This document shows positions 1 to 52,533 of a DNA stretch of 52,533 nucleotides, piece by piece. Every line of letters begins with the position of its first letter. The first letter of the stretch is position 1. The translations under genes and the position numbers were made by a program. A model generated the notes under the pieces. That model did not search any database, was not told where the DNA came from, and was given only the letters and a program-made list of their open reading frames with translations. The stretch comes from Desulfatirhabdium butyrativorans DSM 18734 (GTDB taxonomy: Bacteria > Desulfobacterota > Desulfobacteria > Desulfobacterales > Desulfatirhabdiaceae): contig NZ_AUCU01000019.1 in the NCBI RefSeq assembly GCF_000429925.1, positions 1 to 52,533 of the forward strand, read 5' to 3'.

Positions 1-156
1 GGTCGATTCTACCATGAATGCAAGAAACTGCTCGTCAAATGGTTGGATCGTCGAGGGAGAAGAGGGAGTATGTCCTGGGAAGGTTTTGAGAAACTGCTTG
101 AGAGGTTTCCGCTTCCATCCCCCCGAATTATGGTAAACTTGTTCGCATCTCGGTGA
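1..156 (+). CDS. Group II intron-encoded reverse transcriptase/maturase, C-terminal end
   Basis: Reading frame 1 enters from the left edge and gives 51 residues before a TGA. The pattern FYHECKKLLVKWLDRRGRR, then SMSWEGFEKLLERFPLP, then P.I is the conserved tail of bacterial group II intron proteins (maturase/thumb end of LtrA-type proteins). These proteins splice the intron RNA and copy it into DNA. Only the last part is inside the window, so it cannot be said whether the protein is intact. The intron RNA 3' domains follow directly, as expected, because the ORF sits in domain IV. The frame, the motif and the RNA downstream agree with each other. Confidence 0.8.
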   Translation, partial: GRFYHECKKLLVKWLDRRGRRGSMSWEGFEKLLERFPLPSPRIMVNLFASR

Positions 157-339
157 AAATACAGATGAGGAGCCGTGTGCGTAAATAGCGCCAGCACGGT
201 TCTGAGAGGGGCCGGCGACAATGGCGGAAGAAGGGTGATTCGGCATCGATTCGTAGTAGCCGCGTGCGGCAAGGCGTCTCGTGCTCAAGTTCATGTGAAT
301 CGTACCCATCGACCAATAGAGAAAACCGGTCTACTCGAC
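157..339 (+). mobile_element. Group II intron 3' end: domain V and probable domain VI/3' boundary
   Basis: Positions 170-202 read as a domain V hairpin: it starts GAGCCGTGTGCG (with the catalytic AGC), has a central TAAATAGCGC and closes with GCACGGTTC. This is the most conserved part of a group II ribozyme. It begins 14 bases after the stop of the intron ORF. Further on, CCGGTCTACTCGAC (326-339) resembles the usual 3' end of such introns, with the terminal AC. About 120 bases separate the GGGGCCGG that should pair with ACCGGTC from the 3' end. Either domain VI is unusually long or something has been inserted in it. The 3' boundary at 339 is therefore a reasoned guess, whereas domain V is firm. 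Confidence 0.7.
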
Positions 340-371
340 AGGGGAGTAGGAAGATCGGATCATGCAATATT

Positions 372-495
372 GACGACTTCGCAAAAAGGCCGGATACTGC
401 GTCGTGCTGCATCCCTTGTCGTTGCGGCGTACGTCTAAGTACGCCTCCTCCTCAGGATTTGCACTCCTTGTCTGCGGCCTTTTTTCGAAGCCGTC
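372..495. repeat. MITE-like palindromic element, family 2
   Basis: The two ends of this stretch are inverted copies: the left arm at 372-392 (GACGACTTCGCAAAAAGGCC...) and the right arm at 475-495 (CGGCCTTTTTTCGAAGCCGTC) match in about 19 of 21 positions. The middle has a second small hairpin (GGCGTAC / GTACGCC, 426-445). No coding potential is evident. A right-arm fragment recurs at 40484-40513 and a shorter piece at about 8074-8092. Immediately downstream, 500-524 forms a perfect 9-bp stem (TGATGGACT / AGTCCATCA) around a 7-base loop. This looks like a non-autonomous mobile repeat that inserted near the intron end. Confidence 0.65.
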
Positions 496-619
496 TATTT
501 GATGGACTTTTTGCGAGTCCATCAATATTCCAAAGAGCGTAACGAGGCGGTACCCAAGAAAATGATGCCGCACCTCAACCGGTCGGTCGCCGACCATCGA
601 CGATCACCCGCCTCCATAG

Positions 620-979
620 GTCAGGGCTTACAAACAGGATGACCCACACTGGTGTCTCAAACAGGCCGAAAGGATCGGCCCCCATTGCCTCGAGGTCGTT
701 CGGCGACTCCTTGAAGATTCAATCGTCGATCGCCTTCGGGCAGCGCAGTGTGTGGTCGGGCTTGAAGCAAGGGTCGGCGCCAGCCGACTGGAAGCCGCCT
801 GTACCAGGGCGCTTCATTTCAATACAACGGCATACCGGATGATCAAGAGCATTCTCAGGCAGGGACTCGATAGCAAACGGATCGACGAGCAACCCCATGT
901 GATCGAGTTTCCGTCAGCCTACCGCGGAGCAGGCCGGTTTCTTCGCCATCCGCTTCATCAGCAAGGAGGCAAGCCATGA
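620..979 (+). pseudogene. istA: IS21-family transposase IstA, C-terminal remnant
   Basis: After an in-frame TAG at 617-619 the frame runs to the TGA at 977-979. It gives an IstA-type tail: HWCLKQAERIG, a helix with VDRLRAAQCVVGLEARVG and SRLEAACTRAL, then YRMIKSILRQGLD. The catalytic DDE core and the DNA-binding N-terminus are missing. The sequence between 496 and 619 is not convincingly IstA in any single frame. The remnant ends with the classical IS21 arrangement, in which its stop codon overlaps the ATG of istB (ATGA at 976-979). It is certainly non-functional here. Confidence 0.75.
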
Positions 980-1506
980 ATCCGATGCCCGATTTAGCTC
1001 CGATGCTAAAGCAACTTCGGCTCTCCGGTATCCTGGACAGCCTGAATACCAGAAACCGACAAGCCATCGAGGGAAAACTCACCCACATGGAGTTTCTTTC
1101 CCTCATCATCACAGACGAAATCGCCCGCCGGAACCAGAAGAAGCTCGAAGCGGCATTCCGAAGGGCCAACTTCCGCAACCAGAAGACGATCGAAGAGTTC
1201 GACTTCTCGTTTAACCCGCTCATCAACCGCTCGCTGATCATGGAGCTTTGCTCCTGCAGGTTCATGACGGAGAGGGTCAGTGTTTTCATCATCGGTCCAT
1301 GCGGAACCGGCAAAAGCCACCTGGCTCAGGCTCTGGGGCATTGCGCCATCCGAAACGGATTCAACGTGCTCTTTACGACGGCATCGAAACTGCTCGCACA
1401 ATTGAGCGCATCCCAGGAACCTTCTTTGCAAGTGACAAGCAAGATAGTCCACCGAAATTGTGATAGCAGGCAATTAAGGGCTTCTCATTCCAGAAGACCA
1501 TTATGA
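976..1506 (+). pseudogene. istB: IS21-family helper ATPase IstB, truncated
   Basis: The ATG at 976 overlaps the istA stop and is preceded by AAGGAGG. About 147 residues match IstB: LKQLRLSGILDSL near the N-terminus, FDFSFNPLINR, and a Walker-A-like GPCGTGKSHLAQALGH at residues ~111-126. After the LLAQLSAS region (about nucleotide 1416) the similarity stops, and about 29 unrelated residues lead to the TGA. Intact IstB proteins are about 250 residues long. This copy therefore lacks the Walker B region and the rest of the AAA+ core. The break lies about 200 bases before the giant glycosyltransferase gene, so the mobile debris ends close to that gene's start. Confidence 0.8.
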
Positions 1507-1619
1507 AATACGAAGATCAAGGTATGGACCGGGTCCGAAAACGGCTTTTCGATCAGCCCTGGGTGACTCCATTAGGGTGATCATTGTCCATCAACAAATC
1601 TACAGACGGGATACCGTAA

Positions 1620-4600
1620 ATGGATGCGAATTCTATCTATACAAGAAATATTATGGCAGATGTAATTGCCAAATATGGATTTGAAATTGGCGAATTTACT
1701 TATGGCAAACCGGTTATTCGTTGGTGGGGTGAGAAAGTAAAGCTGAAGATTGGACGCTATTGCTCAATTGCAGACAATGTAAAAATATATCTAGGTGGCA
1801 ACCATCGGTATGATTGGGTAACAACCTATCCCTTCCCTTCGCCGCCGATGAATCAAGACTGGCCTAACGCCAATCATCGAGGCTTGCCGATCTTGCCTTC
1901 CACCAATGGAGATGTAGTGATAGGTAACGATGTTTGGCTTGGAGACGACAGTACGATCATGTCTGGTTTGACCATCGGTGATGGTGCTGTGGTTGCCGCT
2001 AGGGCAGTTGTGACTAAGGATGTTCCACCCTATGCAATTGTGGGAGGTAACCCGGCGCGTTTGATTCGAAAGCGGTTTTCAGATGAGTTCATTGCTATGC
2101 TTCTTGAACTGAAGTGGTGGAATTGGCATACAGACAAAATAAATGAATATATGCCATATTTATGTTCAGGGGATGTAATGGAACTATACACACGTGTAAA
2201 AAGTGCGATGTCCGCGGGTCTTGAATTTTCAGCCGGGACCGACCGTGGCAACTCGTTTACCGGTGAAAGGGCCATGCCTTTGGCACCCAATATGGATCCG
2301 CAGATTATGCAGGAGCATTGGGCTAGATATCGTCATGTGTCTCCAATGGTTGCTGACAAGCGCGTGTTGGATGTGGCTTGCGGGACTGGATACGGGTCAG
2401 ATTTGCTGGCCGAAACTGCCAGACATGTGATAGGTGGCGATATTTCACCAGAAGCGATAGCATACTGCCGGGATAACTACCGGCGTGATAATCTGAAGTT
2501 CGAAGTTTTGGATATCAGAAACATTCCCTATCCTGATAAATCGTTTGAAATGGTGATCAGTTTTGAAACGTTGGAACATATCACCGAGGGAGAGATGTTT
2601 TTGATGGAGGTGACACGGTTACTGACTGATGATGGCATATTCGTTGTATCTACACCTCTGGGGGGACCAGTCGGCAACCCGTATCATGTTGCTTATTATC
2701 AAAAGGGCACATTTGCATCCTATCTACTTGGTTTTTTTGAGGATGTTAAACTCTTGTTTCAACGTGATGATCAATTTAGCGAGGAAACTAAATCTCCATA
2801 TTATGCGCCAACTTTTACCGGGGAATATGCTCTTGCGTTTTGCAGAAAACCCAGGCAGCGCATACAAGGGCTTATCTCGATCATCATCCTCACCCACAAT
2901 CAGCTTGAACACACCAAACTTTGCCTGCAAAGTATCATAGAGTACACGCCCCAACCCTACGAACTGATTCTCGTGGATAATGGTTCAACTGACGGGACAA
3001 TTGCCTATTTTCGCAAATTTATGAATTCTCATAATAACGTGCGAGTGATTGCCAATAAAGAGAATTTGGGTTTTGCTGCCGGCAACAATCAAGGACTCGC
3101 CTTTGCCAACGGTACTTACGTGCTGCTGCTTAACAATGATACTGTGGTGACCGAAGGCTGGCTTGCTCGTATGTTATCAGTATTTGAACGGTATTTAGAA
3201 GTAGGTATCGTCGGGCCAGTGTCTAATTATGTTACAGGACCACAACAAGTCGATAGGGCTTCCTACCAAAGCCTTGAAGAAATGCATCACTTTGCCAAAC
3301 AATGGTCTGCTGAACATGTGGGACAAACAATGGAGGTACGAAGGCTTGTGGGATTCTGCTTACTGTGCAAACGTGAAGTTATTGACCGAATCGGCGGATT
3401 GGACGAACAATTTGGTATTGGTAATTTTGAAGATGACGATTTTTGTGTACGAGCTGCAGCAGCCGGTTACAAAGCCCGAATTGCGATAGATGCTTTCATT
3501 CATCATACAGGAAGTCAAACATTCAGAGGTGCAGGGATTGATTGTCAGCAAACAGGGGAGCGTAATTGGGAATTATTCAAGAAAAAATGGAAGTTACCAC
3601 AAAATTTACCCTTTAGCGTTAACTATACCCTTGATCTCGATACAAGAGATTTATCGCAATATTATATTCCGGTAAAAGCGCGAGCTGGCATACCTCAGTT
3701 AAAAGAAATCCCTACTCTGACTCATTCCGCATTCAAAGAGAAAATGACATCGATCATCATACCGGTGCGGTCGGTTCATCTAAATGAATGCGTCTCATTC
3801 ATAAATAAACATACGAATCAACCGCATGAAATTATATTCCTTGAACATGACGCAGCACCCAAATTGAAAAAACAGATCACCAAAGCCATAAAATGGAATA
3901 ACAATTATAAATGTATCAAGATCGACAAGAAGCTTGATTTTGCCCACTCTCTTAACGAAGGCATTAATAAATCCATAGGTGAATATATTGTAATCTTGTT
4001 TGATGACGTTTTCGTTTCCGAGGAATGGCTTTCAGATATGCTTGAATGCCTTCAAAGCGATAAGAATATAGGCATTGTCGGTGTGATGTCCGATGAGGCA
4101 TCGAGTCAGCAAAAAGTGGAGGACATTGATTTAAGAACACTGGAAAGTCGATTATCTTTCAGGAAAATAAATCGGAATAAAAGGATAACTATTAGAATTC
4201 CTGATGGTTTTTGCATGCTCTTCAGACGCGATATGCTGGTTCGAATCGGACTATTTGATGAGATTTTTGGTGGAAACAAACATATGTTTGACGATCTTTG
4301 CGTAAGAGCGGTGCTTGAGGGGTATACTAACGTCATTGCACGGAATGTATTCGTACAAAACAAGGGGGGCATCAACAGGCTGTTGTCCCAAGAAACAACT
4401 TTATTTGATGAAAAATGGAGGAACTTGGATAAGCCAACTCCTCTGGCGGAAAAAGCATTGATTGAAAAACAAATAAATGCCATTTATAAATATTTTAAGG
4501 GGCTACATTTCCACAGTCCGACCATAAACCTTCTTTTTACACAATCGGTAGATCCCCGCATTCTGCGTGATCTGTCCGATCTTCCACGACTAAAAATGTA

Positions 4601-6545
4601 CATTTTGCACAAAGGTTCACAGATTCCTGCTGAAAGCATTGCGCTGTTTTATAATACGGATGTTGTAGACAGACTCCAGAACATAACCGAACCGAACATC
4701 CGAAATGTTCAGGGTGTTTGGGATGCCGTCGTGCTGACTGGCGCGGATATGGCGCCGGAAACGATGGAAGCATTTCTGACGATGACCAACTTCAAGCTGC
4801 TGATAATTGCGGATGGTCTTTCGGCTCAAAACACGGAGCAGCGCACCCAAGCCATCGATTTTCTGAGTCAAACCGGATTTGAGGCAATCTGCGATAAGCC
4901 GCTTGCCTATCGCTGGAACCAAAAGAGTATTTGCGGCGAATATTTCTTTGCCAAAAACAGGTTGGCCGATGCCATTCGGTTGTTTGAATGGGCGCTTCTC
5001 GACAACCCCGCCGATGAAGACGCCCTGAACAATCTGGGGGTGGTCTCCTTCAATTTGCAGCGATATTCGGCTGCGGAGAATTTCTTTTTTAAGGCGGCTT
5101 CCTTCAATCGACGGAATGCGACAACCCTCGATAACCTGATTCAGCTCTACCTGTCCACAAACCGGTTGGAAGACGCGGCAGATCTGCTGCGGGAACGGGT
5201 TCTGCTGGAACCGAACCGGGGCGATCTTCTGTCCTTGCTGGCGGCATGCCTGCATCAACTTGGCCAAACGGCAGGCGCAATTGACGCTTATCGAAAGGCA
5301 AGAGAACTGGGGGCTGAACCCGATGCGGCTTTGGAAGCCGCCATTTCGGACGCCGAACGTGTTGATGCTTTACAAACTGCACCATCAACCCAACGCAATC
5401 ATCACCGAATCTTGGTCATCAACAACCTGTATCCTCCCCAGGAACTGGGAGGCTACGGCCGGCTGCTCTTCGATTTCACCAATATCCTGCGCAGTCGGGG
5501 GCATTCCATCCAGGTGTTGACGTCCGACACGCCCTATTTGGGAGGAACAGATGGCGATGCGCAGGATGTGGACAGAAGCCTCGTTCTGTTTGGCGGGTGG
5601 CAGGGAGGGGTATGCAAACAAATCGAAGACAAGGGAGAAATCGTCCGAATCATTCGTCAGAACATCGAAAGACTGAATCAGGTTCTCCGGGAGTTCCAGC
5701 CCGATGTCTGCCTGTTGGGAAATATCGATTTTCTATCCAAAAATATCATCGATCCCATTTTGGCGAAAAACATACCGATTGTGCATCATCTCGGAAACCA
5801 AGCTCCCGGCTATGCAGTTTCTGATACCCCAAAAAATAAGCTCTATCATTTGGCGACAGCCAGCAATTGGCTTCGGAATGTCGTAAAGCGCTCCGGGTAC
5901 CCACTAAAGGATATCAGCGTCGTGTATCCCGGTGCTCTCGTGGAAGAGTTCCGGATGCGCATTCCGCCAGCCTATGACAAGCTGCGAATTGCCTATGCCA
6001 GTATCGTTCTTCCTTACAAAGGACCCCATATACTGATCAATGCCCTGAAGAAACTGAACGATCTGGGCATCGATTTTTCCTGCTCAATTGCAGGCACATC
6101 AACGGATGAGAACTTTGTCGAACAACTTAAAAATTTTGTGGCCGCTCATGGAATGGATGATAAGATCCATTTTCTGGGCTTTCTTTCCAGAGAGGAATTG
6201 AAAAATCTCTTTGCTTGTCATAACGTTCTGGTCTTTCCATCGATCGTTAAAGAAGCTTTTGGAATCAGCCAAGTCGAGGCGATGGCTGCCGGACTTGCTG
6301 TCGTGACATCCGGCACCGGCGGAGCGAAGGAAATCGTCGAGCATGGGGTGAACGGCATCATTTTCCAGTCCGAAAACGATGAGTCCCTTGCAAGCGAATT
6401 GATCGGTCTGGCAAAAGATACGAAGCGATGGCAATCGATTGCCCAGGCGGGTCAGAAAAGGGCACTGGAAACATTCGATATCGAACGATCAGTTGATGCC
6501 CTTGAAGAATGTTTTGAAGGGCTGTTGAAAAGCAGGCGAAGGTGA
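1620..6545 (+). CDS. Giant multimodular protein: acetyltransferase, methyltransferase, two GT2-like modules, TPR, GT4 glycosyltransferase
   Basis: This is a 1641-residue protein. Modules in order: residues ~1-200, left-handed beta-helix O-acetyltransferase (CatB/Vat type, with GGNHRYDW and IGDGAVVAARAVV repeats); ~215-400, class I SAM methyltransferase (VLDVACGTGYG at ~249, SFETLEHI); ~420-690, GT2 glycosyltransferase (ISIIILTHNQ, VDNGSTDGT, LLLNNDT, FEDDDFCVRA); ~710-960, a second, weaker GT2-like module (LFDDVF, MFDDLCVRA); ~970-1100, unrecognised; ~1102-1240, TPR repeats (LNNLGVVSFNLQRYSAAENFFFKA); ~1262-1641, GT4 glycosyltransferase (NNLYPPQELGGYGRLL, EAFGISQVEAMAAG). It probably builds and decorates a surface glycan or glycosylates proteins in the cytoplasm. 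No acceptor can be named. The start has no clear ribosome site and lies right after IS21 debris, so the N-terminus may not be original. DNA at about 3600-4500 is visibly more AT-rich than the rest. Confidence 0.85.
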   Translation: MDANSIYTRNIMADVIAKYGFEIGEFTYGKPVIRWWGEKVKLKIGRYCSIADNVKIYLGGNHRYDWVTTYPFPSPPMNQDWPNANHRGLPILPSTNGDVVIGNDVWLGDDSTIMSGLTIGDGAVVAARAVVTKDVPPYAIVGGNPARLIRKRFSDEFIAMLLELKWWNWHTDKINEYMPYLCSGDVMELYTRVKSAMSAGLEFSAGTDRGNSFTGERAMPLAPNMDPQIMQEHWARYRHVSPMVADKRVLDVACGTGYGSDLLAETARHVIGGDISPEAIAYCRDNYRRDNLKFEVLDIRNIPYPDKSFEMVISFETLEHITEGEMFLMEVTRLLTDDGIFVVSTPLGGPVGNPYHVAYYQKGTFASYLLGFFEDVKLLFQRDDQFSEETKSPYYAPTFTGEYALAFCRKPRQRIQGLISIIILTHNQLEHTKLCLQSIIEYTPQPYELILVDNGSTDGTIAYFRKFMNSHNNVRVIANKENLGFAAGNNQGLAFANGTYVLLLNNDTVVTEGWLARMLSVFERYLEVGIVGPVSNYVTGPQQVDRASYQSLEEMHHFAKQWSAEHVGQTMEVRRLVGFCLLCKREVIDRIGGLDEQFGIGNFEDDDFCVRAAAAGYKARIAIDAFIHHTGSQTFRGAGIDCQQTGERNWELFKKKWKLPQNLPFSVNYTLDLDTRDLSQYYIPVKARAGIPQLKEIPTLTHSAFKEKMTSIIIPVRSVHLNECVSFINKHTNQPHEIIFLEHDAAPKLKKQITKAIKWNNNYKCIKIDKKLDFAHSLNEGINKSIGEYIVILFDDVFVSEEWLSDMLECLQSDKNIGIVGVMSDEASSQQKVEDIDLRTLESRLSFRKINRNKRITIRIPDGFCMLFRRDMLVRIGLFDEIFGGNKHMFDDLCVRAVLEGYTNVIARNVFVQNKGGINRLLSQETTLFDEKWRNLDKPTPLAEKALIEKQINAIYKYFKGLHFHSPTINLLFTQSVDPRILRDLSDLPRLKMYILHKGSQIPAESIALFYNTDVVDRLQNITEPNIRNVQGVWDAVVLTGADMAPETMEAFLTMTNFKLLIIADGLSAQNTEQRTQAIDFLSQTGFEAICDKPLAYRWNQKSICGEYFFAKNRLADAIRLFEWALLDNPADEDALNNLGVVSFNLQRYSAAENFFFKAASFNRRNATTLDNLIQLYLSTNRLEDAADLLRERVLLEPNRGDLLSLLAACLHQLGQTAGAIDAYRKARELGAEPDAALEAAISDAERVDALQTAPSTQRNHHRILVINNLYPPQELGGYGRLLFDFTNILRSRGHSIQVLTSDTPYLGGTDGDAQDVDRSLVLFGGWQGGVCKQIEDKGEIVRIIRQNIERLNQVLREFQPDVCLLGNIDFLSKNIIDPILAKNIPIVHHLGNQAPGYAVSDTPKNKLYHLATASNWLRNVVKRSGYPLKDISVVYPGALVEEFRMRIPPAYDKLRIAYASIVLPYKGPHILINALKKLNDLGIDFSCSIAGTSTDENFVEQLKNFVAAHGMDDKIHFLGFLSREELKNLFACHNVLVFPSIVKEAFGISQVEAMAAGLAVVTSGTGGAKEIVEHGVNGIIFQSENDESLASELIGLAKDTKRWQSIAQAGQKRALETFDIERSVDALEECFEGLLKSRRR

Positions 6546-6640
6546 TGACTGCCCTTTTTGCCTATCCCAATAACTGGAAATGCTTATTTGGGCTGGCGTA
6601 TTCCCGGAATCCGGATCAATAAATGCGGATCAGGTCTGAT

Positions 6641-6695
6641 CCCGGGTTTGGTAACCCGGGTTAATAGTCGGAATGGTTCAAATCCGGGCTACCGA
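6641..6695. repeat. Palindromic hairpin repeat behind the glycosyltransferase gene
   Basis: CCCGGGTT (6641-6648), a TGGT loop and AACCCGGG (6653-6660) form a perfect 8-bp stem. The arm GGTAACCCGG (from 6651) pairs again with CCGGGCTACC about 25 bases later, so two alternative hairpins are possible. There is no T-run, so an intrinsic terminator is not supported. The stretch GGTTCAAATCC looks superficially like a tRNA T-arm, but no cloverleaf can be drawn. It lies between the convergent 3' ends of the glycosyltransferase gene and the MFS gene. Confidence 0.5.
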
Positions 6696-6712
6696 GGATG
6701 CAGGATTCCCTT

Positions 6713-7897
6713 TCAGACACGGTTGTCCGAAATGTGTTCCGGATCGGCGGGGATCTTTCCCCATTTAATCAGAATGAGAGCGCCGCACAAGGCGATGAGG
6801 CTGCTTGTCCGGAACATCCACACAAAACCCGATTGCTGATAGATATAACCCGCAATCAGGAACCCCGCAGTCATCCCCATGCCGTAACCGATCGAGTTGT
6901 TTAATGTCTGTGCGAATGTTTTGAGCCGATCCGGTGCGAAGCGATCGATGGTCAGGATACTGGCCATGTGAAACGTTCCATAGGTCAGGGCATGCAGTGA
7001 CTGGCTGATCAGGATCGGTGCAGCACTGGTGAAATAGCTCAGGGCAAGCCACCGGAGCGAAGCGGCTATCAGGGCGAAAACCAATACGGATTTCAGTGAA
7101 AACCGGGAAAAGATGCGCTGGGAACCGGCCATGACGCCGATCTCACAGATGGAAGCCAGCGCCCAGCAAATGCCGATAAACGTTTTGTCATATCCCAGTG
7201 TTTCGAGGTGGATGGAAATAAAGCCGTAATACCCGCCGTGGCTGGCCAGCATGAGAAAGCCGCAGATCAGAAAAACAACGGCCCCTTTGCTGCGAAGCCC
7301 TTCGGGAATTACCAGATGTTGCGATGGGTGCAGTGGCGCGCTTGTCGCCGGGATGAGCAGGCTGGATAGCGCTTGCAGCCCGCTTCCCGCCAGAACGAGC
7401 ACCAGCAGGATGTCGATCCCGATCCGGTCGAAGAGGCGACCGCAGCCCACGACAACGAGGATGAAGGCGATGGACCCCCAAAGTCTGGTTAGGCCGTATT
7501 TCTTCTTCTCTTTACCGAGGGCTTCCATGGAGAAGGTTTCCAGAAACGCGATAATCGGGCTGAAAACGATGCCGTGCAGCAGGCCGATCACGGCAAGCCA
7601 CTTGAATTGCGTTGTCCAGAAATACCCCATCCAGATGACCGTTGCCCCGACGTTCATGCCGATATACAGAATGCGCCTCGCATGGAGTCGATCCGCCAGC
7701 AGACCCCATGCCATGGGTGCCACCATGATCAGGGCGGAGCGCAAGCCGGAGAGAAAGCCGATCTGGATCCCGTCGAGATGGATGTGGCTCAGATACAGGT
7801 TGAAATAGGGAAGAGTCAACCCCATGACCGCAAAGTACAGAAAGTACTGGGTCTGAAGGATGTGCTTCACCGGTTGCCGCAGGATGGATCGGAGCAT
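6713..7897 (-). CDS. MFS transporter, PPP/LacY-like (MFS_1_like) family
   Basis: This is a 394-residue integral membrane protein with about 12 hydrophobic segments. Early features are FLYFAVMGLTLPYFNLYLS (TM1), then the MFS signature loop GLLADRLHARRILYIG between TM2 and TM3, and the pattern ETFSMEALGKEKKKYGLTRLWGS, which is typical of the HcaT-like branch with nucleoside- or phenylpropionate-type symporters. The substrate cannot be deduced. The ATG at 7897 is preferred over an upstream TTG (7924) because AGGGA sits about 6 bases before it. It stands alone, downstream of and in the same direction as hrpA, but separated from it by a repeat-rich gap of about 200 bases. Confidence 0.8.
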   Translation of the reverse strand: MLRSILRQPVKHILQTQYFLYFAVMGLTLPYFNLYLSHIHLDGIQIGFLSGLRSALIMVAPMAWGLLADRLHARRILYIGMNVGATVIWMGYFWTTQFKWLAVIGLLHGIVFSPIIAFLETFSMEALGKEKKKYGLTRLWGSIAFILVVVGCGRLFDRIGIDILLVLVLAGSGLQALSSLLIPATSAPLHPSQHLVIPEGLRSKGAVVFLICGFLMLASHGGYYGFISIHLETLGYDKTFIGICWALASICEIGVMAGSQRIFSRFSLKSVLVFALIAASLRWLALSYFTSAAPILISQSLHALTYGTFHMASILTIDRFAPDRLKTFAQTLNNSIGYGMGMTAGFLIAGYIYQQSGFVWMFRTSSLIALCGALILIKWGKIPADPEHISDNRV

Positions 7898-7924
7898 GGG
7901 TTCCCTGAAAAAAGTCTGGTTCAA

Positions 7925-8093
7925 GCAGTATGTATACCTTGAGCGGTCATAATCTGCGCTTTTTTAACCCTCACCCAGGCCCTCTCCCGCTGGGAGATCG
8001 AGTTCACGAAAATCGGCGTTAATGACCGTTTAAGGTATAGGATGTCAGCGCAATCCCGCGATGCGCGGGATATCCGGACTTTTTGCGAAGCCG
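7925..8093. repeat. Intergenic repeats between hrpA and the MFS gene
   Basis: TACCTTGAGCGGTCAT near 7934 and ATGACCGTTTAAGGTA near 8022 are inverted copies of each other (14 of 16 bases). Between them is a CCCTCACCCAGGCCCTCTCCC stretch of the type scattered through many genomes. A perfect hairpin, ATCCCGCG-ATG-CGCGGGAT, lies at 8053-8071, just behind the hrpA stop codon. It is followed by GGACTTTTTGCGAAGCCGT, which resembles an arm of the family-2 element at 372-495. No gene is seen here. The hairpin could help end hrpA transcription, but there is no T-run in the minus-strand direction. Confidence 0.5.
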
Positions 8094-11000
8094 TTACGAT
8101 TGAATTGGGGTTCGTTCGAGGCTGTCGATGGCTTTTTCGATCCGTTTGGCGCTGATCGGAATGGCTGTGCCCAGCTCCTGGGCGAAAAGCGACACCCGGT
8201 ATTCCTCGATCCACCAGAAAAGGGTTTCAACGGAGCGACGGACCTCTTCCGCCTCGTGATTTTCAAGCCGCTTGCTGCAGGCGCTGTAACGTTCTTCCAG
8301 CCTGCGCAACTGCCGGGCTTTTGCCCTGTCTTTTTCGAAGGCCAGTGAGGCGCGCTGCGCCCGGATGCCGATGGCCCGCAGGTATCTTGGCAGCTCCTTC
8401 AGGCGATCCAGATCGCAGCGGGCGAGATAGTCTGCAGGCAGCAGCGTATGCAACCGATCGTCAAGCTCCTGGAAGAAATCCTTTGTCAGCGGGTTGATCG
8501 TCATCTGACTGCGGATCCGCTCGATGGTTTCCATGGTTTCCCGCCTGGCCTGCTCAATGCCCGAGGCTACCTCTTTGAGTTCGCTTGTAAAGCGCAGCAT
8601 GTCCGGAAAGGTATCCCGGGCATGCCGTAGAAAATCCTCCCGGTTCCGGATGGGTCTGGCAAACAGGTGGGCCAGGGTCCCTTCGAAAAGCGCCGCTTCA
8701 AAGCGCATGGCCTCTGTGGACTTTTTCCCTCTGGCTGGCGATGGCATCTGGATGGCCTTCCGGAGAAAGGAAAACTCCTGGGGAAAGCGTTTGACATAGA
8801 GTGCCGCAACCCCCCGCAGGTGGCAGACCGATGCCTCTTTCCGATCCAGAAACAATTTCAGATCGACCACGGGCTCCTGCCGTTCGCCAGGATTCCATCT
8901 GGCCTGCAGCCCGGGATAGAGCAGCCAGATTTCCCCCGATGGACCCGTCACCTGGGTGGTTTCGGGAAGGTCATCGAAATCCCAGTCGCAAACATCTTCC
9001 TTTTCGATCTGCGCCCGGATTCGCTGCAGGCACTGGATGTCCATATCGCCCGGTTTCGGGGGCCGGATATCCCGGGCGGATCTGCCGCTTGAAACGACCT
9101 TCCCGTCTGCGCCGATCACTTCGATGCGGGTTTTGAGATAATCCGGAAGACTGGATTCGGACCATTCCACCGTCGGGATCGAAACATTGAATCGGTTTTC
9201 GATGAACCGGCTGAGCGAGGCAAACAGATCGCCATCCTCCCTCGGCATTTGCGCCACGATGATTTCGACGCTCTTGTTCACCGGAACAAGCTGCTTACGG
9301 TAGGTTTTGGGCAGCCCCTTGATGAGGGCTTCCACCTTGGCCTTGAAAAATCCCGGCACCATCCACCCGAGGGAGGCATGGGGCAGCCGCTCTACCTGGG
9401 AGATGGAAACGGGCACGGTCAAGCCGTCTTCCGGTTTTCCGGGATCGAACCGATAGCGGCAGGTAAGGGTGCTTTCCCCGATCTGGATGGCATCCGGGAA
9501 AAGCCGTTCCACATCCATGTCCGGCTCGTAGTTCATCATGTCGGTTTCCTGCATCCGGAGAAAATCATCCCCGCCGTTTTGCCGGATCAGGTGCTGCAGC
9601 GAGCGGACATCCGAAATCCGACCGATCCGCTCCAGATAGAAGGCTTCGATTTCGGTGTCGCTGACCAGCAAATCCCGCCGCCTCAGCCGGTTTTCCGTAT
9701 CCCGGATGCGATCGAGAACGGCCCGGTTGTGTTCCAGAAAGGCGAGGCGCTGCTTGATATCGCCTTCAATCAGGGCGCTTCGCACGAAAATCCGTGCCGC
9801 CTCATCCGGTTCGATCCTGCCGTATGATACGGTTTTCCCCGTTTCGACGATGAGGCCGAAGAGGCTGACCTGCTCGGTGGCCACCACTGCACCCCGGTTC
9901 TTTTCCCAATGCGGATGCAGATATGCATACCGGCACAGGTGGCGACCGATCGGCTCGATCCACTTGTTGTCGATCCGACCGGCAATTCTGGCAAATACCC
10001 GTGATGTTTCCACCATTTCCGCGGCTACGATCCACATGGCGTTCCGGTTGAACAGGCACGAGCCCGGAAACAGCATGACATCCCGATCCCGGGCGGCCCG
10101 GTAGAAATTCTTTTCTTTGCGCAGCGCGATATTGGAAAGGAAACCGGCAAGAATCGACCTGTGGATGGCTGCGTATCGGGGACCGAATTCATCGGCAGGA
10201 TCCGGCTCCGGTTGCAAAGGGGCGTTTTGGGTTTTGAGCCCGCATTCCTCCAGGATTTCCACAAGCTGCCCATGAATGTCCTGCCATTCGCGCATTCTCC
10301 GGTAGGACAGGAAATGCTGTTTGCAAAATCGTCTTCGCTCGTTTTGAGACATAGCACCGCCTCCCGCCCGTTCCGATCGGTACCGGTTCCAGATGTTCAG
10401 GAAAGTGGAAAAATCCGACCAGGGATCGAAAAATTTCCGGTGGCTGGCATCCGCCTCGCCGGCCTTGTCAGCGGGACGTTCTTTCGGATCGGCGATGCTC
10501 AGCGCCGCAGCCAGTACCAGGATATCTTCCGTGCAGCCCTCCTGCTGGGCCTGCAGCAGCATTCGGGAGATGCGCGGATCGACGGGAATGCGCGCCATGA
10601 TCCGGCCCGATTCGGTAAGCCGGTAGCCCTGCTGCCGGTCCTTCCGAACGGCGCCCAGTTCCAGCAGCAACTGGTATCCGTCTGCAATGCTTTTCGTGTC
10701 GGGCCGATCGATGAAGGGAAAATCGAAGATATCGCCCAATCGAAGCGAGAGCATCCGAAGAATGACCTCGGCCAGATTGGCGCGGAGGATTTCCGGTTTG
10801 GTGTAGAGGGGGCGCGCCAGAAAATCCTCGAGGGAATAGAGCCGGATGCACAGGCCACTTGCCGTCCTTCCGGCCCTGCCTTTTCGCTGTTCCGCGCTGC
10901 TTTGACTGATGGGCTTCACCAGAAGGGATGTCGTGCGGGTCCTGGGGCTGTATTGCGAAATGCGGGCCAGACCCGTATCGATGACCGTACGGATTCCCGG

Positions 11001-11864
11001 GATGGTAATCGAGGTTTCGGCGATGTTGGTGGCAACGATGATTTTCTGCTCTGCACAGGACGAAAAAACGCGGCGCTGCTCGGATGCAGGCAACCGGGCA
11101 AAGAGGGGAAGCAGGACGGTATGCCGAAGGTTCTTTGCGGCAATCAGATCGCAGGTTTCGCGGATATCCTGTTCCGTCGGCATGAACACGAGCATATCCC
11201 CGTGATTGCCGGTGGCATGCAGGTGCGCAACGGATTCCACCGCCCGTTCCACATAGGTTGCCTCGGTGTCGCCATCGTCGTCGTCGGCTTCGGCCTCTTC
11301 GAAATGGACTTCGACGGGGTAGGTCCTTCCGGATACGGAAATGATCGGGGCATGGTCGAAGGCTTCAGAAAAGCGCCGGGTGTCGAGCGTGGCTGAGGTG
11401 ACGATCACCGAGAGCTCTGGCCGACGACGGATAAGTTTTCTCAGGTAACCAAGCAGAAAATCGATGTTGAGGCTTCGTTCATGCGCTTCATCGATGATGA
11501 GGGTGTCGTAGCGGCTGAGCAGCGGATCGGAGAGGGTTTCGGCCAGCAGAATGCCGTCGGTCATGATCTTGATCCGGGTCGTTCGGGATGTTCTGTCCTG
11601 GAACCGGATCTGGTAGCCGACCGTTCTGCCGATGGGCTCTCCCAATTCTTCGGCAATGCGTTCGGCTACGGTGATGGAGGCGATGCGCCGTGGTTGCGTG
11701 CAACCGATTCTGCCTGCCTTGCCCCTGCCTGCGGCAAGACAGTATTGGGGCAATTGGGTCGTTTTCCCGCATCCGGTGTCACCCGAGACGATGAGAACCT
11801 GTCTTGTCCGGATGGTATCGATAATTTCCTGTCGTTTCTCCGAAATCGGCAGATGAAAATCCAT
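8094..11864 (-). CDS. hrpA: ATP-dependent RNA helicase HrpA (DEAH box)
   Basis: This is a 1256-residue protein, close to the ~1300 of E. coli HrpA, a 3'-5' RNA helicase that acts on mRNA and rescues stalled or collided ribosomes. Motifs visible from the N-terminus: GDTGCGKTTQLPQY (Walker A, ~28-41), QPRRIASITVAERIAEE, DEAHERSLNIDFLL (DEAH), VTSATLDTRRF (SAT), then TNIAETSITIPGIRTVIDTG and QRKGRAGRTASGLCIRLY (motifs V and VI). The C-terminal half is the long HrpA-specific region, including VNKSVEIIVAQMPRED. The ATG at 11864, with AAAGG upstream, is preferred over a TTG at 11876. The start lies 8 bases after the stop of the rhlB-like gene, so the two are almost certainly co-transcribed. Confidence 0.92.
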   Translation of the reverse strand: MDFHLPISEKRQEIIDTIRTRQVLIVSGDTGCGKTTQLPQYCLAAGRGKAGRIGCTQPRRIASITVAERIAEELGEPIGRTVGYQIRFQDRTSRTTRIKIMTDGILLAETLSDPLLSRYDTLIIDEAHERSLNIDFLLGYLRKLIRRRPELSVIVTSATLDTRRFSEAFDHAPIISVSGRTYPVEVHFEEAEADDDDGDTEATYVERAVESVAHLHATGNHGDMLVFMPTEQDIRETCDLIAAKNLRHTVLLPLFARLPASEQRRVFSSCAEQKIIVATNIAETSITIPGIRTVIDTGLARISQYSPRTRTTSLLVKPISQSSAEQRKGRAGRTASGLCIRLYSLEDFLARPLYTKPEILRANLAEVILRMLSLRLGDIFDFPFIDRPDTKSIADGYQLLLELGAVRKDRQQGYRLTESGRIMARIPVDPRISRMLLQAQQEGCTEDILVLAAALSIADPKERPADKAGEADASHRKFFDPWSDFSTFLNIWNRYRSERAGGGAMSQNERRRFCKQHFLSYRRMREWQDIHGQLVEILEECGLKTQNAPLQPEPDPADEFGPRYAAIHRSILAGFLSNIALRKEKNFYRAARDRDVMLFPGSCLFNRNAMWIVAAEMVETSRVFARIAGRIDNKWIEPIGRHLCRYAYLHPHWEKNRGAVVATEQVSLFGLIVETGKTVSYGRIEPDEAARIFVRSALIEGDIKQRLAFLEHNRAVLDRIRDTENRLRRRDLLVSDTEIEAFYLERIGRISDVRSLQHLIRQNGGDDFLRMQETDMMNYEPDMDVERLFPDAIQIGESTLTCRYRFDPGKPEDGLTVPVSISQVERLPHASLGWMVPGFFKAKVEALIKGLPKTYRKQLVPVNKSVEIIVAQMPREDGDLFASLSRFIENRFNVSIPTVEWSESSLPDYLKTRIEVIGADGKVVSSGRSARDIRPPKPGDMDIQCLQRIRAQIEKEDVCDWDFDDLPETTQVTGPSGEIWLLYPGLQARWNPGERQEPVVDLKLFLDRKEASVCHLRGVAALYVKRFPQEFSFLRKAIQMPSPARGKKSTEAMRFEAALFEGTLAHLFARPIRNREDFLRHARDTFPDMLRFTSELKEVASGIEQARRETMETIERIRSQMTINPLTKDFFQELDDRLHTLLPADYLARCDLDRLKELPRYLRAIGIRAQRASLAFEKDRAKARQLRRLEERYSACSKRLENHEAEEVRRSVETLFWWIEEYRVSLFAQELGTAIPISAKRIEKAIDSLERTPIQS

Positions 11865-11872
11865 ACTGCCTT

Positions 11873-13501
11873 TCAAAATGGGATTTCATCTTCAGAAGGA
11901 TCTTTCGGGGAATCGGCGTTCGCTGTTTCCGCCGGTTGCGCCTGAGGCTTTTTCTTGCGCCTTCTGCGGCGTTTTTTGGCAGGCGCCTTGACGGATTCGC
12001 TTTCGACAGCCGCAGGCTCATGCGGGTCGGGGCTGATGGCCGGGGCCGGAGCTTCCGGCGTTTCGGGTTTGCTTTCGGCGATCGCCGGCTCCGGCGTCTC
12101 GCTTTGGGCCTGCCGGGGGCCGAAACCGAAGAATGCGCCCGGAAAATAGCCTTCTTCCCGGGGAATCGTGAACCGGAAGGTGGAAACCGGCGGCCGGGTT
12201 TTTTCCACCGGTTTGGCCGGTCTCTGTTTCGACGGTTTGGTATCCTTTTTTCCGCCCCGCTTGTCCCGCTCGATGGTGATGGTTCCTGCCCGGTCTTCCA
12301 CGAACCATTCGGGCGGGGGCCAGGCAACCGGTATCTTGTTGCCCAGCAGGGCTTCGATGGCTTCGAGATGGAACACATAGGTTTCGCAGGCCAGACTCAG
12401 CGCCTTTCCGGTTTTTCCGGCCCTTGCCGTTCGGCCGATCCGATGGATGTAGTTTTCGGGATCCTGCGGAAGGTCATAATTGATCACGTGGGTGATGTCT
12501 TCCACGTGGATGCCCCGGGAGGCGACATCCGTTGCGATCAGAATGGTTACCTTGCCTTCTTTGAACCGTTCCATCAGTTTGAGGCGTTTGGGCTGGGGCA
12601 GGTCTCCGCTGATGCCTTCTGCAGGCAGGCCGTTGCCTTTCAGTTTCCGGGAAACCCATTCCACGCCGCTTTTGGTGTTGACGAAAATGAGCACCCGATT
12701 CCAGGTTTCGTTTTGCAGAATACCCAGCAGCAGGGAAAGCTTTTGGTCGGCCCCGACATGGTAGAGGATCTGTTCGATGCCTTCGACCGAGGTTTTTTCG
12801 GGTGTTACCGAGATGAATTCGGGAACGTTCATGAATTCATACGTCAATTCGAGAACATGATAGGACAGCGTTGCTGAGAACAACATGGATTGGCGCTTGT
12901 CGTAGCGGGGCAGTTTTCGCAGGATAAAGCGCATGTCCTGGGCGAAGCCCATATCCAGCAGCCGGTCCGCTTCGTCGATGACAACCACCTGGATGGCGCC
13001 GGGCTTGAAGATACCCTGCTTGTAATAATCGATGATTCGGCCCGGGGTGCAGATGACAATGTCTGCGCCGTGCCGGAGGGTTTCCGCCTGTTTCTGGTAG
13101 TCGATTCCGCCGATGACGGCATGAATGGAGAAATCGAGGTATTTGCCGATCTTCAGCGCCTCTTCATGGATCTGCAGGGCCAGCTCCCGGGTTGGGGCCA
13201 CGATCAGGGCAGACGGAAGATTGTCCGGCAGGGGGGATTTTTCCAGGAGCCTGCTGAAAACGGTGACCAGAAAAGCCGCCGTTTTCCCTGTTCCGGTTTG
13301 GGCCTGCCCTGCCACGTCTTTGCCGACAAGGGAAATCGGCAATGTTTCCGCCTGAATCGGCGTGCACTGAATAAAGCCTGCTTCCTGAAGTCCTTGAAGC
13401 AGCAGGGGATGCAACTCGAATTGATCGAAACGCTTTTCCGTAAGGAAATTGGGTTTGTCCGCGCGAGGTTCGAGGACGGATTCTTCGGTGTTTTCTGTCA
13501 T
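11873..13501 (-). CDS. rhlB: DEAD-box RNA helicase, RhlB-like
   Basis: This is a 542-residue protein. The core is RhlB-like: FDQFELHPLLLQGLQEAGF (Q-motif lead-in), CTPIQAETLP, AQTGTGKTAAF (Walker A, ~67-77), PTRELALQI, VVIDEADRLLDMGF (DEAD), FSATL, and HRIGRTARAGKTG (motif VI). The last ~130 residues are a low-complexity, Pro/Glu/Ala-rich tail with a KKRRRRRKKK basic run, probably for RNA or partner binding, for instance in a degradosome-like complex (inference). The ATG at 13501 is chosen because the longer reading (TTG at 13615) would overlap a good promoter and adds residues that look unrelated to the family. It heads an operon with hrpA. Confidence 0.88.
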   Translation of the reverse strand: MTENTEESVLEPRADKPNFLTEKRFDQFELHPLLLQGLQEAGFIQCTPIQAETLPISLVGKDVAGQAQTGTGKTAAFLVTVFSRLLEKSPLPDNLPSALIVAPTRELALQIHEEALKIGKYLDFSIHAVIGGIDYQKQAETLRHGADIVICTPGRIIDYYKQGIFKPGAIQVVVIDEADRLLDMGFAQDMRFILRKLPRYDKRQSMLFSATLSYHVLELTYEFMNVPEFISVTPEKTSVEGIEQILYHVGADQKLSLLLGILQNETWNRVLIFVNTKSGVEWVSRKLKGNGLPAEGISGDLPQPKRLKLMERFKEGKVTILIATDVASRGIHVEDITHVINYDLPQDPENYIHRIGRTARAGKTGKALSLACETYVFHLEAIEALLGNKIPVAWPPPEWFVEDRAGTITIERDKRGGKKDTKPSKQRPAKPVEKTRPPVSTFRFTIPREEGYFPGAFFGFGPRQAQSETPEPAIAESKPETPEAPAPAISPDPHEPAAVESESVKAPAKKRRRRRKKKPQAQPAETANADSPKDPSEDEIPF

Positions 13502-13585
13502 AATGTCCACAATGCTGAAATAGGGAGATTTCCCGATGGGTAAGGGAATTCGATCTGAATTCCGTGATGGGCTTTTTGTATCCGA

Positions 13586-13615
13586 ATTATATGAGAATTT
13601 CAAGTGAATACCCAA
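13586..13615 (-). promoter_or_regulatory. Probable sigma-70 promoter of rhlB-hrpA
   Basis: On the minus strand a perfect TATAAT (plus-strand ATTATA, 13586-13591) lies 18 bases downstream of TTGGGT (plus-strand 13610-13615). Transcription would start about 75-80 bases before the rhlB ATG at 13501. The -10 box is strong and the -35 box is weak (3 of 6). Confidence 0.55.
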
Positions 13616-13663
13616 AAAGGATGATGAAATTGGCGAAAAACGGTAGAAATTATCGGATATTTC

Positions 13664-13746
13664 GTGTCTGAACGGAAAACCGCTATTCGGAGCAGCGCGT
13701 CGCCTGCGGGCAGGCTGTACCCAAAACGGGTTTTCCGTTCAGGCAC
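13664..13746. repeat. 83-bp inverted-repeat element (family 1), copy A, with 7-bp flanking direct repeats
   Basis: The ends are GTGTCTGAACGGAAAAC (13664-13680) and GTTTTCCGTTCAGGCAC (13730-13746), inverted with one mismatch. The inner part carries the family core GAGCAGCGCG and CGCCTGCGGGCAGGC. The 7-mer TATTTCG occurs directly on both sides (13658-13664 and 13747-13753), as expected for a target-site duplication. A lone arm, GCGCCTGAACGG, lies at 13765-13776. The element sits between the divergent rhlB and gcvT-glyA genes, downstream of the rhlB promoter's upstream region. The rest of 13502-13874 holds no gene that I can support. Confidence 0.8.
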
Positions 13747-13874
13747 TATTTCGCTGGAAAAACAGCGCCTGAACGGGTGCGAAAAAGGTTTCGGACTTTG
13801 CACGGTTGCGCTATATTGGGCGCCGTGATGTGAAAAGCGATCCATGGACCTCATTGCAGGAGGAGGAATAGATC

Positions 13875-16526
13875 ATGTCTATCGATCAGACGGTTCTTCA
13901 TGAACAGCACGTTGCCCTCGGCGCACAGATGGTTGACTTCGGCGGCTGGTCGATGCCGATTCAATACAAAACGGGAATCGTTGTCGAACATCTGAATACC
14001 CGGAAACATGCCGGGGTGTTCGATGTATCCCACATGGGCAGAATCTGGATTTCTGGAACCCAGACTCTCGCGTTTCTGCAGCATGTGCTGAGCAACAATG
14101 CGGCAGCCCTCGACCCGGGCGAGAGCCAGTATACCATGATTCCGGATGAGTCGGGCGGTGCCATCGATGATGCCTATCTCTACCGGTTTACGGAGGATGA
14201 ATACGTTCTGGTGGTCAATGCATCCAACCGGATCAAGGATTTGACTCATTTCGAAAAGATGCGATCGGGTTTTCCTGATGTGACGATCCAGGACCGGACC
14301 CATGAAACCGCCATGCTCAGTCTGCAGGGGCCGGGTTCGAAAATGATTCTCGAAGAGATCATCGAAGAAGGCAGGCTGCCGGAACCCATCAAAAACCGCA
14401 CCAGCATGATGCGGATGAACGGCCGGACCATTCGGGTTTCCCGAACCGGATATACGGGCGAGCCGCTGGGATTTGAACTGATCGTTGAAAACGATATGGC
14501 CCCGCTGCTCTGGGAGAAGATGCTGAAGCGAAAGGCCTGTCCGGTAGGGCTCGGCGCACGGGACACCCTCCGGCTCGAGGCTGCACTGCCGTTGTATGGT
14601 CATGAACTGGGCGCTGACCCGGAAGGCAAGCCCATTCCCGTTTTTGCATGCCCGCTGGCAAAATTTGCCGTGAGCCTGTCTCCACTCAAGGGGGATTTTG
14701 TCGGCCGTAAGGCCCTGGAGCGGCAGTTCGATGATTTCAAGCGGATTCAACAGAAAAATGCCGGTTCCTTTGCGCACCTGCCGATGATGATCCGGCCCAT
14801 CGCCCTGATCGGGAAGGGGGTGTTGCGCGCCGGCTGCCGTGTCTATCATCAGGGAGACCCCGTCGGCTGGATCACCAGCGGAACGATGGTGCCTTATTGG
14901 AAAACGGAAGGCTCCGGCCTCGAGCTGCGCATCACCTCCGAAAAAGAGATGCGCTCCATCGGGCTGGCCCTGGTCGGGAGTCACATTCCGGACCGGGAGC
15001 GTCTCGATGTGGATATCCGGGGAAAGCATACGGAGGCGATCCTCGTGCCCTATCATCTCAGAAGCGAGGCGCCGCCTTACGCCAGGCCTGTGCGATGGGA
15101 TCAGCTTCCGGCAAACGAGCCGAACTGTCCAGACCAGGCGGCCGTCCATGCCGCCAAAGGCTTGTTGCTGCGCGCCATCGAAAACACGCGGTGGCGCCGT
15201 GAGGATTGCATCAACCTGATTCCTTCCGAACAAACCCCCTCGGCTGCCGTCCGCATGATGTCTATTCTCGATCCCTCGGGCAGGTATGCCGAGCACAAAA
15301 AGGTCAAGGCTTTCGGTGATGCGGAAGTGTTTTATTATCAGGGCGTCGATTTCATTGCGGAAATCGAGCGGGCGCTTCAGTGCGAATTGCGCACATACCT
15401 GGGCTGCAGGCAGGTGGAGCCCAGGCCTGTTTCCGGCCAGATGGCCAATGCCGCCTTTTTCAGTGCGATGATGGACTGGCGGAATCTTGCAGATCGCAAA
15501 TCGGAACAGCGCAGGCTTCGCTCGGTCATGAATCACCACATCATCAAGGGCGGGCATCTGAGCGCTCAGCCCATGGGGGCGCTGCGGGATTTCATCGCCA
15601 GAGACCCCAGGGCCGAGCGGCCGGCTGTGGTGAATTTTCCCGTCTGCTCCGAGGATCCTTTCCGTATCGATACCGAAGCCCTGCCCCCGCTTCTGGAGCG
15701 GTACAGACCGGAGCTCATCATCCTGGGCAAAAGCATGGTCCTGTATCGGGAGCCTGTCCGGGAAATCCGGAGCATGATCGATGCATTGAACCTGGACTGT
15801 GTTTTGATGTATGATGCGGCCCACGTGCTGGGGTTGCTCGGGCCATTTTTTCAGGAGCCGTTTGCCGAGGGGGTGGATGTGCTGACAGGCTCGACCCACA
15901 AGACGTACTTCGGCACCCAGCGAGGCCTGATCGCTGCAGACATGGCCCAGGAGCACCCCCGGTTTGCCCTGTGGGAAGCCATCGAGCGCCGGGCCTTTCC
16001 GGGATCGGTGAGCAACCACCATCTGGGTACGCTTCTGGGGCTCATGATGGCTGCCATTGAAATGAACGCCTTCAAAGACGCCTATCAGGAGCAGGTGATC
16101 CTGAACGCAAAAGCTTTCGCGAGGGCACTGAACGATTGCGGCATAGAGGTGATGGGCGATCCGGCTCTGGGATTTACCGAGACCCACCAGGTCATCGTCC
16201 ATGTCGGCTATGGACGGGGGCCCGACATTGCCAGGCGTCTCGAGGGAAATCAGATCATCGTCAATTATCAGGCTGGACCCGAGGAAGAAGGATTCAGCGC
16301 CGCCGGATATTTGCGCATGGGAGTTGCGGAAATGACCCGCTTCGGCATGAAGGAGGCCGATTTCGGAGAAGTGGCGGAAATGCTCCATGAGGTGATCGTG
16401 ATGAATCGAGGCGTCAAGGATCGGGTGAAGGTTTTTCGGAAGCGCTTTCAGGAAATGCACTATTGTATGGGGCCGGAGGCGCTCGGTGGGTCTTTCGATG
16501 AACTGCACCGGATGGTCGGGGTGTAA
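13875..16526 (+). CDS. Fused aminomethyltransferase (GcvT) - serine hydroxymethyltransferase (GlyA)-like protein
   Basis: This is an 883-residue protein with a strong ribosome site (AGGAGGAGG, 8 bases before ATG). Residues 1 to ~395 are GcvT-like: HVALGAQMVDFGGWSMPIQY, GVFDVSHMG, the GGAIDDAYLYRF region that holds the folate-site Asp, and SRTGYTGEPLGFEL. From ~405 the protein is SHMT-like and divergent: INLIPSEQTPSAAV, VEPRPVSGQMAN, HHIIKGGHLS, DAAHVLGLL and GSTHKTYFGTQRG, with K676 as the probable PLP lysine. GcvT releases the methylene group of aminomethyl-H-protein as CH2-THF. SHMT uses CH2-THF plus glycine to make serine. Joining them suggests transfer of CH2-THF between the two sites (inference). 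No gcvH or gcvP is in the window. A lipoprotein gene follows 2 bases later. Confidence 0.88.
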   Translation: MSIDQTVLHEQHVALGAQMVDFGGWSMPIQYKTGIVVEHLNTRKHAGVFDVSHMGRIWISGTQTLAFLQHVLSNNAAALDPGESQYTMIPDESGGAIDDAYLYRFTEDEYVLVVNASNRIKDLTHFEKMRSGFPDVTIQDRTHETAMLSLQGPGSKMILEEIIEEGRLPEPIKNRTSMMRMNGRTIRVSRTGYTGEPLGFELIVENDMAPLLWEKMLKRKACPVGLGARDTLRLEAALPLYGHELGADPEGKPIPVFACPLAKFAVSLSPLKGDFVGRKALERQFDDFKRIQQKNAGSFAHLPMMIRPIALIGKGVLRAGCRVYHQGDPVGWITSGTMVPYWKTEGSGLELRITSEKEMRSIGLALVGSHIPDRERLDVDIRGKHTEAILVPYHLRSEAPPYARPVRWDQLPANEPNCPDQAAVHAAKGLLLRAIENTRWRREDCINLIPSEQTPSAAVRMMSILDPSGRYAEHKKVKAFGDAEVFYYQGVDFIAEIERALQCELRTYLGCRQVEPRPVSGQMANAAFFSAMMDWRNLADRKSEQRRLRSVMNHHIIKGGHLSAQPMGALRDFIARDPRAERPAVVNFPVCSEDPFRIDTEALPPLLERYRPELIILGKSMVLYREPVREIRSMIDALNLDCVLMYDAAHVLGLLGPFFQEPFAEGVDVLTGSTHKTYFGTQRGLIAADMAQEHPRFALWEAIERRAFPGSVSNHHLGTLLGLMMAAIEMNAFKDAYQEQVILNAKAFARALNDCGIEVMGDPALGFTETHQVIVHVGYGRGPDIARRLEGNQIIVNYQAGPEEEGFSAAGYLRMGVAEMTRFGMKEADFGEVAEMLHEVIVMNRGVKDRVKVFRKRFQEMHYCMGPEALGGSFDELHRMVGV

Positions 16527-16528
16527 TC

Positions 16529-17749
16529 ATGAATTGCAGCGGGCTTGGGGCACGACCATTGAGCAGGATTGCCGCCATTGCTGGCTTGTTGTGTATTGTT
16601 GCCTGGTTGAGTCTGACAGCATGTTTTGCCGACGAGGCGCCGCAAGCGCCTCCGGATGTCGTTTCTGCACTGGAACGCCTGGTCCAGATAGCCGCGACCC
16701 AGACGGGATCTGTTGATTTGCCCAATACCGAGGCGCTTCTCGCGTACAGTGAAACAGAACCGGCCGCCGGTCCCGGGGTGGGAATTCCGGATTTTTCGAA
16801 TGCAACGAGTGCATTGTATCGCTTCCGGATTCGGCAAAGTCTTGGGCGCATCATCGAGATCGGTTTTCATCCGGAGATTCCGGCCTTCATTCTTTCGCCT
16901 TCCAGTGTGCGCATTGCCTATTGGAAATCCGTGGATGGCGAACAGCAGCCGCTTCCGAAACTCAGGCCCCTGCTTGCAACCCCGCTTCAGACACCGTTTG
17001 TCGTCCGGGGTGTCGAGCACGAGGAAATCACGCCGGATCAGTTTACCGGCACGTATTATGCCTACGATGTGAACCGGTTGTTGTTGCTGATGAAATACCA
17101 CGGCCGGAATGTTCTGATCTCTGTTTCGAGACAGAAAGATATATCCGATGTCGGCAAGAAAGGCGCCGTACTGGGAAAAGACGAGGACTGGACCTATCTG
17201 TATTCCGGTGAAAACGGCATGAACACCAGGGGATTGGGATGGGTGAATTCTTACATGTATGCGGCCGGAACCGTCATGATCTTCGATGAGATCTCCACCG
17301 ATCCGCCGCAGGTCCGGTGTACGATCTTCAAATGGCTGCGTGCCGGCTGGTCAGGAATCAACATGGTTCAGACCCATCATATTCTGGCGGGAATGGATCG
17401 CTATGCCAAGTCGTTCAAGCAGATTGCAGAATCCAGGACCCTGCCTGAAGCCGATGAAATGGTTCGCGTATTTCAACGGATCAACGGGATGGGAGAAGAG
17501 ACACTTCGTGAAAAAACCCGGCAGTATTACCGGCAGTTGAGCCTCAGCATGGCCCAGACCACAGGTGCCGCAACCGAGTTCCTGTCCAAATATTTCGGAG
17601 AGAATTCCCTTTCCCTGCAGAAGATGGACATCGAACAAATGCGTTCGCTGGTTGTTCTCGAAGTGCTTAAAATGTGGATGGGCAAGGTGGGATGGACGAG
17701 TTTATTCGATGGCAGCATGGAGCCGCGCACCGGCTCTTCGAACGGATAG
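16529..17749 (+). CDS. Conserved-looking lipoprotein of unknown function
   Basis: This is a 406-residue protein. The N-terminus has a basic start, a hydrophobic stretch (IAAIAGLLCIVAWLSL) and a lipobox LTAC with Cys32, so it is probably a lipoprotein anchored in the envelope. No known domain is recognised in the rest. It is rich in Tyr, Trp and Met and contains ENGMNTRGLGWVNSYMY, FKWLRAGWSGINMVQ and a helical C-terminal half with several QTTGAATEFLSKYF-like amphipathic stretches. It begins 2 bases after the stop of gcvT-glyA, so it is probably co-transcribed with it, although no functional link to one-carbon metabolism is evident. A family-1 repeat starts 3 bases after its stop codon. Confidence 0.7.
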   Translation: MNCSGLGARPLSRIAAIAGLLCIVAWLSLTACFADEAPQAPPDVVSALERLVQIAATQTGSVDLPNTEALLAYSETEPAAGPGVGIPDFSNATSALYRFRIRQSLGRIIEIGFHPEIPAFILSPSSVRIAYWKSVDGEQQPLPKLRPLLATPLQTPFVVRGVEHEEITPDQFTGTYYAYDVNRLLLLMKYHGRNVLISVSRQKDISDVGKKGAVLGKDEDWTYLYSGENGMNTRGLGWVNSYMYAAGTVMIFDEISTDPPQVRCTIFKWLRAGWSGINMVQTHHILAGMDRYAKSFKQIAESRTLPEADEMVRVFQRINGMGEETLREKTRQYYRQLSLSMAQTTGAATEFLSKYFGENSLSLQKMDIEQMRSLVVLEVLKMWMGKVGWTSLFDGSMEPRTGSSNG

Positions 17750-17752
17750 TTG

Positions 17753-17986
17753 GCGCCTGAGCGGAAATCCCCGATTTGGAGCAATAATTCGCCTGCGGGC
17801 AGGCAATTTTGCTATACAGCGTGAAAACTCAAATGATGGATTTATATCGTGCTTTCTTCTAAAGAACGTCCGGCCCAACGATCTCCGGCGGCTTCAGACA
17901 AGTTCCCGCTGCATCGCAAAAAAGCCTGCCCTCCGGCTCAGGTTGGACCCGAAACAGATTTTAAAACGGGTTTTCCGTTCAGGCGC
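17753..17986. repeat. Family-1 inverted-repeat element, long form, copy B
   Basis: Left end GCGCCTGAGCGGAAAT and right end TTTTCCGTTCAGGCGC are family-1 termini. The outer arms are followed by CGCCTGCGGGCAGGC and TTTTGCTATACAGCG, which pair with GCTGCATCGCAAAA and AGCCTGCCC on the far side. The whole 234 bp is therefore one large imperfect palindrome. The centre (ATATCGTGCTTTCTTC ... CTCCGGCGGCTTCAGAC) is shared with copy C at 29417. It fills the gap between the lipoprotein gene and the DHH gene. No clear flanking direct repeat was found for this copy. Confidence 0.75.
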
Positions 17987-18025
17987 TTGTTACCAAACTG
18001 AATCTAAGGGTTTACGGATGGCGAC

Positions 18026-19015
18026 ATGAAACGACTGGCTCAACAGAAGGTCAACCGATTTCTGGAATGCTTTACACCGGAAGATCGGGTGTTGATTGTC
18101 ATCAATGCCGATCCGGACGCCATTGCATCAGCGATGGCCGTCAAACGGTTGCTGTGGCGAAGGGTCGCCGCCATCGTCATCACGCATGTGAACCGCATCG
18201 ATCGGCCCGATAACCAGACCATGATCCAGACCCTCGGGGTGAAACTCGTCGGATTTGAACATGTGGATGTCGCTTCCTTTTCCCGAACGGTCATGGTCGA
18301 TTCCCAGCCTTCCCACCATCCGGATTTTGCCCGGATCAAGCGTTTCAATGCCGTCATCGATCACCATCCCCAGACGGAATTCGATGCAGACTTCCAGGAT
18401 ATTCGGCCCGGTTATGGCGCAACCTCATCCATCATGACCGAGTATCTGTTTGCCGCCAAAATCAAGCTTTCGGCCCGGCTGGCTTCCGGCCTGCTCTATG
18501 CCATCAAAACCGATACCCACAATTTCGAAAGGCAGGCCGTCCAGGAGGATCTGCGCGCGTTTCAATTGCTGTACAAACATGCCAATCTGCCCCTGTTGCG
18601 AAAAATCGAATCCGCAGAGTTCAAGCCGGAATATTTGCGGTATTTCCGGTATGCCCTGCAAACCTTCCGTTTGCGTCATGAAAAAATCTACGTCCATCTG
18701 GGCGAGGTCGTCCATCCGGATGTCTGTGTCATGATCGCCGACTTTTTCATGAAGGTCCAATCGGTCGCCTGGACGGTTGTCTCCGGTATCTGTAAGGATA
18801 AGCTGACCGTGGTCTTCCGGAACGACGGCATTCGGAAAAATGCCGGAAGCCTCGCGCAGAAGGCCTTCGGAGCGTTTGGCTCCGCAGGGGGCCACAAGAG
18901 CATGGCCCGGGCCGAGCTTCCCATGGACAATGTCGAAGCCCTGATCGAGCGGCCGACGGATACCCGGATCATCCGCTGGATCGTGGAGCGGGTGGAAGGA
19001 AAATCCAAGTCATGA
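18026..19015 (+). CDS. DHH-family phosphoesterase, NrnA-like
   Basis: This is a 329-residue protein. DHH motifs: NADPDAIASA (D29 and D31), MVDSQP, VIDHHP (D112-H113-H114), and YAIKTDTHNF. The C-terminal DHHA1-type glycine motif is GSAGGHKSMAR. The family uses manganese to cleave short oligonucleotides (nanoRNA) or pAp-like nucleotides, and some members degrade cyclic dinucleotides. The exact substrate is not visible. The stop codon overlaps the start of the next gene (ATGA at 19012-19015), so the DHH and MBL genes are translationally coupled. It starts a co-directional run that leads into the tetrapyrrole genes. Confidence 0.85.
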   Translation: MKRLAQQKVNRFLECFTPEDRVLIVINADPDAIASAMAVKRLLWRRVAAIVITHVNRIDRPDNQTMIQTLGVKLVGFEHVDVASFSRTVMVDSQPSHHPDFARIKRFNAVIDHHPQTEFDADFQDIRPGYGATSSIMTEYLFAAKIKLSARLASGLLYAIKTDTHNFERQAVQEDLRAFQLLYKHANLPLLRKIESAEFKPEYLRYFRYALQTFRLRHEKIYVHLGEVVHPDVCVMIADFFMKVQSVAWTVVSGICKDKLTVVFRNDGIRKNAGSLAQKAFGAFGSAGGHKSMARAELPMDNVEALIERPTDTRIIRWIVERVEGKSKS

Positions 19016-19809
19016 GCATCACGCTCACCATCCTGGGCTCAGGGACGTGTGTGCCCAGCGTGGAGCGCAGCTCTTCGGCCGTGTTGCTTCGAATCGATGG
19101 GCGGTGTTTTCTGGTGGATGCCGGCGCCGGAACGCTGCGACGGCTTATCGAGGCGGGTTGCGGGCTATCGGATCTGGATTACCTGGCCTTGAGCCATTTT
19201 CATCCGGATCATGTAGCGGATCTGGTTCCCATGCTCTTTGCCATGAAATATCCGGCCAATCGACGACGGGCGATGCCGTTCCATCTGATCGCCGGAGAGG
19301 GATTTTCCGATTTCCACGGGAAATTGCGCGATGTCTTCGGCAGATGGATCGAACTTGAAGCGGGCGTGTTGCATATCCATGAGGTATCGGTGTCGAAGCG
19401 GGATGAAATCGATTTTGGAGGGTTCCGGTTGATCTCGGCGCCTGCATGCCACAATCCGGAAAGTGTCGCTTACCGGCTGAACGATAGCGATGGAAACAGT
19501 GTGGTGGTTTCAGGAGATACCGATGTCTGTGAAACGGTCGTGGCGCTGGCCGAAGGCGCCGATGTGCTGGTTCTGGAATGTGCCATGCCGGACGAACGTA
19601 AAGTTGACGGGCATCTGAGCCCTTCTCTGGCGGGAAAGATGGCAACCGATGCAGGGGTGAAAACACTCGTTCTGACCCATTTCTATCCGGAATGCGATGA
19701 TGCGGATATCGAAGGCCAGTGCCGCAGAAGCTTCTCAGGCGAGTTGATTCTGGCCCGGGATCTTCTGGAAATCCAAGTCGATGGGGGATTGAAACGGATT
19801 CTTTATTGA
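19012..19809 (+). CDS. Metallo-beta-lactamase-fold hydrolase, RNase Z-like
   Basis: This is a 265-residue protein. It opens with the RNase Z/AtsA-type strand LTILGSGTCVPS and has SSSAVLLRIDG, the metal-binding motif SHFHPDH (H62, H64, D66, H67), then APACHNPESVAYRL, SGDTDVCETV and LTHFYPE. This arrangement fits two-zinc hydrolases such as tRNA 3' processing RNase Z or related phosphodiesterases. It is shorter than full RNase Z and shows no exosite arm, so a general MBL-fold hydrolase is the safe call. Its pairing with a DHH phosphoesterase suggests nucleotide or RNA turnover (inference). Confidence 0.85.
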   Translation: MSITLTILGSGTCVPSVERSSSAVLLRIDGRCFLVDAGAGTLRRLIEAGCGLSDLDYLALSHFHPDHVADLVPMLFAMKYPANRRRAMPFHLIAGEGFSDFHGKLRDVFGRWIELEAGVLHIHEVSVSKRDEIDFGGFRLISAPACHNPESVAYRLNDSDGNSVVVSGDTDVCETVVALAEGADVLVLECAMPDERKVDGHLSPSLAGKMATDAGVKTLVLTHFYPECDDADIEGQCRRSFSGELILARDLLEIQVDGGLKRILY

Positions 19810-19861
19810 TTCCATTTTTTCGAACAGGTCAAGGACCTTGGCTTCTGCCTATGGAAAGAAG

Positions 19862-20560
19862 ATGAACTATTATCCGATTCTGCTCGATCTCGCCGATCAA
19901 CCCTGTGTCGTTGTCGGCGGCGGTGAAGTGGCCACGCGCAAGGTGGAAGGGCTGCTTTCCTGTGGAGCCCGGGTGCGTGTCGTCGCTCCGGAGATCACCC
20001 GGAAACTTCAGGCTCTTGCCGACACAGACCGAATCGCCTGGGCGAAACATCCTTACACTTCCGAGGATATTCGCCGGGCAAGGCTTGTCATCGGCGCAAC
20101 AGACGACGAAGCGGTCAATCGGCAGATTTATGCAGATTGCAGAGAAAACGGCATCCTGTGCAACATTGCCGACAGACCGGAATGCTGCGAATTCATTCTG
20201 CCTTCCGTCATTCGCCGGGGGGATCTCGTTGTGGCCATTTCGACTTCCGGGAAAAGCCCCGCCTTCGCCAAAGCCCTGAGAAAGCGGCTGGAAAAGGAAT
20301 TCGGACCGGAATTTGAGGTGTTTCTGAAATTGATGGGCGCCGTCCGGAAGCGTCTTCTCGCCGAAGCCCATGAGCCCGAGGCGCACAAACATGTGTTTGA
20401 AAAATTGATCGATCGAGGACTCCTCGACAGGATTCGCGATGGGGATATCGAGCGCATCGATGGGGTTCTTGCCGAGGTGCTGGGAGACGGGTATCGATTT
20501 GAGGAGTTGCTGTCCCAAAGTGTCGATGAGGCGGATCAACCATCGTGTGCGGTGAGGTGA
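19862..20560 (+). CDS. Precorrin-2 dehydrogenase / siroheme synthase N-terminal domain protein
   Basis: This is a 232-residue protein. MNYYPILLDLADQPCVVVGG starts a Rossmann fold with VVGGGEVATRKVEGLL (NAD site). LPSVIRRGDLVVAISTSGKSPAFAKALR is typical of the Met8p/CysG N-terminal family. It oxidises precorrin-2 to sirohydrochlorin and in some members also inserts iron. The product is needed for siroheme and, in many sulfate reducers, for heme made through siroheme. The ATG at 19862 (GAAAGAAG upstream) is preferred over a TTG at 19838. It lies 3 bases before the ccsA-like gene and in front of hemA, a gene order familiar from Desulfobacterota. Confidence 0.88.
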   Translation: MNYYPILLDLADQPCVVVGGGEVATRKVEGLLSCGARVRVVAPEITRKLQALADTDRIAWAKHPYTSEDIRRARLVIGATDDEAVNRQIYADCRENGILCNIADRPECCEFILPSVIRRGDLVVAISTSGKSPAFAKALRKRLEKEFGPEFEVFLKLMGAVRKRLLAEAHEPEAHKHVFEKLIDRGLLDRIRDGDIERIDGVLAEVLGDGYRFEELLSQSVDEADQPSCAVR

Positions 20561-20563
20561 TGG

Positions 20564-21385
20564 ATGCATGAAATTCTGAGCATTGCTGCGATTGCCTATG
20601 TGCTGTCTTCGGCAGGATCGATCGCTCATCTGTATCTTCGAAAAGACGTCTTTCTGAATGTCTCCAGAATCCTTCTGCCGCTTGCCCTCATATTGCAGAC
20701 CATCTGGATCGGGCATGAATGGATTGCCACGGGCCGCGTGCCGGTATTCAGCCTTCATCAGGTGGTTGCCGTGCTTTCATGGGTCCTGGCCGGGGTATAC
20801 CTCGGAAGTACGATCTGGTTGAGAATGCCCGTTCTGGGTGTGTTTGCCACGACGCTGACAGCCATTCTGAGCCTTATAGCGGCAATCAGCCCGTCCGTGC
20901 AGGTAGCGGATATCAAGCCATTCAACAGTTTCTGGGTCTTTTTCCACGTGATAGCCGTTTTTATCGGGGAGGCCTTTTTTGCATTGGCATGCGGCATCGG
21001 CATCATGTACCTGATCCAGGAATCCGCCATCAAGAGCAAGCGGCGGGGCTTTCTGTTCAGCCGGATGTCTTCGCTCGAAACACTGGATTCGGCGGGGTAT
21101 GGCTGCATCGTTGTCGGATTCAGCCTGCTGAGCGTCGGGCTGGTGATGGGATTCGTCTATGCCCGGATCACCTGGGGACGATTTCTGAGCTGGGATCCCA
21201 AGGAAGTGTGGTCTGTCATCACCTGGATTTTGTATGCCGTTCTCATTCACGAGCGGCTTGCCGTCGGCTGGCGAGGCAGAAAATCGGCCATCATGGCCAT
21301 CGTCGGTTTTATCGTGGTGCTCTTCACCTTCTTCGGTGTCAATTTCCTGCTCAAAGGCCACCACGGCGGATTTACGAGAATATAA
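20564..21385 (+). CDS. CcsA/HemX-like cytochrome c assembly membrane protein
   Basis: This is a 273-residue protein with about eight hydrophobic segments. The tryptophan-rich loop near residues ~200-225 (YARITWGRFLSWDPKEVWS) is the WWD-like heme-handling motif of CcmC/CcsA proteins, here WGRFLSWDPKEVW. Conserved-looking histidines flank it (HGGF near the end, FFHVIAVFIGEAFF in the middle). The family either delivers heme for cytochrome c maturation or, as HemX, influences glutamyl-tRNA reductase levels. Its place directly upstream of hemA fits the HemX naming used in Gram-positives and the ccsA-like naming used in deltaproteobacteria. Confidence 0.85.
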   Translation: MHEILSIAAIAYVLSSAGSIAHLYLRKDVFLNVSRILLPLALILQTIWIGHEWIATGRVPVFSLHQVVAVLSWVLAGVYLGSTIWLRMPVLGVFATTLTAILSLIAAISPSVQVADIKPFNSFWVFFHVIAVFIGEAFFALACGIGIMYLIQESAIKSKRRGFLFSRMSSLETLDSAGYGCIVVGFSLLSVGLVMGFVYARITWGRFLSWDPKEVWSVITWILYAVLIHERLAVGWRGRKSAIMAIVGFIVVLFTFFGVNFLLKGHHGGFTRI

Positions 21386-21415
21386 AGTTTCGTCTTGATA
21401 GCAAAATGGAATGAG

Positions 21416-22687
21416 ATGATCGATATTGTCGTTCTTGGATTGAATCACAAAACAGCAGACATATCCCTTCGGGAATGCCTTGCATTTTCCGCGGATCAAA
21501 CCGAATACGCCCTGGAACGATTCAGGGCTATCGATGCCATCGAAGAAATGGTGATGCTCTCGACCTGCAACCGGGTGGAGCTGATCTTTTCCAGCAAGTC
21601 CCAGGCGATCGCCACGGATGCTGCCAAGCAATGCCTCTCCGAGCTCAAGGCCATCGATCTGGCAGCCTTTGATTCCGTTCTTTACAAATACAGGAACGAA
21701 GATGCCGTGCGGCATGTGTTTCGGGTAGCCAGCAGCCTCGATTCCATGGTTGTGGGAGAACCGCAGATTCTGGGCCAGTTGAAGAACGCCTATCGCCTGG
21801 CGACGATTCAGAAAACATCGGGGGTGGTGCTGAATCGTCTGATGCACAAAACGTTCTCCGTCGCCAAACGGGTCCGAACGGAAACCGGCATCGGCGATCA
21901 TGCCGTCTCCATCTCCTATGCCGCCATCGAACTGGCCAAGAAGATTTTCGGAACACTGGAAGGCAAACGCGTCTTGTTGATCGGCGCCGGTGAAATGGCC
22001 GAGCTTGCGGTGGAGCATTTGATCCGGAACCGATGCGGTGAAATCCGGGTGGCCAATCGCACGCTCGAGCGTGCCATCGAAATGGCCCGCCGTTTTCGAG
22101 GGCAGGCCGTCGGTCTTGAGGAGATTTCGGAAAGCCTGATCCATGCCGATATCGTCATCAGCTCGACCGGTGCCAGCGGACTGGTTGTTACCCGGGACCA
22201 GGTCAAGGCGGTGATGCGGCCGCGACGCAACAAGCCGATCTTTTTTATCGATATCGCCGTACCCCGGGACGTCGATCCGGAAATCAACCGGCTTTCCAAT
22301 GCCTACGTCTACGATATCGACGATCTGCAGGGGGTTGTGGATGAAAACGTTCAGGACAGACAAAAGGAAGCCTGCAAGGCCGAGCGGATCATCGATGAGG
22401 CGGTGATTCAATTCCGGGTGTGGATGGAAAGCCTCGATGCGGTACCGACGATTGTATCCATCCGGCAAAAGCTGGAGGCGATCGCAGATGGTGAACTCCA
22501 GAAAACCTTTCATGGTTTGTCCCATTTGACGGATCATGACCGGCAGGCCATTCAGAAAATGACCCAGGCCATGATCAACAAAATTCTCCATGAACCCACC
22601 CAGTACTTGAGACGAAACGGGGCAATGGGGAATATGCCCGCTCAACTGGATGTCGTTCGAAAGCTTTTCCACCTGGATCCGGAATAG
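21416..22687 (+). CDS. hemA: Glutamyl-tRNA reductase
   Basis: This is a 423-residue protein of normal length. It begins IDIVVLGLNHKTADISLRE and has the active-site motif MLSTCNRVEL with catalytic Cys51. It also has VFRVASSLDSMVVGEPQILGQ, then an NADPH domain (KRVLLIGAGEMAELA, ISSTGA, FFIDIAVPRDVDPE) and a C-terminal dimerisation helix (NKILHEPTQYLRR). It reduces glutamyl-tRNA to glutamate-1-semialdehyde, the first committed step of tetrapyrrole synthesis. The ATG at 21416 is chosen over the TTG at 21395 because family members start right at this strand. It follows sirC and the ccsA-like gene in one transcription direction. Confidence 0.95.
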   Translation: MIDIVVLGLNHKTADISLRECLAFSADQTEYALERFRAIDAIEEMVMLSTCNRVELIFSSKSQAIATDAAKQCLSELKAIDLAAFDSVLYKYRNEDAVRHVFRVASSLDSMVVGEPQILGQLKNAYRLATIQKTSGVVLNRLMHKTFSVAKRVRTETGIGDHAVSISYAAIELAKKIFGTLEGKRVLLIGAGEMAELAVEHLIRNRCGEIRVANRTLERAIEMARRFRGQAVGLEEISESLIHADIVISSTGASGLVVTRDQVKAVMRPRRNKPIFFIDIAVPRDVDPEINRLSNAYVYDIDDLQGVVDENVQDRQKEACKAERIIDEAVIQFRVWMESLDAVPTIVSIRQKLEAIADGELQKTFHGLSHLTDHDRQAIQKMTQAMINKILHEPTQYLRRNGAMGNMPAQLDVVRKLFHLDPE

Positions 22688-22800
22688 GGATGGCAGAGAG
22701 TTGTCCGGCTCCGTTTCCACGGAGAGATCCGTCCAAGATTTTTCGCCGGTCAGGGGGCTACCTGCAATATCGATGGAACGTATCTGAAACAAGGAGAATC

Positions 22801-23754
22801 ATGAACGAAGAGGGAACACGCAAGGTCGCATTTCTTTTTCCTGGCCAGGGCTCTCAAAGTGTGGGCATGGCCAAGGATATTCATGAGCGATTTTCATCCG
22901 TTCGGGAAATTTTCGATATGGTGGACGAAATCACGCATTTTGCCATATCGAGGTTATGCTTCGAAGGCCCCATGGAAAAACTGACCGAAACGGTTTTTCT
23001 GCAGCCTGCCGTAACGGCGGTCAATCTGGCATTCCTGAGATTGCTGGCTGAAAACGGCATTCATCCGGTGATTTCAGCGGGGCATAGCCTCGGAGAGTAT
23101 GCGGCCCTGTGCGCTGCAGGCGTTCTGTCCGAAGAAGATGCGCTGCGGCTGGTGTTTCGGCGCGGAGAGCTCATGCATCGGGAATCGTTGCGAAACCAGG
23201 GGGCCATGTCCGCCATCGTCGGCCTTTCGCTGACCGAGGTGGAAAGCCTTGTCGAGGAGGTCCGGCAGGAAGGCGGTGTCGTTTCGGTAGCCAATTACAA
23301 TACGGAATTTCAAATTGTCGTCACCGGAACACCGGATGCCGTTCAGGCGGCAGGCAAGCTCGCGCAGCAGCAGGGGGCAAGGGCGATTGCCTTGAAAGTG
23401 AGCGGTGCCTGGCACAGTGAATTGATCCGGGGGGCAGAGCCCGAATTTGGTGAAGTGCTGGATTCAGCGACTTTCCGGGAGCCGACTTCCAAGATCGTGC
23501 TGAACGTGACCGGTGAGACAGCGTCCGATCCATCGAATATCCGGCAGATCATGAAACGCCAGCTTTGCTCTCCCGTGCGCTGGTATCCGTCGATGCAAAC
23601 ACTGATGCAGGAAAACGTTCATGTCATTGTCGAGGTAGGTCCAGGCAAGGTGCTGGCCAACATGATGAAGCAGATATTGCCAAAGGGGTCGGCTGTTCAC
23701 GTGTTGGCCACTGGCACTCTCAAGAAACTTGACGAGTTCTTTCATCTTGTCTGA
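22801..23754 (+). CDS. fabD: Malonyl-CoA:ACP transacylase
   Basis: This is a 317-residue protein, typical for FabD. It begins VAFLFPGQGSQSVGMAKD, has the active-site GHSLGEYAAL with Ser96, then NYNTEFQIVVTG, KVSGAWHSELI (catalytic His) and VEVGPGKVLANM. It moves the malonyl group from CoA to acyl carrier protein for fatty acid synthesis. The ATG at 22801 follows AAGGAGAATC, a strong ribosome site, 113 bases after hemA. No other fab genes are adjacent, so it may be transcribed with the heme cluster or from its own promoter. Its 3' side is a repeat-filled gap. Confidence 0.95.
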   Translation: MNEEGTRKVAFLFPGQGSQSVGMAKDIHERFSSVREIFDMVDEITHFAISRLCFEGPMEKLTETVFLQPAVTAVNLAFLRLLAENGIHPVISAGHSLGEYAALCAAGVLSEEDALRLVFRRGELMHRESLRNQGAMSAIVGLSLTEVESLVEEVRQEGGVVSVANYNTEFQIVVTGTPDAVQAAGKLAQQQGARAIALKVSGAWHSELIRGAEPEFGEVLDSATFREPTSKIVLNVTGETASDPSNIRQIMKRQLCSPVRWYPSMQTLMQENVHVIVEVGPGKVLANMMKQILPKGSAVHVLATGTLKKLDEFFHLV

Positions 23755-23820
23755 AGGGGATGCCTTTGAATTGCGGATTCCTACGGAAGTCGGAAATAAG
23801 GGGTCAGGGGCCAGGGGCCA

Positions 23821-23941
23821 GGAGTCAGAAGTCAGAAGTCAGGAGTCAGAAGTCAGAAGTCAGAAGAAAGCGGATGGCTCCCATTTTTTGTAGCTTGCTC
23901 CTGCGACTTTCATGCAACCGGGGTGCAGCCCCGGTTGCATG
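23821..23941. repeat. Composite repeat: TCAGAAG-type tandem array plus hairpin (family 3)
   Basis: From 23821 to about 23870 a short unit (AGTCAGAAGTC / AGGAGTCAG) is repeated about six times. Next come AAAGCGGATGGCTCC, a unique-looking TAGCTTGCTCCTGCGACTTTC, and a perfect 13-bp hairpin at 23911-23941 (CATGCAACCGGGG with a TGCAG loop). The same composite appears in the opposite orientation at 44036-44143. The gap 23755-24139 has no supported gene. The hairpin has no T-tract. Confidence 0.75.
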
Positions 23942-24139
23942 GGGGATTGTCGTGAAGGCTCGATTACCTTTTCTTCTGCTTTACTTCCCGTTTGATCAAT
24001 GGTAAAATCTCCAATTTCAAAATATGAATGGTCTTCCGTGGTGCCATGGAGTGGTACAATTGCTTTCATGCAGCCGGGGAAGTCTTGCTGGAATATCGGT
24101 TGTTGCTCTCCATCCCATCTCAACCCATAGGGTTTTGCC

Positions 24140-24502
24140 ATGAAAAAAAAAGATTTGGATTATTTTCGGGATTATCTGAACGATCTCCTGCAAGAGTTGT
24201 TGGGTCAGGCCGAGGAGACTGTTACCGAGATGGCTACCTCAAAGGAAAATTTTCCTGATCCCACTGATCGGGCTTCTCTGGAGGCGGATCGCAATTTCAT
24301 GTTGCGTATTCGGGATCGGGAAAGCAAGCTGATCAAAAAGGTGAAGAATGCGCTGGAGAGAATTGATAACGGCACGTTCGGCATCTGTGAAACCTGTGGA
24401 GAGGATATTTCCATCGAACGGCTCAAAGCCAGGCCGGTCACGACACAGTGTATCGATTGTAAAATGAAGCAGGAGGCGATGGAAAAGGCTCTTGGAATCT
24501 GA
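24140..24502 (+). CDS. dksA: DksA/TraR-family RNA polymerase-binding transcription factor
   Basis: This is a 120-residue protein. A coiled-coil hairpin carries the acidic tip DPTDRAS (DxxDxA, residues ~36-42), the feature that lets DksA reach into the RNA polymerase secondary channel and act with ppGpp. The C-terminal zinc finger is GICETCGEDISIERLKARP with a CIDC closing pair (four cysteines). Length and order match short DksA proteins. It starts after the repeat-rich gap and its last 11 bases overlap the following PHP gene, so the two are probably co-transcribed. Confidence 0.92.
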   Translation: MKKKDLDYFRDYLNDLLQELLGQAEETVTEMATSKENFPDPTDRASLEADRNFMLRIRDRESKLIKKVKNALERIDNGTFGICETCGEDISIERLKARPVTTQCIDCKMKQEAMEKALGI

Positions 24503-25397
24503 AGCGGATGCAATCATTGATTTACATGTTCATTCAACGGCGTCCGATGGTTCCCTGACACCGATCGAAATTCTCCGCCAAGCCATACAAACCGGGATCA
24601 AAGCCCTGGCGCTGACCGACCACGATACGATCGATGGCGCCAGAGAACTGTTTTACCTGCCCTCCCTGCCTATTCCCATCCTTTCCGGTGTCGAGATCAG
24701 TGTCCAGGTTCCGGAGATCTTTGGTGTTTCCGGTGGATGTCACCTGTTGGGCTACGGATTTTCGATGGACGATCCGGGCATTTCTTCGGCACTCGATGAT
24801 TTTCAGCGCATTCGGATGGATCGGGTTCCCCGCATTCTGGATCGGCTGGAAACCTTCGGCATTCACTTGTCCCTGGAAGAATTGCAGCAGAGATGCCCAG
24901 GCGGCCCGGCCGGCAGGCCTCACATTGCCAGTCTGATGATCGAAAAAGGATATGCCCGCTCCATCGATGAAGCCTTCGATCGGTATTTGGGCACCGGAAA
25001 ACCGGCCTATATCGACAAGGCCCGAATGGATGCCAGAACCGCCATGACGTTGATTCGAAATGCCGGTGGGGTGCCTGTGCTCGCGCATCCGGGGCTGATC
25101 AAAACGCGATGCGCCGCAGATACAGATCGTCTGATTGAATGGTTTCGTGACAACGGTCTAATGGGCATCGAAGCATGGTATCCGGATCACACCGCAGCGC
25201 AAACGGACCACTATCGGGCCCTGGCGGTTCAAAACCATCTGCTGGTGACCGGCGGGACCGATTTTCATGGCCGGATTCGGCCGGAGATCACCCTGGGCAG
25301 GGGAAAAGGCGATTTTGCCGTTCCCTATGCATTCTATCAAGATATTGCCGCAACGTGTCAGCGGCTGAGACAAATTTCTCGAACAAACGCATTGTGA
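24492..25397 (+). CDS. PHP-domain phosphoesterase (RNase AM/YciV-like)
   Basis: This is a 301-residue protein. It begins IIDLHVHSTASDGSLTP (metal ligands HxH), then ALTDHDTIDGA, LSGVEISV, AGRPHIASLMIEKGY, PVLAHPG, and GGTDFHG near the end. This is the PHP fold of the TrpH/YciV family, in which E. coli YciV (RNase AM) trims 5' ends of RNAs and others cleave pAp-like nucleotides. Metal ligands appear complete. The likely start is a TTG at 24492 overlapping the dksA end. No in-frame ATG lies close to the conserved N-terminus. It sits between dksA and rnc, consistent with an RNA-related role. Confidence 0.85.
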   Translation: MESEADAIIDLHVHSTASDGSLTPIEILRQAIQTGIKALALTDHDTIDGARELFYLPSLPIPILSGVEISVQVPEIFGVSGGCHLLGYGFSMDDPGISSALDDFQRIRMDRVPRILDRLETFGIHLSLEELQQRCPGGPAGRPHIASLMIEKGYARSIDEAFDRYLGTGKPAYIDKARMDARTAMTLIRNAGGVPVLAHPGLIKTRCAADTDRLIEWFRDNGLMGIEAWYPDHTAAQTDHYRALAVQNHLLVTGGTDFHGRIRPEITLGRGKGDFAVPYAFYQDIAATCQRLRQISRTNAL

Positions 25398-25413
25398 ACC
25401 TTGTGCTTCAGAC

Positions 25414-26103
25414 ATGAAGGCTCATTCCACATTCGAACATCGTATCGGTTATGTTTTCCGAAACCGGGATCTGCTTGACGAGGCGCTTCGGCACAGCTCC
25501 TTCATCAACGAGCATCCGATGTTGACGAGCAATGAACGCCTTGAATTTCTGGGGGATTCAGTTTTAAGCCTTGTTGTGAGTCATTTGTTGATGAAGATCG
25601 AACCGCCGTTGCCCGAGGGAACGATGACCCGTCTCCGGGCGCAACTGGTAAACGAAACGACCCTTGCGGATATCGCCAGAAAGATCGATTTGGGGGGATT
25701 TCTTCAATTGGGCAAGGGAGAAACCCAGTGCAACGGCCGGTCGAAGAACTCCATTCTGGCCGATGCATGTGAAGCGCTGATTGCCGCCGTTTATCTGGAT
25801 GGCGGTTTCGATGCCGCATTTCGGTTGGTACAAGGTTTTATCGAACCGATGCTCCAGCCTGGCCGTGTCGAATCCCTGAATCCGGATTTCAAGAGCAATC
25901 TGCAGGAATTGTTGCAGGCCGCTCAAAAACCGGGCCCTGTCTATCGTGTCATCGACGAGACCGGCCCGGATCATGAAAAATGCTTTGTGGTTCGGGTCAG
26001 GACGGTGGATGGAGAAACGGCAGGGCAGGGCAGAAACAAGAAAGCGGCGGAGCAGGATGCGGCGCGAAACGCCTTGCGGTTCATCTACGGATTGCAGGAA
26101 TAG
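25414..26103 (+). CDS. rnc: Ribonuclease III
   Basis: This is a 229-residue protein of standard length. The catalytic signature NERLEFLGDSVL is at ~40-51, and the second acidic site is DACEALIAAVYLDGG. The C-terminal double-stranded RNA-binding domain spans NPDFKSNLQELLQA to GQGRNKKAAEQDAARNAL. The enzyme cuts double-stranded RNA in rRNA precursors and mRNA. ATG at 25414. Its end overlaps the start of the following radical SAM gene by 47 bases. Confidence 0.95.
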   Translation: MKAHSTFEHRIGYVFRNRDLLDEALRHSSFINEHPMLTSNERLEFLGDSVLSLVVSHLLMKIEPPLPEGTMTRLRAQLVNETTLADIARKIDLGGFLQLGKGETQCNGRSKNSILADACEALIAAVYLDGGFDAAFRLVQGFIEPMLQPGRVESLNPDFKSNLQELLQAAQKPGPVYRVIDETGPDHEKCFVVRVRTVDGETAGQGRNKKAAEQDAARNALRFIYGLQE

Positions 26104-27235
26104 CCCCTGGATTTTTCCGATTTTTATTCCGCATGGGGGATGTCCGCATCGATGCATTTTCTGCAATCAGCATCGGATTTCGGGGGTGCAGCGGATGCTG
26201 CCCGATCCGGATACGATCGTGGCATCGATTCATTCGGCATTGCTGCGGCCCATCGATCCGAAACGAACGCGGGAAGTGGCCTTTTTCGGCGGGAATTTTC
26301 TGGGTCTCCCGCGGCGTGTCATTCGTTCCTATCTCGATGTGATTGCTCCCTTCCGGGAACGTGGCCAAATTCATCGCATCCGCTGTTCAACCCGGCCGGA
26401 TACGGTTTGTCCGGAAACGCTCGAGCTGGCGGGCGGATTGGGGATGACCACCGTCGAGCTGGGAGTCCAGTCCATGCACGATGCGGTGCTGGAGGCCTCC
26501 CTTCGGGGACATGGCGTTCGGGAAACCCAACGCGCCGTTGCATGTCTCCGGGAAAAAGGGATGGCGGTTGGCCTGCAACTCATGGTGGGGCTGCCTGGAG
26601 ATACGGTTGATAAATGCTTGGAATCAGCCGAAAAAGCGGTATCGCTTCGGCCGGATTTCGTGCGTATCTACCCAACGCTGGTACTTGAGGGTACCGAATT
26701 GGCCGTACGCTATCGATCGGGCGGTTATCGACCCATGTCTCTGGCAGATGCCGTTTCGACCGTGGCCAACATGGTGGATGTTTTTATACGAAATGGGATT
26801 CCCGTCATTCGGGTTGGGCTTCAGTCCTCGAAAGAGCTGGAAAGCAAGGATGGCATTCTGGCAGGGCCATATCATCCGGCATTCGGGCATCTGGTTGAAA
26901 CCAGGCGGTATCGGGACCGTGTTGTTTCGGCCCTCGATGCCTTGGAATTCCGGGCGTCAGCGATCCAGATCCATGTTTCCCCGCGTGATATTCCCAAAAT
27001 GCGGGGGGATCGCAACGAAACATTGCGATTTTTGTCGAAGCGATATTGGTTTGCGTCCATTTCGGTTGTAGGGGATGCCGCACTCGGGAAGGACCAGTTC
27101 CTGATCGAATCGATTGAACGGAAATCATCAAGGCGACTTTCTGGGGAATGGGTCCGTCCGATTGTGTCGGATGGCGATGATCCGGCGAAAGGTTTTCCCT
27201 GCTCCACTGGATCAAGCTTTACAGGCTCAAGTTGA
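26057..27235 (+). CDS. Radical SAM protein, Elp3/HemN-like core
   Basis: This is a 392-residue protein. The iron-sulfur motif is CPHRCIFC (CxxxCxxC) near residue 25, after FPIFIPHGG. GGNFLGLP, VELGVQSMHD, GLQLMVGLPGDT and PTLVLEGTELA follow the usual radical SAM barrel order of the Elp3-type clade. It has no acetyltransferase domain, so it is not a full Elp3. The ATG at 26057 (GGAGCAGG upstream) lies inside rnc, giving a 47-base overlap. A later start would cut into the lead-in to the cluster. The substrate is unknown; tRNA or cofactor modification is a plausible guess only. A good promoter for the next gene overlaps its stop codon. Confidence 0.8.
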   Translation: MRRETPCGSSTDCRNSPWIFPIFIPHGGCPHRCIFCNQHRISGVQRMLPDPDTIVASIHSALLRPIDPKRTREVAFFGGNFLGLPRRVIRSYLDVIAPFRERGQIHRIRCSTRPDTVCPETLELAGGLGMTTVELGVQSMHDAVLEASLRGHGVRETQRAVACLREKGMAVGLQLMVGLPGDTVDKCLESAEKAVSLRPDFVRIYPTLVLEGTELAVRYRSGGYRPMSLADAVSTVANMVDVFIRNGIPVIRVGLQSSKELESKDGILAGPYHPAFGHLVETRRYRDRVVSALDALEFRASAIQIHVSPRDIPKMRGDRNETLRFLSKRYWFASISVVGDAALGKDQFLIESIERKSSRRLSGEWVRPIVSDGDDPAKGFPCSTGSSFTGSS

Positions 27236-27260
27236 CAAAAAGGTCATCGAAAAATAAGAT
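27232..27260 (+). promoter_or_regulatory. Sigma-70 promoter of ppiD
   Basis: TTGACA (27232-27237) and TAAGAT (27255-27260) are separated by exactly 17 bases. The -35 box overlaps the stop codon of the radical SAM gene. Transcription would start near 27267, about 135 bases before the ppiD ATG. No other convincing signal lies in this gap. Confidence 0.6.
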
Positions 27261-27401
27261 GCCCGGACTTTTTTCGGGTCACCCGAATCATGACATGGTG
27301 GATTTCGGGCTTCCTGGAAATTGGGGGACGGACATCGTCTTGTTCAGATTGCTCTGCTGAAAATCGGAATTTCTGTCACAGGCTAACCGGAAGGAAGGAA
27401 C

Positions 27402-29294
27402 ATGCTCAGTTTTTTGCGCAAGAATGCTGGGACCTGGTTGATCAAGCTGTTGCTCGGCGCTATCGTTGTCGTTTTTGTTTTCTGGGGAGTTGGCAGTTTT
27501 CGCAGCAGAGGTGAGGGCTGGGCGGCCAAAATCGACGGGGAACCCATCACCCTGGAGCAATACAATCAGGCATACACACAACTGATTGAATACTATCGAA
27601 AGGCCTATGGTCAGCAATTCAACGAGGAGCTGATCAAGATGCTGAACCTCAAAGAGAAAGCCCTGGAACAACTGATCGATAAACAGCTTCTGCTGCGGGA
27701 GGCCGATCGCCTCAAGCTGGTCGTTACGGATGAAGAGCTTGCCGCCGCCGTGCGCGCCATGCCGGTTTTCCAGGAGGATGGCTTGTTCAGTGCAAAACGA
27801 TATAGAGGTGTGCTCAGCATGAATCGGATGACTCCGGAGAGTTTTGAGGCTTCACAGCGGGAGTCGATGCTGATTGAAAAGCTTAAGAACCTTCTTGCTG
27901 ACGGACTGGATGTATCCGATCCCGAAATTCAGCAATGGTATGCCTGGCGGCATGAAAAAGTGAAAATCTCCTATGTCCTTGTCAATCCTGCCTTGCTTGA
28001 CGATGTCCGGGTTGATGATACGGAAGTCCGCAAATACTTCGATGAGCATCCTTCCGAGTTTCGGGTCGAAGAGATGCGCAAGGCGCGCTACGTCACCTTC
28101 AGCGCTTCGCAGTTCGCGCCGGTTGTCCAGGTCAGTGATGCCGATGTCCGCGAATATTATGAGAGCCATAGCACACAGTTTGACAAGCCGAAAACCGTCG
28201 AGGCCAGACACATCCTGTTTCGGGTGGAAAAGGATACATCCGAAGCCGATGTGGAAAAAGCCAAACAGAAGGCGCTCGATGTGATGAAACAGGCCAAGGC
28301 TGGAAAGGATTTCGCCGAGCTTGCCAAGAAATATTCCGAAGATCCCGCCAAAGCAAACGGTGGGTATCTGGGCGCCTTCAAGAAAGAGGATATGGTGGCC
28401 CCGTTTTCGGAAAAGGCCTTTTCCATGAAACCCGGGGAGATCAGCGATCCGGTGCGAACGACCTATGGCTGGCATATCATCAAGGTCGAAAAGGTGAACG
28501 AAGCGCATCGGCAGACTTTGGAGGAGGCCAGCGCATCCATCCGGGATACATTGAAGAACGAGCAGGCGAAAAACGATGCTTTCGATGCCGCAACTGCGTT
28601 CAGTCAGGCTGTTGTTCAGATGGACGGGTTTGAAAAAGCGGCTGATGCCAAAAAATATAGCATCAACACGACAGAGCCTTTTGGAAGAAGCGGGGTGAGT
28701 GGGATGCCGGAATCTGCGAAATTCGCTGAAACGGCTTTTGCTCTCGATCTGAACGGTGTCAGCGATGTGATAGCACTCGGGCCATCCACCTATGCCGTGC
28801 TGCAGGTGACGCAGATTCAACCGGAGCACCTGGCGGAATTCGATACCGTTCGGGATAAGGCGAAGGCCCTGGCGCTCAAGGCAAAACAGGATCAGGCTGC
28901 TTCAGCCCTGGCGGATACATTCCAGCAATCCTTGAAAGAAGGTAAGTCTATGGCGGACATTCCGGCATCCAAAGCGGTCACGAAAGGGGAAACCGAGTTT
29001 TTCGAGAAGAATTCGTCCATTTCCGGAATTGGTTTCGAGCCCGTGATCAACCATGCCGCGTTTGGCTTATCGGAAGCAAAGAAAATGCCGGAGAAGCCTG
29101 TAAAGGGGGAGAAAGGCTATTACGTGATTTTGCTCGCGGGCAAGCAGCCAGGCGCAATGGATGGGCTCGATAAAGAAAAAAGCCAAATCAAGGAATTTCT
29201 GCTCAACCAGAAACAGGCGAGGATTCTGGAACAACTGCTCCAGGAATTGAAACGGAAAAGCGATATTCGTCTGGGTCAGGCCATGGCTTCCTGA
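27402..29294 (+). CDS. ppiD: Membrane-anchored periplasmic chaperone/peptidyl-prolyl isomerase PpiD-like
   Basis: This is a 630-residue protein. The N-terminus MLSFLRKNAGTWLIKLLLG is followed by one membrane span (GAIVVVFVFWGVGSF) and then AAKIDGEPITLEQYNQAY, the opening of the SurA/PpiD chaperone domain. A parvulin domain lies at ~268-365 (EARHILFRV, YSEDPAKANGGYLGAF, FSMKPGEISDPVRTTYGWHIIKVE). PpiD-type proteins help newly exported proteins fold as they leave the Sec channel. The ribosome site is AAGGAAGG. It has its own promoter. The end of the gene is followed by a 458-base repeat region. Confidence 0.9.
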   Translation: MLSFLRKNAGTWLIKLLLGAIVVVFVFWGVGSFRSRGEGWAAKIDGEPITLEQYNQAYTQLIEYYRKAYGQQFNEELIKMLNLKEKALEQLIDKQLLLREADRLKLVVTDEELAAAVRAMPVFQEDGLFSAKRYRGVLSMNRMTPESFEASQRESMLIEKLKNLLADGLDVSDPEIQQWYAWRHEKVKISYVLVNPALLDDVRVDDTEVRKYFDEHPSEFRVEEMRKARYVTFSASQFAPVVQVSDADVREYYESHSTQFDKPKTVEARHILFRVEKDTSEADVEKAKQKALDVMKQAKAGKDFAELAKKYSEDPAKANGGYLGAFKKEDMVAPFSEKAFSMKPGEISDPVRTTYGWHIIKVEKVNEAHRQTLEEASASIRDTLKNEQAKNDAFDAATAFSQAVVQMDGFEKAADAKKYSINTTEPFGRSGVSGMPESAKFAETAFALDLNGVSDVIALGPSTYAVLQVTQIQPEHLAEFDTVRDKAKALALKAKQDQAASALADTFQQSLKEGKSMADIPASKAVTKGETEFFEKNSSISGIGFEPVINHAAFGLSEAKKMPEKPVKGEKGYYVILLAGKQPGAMDGLDKEKSQIKEFLLNQKQARILEQLLQELKRKSDIRLGQAMAS

Positions 29295-29316
29295 GCCGAA
29301 ATGCAAGAAACGACGA

Positions 29317-29368
29317 TTCCAGCCGCGACGTGGCTTTTCCCAAGCTGCTGCCCAGGTCGCGGCTGGAA
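29317..29368. repeat. Hairpin repeat behind ppiD
   Basis: TTCCAGCCGCGAC (29317-29329) and GTCGCGGCTGGAA (29356-29368) are a perfect 13-bp inverted pair around a 26-base loop, followed by GCCGCTCCTACAG. The arrangement resembles common bacterial REP-like units. It may protect or end the ppiD mRNA. No T-run follows. Confidence 0.6.
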
Positions 29369-29416
29369 GCCGCTCCTACAGTCTTTCTCTGGCGGGTATT
29401 CCCAAGAAGTTACCTG

Positions 29417-29684
29417 GTGCCTGAACGGAAAATCCTCATTCGGAGCAGCGCGCCGCCTGCGGGCGGGCAATTTTGCGATACAGCGTGAAATCCTGCGGAA
29501 CACAGGGCTGCCGCCCGATATCGTAAGGGCCGGTCGGGTCCGGATCCGTCCAGAAAAGCCGAATCCAATGAATGAGGGGTTCATATCGTGCTTTCTCCTG
29601 GAGAACGCCCGGCCCAATCACGCTTTTGGCGTGATCTCCGGCGGCTTCAGACAAGTTCCCGCTGCATCGCAAAACAGCCTGCCC
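29417..29684. repeat. Family-1 inverted-repeat element, long form, copy C (right end missing)
   Basis: The left terminus GTGCCTGAACGGAAAAT, the GAGCAGCGCGCCGCCTGCGGG core and TTTTGCGATACAGCG match copy B. The centre (ATATCGTGCTTTCTCC, CTCCGGCGGCTTCAGAC, GCTGCATCGCAAAA) is also shared. Relative to B it has an extra segment of about 70 bases after GTGAAA and an extra small hairpin (ATCACGC/GCGTGAT). It breaks off after AGCCTGCCC, before the right terminus. The gap 29295-29752 holds no gene that I can support. Confidence 0.75.
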
Positions 29685-29752
29685 TTTGTTCATTTTGTAC
29701 GGATGACGCTTTATTGTCGGCGGTGTCCTGTTTTCGCTTCTCTCCCGTTGTG

Positions 29753-30367
29753 TCACCAAGAGCGAATGTTGCGGAGCGCCCACTGCTTTCTCGGAATTGG
29801 AAACTGGGCGGAGAGCAATCGGTAAATGGCTGCTGCGGCCGCTATCTTGAATCCGTCACCGATGACAAACGGCAGTACACCGACGGCGATGGCCTTTTCC
29901 CAGCTCATGGCCGTAATCCACTTCAGATAACCTGCTCCCAACATATACAGCATCGACGTGCCGAGCACCATCCCGCATATGTGAACCATCCACCTGTCGC
30001 CGAGTTTTTCTACCGCAATTCCCGAAACGAATGCATTGAGAAGAAAGCCGATCAGGTAGCCGCCCGTCGGGCCGATGAACCTGGCGATACCGCCTGTAGC
30101 GCCGGAAAAGACCGGGAAACCGATGGCTCCGGCAAACAGATAGATTCCGACACTGATCGTTGCCCACCTGGCGCCGAGCATCAATGCCGCCAGCATGACG
30201 AAAAGGTTTTGCAGCACGATGGGGACGGGGCCAATGGGGATGGCGATATATGCGCCCGCTGCCATCAAGGAGGCAAACAATGCCGCGAATATGCCCATCT
30301 TCAGGGAAGTCCGCATGGCTTCGGGTTTAACGGGCGTTTTCGGTTGGAATTTCGAAACAGTCTCCAT
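29753..30367 (-). CDS. bioY: Biotin transporter substrate-binding membrane protein BioY
   Basis: This is a 204-residue protein with about six membrane spans. BioY features include AAGAYIAIPIGPVPIVLQNLF (with the P.V...Q pattern), LMLGARWATISVGIYLFAGAIG.PVF, and GPTGGYLIGFLLNAFVSG. It is the S-component of biotin ECF transporters and can also work alone. No ECF ATPase genes are nearby. The ATG at 30367 is chosen because the upstream alternative lies deep inside birA. With this start it overlaps the birA end by 41 bases, so transport and use of biotin are tied together. Confidence 0.9.
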   Translation of the reverse strand: METVSKFQPKTPVKPEAMRTSLKMGIFAALFASLMAAGAYIAIPIGPVPIVLQNLFVMLAALMLGARWATISVGIYLFAGAIGFPVFSGATGGIARFIGPTGGYLIGFLLNAFVSGIAVEKLGDRWMVHICGMVLGTSMLYMLGAGYLKWITAMSWEKAIAVGVLPFVIGDGFKIAAAAAIYRLLSAQFPIPRKQWALRNIRSW

Positions 30368-31265
30368 AAAAAACGGTCTCCAGGTGGTGGTTTTCCTGCT
30401 CGATGACGAGGTTCCCATTGGAATCGATATCAATGGCCTTGCCTTCGGTCGCTTGCTGGGGCGTGACGATGCGCACCCGTTTCCCGAGGGTTGCTGAGGC
30501 GCTTTTCCATTCCTCCATGATCGCTTCCGGGTGGAGTCGCTGGATCGTCATGTCAAATGCATCCAGAAATTCTCTCAGCAAAGATACCCTTCCGACAGGA
30601 TGCCCCAGGATGGTGCGCAAACTGCATGCCCGCGGTTCCCGCGGCGTCGGATCATTATTGACATTGATGCCGATCCCGATGTTCACAAAGGATACCTGCT
30701 CTGTCTCTGCTTCCATTTCACAGAGCATTCCCGAAAGCTTCCGTTCACCGAAGAGAATATCGTTGGGCCATTTGATGGTTGCATCGATTCCGGCAGCGTT
30801 GCGGATGGTACGGCACAGGACAACGGAGGCGGCAAAGGGATAGCGCATTACCTGTGTGACGGGGATTTCTGGGCGGAGGACGATGGTAAAATACAAACCG
30901 CCTGGATCGGAAAACCAGGTTCTTTTCAGCCGGCCTTTCCCACGGGTTTGTTCTTCTGCAATAACCACACTGAAATGCGGGCATCCGTTTCTGGCCATTT
31001 GCTTGGCTGTCGCCATGGTCGAATCGATGCTCGGATAGTAATGAATCTGGTCTTCACGATCGGGAAATTCGAACGGATAAGGCGTATCCGGGGAGGAGAC
31101 CAGACGGTATCCTTTGCCGGAGGCTTCGATCTGGTAGCCAAGGCTTTGAAGTTTTTGAATGTGATTCCAGATCGTTACTCGGCTGGTATTGAGACGGTAT
31201 CGAAGGGTCTCACCGGAAATGCGATCTTCCTGGGAACGCAGCAGGGCCAATAGTTTGGATTTCAT
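30327..31265 (-). CDS. birA: Bifunctional biotin-[acetyl-CoA carboxylase] ligase/biotin repressor
   Basis: This is a 312-residue protein. Residues 1 to ~60 form a winged-helix DNA-binding domain (ALLRSQEDRISGETLRYRL, then SRVTIWNHIQKLQSLGY), followed by the ligase: STMATAKQMA, IAEEQTRGKGRLKRTWFSDP (biotinyl-AMP loop), KWPNDILFGERKLSGMLCE and GIGINVNN. It attaches biotin to carboxylase carrier proteins, and with the HTH it may also repress biotin genes. No biotin synthesis genes are in the window. The ATG at 31265 is clear. It is transcribed with bioY. Confidence 0.93.
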   Translation of the reverse strand: MKSKLLALLRSQEDRISGETLRYRLNTSRVTIWNHIQKLQSLGYQIEASGKGYRLVSSPDTPYPFEFPDREDQIHYYPSIDSTMATAKQMARNGCPHFSVVIAEEQTRGKGRLKRTWFSDPGGLYFTIVLRPEIPVTQVMRYPFAASVVLCRTIRNAAGIDATIKWPNDILFGERKLSGMLCEMEAETEQVSFVNIGIGINVNNDPTPREPRACSLRTILGHPVGRVSLLREFLDAFDMTIQRLHPEAIMEEWKSASATLGKRVRIVTPQQATEGKAIDIDSNGNLVIEQENHHLETVFYGDCFEIPTENAR

Positions 31266-31334
31266 GATGTGCTGTCAGGTGTTTCCGGGTCGTGAGACCG
31301 CGAAAGATTCCATTTATCTTGAAAACAGTCGGCA

Positions 31335-31410
31335 GTGGGCGGCCTGTAGGTGCGACCGGCCGGTCGCACCTACGAGACCCATCGTAGGCCAACGTTCTGG
31401 ATTCCTCCCG
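31335..31410. repeat. Dispersed palindrome (family 4), copy 1
   Basis: A perfect 28-base palindrome occupies 31346-31373 (arms GTAGGTGCGACCGG). It is followed by a shared tail, CGTAGGCCAACGTTCTGG ATTCCTC, at 31383-31407. The same unit occurs inverted at 37720-37793 with arms GTAGGGGCGACCGG. The paired base change in both arms keeps the palindrome intact, so its structure seems to matter. Confidence 0.75.
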
Positions 31411-31480
31411 CCAAAGGCAGGATTTCTCCGGAATAACGGCTGAATTTTCATCTTCGTGTTGGTAAACCCCACCACAGGCA

Positions 31481-31518
31481 TTTTCGTTAAGAGCCATATA
31501 GGATTTGATTAACGAAAA
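31481..31518. promoter_or_regulatory. Unexplained 10-bp inverted repeat, possible operator
   Basis: TTTTCGTTAA (31481-31490) and TTAACGAAAA (31509-31518) are perfectly inverted with an 18-base spacer. It lies in the 480-base gap between divergent birA and the parvulin gene. The sequence does not match the BirA operator as I know it. An 18-base spacer puts the centres of the arms about 28 bases (not quite three helical turns) apart. It might bind a dimeric regulator, but it could also be part of a degraded repeat. Confidence 0.4.
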
Positions 31519-31623
31519 AGCAAGGCAAAAGATGGAACGTCGTTCGGATCACATGCAGGCGTACAGGGGGCGAGGGATTGTTGCGCTGCGATATGTTCCG
31601 CGACTGCTATCGACAAGTTCTGT

Positions 31624-31652
31624 TTGCAATGATACCGGGAAAGCTGTATGGT
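31624..31652 (+). promoter_or_regulatory. Possible promoter of the parvulin gene
   Basis: TTGCAA (31624-31629) and TATGGT (31647-31652) have a 17-base spacer. Both boxes match consensus in about 4 of 6 positions. Transcription would start near 31659, about 87 bases before the ATG at 31746. Confidence 0.35.
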
Positions 31653-31745
31653 TCACGGCGACGGTAGATGCCCGCCCGGAGAGATGGGGATTCAATCGAA
31701 TCGAGCGGAATTCTTTTTAAAAACGACATGAAATGGAGATTGCGC

Positions 31746-32792
31746 ATGAAGAAGATGTACCCAATCGGTAGAATGGTCCTGGCAACGGCCCTCTTAGTCG
31801 CTCTTGCCTTCGCACCGGGCTTTGCACAGGATAAAAAAGCCGATGCGGCCAAAACCAAATCGAACCCGGCGAAGAAAGAAACGGCAGCGAAAGCAAAAGC
31901 TTCCGATCCAAATGCGAAGGTGGCCCTTGTCAATGGAAAGCCGATTCTGAGATCTGAGCTGGATGGCATTCTGAATAACATGAAAGGCCCCCAGGCCATG
32001 GGGGGGGCTGCTGCGGAAGCACCCACAAAAGAAATGCAGGATCAGGCCCTGGATCATGCCATTACCCTGGCAGTGCTGAAACAGGAATGCGCCAAGCAGC
32101 ATATCGAGACCACAGACGCCGAGGTGGATGAACGCATTCAACAGATCAAAAAGAATTTTCCGTCGGATAAAGACTTCGATGCAATGCTGCAGAAAATCAA
32201 TTTGACACAGCAGAAGCTGAAGGAAAATCTGAAGACCGACTTGACGATCCGAAAACTGATCGACAAGGAGGTCGGCAGCAAGGTTGCCGTTTCGGATGAG
32301 GAGATTAAATCCTATTATGATTCCCACCCGGATCAATTCAAGCATGCCGAGCAGGTTCGGGCAAGCCATATTCTGGTGAAGGTCGGGCCGAACGATACAC
32401 CGGAGCAAAAAGCGGAAGCCCATAAGAAAATCGAGGAAATCCAGAAAAAGCTTCAGGGGGGGGAGGATTTTGCGACACTGGCGAAAGAACAATCCGATTG
32501 CCCCAGCAAGGCCAAAGGTGGTGATTTGGGCTTTTTCGACAAGAATGCCATGGTCAAGCCGTTTTCCGATGCAGCTTTCGCACTGAAACCCGGTGAAACC
32601 AGCGGCATCGTGGAAACCCAGTTCGGATACCACATCATCAAGCAGACGGATAAAAAGCCGGAAGGCACCCAGACATTCGATGAGGTGAAAGAAGACATCG
32701 CCAGACATCTCAAACAAACCAAGATGCAGGCGGAAGTGAAAACCTATATCGATGGGTTGAAGAAAAACGCCAAGATCGAAAAACTGATCTGA
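31746..32792 (+). CDS. Exported parvulin-type peptidyl-prolyl isomerase (SurA/PrsA-like)
   Basis: This is a 348-residue protein. A signal peptide (MKKMYPIGRMVLATALLVAL, cleavage after GFA) is followed by a Lys/Ala-rich linker, then VALVNGKPILRSELDGIL (SurA-type N-domain). The parvulin domain is near residues ~200-300: RASHILVKVGPND, KEQSDCPSKAKGGDLGFF, FALKPGETSGIVETQFGYHIIK. It is probably a periplasmic foldase or chaperone. The ATG at 31746 is chosen because it gives a clean signal peptide and has GGAGA about 8 bases upstream. It is a single gene with a strong terminator downstream and, with ppiD, makes two foldases within 5 kb. Confidence 0.9.
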   Translation: MKKMYPIGRMVLATALLVALAFAPGFAQDKKADAAKTKSNPAKKETAAKAKASDPNAKVALVNGKPILRSELDGILNNMKGPQAMGGAAAEAPTKEMQDQALDHAITLAVLKQECAKQHIETTDAEVDERIQQIKKNFPSDKDFDAMLQKINLTQQKLKENLKTDLTIRKLIDKEVGSKVAVSDEEIKSYYDSHPDQFKHAEQVRASHILVKVGPNDTPEQKAEAHKKIEEIQKKLQGGEDFATLAKEQSDCPSKAKGGDLGFFDKNAMVKPFSDAAFALKPGETSGIVETQFGYHIIKQTDKKPEGTQTFDEVKEDIARHLKQTKMQAEVKTYIDGLKKNAKIEKLI

Positions 32793-32870
32793 TCTTCGAT
32801 TGGTTGAGGGATGCCATTCTTGCAGGGAAAAGGCGAGAATACCCTGCGAAATGCGCCGGCTTGCGGATGT

Positions 32871-32904
32871 GCGGGGGATGACGTTGTCATCCCCCGCATT
32901 TTTG
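32871..32904 (+). terminator. Intrinsic terminator of the parvulin gene
   Basis: GCGGGGGATGAC (32871-32882), a GTT loop and GTCATCCCCCGC (32886-32897) form a perfect 12-bp GC-rich stem, followed by ATTTTTG. It lies about 80 bases after the stop codon and is the clearest intrinsic terminator in the window. Confidence 0.85.
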
Positions 32905-32920
32905 TTGGCAACCGCAGCCA

Positions 32921-32977
32921 ACCGCTTTTCTTCTGACTCCTGACTTCTGACTCCTGACTCCTGATCCCTGATCCCTG
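32921..32977. repeat. TCTGACTCC-type short tandem array (family 3 relative)
   Basis: After CCGCTTTTC the units TTCTGACTCC, TGACTTCTGACTCC and TGATCCC are repeated about seven times, in the same orientation as the copy at 44036-44143 but without its unique part. It lies between the terminator and the mnmG stop codon. Confidence 0.6.
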
Positions 32978-33036
32978 TTTTCCGCCTTTCCCGGAAAGAC
33001 CCAGAAAGACTCGTGAATTAGGCCCTCGAGATCGTT

Positions 33037-34923
33037 TTACGATCCGGACGCCTCCGGCGGTGAAGCCTTCAGCAGAATCATCATCGCGGTCAGGGCCGCA
33101 GGTGTCATGCCGTCGATCCGCGATGCCTGGCCCAGATTGGCAGGGCGCACGGCATCGAGTTTTCCCCGAAGTTCTTTGGACAACCCGTGGACCTTTTCGT
33201 AATCGAATCCTTCGGGAATACGCATCCGCTCCAGATGGCGAAATTTTTCGATTTCGCGAACCTGCCTTTCGATGTACCCGGCGTACTTGATTTCAATTTG
33301 TGTCTGAACCTCCGCCCTCCTGGAGATCGGTTCATCCGGCGGCGCCAGAAGCCGGACAATCCCATAATCGATTTCCCCGCGTTTCAGCAGTTGATCCAGA
33401 TGGATGCCATTGTCGATGGCCGGGCTCGAGCGGGATTCGAGGTACCGGTTGACATCCTCCGATGGCTTGATGACGATGGAACGGATGCGCCGGATTTCTG
33501 AATCGATTTCCTTCCGGAGCTCCCGTACATGCCGAACCTTCTCGCTGTCGATCAGACCAAGCTCATGCCCTTTTTCCATCAAGCGCAAGTCCGCATTGTC
33601 CTCCCGCAGCATCAGCCGGTATTCCGCCCGTGATGTGAACATCCGGTAGGGCTCCCGGGTGCCCCGGGTGATCAGATCATCCACCATGACGGCGATATAG
33701 GCCTGCGAGCGATCCAGCAGGAAAGGGGGCCTCTTCTGAATCTGGCAGGCTGCATTGATGCCTGCCCACAGCCCTTGACCTGCGGCCTCTTCATAGCCTG
33801 AGGTGCCGTTGATCTGGCCCGCGAGAAACAGGCCCCGGATTGTCTTGGTTTCCAATGTCGGCCTCAGTTGGACCGGATTGACATAATCGTATTCGATGGC
33901 GTAGGCGGGTCGCATGATGCGGGCCTCTTCGAGCCCTTCGACGGCATGGACAACCTGAAGCTGGATTTCCACCGGAAGGCTGTTCCCGAGGCCGCTGGCA
34001 TAGATTTCGTCGGTTTCCAGCCCTTCGTGCTCGAGGATCACATGATGCCGATCCCGTTCGGGGAATTTGACGACCTTGTCTTCAAACGACGGGCAATACC
34101 GGGCCGAGGTACCTGTGATCACCCCGCCGTATAAGGCGCTTTTTTCGAGATTCCGGCGGACGATTTCATGGCAGCGCGCGTTGGTGTGTCCCATGTAACT
34201 GGGAACCTGGGGCATCGATATGCCTTGCGAGGAGAAGGAGAATGGGGTTGGGTTCTCTTCGGAGGATTGTGGCGTGAATTTGGAAAAATCGATGCTTGCC
34301 CGATGCAGTCTCGGCGGTGTGCCGGTTTTGAGTCGTCCCAGAGAAAAGCCGAGGCTCCTTAAATGCTCGGCAAGGCCATACGAAGCGAATTCGCCTGCCC
34401 GACCGGCCCGGATCGAACGAAACCCGATATGCACCAGCCCGCTCAGAAAGGTTCCCGTTGCAAGAACAACCGCAGGGGCTTCGTAAACGAGCCCGGTATG
34501 ATCCTCTACCCCGCATATCCGGTCATTTTCCACGATGAGCCGCTCGACCATGCCCTGCTTCAGATCGAGGCCTGGCTGCCTTTCCAGAACCGCTTTCATC
34601 GTGATGTGGTAGCGGTTTTTATCGTTTTGGGTTCTGGATGACTGAACGGCAGGCCCTTTCTTGGTATTGAGGGTTCGGAATTGGATGGCCGTCTGATCGG
34701 CCACCCTGGCCATTTCGCCGCCGAGCGCATCGATTTCCTTGACGATCTGCCCTTTGGCGGTTCCGCCGATGGACGGGCTGCATGGCATGGCAGCCACCTT
34801 GTCCAGATCGATGGCGAGAACCAGCACCCTGCAGCCCATACGCGCCGCGGCAAGGCCGGCTTCGCATCCGGCATGTCCGGCGCCGACGACGATGACATCG
34901 TAAGACAGAGCGGAATTTTCCAT
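33037..34923 (-). CDS. mnmG: tRNA uridine-5-carboxymethylaminomethyl modification enzyme MnmG (GidA)
   Basis: This is a 628-residue protein, standard length. The FAD site is DVIVVGAGHAGCEAGLAAAR, followed by MPCSPSIGGTAKGQIVKEID, GTFLSGLVHIG, RLKTGTPPRLH and GQINGTSGYEEAAGQG. With MnmE it builds the (carboxymethyl)aminomethyl group on the wobble uridine of several tRNAs. The ATG at 34923 (AGGA upstream) is preferred over a TTG at 34938. A family-typical helical C-terminus is present. It is divergent from the radical SAM gene at 35019. mnmE is not in the window. Confidence 0.95.
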   Translation of the reverse strand: MENSALSYDVIVVGAGHAGCEAGLAAARMGCRVLVLAIDLDKVAAMPCSPSIGGTAKGQIVKEIDALGGEMARVADQTAIQFRTLNTKKGPAVQSSRTQNDKNRYHITMKAVLERQPGLDLKQGMVERLIVENDRICGVEDHTGLVYEAPAVVLATGTFLSGLVHIGFRSIRAGRAGEFASYGLAEHLRSLGFSLGRLKTGTPPRLHRASIDFSKFTPQSSEENPTPFSFSSQGISMPQVPSYMGHTNARCHEIVRRNLEKSALYGGVITGTSARYCPSFEDKVVKFPERDRHHVILEHEGLETDEIYASGLGNSLPVEIQLQVVHAVEGLEEARIMRPAYAIEYDYVNPVQLRPTLETKTIRGLFLAGQINGTSGYEEAAGQGLWAGINAACQIQKRPPFLLDRSQAYIAVMVDDLITRGTREPYRMFTSRAEYRLMLREDNADLRLMEKGHELGLIDSEKVRHVRELRKEIDSEIRRIRSIVIKPSEDVNRYLESRSSPAIDNGIHLDQLLKRGEIDYGIVRLLAPPDEPISRRAEVQTQIEIKYAGYIERQVREIEKFRHLERMRIPEGFDYEKVHGLSKELRGKLDAVRPANLGQASRIDGMTPAALTAMMILLKASPPEASGS

Positions 34924-34970
34924 TTGAATCCTGTCCAAGTTGTGATAGGAATGGCGCTTCTTTTGACGGG

Positions 34971-35000
34971 AGCATATCAGGAGCCGGGTGCAGGGGTCAA
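34971..35000 (-). promoter_or_regulatory. Probable promoter of mnmG
   Basis: On the minus strand TTGACC (plus 34995-35000) and TATGCT (plus 34971-34976) are 18 bases apart. They match consensus in 5 and 4 of 6 positions. Transcription would begin about 40 bases before the mnmG ATG. The site lies in the 95-base gap shared with the divergent radical SAM gene. Confidence 0.5.
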
Positions 35001-35018
35001 GCGACGGGGCTGCAAGGC

Positions 35019-35948
35019 ATGGAAAAACGGTACAGCGATTACAATGCCTATCTCAGGAAGCGATTCGGCTGCCGGGTACAGAAGATTACGCTCGATGCCG
35101 GGCTGGGATGTCCGAACCGGGACGGACGTGTTGGCACAGGCGGCTGTATATACTGCAACGCCAGAGGTTCAGGAACAGGGGCGGCAGCCAGGGGGCAATC
35201 CATCCGCCGGCAGCTCGAAATCGGCATGGAGCGGATGCGCAGGCGATACAAGGCTGAAAAATTCATCGCCTATTTTCAATCCTTTTCCAATACCGATGCA
35301 CCCATTGACGTATTGGAGAGGCTTTACGGCGAGGCTCTTTCCATGCCCGACGTTGTCGGGCTTTCGATCGGGACGCGTCCCGATTGCGTCGGGCCCGGTG
35401 TACTTGAATTGCTGGCTCGATTTGCGTCCCGGTGCATGTTGTGGATGGAGTACGGCCTGCAATCCTGCCACGACAGCACGCTTGCAGCCATCAACCGGGG
35501 GCATGACCGGGCGTGTTTCGAAAAGGCGGTGGTTGACACACGCGCTCTCGGCATTCCGGTCTGCGCTCACATCATTCTGGGCCTGCCGGGTGAAACGTTG
35601 GAAATGATGCTCGAAACGGCGCGTTTTCTGGCCGATCTGCACATCGATGGCATCAAGATTCATCTGCTGTATGTCGTTCGGGGAACGCCTATGGAACGAT
35701 TGCTTCGCAGCGGCGCATACCGGTGCCTGGAACGGGAGGCATACGTCGATACGGTTTGCAACATTCTCGCCTTGCTCCCTCCCTCGACGGTGATCCATCG
35801 GTTGACCGGGGACCCCCATCCGGATGAGCTTGTGGCGCCGCTTTGGGCCCTGGAAAAGCGGAAAAACCTGCAGGCTATCGACCATCGGCTGGAGGAAATG
35901 AATATCGTTCAGGGGATGCATTTTCGAAAGGATACTGTCGCAGCATGA
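35019..35948 (+). CDS. TIGR01212-family radical SAM protein (YhcC-like)
   Basis: This is a 309-residue protein. It begins RYSDYNAYLRKRFGCRVQKI and has the unusual iron-sulfur motif of this family, in which the first cysteine (GLGCPNRDG) is far from the last two (GGCIYC). AYFQSFSNTDAP, SIGTRPDC, WMEYGLQSCHDSTL and HIILGLPGET follow. The function of the family is not settled. Its stop overlaps the start of the next gene as ATGA (35945-35948), so the two are translationally coupled. Confidence 0.9.
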   Translation: MEKRYSDYNAYLRKRFGCRVQKITLDAGLGCPNRDGRVGTGGCIYCNARGSGTGAAARGQSIRRQLEIGMERMRRRYKAEKFIAYFQSFSNTDAPIDVLERLYGEALSMPDVVGLSIGTRPDCVGPGVLELLARFASRCMLWMEYGLQSCHDSTLAAINRGHDRACFEKAVVDTRALGIPVCAHIILGLPGETLEMMLETARFLADLHIDGIKIHLLYVVRGTPMERLLRSGAYRCLEREAYVDTVCNILALLPPSTVIHRLTGDPHPDELVAPLWALEKRKNLQAIDHRLEEMNIVQGMHFRKDTVAA

Positions 35949-37531
35949 TCGTTACGGAAATATTGGCCCGAAACGCCCGGATGTATCCGGAGGAGACGTC
36001 GCTGATCGAGCGCAATCCGCAACAGGGAACACGGTTGGAATTGAGCTGGCGGGAATTCGATGAACTTGCCGACCGGATTGCGGCCATACTGATCAGTCGG
36101 GGTGTCGGGAAGGGAGACCGGGTTGTGCAGCTCATGATGAACGGGATTTACTGGCTTCCCGTTTATTTCGGCATTCTCCGGACCGGGGCGGTTGTCGTTC
36201 CCTTGAACTACCGATTCGATGCCATCACGATTCGAAAATGCGTTCAGACGGCGCAGGCTAAGGTGATGGTTTTCGGATCGGAATTTATCGAACGGATCCT
36301 TGCCGAAAAAGGCAATCTCGATACCTGGGTTCGCCATTATCTGTTTGCAGAGGAAAAGGCGGGTTGTCCGGGCTTTGCCGAAAATCTACTCCCCATTGCG
36401 GCTGCGCTGAAGACAGAGGAGCTTGCGTTGGCCATAGAAACTCCGCTTGTGACCGATCCTGCAGGCCTGTATTTCACCTCCGGAACGACGGGAGATCCCA
36501 AAGGCGTGTTGTTGACGCACCGGAATCTTGAGAGCGCCTGCTATATCGAAAATGCGCACCATCGGCAGCAGCATGAAGACAATTTTCTGCTGATTCCCCC
36601 CTTGTACCACACAGGCGCCAAGATGCACTGGTTCGGCAGTTTCATTGTGGGCGCGAAAGCCGTGATCCTGAAAGGCGCCGATCCGCAAAGCATTCTGGAA
36701 GCTGTATCGGAGGAGCAGGCTACCATCGTCTGGCTTCTCGTTCCCTGGGCGCTCGATATCCTCTTTGCGGTCGAAAGCGGCGAGATCAAGCTCGATCGCT
36801 ACCGGCTGGCGCAGTGGCGGCTGATGCATATCGGCGCCCAGCCCGTTCCCCCAAGCCTGATCCGGGAGTGGCGCAAACATTTTCCGGCGCAGCAATACGA
36901 TACGAATTACGGACTGACCGAAAGCACAGGTCCTGGCTGTGTTCATCTCGGGATTGAAAACACGCATAAAATCGGCTCGATTGGGAAAGCCGGTTTTGAC
37001 TGGGAGGCCCGCATCCTCTCAATGGATGGAAAGCCTGCGGCCCGGGGCGAGGCCGGCGAGCTGGTGGTCCGGGGGCCGGGCGTGATGCAGGAATATTATC
37101 GCAATCCCGATGCCACGCGGGAAGTTTTAATCGATGGGTGGTTGCATACCGGGGATATTGCGCGGGAAGATGCGGATGGATTCATCTGGCTGGTCGACCG
37201 GAAGAAGGATGTGATCATTACGGGCGGTGAAAATATCTATCCCGTGGAAATCGAGGATTATCTCCAGTCTCATGTCAAGATTCAGGATGTGGCCGTCATT
37301 GGTATTCCGAGCCTGAGGCTGGGTGAAATACCGGTGGCCATCGTCCAGTTGAAGCCCGGCATGGAAGCGAGCAAGGAGGAGATTCTGGGCTTCTGTGAAG
37401 GATTGCCCCGCTACAAACGTCCCCGGAAAATCTATTTCGATACGGTTCCCCGAAACCCAACGGGAAAAATCGAAAAGCCCAGACTCCGCAAACACTATGG
37501 CGGCCAATCGGAGAGTTTTCAGATCGGCTGA
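35945..37531 (+). CDS. AMP-dependent acyl-CoA synthetase/ligase (long-chain fatty-acid type)
   Basis: This is a 528-residue protein. It has the ANL motifs: YFTSGTTGDPKGVLLTHRN (A3, P-loop), YDTNYGLTESTGPG (A5), DGWLHTGDIAREDADGFIWL (A7), VDRKKDVIITGGENIYPVEI (A8), and PRNPTGKIEK with the catalytic lysine at A10. The enzyme activates a carboxylic acid to an acyl-adenylate and passes it to CoA. The substrate cannot be read from the sequence; fatty or aromatic acids are typical. No ACP or polyketide context is present. Coupled to the radical SAM gene, which is an odd functional partner. Confidence 0.88.
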   Translation: MIVTEILARNARMYPEETSLIERNPQQGTRLELSWREFDELADRIAAILISRGVGKGDRVVQLMMNGIYWLPVYFGILRTGAVVVPLNYRFDAITIRKCVQTAQAKVMVFGSEFIERILAEKGNLDTWVRHYLFAEEKAGCPGFAENLLPIAAALKTEELALAIETPLVTDPAGLYFTSGTTGDPKGVLLTHRNLESACYIENAHHRQQHEDNFLLIPPLYHTGAKMHWFGSFIVGAKAVILKGADPQSILEAVSEEQATIVWLLVPWALDILFAVESGEIKLDRYRLAQWRLMHIGAQPVPPSLIREWRKHFPAQQYDTNYGLTESTGPGCVHLGIENTHKIGSIGKAGFDWEARILSMDGKPAARGEAGELVVRGPGVMQEYYRNPDATREVLIDGWLHTGDIAREDADGFIWLVDRKKDVIITGGENIYPVEIEDYLQSHVKIQDVAVIGIPSLRLGEIPVAIVQLKPGMEASKEEILGFCEGLPRYKRPRKIYFDTVPRNPTGKIEKPRLRKHYGGQSESFQIG

Positions 37532-37591
37532 TCCTTACCGCCGCCCCCAGGGATGAAATTCCGATTGTCCTTCCGATAGCAGCATTGGATC

Positions 37592-37830
37592 GTCATTCCG
37601 GCGAAAGCCGCAATGACGATCCATGAGAGCGGGACTTGGACACATTATGGGCCCCGGCTTTCGCCGGGGTGACGGGCCCAGGGAATTTCGATTACGATTA
37701 CGGCAACGATTATCGTCGGCATGAGGAATCCAGAACGTTGGCCTACGCTGGACCTCGTAGGGGCGACCGGCCGGTCGCCCCTACAGGCTCCCCCCTGCTC
37801 ACTCACTTCTGAGTTCTGACTCCTGATGTT
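37592..37830. repeat. Cluster of three kinds of dispersed palindromes (337-base gap, no gene)
   Basis: 37592-37617 and 37651-37673 are hairpins of the widely seen ATTCCGGCGAAAGCC type. 37720-37793 is copy 2 of the family-4 palindrome, perfect at 37757-37784 and inverted relative to 31335-31410, with the shared GGAATCCAGAACGTTGGCC tail. 37801-37830 has TTCTGAGTTCTGACTCCTGA, a short family-3 array. All lie between the convergent 3' ends of the AMP ligase and glycogen phosphorylase genes. Confidence 0.7.
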
Positions 37831-37868
37831 CGACTTCCCTGGCAATCAAGCTGTTACCCCTGTTCCAA

Positions 37869-40352
37869 TCATTCCTCTTTCGTGATCGGAACAGAGGTGG
37901 CTTTCCAAATCTCTTCGTTGTATTCCCGAATGGTTCGGTCGGATGAAAATTTTCCGATTCTGGCTACATTCGAAATCGATTTGCGTGTCCAGGTATCCGG
38001 ATCTGCATAAAAATCATCGATGGCCGAGTGCGCATTGCAATAGGCTTTGAAATCCGCCAGCACCATGAACGGATCGGCATACTGGATGCGATCCATCAGG
38101 GGATGAAACATATCGGGCTCTTCCGGGCTGAAAAACCCTTCGCGGATCAAATCGATGACCTGCTGCAACACGGGGTCCTGGCTGCAGATGTCCCACGGCG
38201 CATAATTGGAGGCGAGCTCCCGTACCTGTTGAGCCGTCATCCCGAAGATCACGATGTTTTCCTCGCCTACTTCCTCCATGATCTCGATGTTGGCCCCATC
38301 CAGTGTGCCGATGGTCAGGGCGCCGTTCAGGGCGAATTTCATATTGGATGTGCCGGATGCTTCATAGCCTGCCGTTGAAATCTGCTCGGAGACGTCGGCT
38401 GCCGGAAAAATCTTTTCCGCCACGGAAACCCGATAGTTGGGCAAAAAAACGATTTTGAGCCGATCCAGCGTCGAGGTGTCCCGGTTGATCATTTCTGCGG
38501 CATGGCAGATCAGTTTGATGATCATTTTGGCGTAGTAGTATCCAGGGGCTGCCTTTCCGCCGAAGATGAAGGTCCTTGGCGCAAAGGATGCATCGGGATT
38601 GTTCTTCATCGTCAGCCACCGGTAGATTACGTGCAGAATGTTGAGGGTCTGTCGTTTGTATTCATGGATACGTTTGACCTGCACATCGAAGATCGATTCG
38701 GGGTTTACGATGGTGCCCGTCAATTTTCGGATGGTTTCGGCAAGCCGTTTTTTGTTGAGCAATTTGGTTTCACGCCAGTTCTTGCGAAATGCGGCATCTT
38801 CAGAGAATTGCTCGATGGATCGGAGTTGATCGAGATCGGTGATCCATTTGTCTCCGATATGATGGGTGATCAACCGGGCCAAATCCGGATTGGCCAGCAG
38901 AAGCCAGCGCCTCGGCGTGACGCCGTTGGTTTTGTTGTTGAACCGATTGGGGAACATTTCATCGAAGTCCCGAAGCTCGAACTCCCGAAGCAGTCGGGTA
39001 TGCAAAGCGGCCACGCCGTTGACCGAATGGGATCCAACGATAGCCAGGTGAGCCATGCGCACTTTCTTGACGTCGCCTTCTTCGATCAGGGACATGCGGC
39101 GCAGCCGGTCGTTGTCCCGCATGAAGCGGATGGATACGTCCCGCAAAAACCGGCGGTTGATTTCATAGATGATTTGCAGATGCCGCGGTAAAATGTTTTC
39201 GAACATGGGCACCGGCCATTTTTCCAGCGCTTCCGCAAGCAGGGTGTGGTTGGTGAAAGCGCAAGCCCGGGTGGTGATCTCCCAGGCTGCTTCCCAGGAC
39301 ATCTGGTATTTGTCGAGAAACAGCCGCATCAGCTCGGCTACGGCAAGGGATGGATGGGTATCGTTGAGATGAATGGCCACCTTGTCGGCAAATGTATCGA
39401 AATTGTCGTGGTTGACGAGGTAACGGCGGATGATGTCCTTGATCGAGCAGCAGACAAAAAAATACTCCTGTTTCAGGCGAAGTTCCTTTCCCTGCATTTC
39501 CTGATCGTTGGGATAGAGAACCTTGGAAATATTTTCCGAGATGTTTTTTTCCTCGACGGCCTTGAGGTAATCTCCGTGCTGAAAGTAATTCAGGTCGAAT
39601 TCCTTGGATGCCCGGGCGGACCATAGCCGCAGCGTGTTTACCGTGTTGTTTCCATATCCTGCAATGGGGATATCGTAAGCCATGCCGATGACGTTGCTGG
39701 TATCAATCCATTCCGATTTCAGCCTGCCTTCGCCATCGACGGTTTGTTTGACACGGCCATAATAGTGAACGTTGAAGGTGTATTCGGGACGGGCGATCTC
39801 CCAGGGGTTGCCAAATTTCAACCAGTTTTCGGGCAGTTCAACCTGTTCGAGGTTCTTGATGGCCTGATCGAAGATGCCGAACTCATATCGTATGCCGTAA
39901 CCGTAAGCGGGGATCTGCATCGTTGCCAGCGAATCGAGAAAACAGGCGGCAAGTCTGCCCAGTCCGCCGTTTCCCAACCCCATATCGGGTTCCTGTTCAG
40001 CCAGATCCTCCAGGCTGAGGTGGATTTCCTCGATGGCCTTTCTGGCTTCTTCGTAAATGCCGAGGTTGATGAGATTGTTGATCAGAACTCGACCCATCAG
40101 GTATTCGGCGGAAAGATAATAGATGCGCTTGACATCCTGCAGGTAGTAGCTCTGCTGGGTGTGAATCCAGCGCTCGACCATTCGGTCGCGGGCTGCAAGC
40201 GCGAGGGCATGGTACATATCCCGCCGGGTCGCCGTGTACTGGTCTTTGGAGAGGGAGTATTCGAGATGGTTGGCGAAGGACAGCAGAATGCTTTTGGCAT
40301 TCATTCCCTTGTTGAAAGTTCCCCAGGACTTGAACAGAACGCTGGTTTGCAT
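37869..40352 (-). CDS. glgP: Glycogen/starch/alpha-glucan phosphorylase
   Basis: This is an 827-residue protein, normal for the family. It has RIYYLSAEYLMGR, LGNGGLGRLAACFLDSLAT, GIRYEFGIF, HLNDTHPSLAVAELMR, KTNGVTPRRWLLL and VKRIHEYKRQ. The PLP site is EASGTSNMKFALNGALTIG with Lys672, followed by GTLDGANIEI. It releases glucose-1-phosphate from stored alpha-glucans. The ATG at 40352 has AAGGA about 9 bases upstream. The gene stands alone, so glycogen synthesis genes must be elsewhere. Confidence 0.95.
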   Translation of the reverse strand: MQTSVLFKSWGTFNKGMNAKSILLSFANHLEYSLSKDQYTATRRDMYHALALAARDRMVERWIHTQQSYYLQDVKRIYYLSAEYLMGRVLINNLINLGIYEEARKAIEEIHLSLEDLAEQEPDMGLGNGGLGRLAACFLDSLATMQIPAYGYGIRYEFGIFDQAIKNLEQVELPENWLKFGNPWEIARPEYTFNVHYYGRVKQTVDGEGRLKSEWIDTSNVIGMAYDIPIAGYGNNTVNTLRLWSARASKEFDLNYFQHGDYLKAVEEKNISENISKVLYPNDQEMQGKELRLKQEYFFVCCSIKDIIRRYLVNHDNFDTFADKVAIHLNDTHPSLAVAELMRLFLDKYQMSWEAAWEITTRACAFTNHTLLAEALEKWPVPMFENILPRHLQIIYEINRRFLRDVSIRFMRDNDRLRRMSLIEEGDVKKVRMAHLAIVGSHSVNGVAALHTRLLREFELRDFDEMFPNRFNNKTNGVTPRRWLLLANPDLARLITHHIGDKWITDLDQLRSIEQFSEDAAFRKNWRETKLLNKKRLAETIRKLTGTIVNPESIFDVQVKRIHEYKRQTLNILHVIYRWLTMKNNPDASFAPRTFIFGGKAAPGYYYAKMIIKLICHAAEMINRDTSTLDRLKIVFLPNYRVSVAEKIFPAADVSEQISTAGYEASGTSNMKFALNGALTIGTLDGANIEIMEEVGEENIVIFGMTAQQVRELASNYAPWDICSQDPVLQQVIDLIREGFFSPEEPDMFHPLMDRIQYADPFMVLADFKAYCNAHSAIDDFYADPDTWTRKSISNVARIGKFSSDRTIREYNEEIWKATSVPITKEE

Positions 40353-40793
40353 GGGATGGTCCTTTCAGGAGTCGTCTTCGATGGCTTCCGGCAAGGGCGG
40401 AGGTCTCGTCTCTCGGAATTGCGCTTCCTCCTGATGGATCGGAGCGCAGGGGAACATGGGATTTACCCCTGACAGAGCGGGATGCCTCGTCTGCGGCCTT
40501 TCGCTGAAGCCGACTGAAAATGGATCCGATATGTATCTATCTTTCAGCAATAGGGATTTGTCGGGAAGGGCAATGCATTTTCTCATCATATGGGCCATTC
40601 TTTTGACAGCGTCAAGTATTTTGTGGCTTATGCTGCGGTACAGAACGCATTGTACGACTTCGGTTTCTTTGTTGAATGATCTTGACAGCAGCAAATGTAT
40701 ACAATATGTAGCGCTTGGAACATCGGGCGGGCTTTCGCCGGGGTAACGGCGAACGAAGAAGCTATTTGCTTTCTTTTTGGCGAGGAGGAGTGC
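40353..40793. other. Intergenic region, 441 bases, with a family-2 repeat fragment
   Basis: The only clear structure is TGCGGCCTTTCGCTGAAGCC at about 40492-40511, which resembles the right arm of the element at 372-495, preceded by the matching TGCCTCGT context (fragment 40484-40513). TTGACA occurs at 40603 and 40682. Neither has a good -10 box at the right distance, so they are only candidate -35 boxes for the downstream gene. Short reading frames here show no recognisable protein. Confidence 0.4.
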
Positions 40794-42023
40794 ATGGACC
40801 TTTATATGGCCAGGCAGCCCATTTTCGATCGGAACAAGGCCGTCCTGGGGTACGAACTCCTGTTCCGGGATGGTATCCAGTCCTGTTTCCCTTCGGTAGA
40901 TGGCTCTGTTGCCACCAGCTGTGTGCTCTCCCAGAGTTTTTTCGCGGAGGACATCGAACAGGTTGTCCTGAAGCGGAAGGCCTTCATCAATTTTCCGGAA
41001 AATCTCCTGCTGAACCGTACCCCGACACTTTTCCCGAAAGACCATCTCGTTGTCGAAATTCTGGAAACGGTTCGGTTGACCGAGGAAGTCTTTCAGGCGT
41101 TGAACGAACTTCACGGGCATGGATATGTACTTGCCTTGGACGATTTTGTTTTTACCGATGGGTATGAACAACTCTTTCCCATCATTGCCATTGTCAAAAT
41201 CGACATCCGCATCACGCCCCTGAATGTGCTGCAGCGATTTCTTCCGCGGTTCAAACCCCATCCCATGAAGCTGCTGGCTGAAAAAGTGGAAACCGAGGAG
41301 GAACTGCAACGATGCATGGATTTGGGGTTTGATTATTTTCAGGGGTATTTTTTCGACAAGCCGCAAACCATCCGGAGCAAGAGCCCGGGCAGTTCCCGAT
41401 TGGCTCTTGTTCAGCTCATGGCCGAGATCGCCCGGGAAGAGTTGCTCATCGACGATCTGGTGAAGATCATCGGCCACGATGTGGGCATTTCCTATTCGCT
41501 GCTGCGTTATATCAATTCGGCTTTCTTCTTTCGCGGGAGCGAGATTTCATCCATTCGCCAGGCACTGCTTCGTTTGGGGGAGGAAGGGATCAGGCGATTG
41601 ATCCCCGTTTTGGCCATGAGCCATGCAGGCATCGGAAAACCCAGCGAATTGATCCGAACGGCTGTGATCCGCGCCAAATTCTGTGAAATCGTCGCCGCAA
41701 AGCTTTCTATGGAAGATGCCGGATTGCGAAAGGAGATTCCAGAATGGTTCCTGACGGGTCTGTTTTCTGTCATCGATGCGATATTGGATGAGCCCATGGA
41801 GAAAGTGCTTGCCAGAATCAGCCTTTCATCGAAAATCCGAACGGCGTTGCTGAAACGCAAGGGACCGATGGCCGATGCTGTTGCGCTGATTCGTGCCTAT
41901 GAAACCGGAGATTGGTGTCAAGTGATCGATTTGTCCAAGGGGTTTGAATTCTCTTCAGATTCTGTTCCTGCCATATACTGGGAAGCTGTTTCATGGGCCG
42001 ACGCCTTGGCGGCGGTTCTATAA
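40794..42023 (+). CDS. EAL (degenerate)-HDOD signalling protein, YuxH-like
   Basis: This is a 409-residue protein. The N-terminal half is EAL-like: MARQPIFDRNKAVLGYELLF has YELLFRDG where active enzymes carry the EAL triplet, then FPKDHLVVEILETV and LALDDFVF. The key metal ligands look lost, so it probably binds rather than cuts c-di-GMP, or does neither. The C-terminal half is an HDOD domain (LIDDLVKIIGHDVGISYSLL, SSIRQALLRLGEEGIRRLI). YuxH-type proteins of this layout are common regulators of unknown output in this bacterial group. The ATG at 40794 has GAGGAGGAG upstream. It leads the PilZ and GGDEF genes. Confidence 0.88.
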   Translation: MDLYMARQPIFDRNKAVLGYELLFRDGIQSCFPSVDGSVATSCVLSQSFFAEDIEQVVLKRKAFINFPENLLLNRTPTLFPKDHLVVEILETVRLTEEVFQALNELHGHGYVLALDDFVFTDGYEQLFPIIAIVKIDIRITPLNVLQRFLPRFKPHPMKLLAEKVETEEELQRCMDLGFDYFQGYFFDKPQTIRSKSPGSSRLALVQLMAEIAREELLIDDLVKIIGHDVGISYSLLRYINSAFFFRGSEISSIRQALLRLGEEGIRRLIPVLAMSHAGIGKPSELIRTAVIRAKFCEIVAAKLSMEDAGLRKEIPEWFLTGLFSVIDAILDEPMEKVLARISLSSKIRTALLKRKGPMADAVALIRAYETGDWCQVIDLSKGFEFSSDSVPAIYWEAVSWADALAAVL

Positions 42024-42061
42024 TTCCCTTGCCAGATGTGTTTTGAGGATACAATTCCCAC

Positions 42062-42718
42062 ATGAATCCATCGAATGGTTCGAATCGTCTCAACATCGAA
42101 TTGGGCAGTCCGATCAACGTGCAATTTCCATCGGAGGATATCCGGTTCCCTTTTTTTCTGATCGGCATGGATATCGATAGAACCCTGATTGCCAAGCCCC
42201 AGCCCTCCCCGGTGCTAAATAGGCTGATCGTCGAAGGTCGGGAAGTGATTATCCGATATCTGTCCTTCGGCAGGGTCTTCGGTTTTCGCTCGTGTATTCA
42301 GGGTCATATCGTTCGACCTTTCCGAATGGTTTTTCTGAGCTATCCTGAGAAACTCGAAACCATCAATTTGAGACGGAAGGAAAGAATATACTGCTTTTTG
42401 CCCGCTTACCTCACGATTGATGGGGCGTCCGTAGCGGGGATGGTTGTCGATCTGAGTGAGGGGGGATGTCGATGGGTATGTCAAGGCGACCAGATGGGGG
42501 ATCGCAAGGCTCCGAACATCAATGCATCGATCCAGATGGCATTTCCACTTCCTGGAGAGTGCGGGGTGATGCAGTGCATGGTGATCGTCAGAAACATTTC
42601 TCAGGAAGCCGGGCAAGTAAAGATCGGTTTGTCCTTTTTCAACCTGGAACCGGAATCGTTGAAAAAGATCCAGCGTTATGTTACGGAAGCAAAGCAGTTT
42701 CAGCAGGGGATTGGGTGA
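42062..42718 (+). CDS. PilZ-domain c-di-GMP receptor protein
   Basis: This is a 218-residue protein with a YcgR-like N-terminal domain (PINVQFPSEDIRFPFFLIGM) and a C-terminal PilZ domain. c-di-GMP ligands are visible: R104-x3-R108 in NLRRKERI and D130-x-S132-x-x-G135 in VVDLSEGGC. YcgR-type proteins couple c-di-GMP to motility or secretion. It lies 38 bases after the EAL/HDOD gene and just before a diguanylate cyclase, so maker and receptor are adjacent. The ribosome site is weak. Confidence 0.85.
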   Translation: MNPSNGSNRLNIELGSPINVQFPSEDIRFPFFLIGMDIDRTLIAKPQPSPVLNRLIVEGREVIIRYLSFGRVFGFRSCIQGHIVRPFRMVFLSYPEKLETINLRRKERIYCFLPAYLTIDGASVAGMVVDLSEGGCRWVCQGDQMGDRKAPNINASIQMAFPLPGECGVMQCMVIVRNISQEAGQVKIGLSFFNLEPESLKKIQRYVTEAKQFQQGIG

Positions 42719-42770
42719 CCTGTATTCGGGTAGTGCTGACGAGGCAGTTGATGCATTGTGAAAGGATGCC

Positions 42771-43871
42771 ATGGGTTTTTTCAAAAAATCATCGAAGGAT
42801 CCGGATTCGGTTGATGTCGAATCGTTGCAGGCGTCGCTTGAGGAGCATCGGGCAAGAACGCAATCCTTGATCCATGTATGTAAATCGCTGCTTTTCTTTC
42901 TGAAGGATTTTCCGCTCGATATCTCCGAAATAGAAACCGATGGTTTCCGAAAAATCCTGGATGATGTTTCAGCACATGTGGAGCAGGAGCAGCCGGGGGC
43001 TGTCATTGAAGCGGTTTTCGGTGCTGCCAAACTTCCCATCGCCCGGTTTATCGAGAAAGAAAAGGCCTATCTTCTGGAAAAGGAAAAGGAACTCAAAAAT
43101 ATCATCGAGTTGCTGCGTTCAGCCCTGACGGATTTCATGGGAGAAACGCAGACCTTCAATTCCCGGATCTACGAACAGAATGTGCGCATGGAGGCCATTA
43201 CCCAGCTTGATGATATCCGCAAGATCAAGGAGAGCCTGCAAACCGAGGTTGCAAACATGAAACGGACCATTCAGGAAAAGCAGGAAACCGATTCGAAACG
43301 GATCGAAACGCTCTCCCGGGAAGTGGTCAGTCTCAAGTCGAACTTGGAGGAAGCACAGGCGGCCGCTAGCCTCGATGCGTTGACGGGTGCGTACAATCGA
43401 CTGTCTTTCGATACGAAGATTCAATGGTGCATCGAGAAGAATGCGGTGATTCGGGAACCGCTATCCCTGCTGATGTGTGATCTGGACGATTTCAAGAAAA
43501 TCAACGATTCCTATGGCCACATTACCGGGGACAGGGTGCTGAAGGGCTTTGTTCTGGAGTGCAAGGGATTTTTTCGCAACAATGATTTCATTGCCCGGTT
43601 CGGTGGCGAAGAATTTGCGATTTTGCTGCCCGGGATGCCTCTGAAAAAAGCGCTGAAACGGGGCAAGGAATTGTGTAACTCCCTGGCATCCAAACAGTAT
43701 CTGATCGATGCATCGAAGCCGGACCAAAAGCTTGCGTTTACCGTCAGTATCGGTGTCAGTGAATTGAAAAAGGATGATACGGTCGCTTCCTTCATCGATC
43801 GGGCGGATAAAGCATTGTATCGGGCGAAACGCAGCGGAAAAAACCAGGCTGTTTCGGAAAAGGATATGTAG
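42771..43871 (+). CDS. Diguanylate cyclase (GGDEF) with coiled-coil N-terminus
   Basis: This is a 366-residue protein. Residues ~1-90 are an unrecognised helical domain. ~95-205 are a long coiled coil (LEKEKELKNIIELL, REVVSLKSNLEEAQ). ~205-360 is the GGDEF domain: DALTGAYNRLSFD, CDLDDFKKINDSYGH, RFGGEEFAILLPG with GGEEF at 278-282, and the inhibitory I-site RNND at 269-272. It makes c-di-GMP from two GTP and should be subject to product inhibition. No membrane segment is seen, so it is likely cytosolic. The third gene of the c-di-GMP trio. Its stop codon overlaps a family-1 repeat. Confidence 0.9.
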   Translation: MGFFKKSSKDPDSVDVESLQASLEEHRARTQSLIHVCKSLLFFLKDFPLDISEIETDGFRKILDDVSAHVEQEQPGAVIEAVFGAAKLPIARFIEKEKAYLLEKEKELKNIIELLRSALTDFMGETQTFNSRIYEQNVRMEAITQLDDIRKIKESLQTEVANMKRTIQEKQETDSKRIETLSREVVSLKSNLEEAQAAASLDALTGAYNRLSFDTKIQWCIEKNAVIREPLSLLMCDLDDFKKINDSYGHITGDRVLKGFVLECKGFFRNNDFIARFGGEEFAILLPGMPLKKALKRGKELCNSLASKQYLIDASKPDQKLAFTVSIGVSELKKDDTVASFIDRADKALYRAKRSGKNQAVSEKDM

Positions 43872-43939
43872 TGCCTGAACGGAAAACTCCTATTCGGAGC
43901 AGCGCGCCGCCTGAGGGCAGGAAATTTTGCGATACAGCG
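43871..43939. repeat. Family-1 element, copy D (left half only)
   Basis: GTGCCTGAACGGAAAACTCC starts on the last base of the GGDEF stop codon and continues through the GAGCAGCGCGCCGCCTGAGGGC core to TTTTGCGATACAGCG. The right half is absent. The remaining part of the 364-base gap (43940-44235) holds hairpins of the TCGTCCCGGCGGAAGCCGGG type, the family-3 composite, and no gene. Confidence 0.7.
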
Positions 43940-44035
43940 GGTGGTGTGGCCCGTCGTCCCGGCGGAAGCCGGGGGCAGGGCAGTCATACCCCCGCATTCG
44001 CAAAACTGGATTCCGGCTTTTCGTCGGAATTCCCC

Positions 44036-44143
44036 TTGCAACCCGGGTTTCACCCCGGTTAATGAAAGTCGCAGGAGCAAGCTACAAAAAATAGGAGCCA
44101 TCCGCTTTCTTCTGACTTCTGACTTCTGACTCCTGACTCCTGA
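44036..44143. repeat. Family-3 composite repeat, second copy (inverted)
   Basis: It contains, in opposite order and orientation to 23821-23941, a degenerate CCGGGTTTCACCCCGG hairpin, AATGAAAGTCGCAGGAGC, AAGCTACAAAAAATAGGAGCC, CCGCTTTCTTC and a TCTGACTTCTGACTCC array. The shared single-copy part is nearly identical between copies, whereas the hairpin has diverged. Confidence 0.7.
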
Positions 44144-44235
44144 TATTCGACTTTCGTCGGAATGATGCCCCAAGGGTTCCGCTGGAATGACGGCCGGATT
44201 TTCATGCCAGAAGGTGTGGACATCAGCATGATCCT

Positions 44236-45513
44236 TTATCTTGCCCGATCGGTTTCCGGTTCGGGTCGTGTCAGCATTCGAATGATATAGTAGCCGACTG
44301 GAACACCGACAACCATTCCCCAGATACCAAAGAACCGCTCACCGATCAGCAGCAGAATCAAAACAAGAATTGGATGGACATGTAATACATTTCCCGTGAT
44401 GTTGGGGTTGAGGCCGTAGGCTTCGATGGTGTGCACCCCGATGATTAAGGCGATCAATTTCATCACGAGGGGCATTCCGCCCGCCTGAATGCCGAAGATG
44501 ATAATGGGAATGGAGCTCAGGAACGTTCCCAGAATGGGTATGAAACCGCAGAAAAAGACGATAATGGTGATCAGGGCGATATTGGGAACCTGAAAAAACC
44601 AAATCCCCACGAATGTCAGGATGGTGTTGCAGGTTGCGATCAATGCCTGCGCTGTAAACGCCTTTCCGAGAATATCGGCAAAGGCCATCAGATGCGGCGC
44701 CGTTCCGAGATAAAAGGTCCGGATGCGGCTGTTCTCCAACATCCGGATAGTGGCTGCGATGCGTTCCCAGTCCATTACGAGGATGAAGGAAAAGATGATC
44801 GCCAACAGCAGGGTGATGAGAATTTCCCAACAAATCCGGACGACATAGAGCATGCCCTGCAGGACCTGAGGCAAGGCGGATTTAATGCCTTTTGCCGTTT
44901 CCGTTTTGACGACTTCCACCATTGCCGTAAATTCTTTCGAATCGATGAGGTACTGCGCCCTCTGATCGCCCAGCACGCCGACAGCGAATGTGTGGATGAA
45001 CTTGTTGACCTTCTCGCGGATTTGTTGCTCGCCTCCGCTTGCCATATCCGTGATCAGGCGGTTCGATTCGATGATCAGTTTGGGCGTGATCCAGGTGCCG
45101 ATGGCGGCAAGAATTGTGACGAACATCAGAAAGACAATGACCGTGGTGAATTTGTAGCCGATATGAAACCGGCCAACGGCGTAGAGAATGATGCGTCGGG
45201 TGATATGGGTGATCAGGAACGTCTCGAAAATGAGGAGAAAAAAGGATTTTAATAGATAGAAGGTACCGGTCAGCAGCGTCCAGAAAGCGAGGCTTTCCCA
45301 GTTTTGAATGAACCACCGGCTGAGACTGGTTGGTTGCTGAAGGCAGCTCCGGTCTTCTGAAATCGGGCCACCGGGCTTTTCAGCATCCGTTTTTTGGATC
45401 ATGGTCGTTGCATCATGTTTAGGCGGTTTCAAGGCCAGGCCTTCCTGTGATGTGGGGTTTGATGGCGCAAGCGGGATGGTCTCACAACAAGGTCGAATGG
45501 CATGCGCTCGCAT
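44236..45513 (-). CDS. AI-2E family transporter (PerM-like permease)
   Basis: This is a protein of up to 425 residues with about eight membrane spans (FWTLLTGTFYLLKSFFLLIF, VIVFLMFVTILAAIGTWI, and others). Family traits include a long soluble insertion after the third span (ITDMASGGEQQIREKVNKF) and the C-terminal half FVGIWFFQVPNIALITIIVFF, FIPILGTFLSSIPII and LNPNITGNVLHVHP. Members export signals, indole-3-acetate or sodium/protons depending on the species, so the substrate is open. The start is uncertain: the ATG at 45513 gives a long, unconserved-looking N-terminus, and the ATG at 45402 is an alternative. Neither has a good ribosome site. Confidence 0.8.
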   Translation of the reverse strand: MRAHAIRPCCETIPLAPSNPTSQEGLALKPPKHDATTMIQKTDAEKPGGPISEDRSCLQQPTSLSRWFIQNWESLAFWTLLTGTFYLLKSFFLLIFETFLITHITRRIILYAVGRFHIGYKFTTVIVFLMFVTILAAIGTWITPKLIIESNRLITDMASGGEQQIREKVNKFIHTFAVGVLGDQRAQYLIDSKEFTAMVEVVKTETAKGIKSALPQVLQGMLYVVRICWEILITLLLAIIFSFILVMDWERIAATIRMLENSRIRTFYLGTAPHLMAFADILGKAFTAQALIATCNTILTFVGIWFFQVPNIALITIIVFFCGFIPILGTFLSSIPIIIFGIQAGGMPLVMKLIALIIGVHTIEAYGLNPNITGNVLHVHPILVLILLLIGERFFGIWGMVVGVPVGYYIIRMLTRPEPETDRAR

Positions 45514-45656
45514 TCATCGGGCAAATTTTGTTCACGATGGGATCGAATGCGTTTGAATGAATCGGCTGTCTCCATTCTTGCCGTTTGATTTCGCCGGGGC
45601 GAAGAATTGTCGCAAAGACATCCGGATTGGTTCAGCCCGCGATCTTTTCCATCGAT

Positions 45657-46430
45657 TCATTGACGAAATTGGGCAATCTGCCTGGATATGGCCACCAGTT
45701 GCCCTGTTTCGTCCCACAGTTCCCCATCGGATTCGAGGAGACCGCAGGTGACAAAGCGGGTGCGAAAAATGGCCTTTAGGCAGATTCCTTGCGGTAGATT
45801 TCGGATATTGATCATCATTTCAAGAGTTGGCACCCAAGCCACCGGGCCCTGGGAGGCAAAAACAGGTGGCGGAAACGAATCCGCCATCAGGACGACAGCC
45901 TCCATGTCAATCGGTCTTCCATCCTTGAACCGGATCCATCCTTTCAGCTCTGATCGCTCCGAGGGTTCTCCTTTCATCCAACCTGCGCAAACCGGATCGA
46001 GACGAATATCCATTCGGTCAAACAATGTGTATTTGGGGATGGGTGGAAGCGCAATACATTTGTCGAAATCGGGAAGATTCAGCGGTTTTTTTTCATAGCG
46101 GGTCATACGGCATTCGGCAGGTGCAGTTGCAAAAGTGCCCATCATGCGAACGCGCTCGCTGCCATCCTGGATCAGCCTGGCGGCGATACGATCGAATCCC
46201 CTCGATTGGCTGACGATTTCCGTTTGCAGATCGATCGGACCCGGCATGCACCGGCTGATGAACGATGTGCTTAGGACGGGGGTGGCGGATTTCGTCGAAA
46301 TTTGGAGCATGGCCCGGGTCATCGTCGCCATGATATATCCGCCGTTGGGGATGCCGTTGATGGACCAGTTCGAGGTCAGGCAGGAGAAATCGCAGATTGC
46401 GGATTGCAGATCTTGATCGAATTCATACAT
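45657..46430 (-). CDS. Acyl-CoA thioesterase-like protein (double hotdog)
   Basis: This is a 257-residue protein. The first hotdog has the pattern SNWSINGIPNGGYIMATMTRAM, then STSFISRCMPGPIDLQTEI and GFDRIAARLIQDG. The second has GWIRFKDGRPIDMEAVVLMADSFPPPVF and TLEMMINIRNLP. This is the thioesterase family protein type related to TesB, which hydrolyses acyl-CoA. The ATG at 46430 is chosen over a TTG two codons earlier. It stands alone on the minus strand. Confidence 0.8.
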   Translation of the reverse strand: MYEFDQDLQSAICDFSCLTSNWSINGIPNGGYIMATMTRAMLQISTKSATPVLSTSFISRCMPGPIDLQTEIVSQSRGFDRIAARLIQDGSERVRMMGTFATAPAECRMTRYEKKPLNLPDFDKCIALPPIPKYTLFDRMDIRLDPVCAGWMKGEPSERSELKGWIRFKDGRPIDMEAVVLMADSFPPPVFASQGPVAWVPTLEMMINIRNLPQGICLKAIFRTRFVTCGLLESDGELWDETGQLVAISRQIAQFRQ

Positions 46431-46435
46431 AAACA

Positions 46436-46738
46436 ATGCTCCAATCGTTGAACATGAAAAAGCCTATGGTGGTGAAGCTGCGCTCGGTAATCGTCGGGAA
46501 ACGATTTTACACGATTCCAGGGGGATCACGAAAGAAAAATCACCTGAATCGGGCTGCACAGCAAAAGCGATCCGTCCCCCGTACCCAGACTTTGCAACAG
46601 CAGGCAATGGTGATTGGGGTGGTATTCTCGCGATATCCGCAATATCGAAGCCTCATCCAGAAGGTTATCATTGACCGGAAACCCGGTTTTGTGTCAATGG
46701 TAAACAGTTTCAGGAAGCGGTTTCCTGGGCCGGGATGA
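46436..46738 (+). CDS. Small hypothetical basic protein, doubtful
   Basis: This is a 100-residue frame, rich in Arg, Lys and Gln, with no recognised motif and no clear ribosome site. Its TGA overlaps the ATG of the methyltransferase (ATGA, 46735-46738), the kind of overlap seen in coupled genes, and that is the only real argument for it. It occupies the whole gap between the divergent thioesterase and methyltransferase genes, which should also contain their promoters. It may therefore be a chance frame. Confidence 0.25.
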   Translation: MLQSLNMKKPMVVKLRSVIVGKRFYTIPGGSRKKNHLNRAAQQKRSVPRTQTLQQQAMVIGVVFSRYPQYRSLIQKVIIDRKPGFVSMVNSFRKRFPGPG

Positions 46739-47472
46739 AACAGGGGAGCGGGTTTGAATCGATGGAATCACCAGTGTCACAGGAATTCGATGCGTTTGCG
46801 GATACTTACCGAAGGATTCATTCCGAAAATGTCAAAATCTCGGGAGCCGATTCCGCCTATTTCTCACGCCACAAGCTCATGGAAATCAAACGGGAGGAGG
46901 GGACAGGGACCGTCGATTTCCTTGATTTCGGTTGCGGCGACGGCATGCTCGCCTCCTTTTTCAATGACATATTTCCGGGGTCTCGCTATACGGGGTTCGA
47001 TATTTCACCGGAGAGCATCCGGGTGGCTTGCGATAGGAAGCTATGCGGATGCCACTTTGTTACCGGAAACCCGTCGGATGAACTTCCTTTTCAAGAGGCT
47101 TCCTTTGATGTGGTGCTGGTTTCCTGCGTGTTTCACCACATTCCGGTAACCTGTTGGGCGGAAACGATCGGCCGGCTGAAGCGTGTGTTGCGAAAGGGCG
47201 GCAGACTTTACATTTTCGAACACAATCCGCTCAATCCCGTGACTCGTCATATCGTTTCCACATGCGTATTCGACAGAAACGCGGTGCTGGTGTGGCCGAG
47301 GCGCATGATTCGCCTGCTCAAGGAAAACGGTCTGGAAGCGGATCGGGAACGCTATGTGCTGTTTTTCCCAAGGTTGCGCCTGCTGAATCGGCTGCTGGCC
47401 TTCGAACCTTGGCTGGCGTGGCTTCCGTTGGGTGCGCAGTACTACATTCGGGCGGATCGTATACACGACTGA
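46735..47472 (+). CDS. SAM-dependent methyltransferase, class I
   Basis: This is a 245-residue protein. Motif I is FLDFGCGDGMLASFF, followed by YTGFDISPESIRVA, SFDVVLVSCVFHHIP and RVLRKGGRLYIFEHNP, the usual class I order (Methyltransf_11/25 type). The C-terminal quarter (FPRLRLLNRLLAFEPWLAWL) is hydrophobic, as in some lipid- or quinone-methylating members, but the substrate is not determined. The start could be the ATG at 46735 or at 46762. Confidence 0.82.
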   Translation: MKQGSGFESMESPVSQEFDAFADTYRRIHSENVKISGADSAYFSRHKLMEIKREEGTGTVDFLDFGCGDGMLASFFNDIFPGSRYTGFDISPESIRVACDRKLCGCHFVTGNPSDELPFQEASFDVVLVSCVFHHIPVTCWAETIGRLKRVLRKGGRLYIFEHNPLNPVTRHIVSTCVFDRNAVLVWPRRMIRLLKENGLEADRERYVLFFPRLRLLNRLLAFEPWLAWLPLGAQYYIRADRIHD

Positions 47473-47589
47473 AGAATCCGGAAAATGCAAGGGCGCTGTC
47501 GTGAAAGCGTCCTCGTTGACACCACAAAGGGGATTCCCTATGATACCCCAATTTTGATGATCCCGTCTTGTTGTCGTGCAAATAAGTTA

Positions 47590-47672
47590 GTGCCTGAACG
47601 AAAAACCCCTATTTAGAGCAGTGCGCCGCCTGCGGGCAGGTTGTACCCCAAACGGGTTTTCCGTTCAGGAAC
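47590..47672. repeat. 83-bp family-1 element, copy E, with 7-bp flanking direct repeats
   Basis: The left end GTGCCTGAACGAAAAACCCC and right end GGGTTTTCCGTTCAGGAAC flank the GTGCGCCGCCTGCGGGCAGG core. The 7-mer AAGTTAG lies at 47584-47590 and again at 47673-47679, directly next to the ends. This is the second copy with a perfect candidate target-site duplication. Elsewhere in the 521-base gap 47473-47993, 47754-47776 is an ATTCCGGCTTTCGCCGGAAT hairpin. No gene is seen. Confidence 0.8.
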
Positions 47673-47993
47673 AAGTTAGTAGGCAGTGAAGCCCCTCACC
47701 CCGGCAAAAGCTTGGGTCCAGACACTGTCCGTAATCCGCAATCGAAGGGCTGGATTCCGGCTTTCGCCGGAATGACGACCCGAGACTGCGATTGGCATGA
47801 CGGGTTGGTTATTCATATCCGGGGGCAGCGACACCGCCATGAGCATTATCGTCAAAATTCAAGGCCTGGAAAAGGGGCGGATAGCGATGGCCGAATTCCG
47901 GATAATGAGCCTGTATAACTTGAAACCGATTGGCTCGAAATCGTAGTTGCTTCTACTCTGATATCACCTGGATGCTGACGGAGGAAACGCCCG

Positions 47994-49169
47994 ATGGGTC
48001 GAATCATGATTATTGGCGCCGGCGGAGTCGGCGGGGTTGTCATTCATAAATGTGCGCAACTGCCTGAGGTATTCACCGAGATTCTGGTAGCCAGCCGGAC
48101 TCTTGAAAAATGCAAGGCCATTCAGGAACAACTGCCAAGGCCGATCCAGATCGCCCAGGTCGATGCGGACAACACGAAGGAAGTCGTCGGGCTGATTCGG
48201 CAGTTTCATCCCGATCTTGTCGTGAATGTGGCTCTCCCGTATCAGGATCTCACCATCATGGATGCATGCCTCGAAACCGGTGTGGATTACCTCGATACCG
48301 CCAATTACGAGCCCCGGGATGAGGCAAAGTTCTGCTACAAATGGCAGTGGGATTATCAGGAGCGTTTCCAGGAAAGAGGCATCATGGCTCTTCTGGGCTG
48401 CGGTTTCGATCCCGGTGTCACCAACGTGTTCTGTGCCTATGCTTTGAAGCATCATTTCGATGAAATTCACACCGTAGACATCATGGACTGCAATGCCGGA
48501 GATCACGGCCACCCGTTTGCCACCAATTTCAACCCGGAGATCAACATCCGGGAAGTCACCCAAAAGGGGAAATATTACGAAAACGGCGAATGGATCGAAA
48601 CCGATCCGCTCAGTGTGCACAAGACCTTCGATTTTCCGGAAATCGGTCCCCGGGAAATGTATCTGATGTATCACGAGGAAATGGAATCGCTCGTCAAGCA
48701 TATTCCCGGCATCCGCAGGATGCGCTTCTGGATGACCTTCGGGCAGGAATACCTTACCCATCTGCGGGTGCTGCAGAATGTGGGGATGACCCGGATCGAT
48801 CCGGTGCGCTTTCAGGGGGTGGATATCATTCCGCTGCAATTCCTGAAGGCGCTTTTGCCGGAACCTTCGAGTCTTGGTGAAAATTACCGGGGAAAAACCA
48901 ACATCGGCTGTATGATCACCGGGGTGAAAGGGGGCAGGGAGCGGACTTATTATGTATACAATGTCTGCGATCATGCCGCGTGCTACCGGGAAATCAAGGC
49001 TCAGGCCATTTCCTATACGACGGGGGTTCCTGCGATGATCGGCGCCAAGATGATTCTGAGCGGGACATGGAAAGGCGCCGGGGTATTCAACGTCGAGCAA
49101 TTCGATCCCGATCCCTTTATGGAAGACCTCAACCGGTACGGACTGCAATGGATCGAGAAGTTTTTGTAA
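47994..49169 (+). CDS. Carboxynorspermidine synthase (saccharopine dehydrogenase family)
   Basis: This is a 391-residue protein. The N-terminal NADP site is RIMIIGAGGVGGVVIHKC, followed by EILVASRTLEKCKAI, DANFD-like QVDADNTKEVV, NVALPYQDLTIMDACLETG, DYLDTANYEP, ALLGCGFDPGVTNVFCAYA and DGGDHGHPF-like NAGDHGHPFATNF. It condenses diaminopropane or putrescine with aspartate semialdehyde to a carboxylated polyamine, the first step of the carboxynorspermidine/carboxyspermidine pathway. The ribosome site GGAGGAAACG is strong. Overlaps nspC by 22 bases, which clinches the pathway. Confidence 0.9.
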   Translation: MGRIMIIGAGGVGGVVIHKCAQLPEVFTEILVASRTLEKCKAIQEQLPRPIQIAQVDADNTKEVVGLIRQFHPDLVVNVALPYQDLTIMDACLETGVDYLDTANYEPRDEAKFCYKWQWDYQERFQERGIMALLGCGFDPGVTNVFCAYALKHHFDEIHTVDIMDCNAGDHGHPFATNFNPEINIREVTQKGKYYENGEWIETDPLSVHKTFDFPEIGPREMYLMYHEEMESLVKHIPGIRRMRFWMTFGQEYLTHLRVLQNVGMTRIDPVRFQGVDIIPLQFLKALLPEPSSLGENYRGKTNIGCMITGVKGGRERTYYVYNVCDHAACYREIKAQAISYTTGVPAMIGAKMILSGTWKGAGVFNVEQFDPDPFMEDLNRYGLQWIEKFL

Positions 49170-50293
49170 ATCCCCGCATCCCGTCGCCCTGCTATGTCGT
49201 CTCCGAAAAGCTGATCCGACGGAATCTGGCCATACTGGATGACGTGCAGAAACGAACGGGCGCAAAAATCCTGCTGGCGCTCAAAGGGTTTGCGATGTTC
49301 AGCCTGTTCCCCGGCATCCGGGAAGTGTTGCACGGTGTGGCCGCTTCTTCGGTGGATGAGGCCCGCCTGGGGTTTGAGGAATTCGGCCGTTCCGTGCATA
49401 CCTGCGGCCCGGCCTATCCAGATGGCGATATGCCGGAGCTGCTGCGCTTCAGCGATCATATCGTCTTTAACTCCTTTTCCCAATGGAAGCGATTCCGCAG
49501 GCAGCTCCTCGATTTTCCGAAGCCGGTTCGTGCGGGAATCCGGATCAATCCCCAACATTCCGAAGTGAAAGTGCCGATCTACGATCCCTGCGGGCCGTGC
49601 TCCCGGCTTGGGGTCGTCAGGAGCCAATTCGAGCCGGAATCGCTCGATGGCATCACGGGCCTGCATTTCCATACGCTGTGCGAGCTCAATGCCGACAGCC
49701 TTCAGCGAACGATTCAGGCCGTGGAGTCGCGTTTTGGCGATATCCTGCCGCGAATGGAATGGATCAATTTCGGGGGAGGCCATCACATTACCCGCCCGGA
49801 TTACGATGTCGATCTGCTTTGCCGCCTGATCCTGGCGTTCAGAGACGAGCACGGTCTTGAAATCTTTCTGGAGCCTGGGGAGGCGATAGCGCTGAACACC
49901 GGATTTCTGGTGGCCACCGTCCTCGATGTCATCCATAACGAGATGGACATCGCCATCCTGGATACATCCGCTTCGGCCCACATGCCCGATGTGATCGAGA
50001 TGCCCTACCGGCCGGAGATCATCGGGGCCGATCAACCGGGCGTATTGCCCCATACGTACCGTCTGGCCGGAATGACGTGTCTTGCCGGAGACGTGATCGG
50101 GGACTATTCTTTCGATACCCCGCTTTCGTCAGGTGATCGGCTGGTGTTTTGCGACATGGCGCATTATTCGATGGTCAAGAACAACACGTTCAACGGCATC
50201 CGCCTGCCGTCTATCGGTATTCTGCAAAGCGACGGCTCCTTCCGGCTGGTCAGACGCTTCGGATACGAGGATTATCGCGGCAGGCTTTCCTGA
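49148..50293 (+). CDS. nspC: Carboxynorspermidine/carboxyspermidine decarboxylase
   Basis: This is a 381-residue PLP protein of the alanine-racemase-fold decarboxylase group. PSPCYVVSEKLIRRNLAIL leads to the PLP lysine in KILLALKGFAMFSLFP. HTCGPAYPD, GLHFHTLCELNADSL, INFGGGHHITRPDYD, LEPGEAIALNTGFLVA and CLAGDVIGDYSF follow. It decarboxylates the product of the preceding enzyme to norspermidine or spermidine. The ATG at 49148 lies inside the previous gene. The two genes form a compact polyamine operon ended by a family-1 repeat. Confidence 0.93.
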   Translation: MDREVFVNPRIPSPCYVVSEKLIRRNLAILDDVQKRTGAKILLALKGFAMFSLFPGIREVLHGVAASSVDEARLGFEEFGRSVHTCGPAYPDGDMPELLRFSDHIVFNSFSQWKRFRRQLLDFPKPVRAGIRINPQHSEVKVPIYDPCGPCSRLGVVRSQFEPESLDGITGLHFHTLCELNADSLQRTIQAVESRFGDILPRMEWINFGGGHHITRPDYDVDLLCRLILAFRDEHGLEIFLEPGEAIALNTGFLVATVLDVIHNEMDIAILDTSASAHMPDVIEMPYRPEIIGADQPGVLPHTYRLAGMTCLAGDVIGDYSFDTPLSSGDRLVFCDMAHYSMVKNNTFNGIRLPSIGILQSDGSFRLVRRFGYEDYRGRLS

Positions 50294-50299
50294 TCGATA

Positions 50300-50381
50300 G
50301 TGCCTGAACGAAAAACCCTTATTCGGGGCAGCCTATCCTCCGGCTCAGGTTATATCCAAAATGGGTTTTCCGTTCAGGCAT
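50300..50381. repeat. 82-bp family-1 element, copy F
   Basis: GTGCCTGAACGAAAAACCC and GGGTTTTCCGTTCAGGCAT are the ends. The core here has changed to GGGGCAGCCTATCCTCCGG. It begins 6 bases after the nspC stop codon and ends 84 bases before the next gene. No clean flanking direct repeat is seen. Confidence 0.75.
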
Positions 50382-50465
50382 TAGATGATATTTTTGGACC
50401 AGAAATCTGTTCTTTCATGGATGGATTATCTTTGTTGCAGCCCAATCAATTCATAGGAGGCCATC

Positions 50466-50741
50466 ATGGCAGACAAATGGGAAGAGGTCATTTCATGTGC
50501 GATTTCCTGCTCACGGTGCAATGCAGGGTTGAAGCCCGAAGACCAGCGGATTCTGTCGGTCTACGATCATGAACCGATATGCCTGGCATGCAAGAAAGCG
50601 GAAGAAGCAAGACCGGATTATCCGGATGTTTCCCGCAATGCCATCGGTGAGTGCATGGATATTACGGAACTCAATTATACCGATCCCAAAGGGTATTGTT
50701 TTCATCATTTCTACCCCTATACCTGCAAAAAAACGGGCTGA
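50466..50741 (+). CDS. Small Cys-rich, zinc-ribbon-like protein of unknown function
   Basis: This is a 91-residue protein with a very good ribosome site (AGGAGGCCATC before ATG). The cysteine pairs C15-x2-C18 (CSRC) and C39-x2-C42 (CLAC) are spaced like a rubredoxin-type or zinc-ribbon knuckle. Further cysteines are at 11, 63, 78 and 87. It is otherwise acidic and soluble with no signal peptide. It is not assigned to a known family. It lies between nspC and a class IV aminotransferase, 35 bases before the latter, so co-transcription is likely. Confidence 0.75.
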   Translation: MADKWEEVISCAISCSRCNAGLKPEDQRILSVYDHEPICLACKKAEEARPDYPDVSRNAIGECMDITELNYTDPKGYCFHHFYPYTCKKTG

Positions 50742-50776
50742 GGGGCGTCGCTTTACGGAGCGAATCGGCTGGATTC

Positions 50777-51703
50777 ATGAGTGCAGTATACTATGTAGAT
50801 GGAAGGTTTGTCCCGCCCGCCGAGGCCTGTATTCCGGTAGATGACCTGGCGTTGCTGCGGGGGCTTGCGGTTTTCGATTTCCTGCGAACGTATTGCGCGA
50901 AGCCTTACGGCGTTCTTTCGCATTTGAGCAGGCTTCGCGCTTCGGCGGAGCGGATCGGGATCGCGCTTCCCTGGTCGAGGGAGACTCTGGCAGGGATCGT
51001 TCAGAGTACACTTGATCGAAACGATTATGCCGAATCGAATGTCCGCATCATCGTTACAGCCGGATCGAGCACCGATTTCATGAATCCTCAGGGGAAACCG
51101 AGACTCGTCGTTATGGTAACCCCGCTTCCGGTCATGCCCTCCTGGTGGTATGAAAATGGCGCAGGGATTGTGACGGTGCGGTTGGAGCGGCAGATGACCG
51201 GCGCCAAACGGATCGATTATGTTGATGCGAGAATGGCACTGGAGGCCGCCCATAGCCAAAACGCCATTGAAGCCATTTATACGGATCGAAACGATCGGGT
51301 TTATGAGGGCACGACATCCAATCTCTTTCTGATCCGAAACGGCGTACTGATGACACCGGGTCATGGTATTTTACCGGGTATCACCCGGCAGACCATTTTG
51401 GATGTGGCCACAACCGGGATGCCGGTCGAGGTGCAGGATATATCGCTTGCCGAATTGCTCCAGGCAGACGAGGTCTTCATCAGTGGGACCAACAAGGGAA
51501 TCGTTCCGGTTGTGTCGGTGGATGGGCATCCCGTTGCATCGGGAAAGCCTGGCAAGCTGACCCGGAACTTGAGCGATGCTTTCAATGCCTGGGTTCAGCA
51601 AAACGGAGAGCCGCCTTCTTTTGGGGGGTCGATTCATCCGGATTTGGAGCCGCCGACTTGCCAAAGATCGGCAAGCCAGGATTCCAATAATTCAAGTTCT
51701 TGA
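50777..51703 (+). CDS. Class IV aminotransferase (BCAT/D-amino-acid transaminase-like)
   Basis: This is a 308-residue protein. It has AVYYVDGRFVPPAEACIPVDD, VFDFLRTYCAKPYGVLSHL, NVRIIVTAGSS, the PLP lysine K144 in GAKRIDYVDARMALEAA, YEGTTSNLFLI and HGILPGITRQTILDV. Class IV enzymes move amino groups to or from branched-chain amino acids, D-amino acids or aminodeoxychorismate. Which applies here is not clear. The final ~30 residues beyond NAWVQQNG look unconserved and overlap a reading frame on the other strand. No other amino acid genes are adjacent. Confidence 0.85.
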   Translation: MSAVYYVDGRFVPPAEACIPVDDLALLRGLAVFDFLRTYCAKPYGVLSHLSRLRASAERIGIALPWSRETLAGIVQSTLDRNDYAESNVRIIVTAGSSTDFMNPQGKPRLVVMVTPLPVMPSWWYENGAGIVTVRLERQMTGAKRIDYVDARMALEAAHSQNAIEAIYTDRNDRVYEGTTSNLFLIRNGVLMTPGHGILPGITRQTILDVATTGMPVEVQDISLAELLQADEVFISGTNKGIVPVVSVDGHPVASGKPGKLTRNLSDAFNAWVQQNGEPPSFGGSIHPDLEPPTCQRSASQDSNNSSS

Positions 51704-51909
51704 TTCGGGACGATATTGTTTTGACACAGGTGTTCGTACACCCGGTGGAGATTGTCTGAAACCGAATCTTTTTGTTTCACCGCGGTGGCGGCAATATCCG
51801 CTGCGGCTTCAGCCTGCAGATAACAGGAGATTTCGGACCGGAAATCCTGCAGCAGATCGTGCGAATTTCGATTCTGAGAGGCTGTCGGCGCCACGATTTC
51901 ACGGGCCAT
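51634..51909 (-). pseudogene. Possible minus-strand gene, C-terminal part, 5' end probably lost
   Basis: This is a 91-residue frame. Residues ~20-85 (LLQDFRSEISCYLQAEAAAD ... NLHRVYEHLCQNN ... ELELLESWLADLWQVG) form a plausible helical protein with codon use like neighbouring genes. The first ~18 residues overlap the start of the lipase remnant on the other strand and do not look original. It is convergent with the aminotransferase gene and overlaps its 3' end by 70 bases. No family is recognised. A complete small protein with a GTG start at 51894 is not excluded. Confidence 0.4.
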
Positions 51910-52263
51910 AGCCTGGGCGGCGCGCTGGCCATCCTGGCGGCTTCCGTATTTCCGGCCGAAGCGGTTTACACGTTTGGTGCACCCAAAACGGGGGATGCCG
52001 TATTTGCCGATTCATTGAAAAACGCCCAAATATATCGATTTGAAAACGACCGTGACATCATCACCACGGTGCCAGCGTCTGCCATCCCCTTTGATTTCTG
52101 CCATTGTGGCGTGCCGATCTGCCTGAAAGATGACATGCGAACCGGTCTTGTATCCAGCAGCATCCGCGGACTGACCGATCCGCCGGAATTTCTTTCCGAC
52201 CATGCGCCGGTCAATTATACGATCCGGCTGGAAACCGGGCTGTTTCAATCCCGAAGTTCCTGA
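51772..52263 (+). pseudogene. Class 3 lipase-like protein, 5'-truncated
   Basis: From about 51885 the frame has TGHSLGGALAILAAS (nucleophile elbow), VYTFGAPKTGD, NDRDIITTVP (likely catalytic Asp) and DHAPVNYT (likely catalytic His), so all three triad residues are present. The ~150-200 residues that normally precede the GHSLG motif, including the oxyanion/FRGT region, are missing. The upstream 35-38 codons read as an unrelated tail that is really the complement of the minus-strand frame. It is therefore a fragment, probably created by a deletion. Confidence 0.7.
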
Positions 52264-52533
52264 CCTCCCCCACATTTCGTCAGCTTGTCCCCAAAGAGGG
52301 CGTCAATCCAGTCAAAAACAATTCGACTCCGATCATATCCGCTGGTCCCAAAGGTTGCACTGGCCTTCCCCTCTCAGAGAAAGATGATATTTCTGAAGGA
52401 TCATCAGCGCGCTGCTTGCCACGGCATTGCATCCCGGCCAATCCCACGGATCCAGCGGCCGGCCGAACCGCCTGTCGCATCCTCATGTCGAGAACGCGCC
52501 ATTGCTGTATTGCCCCCGCACAATTATCCGGAG
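52264..52533. other. Right-end region with no supported gene
   Basis: No recognisable protein, RNA or repeat was found. A minus-strand stretch at about 52325-52475 (containing PLDPWDWPGC and ALMILQKYHLSLRG) reads somewhat like protein but is bounded by stops and matches nothing I know. It may be another gene remnant. Confidence 0.3.

Follow-up and report, generated by a model that had tools for sequence, protein, structure and literature searches.

The gene at positions 1620-6545 of the window raises the question of whether an acetyltransferase, a methyltransferase and several glycosyltransferases are truly joined in one polypeptide and, if so, how such a chain arose and what it might do. By window we mean the whole stretch of DNA analysed, the first 52,533 bases of contig NZ_AUCU01000019.1 (116,105 bases) of Desulfatirhabdium butyrativorans DSM 18734. 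The preliminary description of this DNA, made from the letters alone, had counted six modules in one chain, and Pfam and PDB sequence searches place all six in order. The gene encodes seven modules in a single frame, the seventh recognized by its predicted fold:

1620..6545, + strand: whole gene, 1641 aa, in the module order acetyltransferase, methyltransferase, GT2, degenerate-looking GT2, predicted pseudo-methyltransferase, TPR, GT4
1620..2219, + strand: hexapeptide acetyltransferase of the xenobiotic (CatB/Vat) type, residues 1-200, matched by Hexapep and by CatB/Vat chains
2253..2855, + strand: class I SAM methyltransferase, residues 212-412, with motif I VLDVACGTGYG (2364-2396)
2862..3695, + strand: GT2 glycosyltransferase, residues 415-692, with VDNGSTDGT, LNNDT, EDDD and HH stretches
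3699..4478, + strand: second GT2-fold module, apparently partly degenerate, residues 694-953, with LEHDAAP, LFDD, MFDD and VQNKGG
4479..4931, + strand: predicted pseudo-methyltransferase without SAM motif I, residues 954-1104, by predicted fold
4932..5339, + strand: TPR repeats, residues about 1105-1240
5403..6530, + strand: GT4 glycosyltransferase, residues about 1262-1637, with GGYG (5448-5468) and E-x7-E in KEAFGISQVE (6249-6278)
976..1506, + strand: truncated istB (IS21) fragment outside the enzyme and just upstream of it, covering IstB_IS21 profile positions 3-140 of 238

The frame begins with ATG and runs through 1641 codons with zero internal stops. It is not a chance frame, since the alternative frames carry many stops over residues 1-412, the part for which they were counted (17 and 12 over residues 1-200; 8 and 19 over residues 201-412).

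The motifs expected of their classes are present in four modules, the acetyltransferase, methyltransferase, first GT2 and GT4, with the roles generally known for these motifs and for the glycosyltransferase motif sets. Pfam places Methyltransf_11 at residues 250-343 (3.9e-21), Glycos_transf_2 at residues 420-587 (1.9e-43), TPR_16 from residue 1107 (3.9e-9) and Glycos_transf_1 at residues 1452-1614 (1.2e-34). The last of these domains and E-x7-E, a GT4 motif, together give the C-terminal module the features of its class, and the first GT2 shares 46-49% identity with GT2 modules in L034, L036, L037 and L038. The chain thus holds two glycosyltransferase modules with their motifs, the GT2 of residues 415-692 and the GT4, and a second GT2 without them. 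This second module matches Glyco_tranf_2_5 in two stretches (best at residues 762-906, 1.7e-15) and, from its sequence, looks degenerate: aligned with the first GT2 and other modules, it lacks several of the usual motif residues, LEH replaces VDN and QN replaces HH, while LFDD still carries the Asp of LNND, and MFDD two residues of EDDD. It is 65% identical to the corresponding module of a relative (G003) with dN/dS of 0.20 (NG86) or 0.31 (YN00), and on these values it is kept by selection at the protein level.

The N-terminal module has the features of the xenobiotic acetyltransferases, namely hexapeptide repeats (Hexapep at residues 98-133, 4e-10) and a conserved histidine, His62 in GGNHRYDW (1794-1817), which is identical in all five aligned rows and which we take to be catalytic. 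Four free-standing homologues align with it over the full length, and CatB/Vat chains in the PDB match within residues 8-195 (best E 4.1e-46). The best NCBIfam rows are CatB (163.2 of 350 bits) and Vat (162.6 of 300 bits), both below the cut-offs of the named resistance enzymes. We rejected a role in antibiotic resistance, and do not call the module a resistance gene, because of these low scores and its setting in a glycan enzyme.

Residues ~970-1100 had been described as unassigned. The region proved to be a separate and conserved domain with bounds at 954-1104, for which structure prediction gives a class I Rossmann fold. An alignment of five relatives was used for models of 306 and 160 residues. 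With the domain alone, the best model reached a mean pLDDT of 79.0 and a pTM of 0.80 (the other four, 47.1-59.5); in the longer construct, which includes the TPRs, three of five models scored 82-85 with the TPRs counted in, and the best showed the same strand order. An initial fold search with the TPR-containing model displayed TPR matches. The domain alone gave methyltransferase folds, and the idea of a new fold was dropped: SAM methyltransferases lead the Foldseek matches (best E 5.6e-5; nearly all of the best 50 rows, with TM-scores by query length of 0.41-0.66), and VIA-align leads with the methyltransferase COMT 5p8w_C (Z 11.6, rmsd 3.2, 147 residues aligned), and almost every one of its best 50 rows (Z 11.6 to 10.2) is a methyltransferase fold or resembles one. 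These rows include modifying regions from PKSs and from human FASN, the latter of which carries a pseudo-methyltransferase. The glycine-rich motif I (GxG, in the region of the first strand) is absent in all five aligned rows, for which reason we use the name pseudo-methyltransferase, and the domain is accordingly predicted to be a class I SAM methyltransferase fold without the glycine motif. Sequence supports neither a methyltransferase nor a GT2, as profile comparison gives probabilities of 1.5% against the true methyltransferase modules and 0.1% against GT2. The dN/dS of the domain is 0.17-0.23, the lowest of these values lying near saturation.

This domain is rare. A single-sequence search matched 24 of 389 genomes of the order, with the domain covered in five (G000, G001, G002, G003 and G046), and a profile of the domain alone matched 2 of 297 genomes of the phylum, both already known holders. 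A profile of the whole block including the TPRs was discarded for distribution, since TPRs match widely (262/389 genomes). In G046, a 424-aa TPR protein (L058 1009-2283, on G046:C49) carries the same predicted domain, apparently with no glycosyltransferase, and a TPR frame comes after it.

How unusual is the chain as a whole? The preliminary description held that multimodular proteins of glycosyltransferase, methyltransferase and TPR parts exist in bacteria of this kind, and this holds true. With at most three candidates scored per genome, 22 of 144 genomes (own included) have a match inside a frame of at least 1000 codons, and all eight of these frames that were scanned are multi-glycosyltransferase chains with TPRs, some with added methyltransferase, radical SAM, WbsX or GT9 parts; the kind is therefore common in this order. 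In the TPR-dominated search, frames extend up to 8395 codons, a length reached by one open frame with TPR matches at about 6115803-6118721 of G120:C1.

The leading acetyltransferase had been called unusual, and the comparison agrees. Matches to this module occur in 22 of 389 genomes of the order (E <= 1e-25) and 45 of 375 genomes of the phylum (E <= 1e-20), own genome included in both. In the 65 other genomes the 66 matches lie in frames of 138 to 533 codons, and only the frame in the window is longer. The layout with a fused leading acetyltransferase is absent from these 65 genomes of the order and phylum samples because their frames are too short for it, with at most eight candidates scored per genome, so that weaker fused copies may be missed. 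The two longest of the other frames were considered as fusions and set aside. One (G218, 530 aa) has its hexapeptide domain C-terminal, after 300 residues that resemble a glycosyltransferase by eye only and have no Pfam, NCBIfam or PDB match; the other (G402) was read as an acetyltransferase frame whose upstream extension, overlapping a transporter-like frame, is spurious. Modular methyltransferase-glycosyltransferase chains are known; the fusion of an acetyltransferase to the front of one is unmatched among the other sampled genomes. Literature searches, by narrow word queries that could miss published cases, returned no fusion of acetyltransferase, methyltransferase and glycosyltransferase among the matches listed.

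Neighbours of the free-standing acetyltransferase were scanned in three genomes. In G075 four bases of its frame overlap a methyltransferase frame, and a GT4 comes next; in G049 it comes after a Kdo-kinase-like gene and is itself followed by a methyltransferase (partial match) and then a GT4; and in G015 a GT2 gene stands before it. Because the free-standing form adjoins methyltransferase or glycosyltransferase genes in all three, the fusion resembles a condensed operon. The preliminary description had reckoned that relatives with the acetyltransferase and the rest in separate genes would speak against the fusion. Such separation is found in part, with the acetyltransferase standing alone and the C-terminal block placed behind other front ends; the fusion is therefore local, not an artefact.

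The C-terminal block (residues 954-1640; pseudo-methyltransferase, TPR, GT4) is present in 3 of 7 genomes of the family, at identities of 69% (G001), 59% (G003) and 47% (G002). The front ends before it differ: G001 has a GT2; G003 combines a GT2 with the shared second GT2 and with a PF13524 glycosyltransferase (CgeB-like); and G002 pairs a GT2 with a PF13524 glycosyltransferase and carries an extra GT4-type part at its end. The acetyltransferase module is absent from all three (E <= 1e-25). At the DNA level, similarity to G001 begins abruptly at 4479; similarity to G003 spans 3700-4468, and the C-terminal block is next detected only from 5416. On these protein and DNA borders, the protein is apparently a mosaic built by module shuffling. 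The four modules of residues 1-953 have a mean GC3 of 0.39-0.43, against 0.50-0.59 for the C-terminal block and 0.65-0.71 for four genes nearby; in sliding windows the rise falls near residue 1000, ~50 residues inside the block and not at 953/954, and GC3 also varies within modules and dips inside the block.

Fourfold-site identity to G003 is higher in the second GT2 (30/57) than in the C-terminal block (54/179; Fisher p = 0.0026), chance agreement being about 0.25 and the figures coming from one genome pair and few sites. For this reason the sharing of the second GT2 seems to be more recent than that of the block behind it. The GT4 alone differs from the second GT2 as well (40/122, p = 0.014), and the pseudo-methyltransferase alone shows no clear difference (9/26). 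In most pairs the dN/dS of the GT4 and TPR parts is not computable, synonymous sites being saturated. The module borders, at about 691/694 and 953/954, provide a natural case that could guide the design of chimeric glycan enzymes.

The gene starts 1.6 kb from the contig end. Positions 1-340 of the window have complete or partial copies of 100% identity at many sites in the genome, contig ends among them, and are probably an insertion-sequence end where the assembly breaks; the upstream neighbours of the gene are therefore not readable. At 363-532 lies an imperfect palindromic repeat with inverted arms, MITE- or REP-like, with at least 22 diverged genome copies (75-93%) plus one 23-base match among the 40 of 143 candidates scored; one copy occurs in G001 (L031 15328-15452).

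On the downstream side, inspected as far as about 16.5 kb (two genes by scan, the rest by eye), neither glycan genes nor Wzm/Wzt exporter genes were seen; the upstream side is lost at the contig end. At 13875-16526 (+) an 883-aa frame joins GCV_T (glycine-cleavage T protein) to a serine hydroxymethyltransferase domain. Elsewhere in the genome there are Wzt- and Wzy-type genes, with three Wzt_C matches over the cut-off on other contigs, as well as three Flagellin_N matches; because of these genes, lipid-linked and protein-linked acceptors are both possible. On G000:C6 (about 105525-111533), a TPR match falls in a 696-codon frame just before two Flagellin_N frames, a possible flagellin glycosyltransferase. 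Ten neighbours were scanned around the three relatives: those of G003 encode an aminotransferase, WbqC and a sulfotransferase, those of G002 a GDP-mannose dehydratase, GT41 and a sugar methyltransferase, and in G001, which has the closest relative, the flanking genes are nuclease/ATPase-like and not sugar genes (two scanned).

Taken together, we consider it fairly probable that the gene encodes a cytoplasmic, module-shuffled glycan-assembly enzyme that extends a glycan and methylates and acetylates it. The GT2 and GT4 modules would elongate a surface glycan or a protein-linked one by adding sugars, and the N-terminal methyltransferase and the acetyltransferase would modify the new sugars by O-methylation and acetylation, perhaps to form a cap. 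The two degenerate-looking modules and the TPRs might serve as spacer, docking or acceptor-binding parts. The suggestion that the protein could make, modify and extend a glycan without a separate operon went too far, given that two modules look degenerate, and the Wzt- and Wzy-type genes elsewhere in the genome weaken it further; the best 25 of 35 Pfam families matched by the chain include neither a sugar-nucleotide domain nor an export domain. Acetyltransferases of the CatB/Vat hexapeptide type work as trimers, and for this reason the full-length fused protein is probably trimeric as well. A bolder proposal, which we regard as rather unlikely, is that the acetyltransferase clamps three chains into a factory of roughly 550 kDa, in which the pseudo-glycosyltransferase and pseudo-methyltransferase dock and cassettes swap at fixed borders; if true, glycan structure would evolve by cassette swaps between species, as in modular natural-product synthases. 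Should the chain act as one unit, a single protein could suffice to test in what order and at what spacing a glycan is extended, methylated and acetylated.

Other explanations of the locus differ in what they make of the same modules. The chain could be a protein O-glycosyltransferase, whose TPRs bind flagellin or pilin in the cytoplasm, with the GT4 adding the first sugar, the GT2 extending it, and the methyltransferase and acetyltransferase decorating the product. The direct joining of TPR to GT4, the three Flagellin_N matches, the TPR frame before two Flagellin_N frames on contig C6 and the precedent of FlmG, a modular cytoplasmic flagellin glycosyltransferase of a simpler kind, would all fit. 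However, no flagellin or pilin gene adjoins the gene within the stretch inspected, and two of the three relatives lie near sugar-biosynthesis genes, so we hold this explanation to be possible yet doubtful. We find it improbable that the protein is a recent, poorly functioning mosaic, in which foreign modules became attached to an old C-terminal block in an insertion-prone, A+T-rich region. Such an origin would account for the degenerate-looking second GT2 and the pseudo-methyltransferase, the A+T-rich front part, the istB remnant and repeats upstream, and the restriction of the fusion to one genome of the order and phylum samples; against it stand 1641 codons without a stop, the presence of the motifs in four modules, and the dN/dS of the second GT2 (0.20-0.31) and of the pseudo-methyltransferase (0.17-0.23), values that reflect a history shared with G003 and G001 and are uninformative on the acetyltransferase.

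An assembly or sequencing error joining two adjacent genes is very improbable. In its favour, the acetyltransferase is encoded separately in the three genomes with scanned neighbours, in G075 with a four-base overlap with a methyltransferase frame; over residues 190-225, however, the frame of the gene is open while the alternative frames have 1 and 2 stops, and GC3 shows no clear compositional step at the join. A frameshift there had been named as something that would undermine the fusion, and no sign of one was found in the frame, alignment and composition of the assembled sequence.

The preferred reading, a multi-module glycan-assembly enzyme, has counterparts among known systems. The acetyltransferase module resembles CatB/Vat enzymes in aligning within residues 8-195, including the region of the conserved histidine, but differs from them in scoring at about half the resistance-enzyme cut-off (163 vs 350 bits) and in being part of a glycan enzyme. 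The relatives in G001, G003 and G002 share the pseudo-methyltransferase, TPR and GT4 parts; their front ends differ and hold no acetyltransferase (E <= 1e-25). To our knowledge, FlmG of Caulobacter has neither a methyltransferase nor an acetyltransferase; it is described as modular and cytoplasmic, with a domain at its N-terminus that binds flagellin.

The enzyme may best be read, by analogy, as working like WsaE or ORF6 of the Klebsiella pneumoniae O7 system. WsaE, of the S-layer glycan of Geobacillus stearothermophilus, is described as a soluble chain in which an N-terminal methyltransferase and two glycosyltransferase domains extend and cap the glycan (PMC2943079), and it shares with the enzyme of the window the combination of a methyltransferase and glycosyltransferases in one chain. 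Unlike that enzyme, WsaE is described as having three active domains, among which no acetyltransferase or TPR is named (PMC2943079), and wsaE lies in a wzm/wzt cluster (PMC2943079); beside the gene of the window no wzm/wzt genes were seen downstream to about 16.5 kb, the upstream side being lost. O7 ORF6 combines an N-terminal methyltransferase terminator and two C-terminal GT2 modules in one polypeptide (PMC11231755), and a WbdD fragment is reported as a trimer (PMC3482155). O7 ORF6 and WbdA/WbdD use a kinase and a coiled-coil ruler, whereas the enzyme of the window has TPRs and a predicted pseudo-methyltransferase mid-chain, contains a GT4 and is led by an acetyltransferase. To the known methyltransferase-glycosyltransferase chains it thus adds a leading acetyltransferase module and a linker of predicted pseudo-methyltransferase and TPRs.
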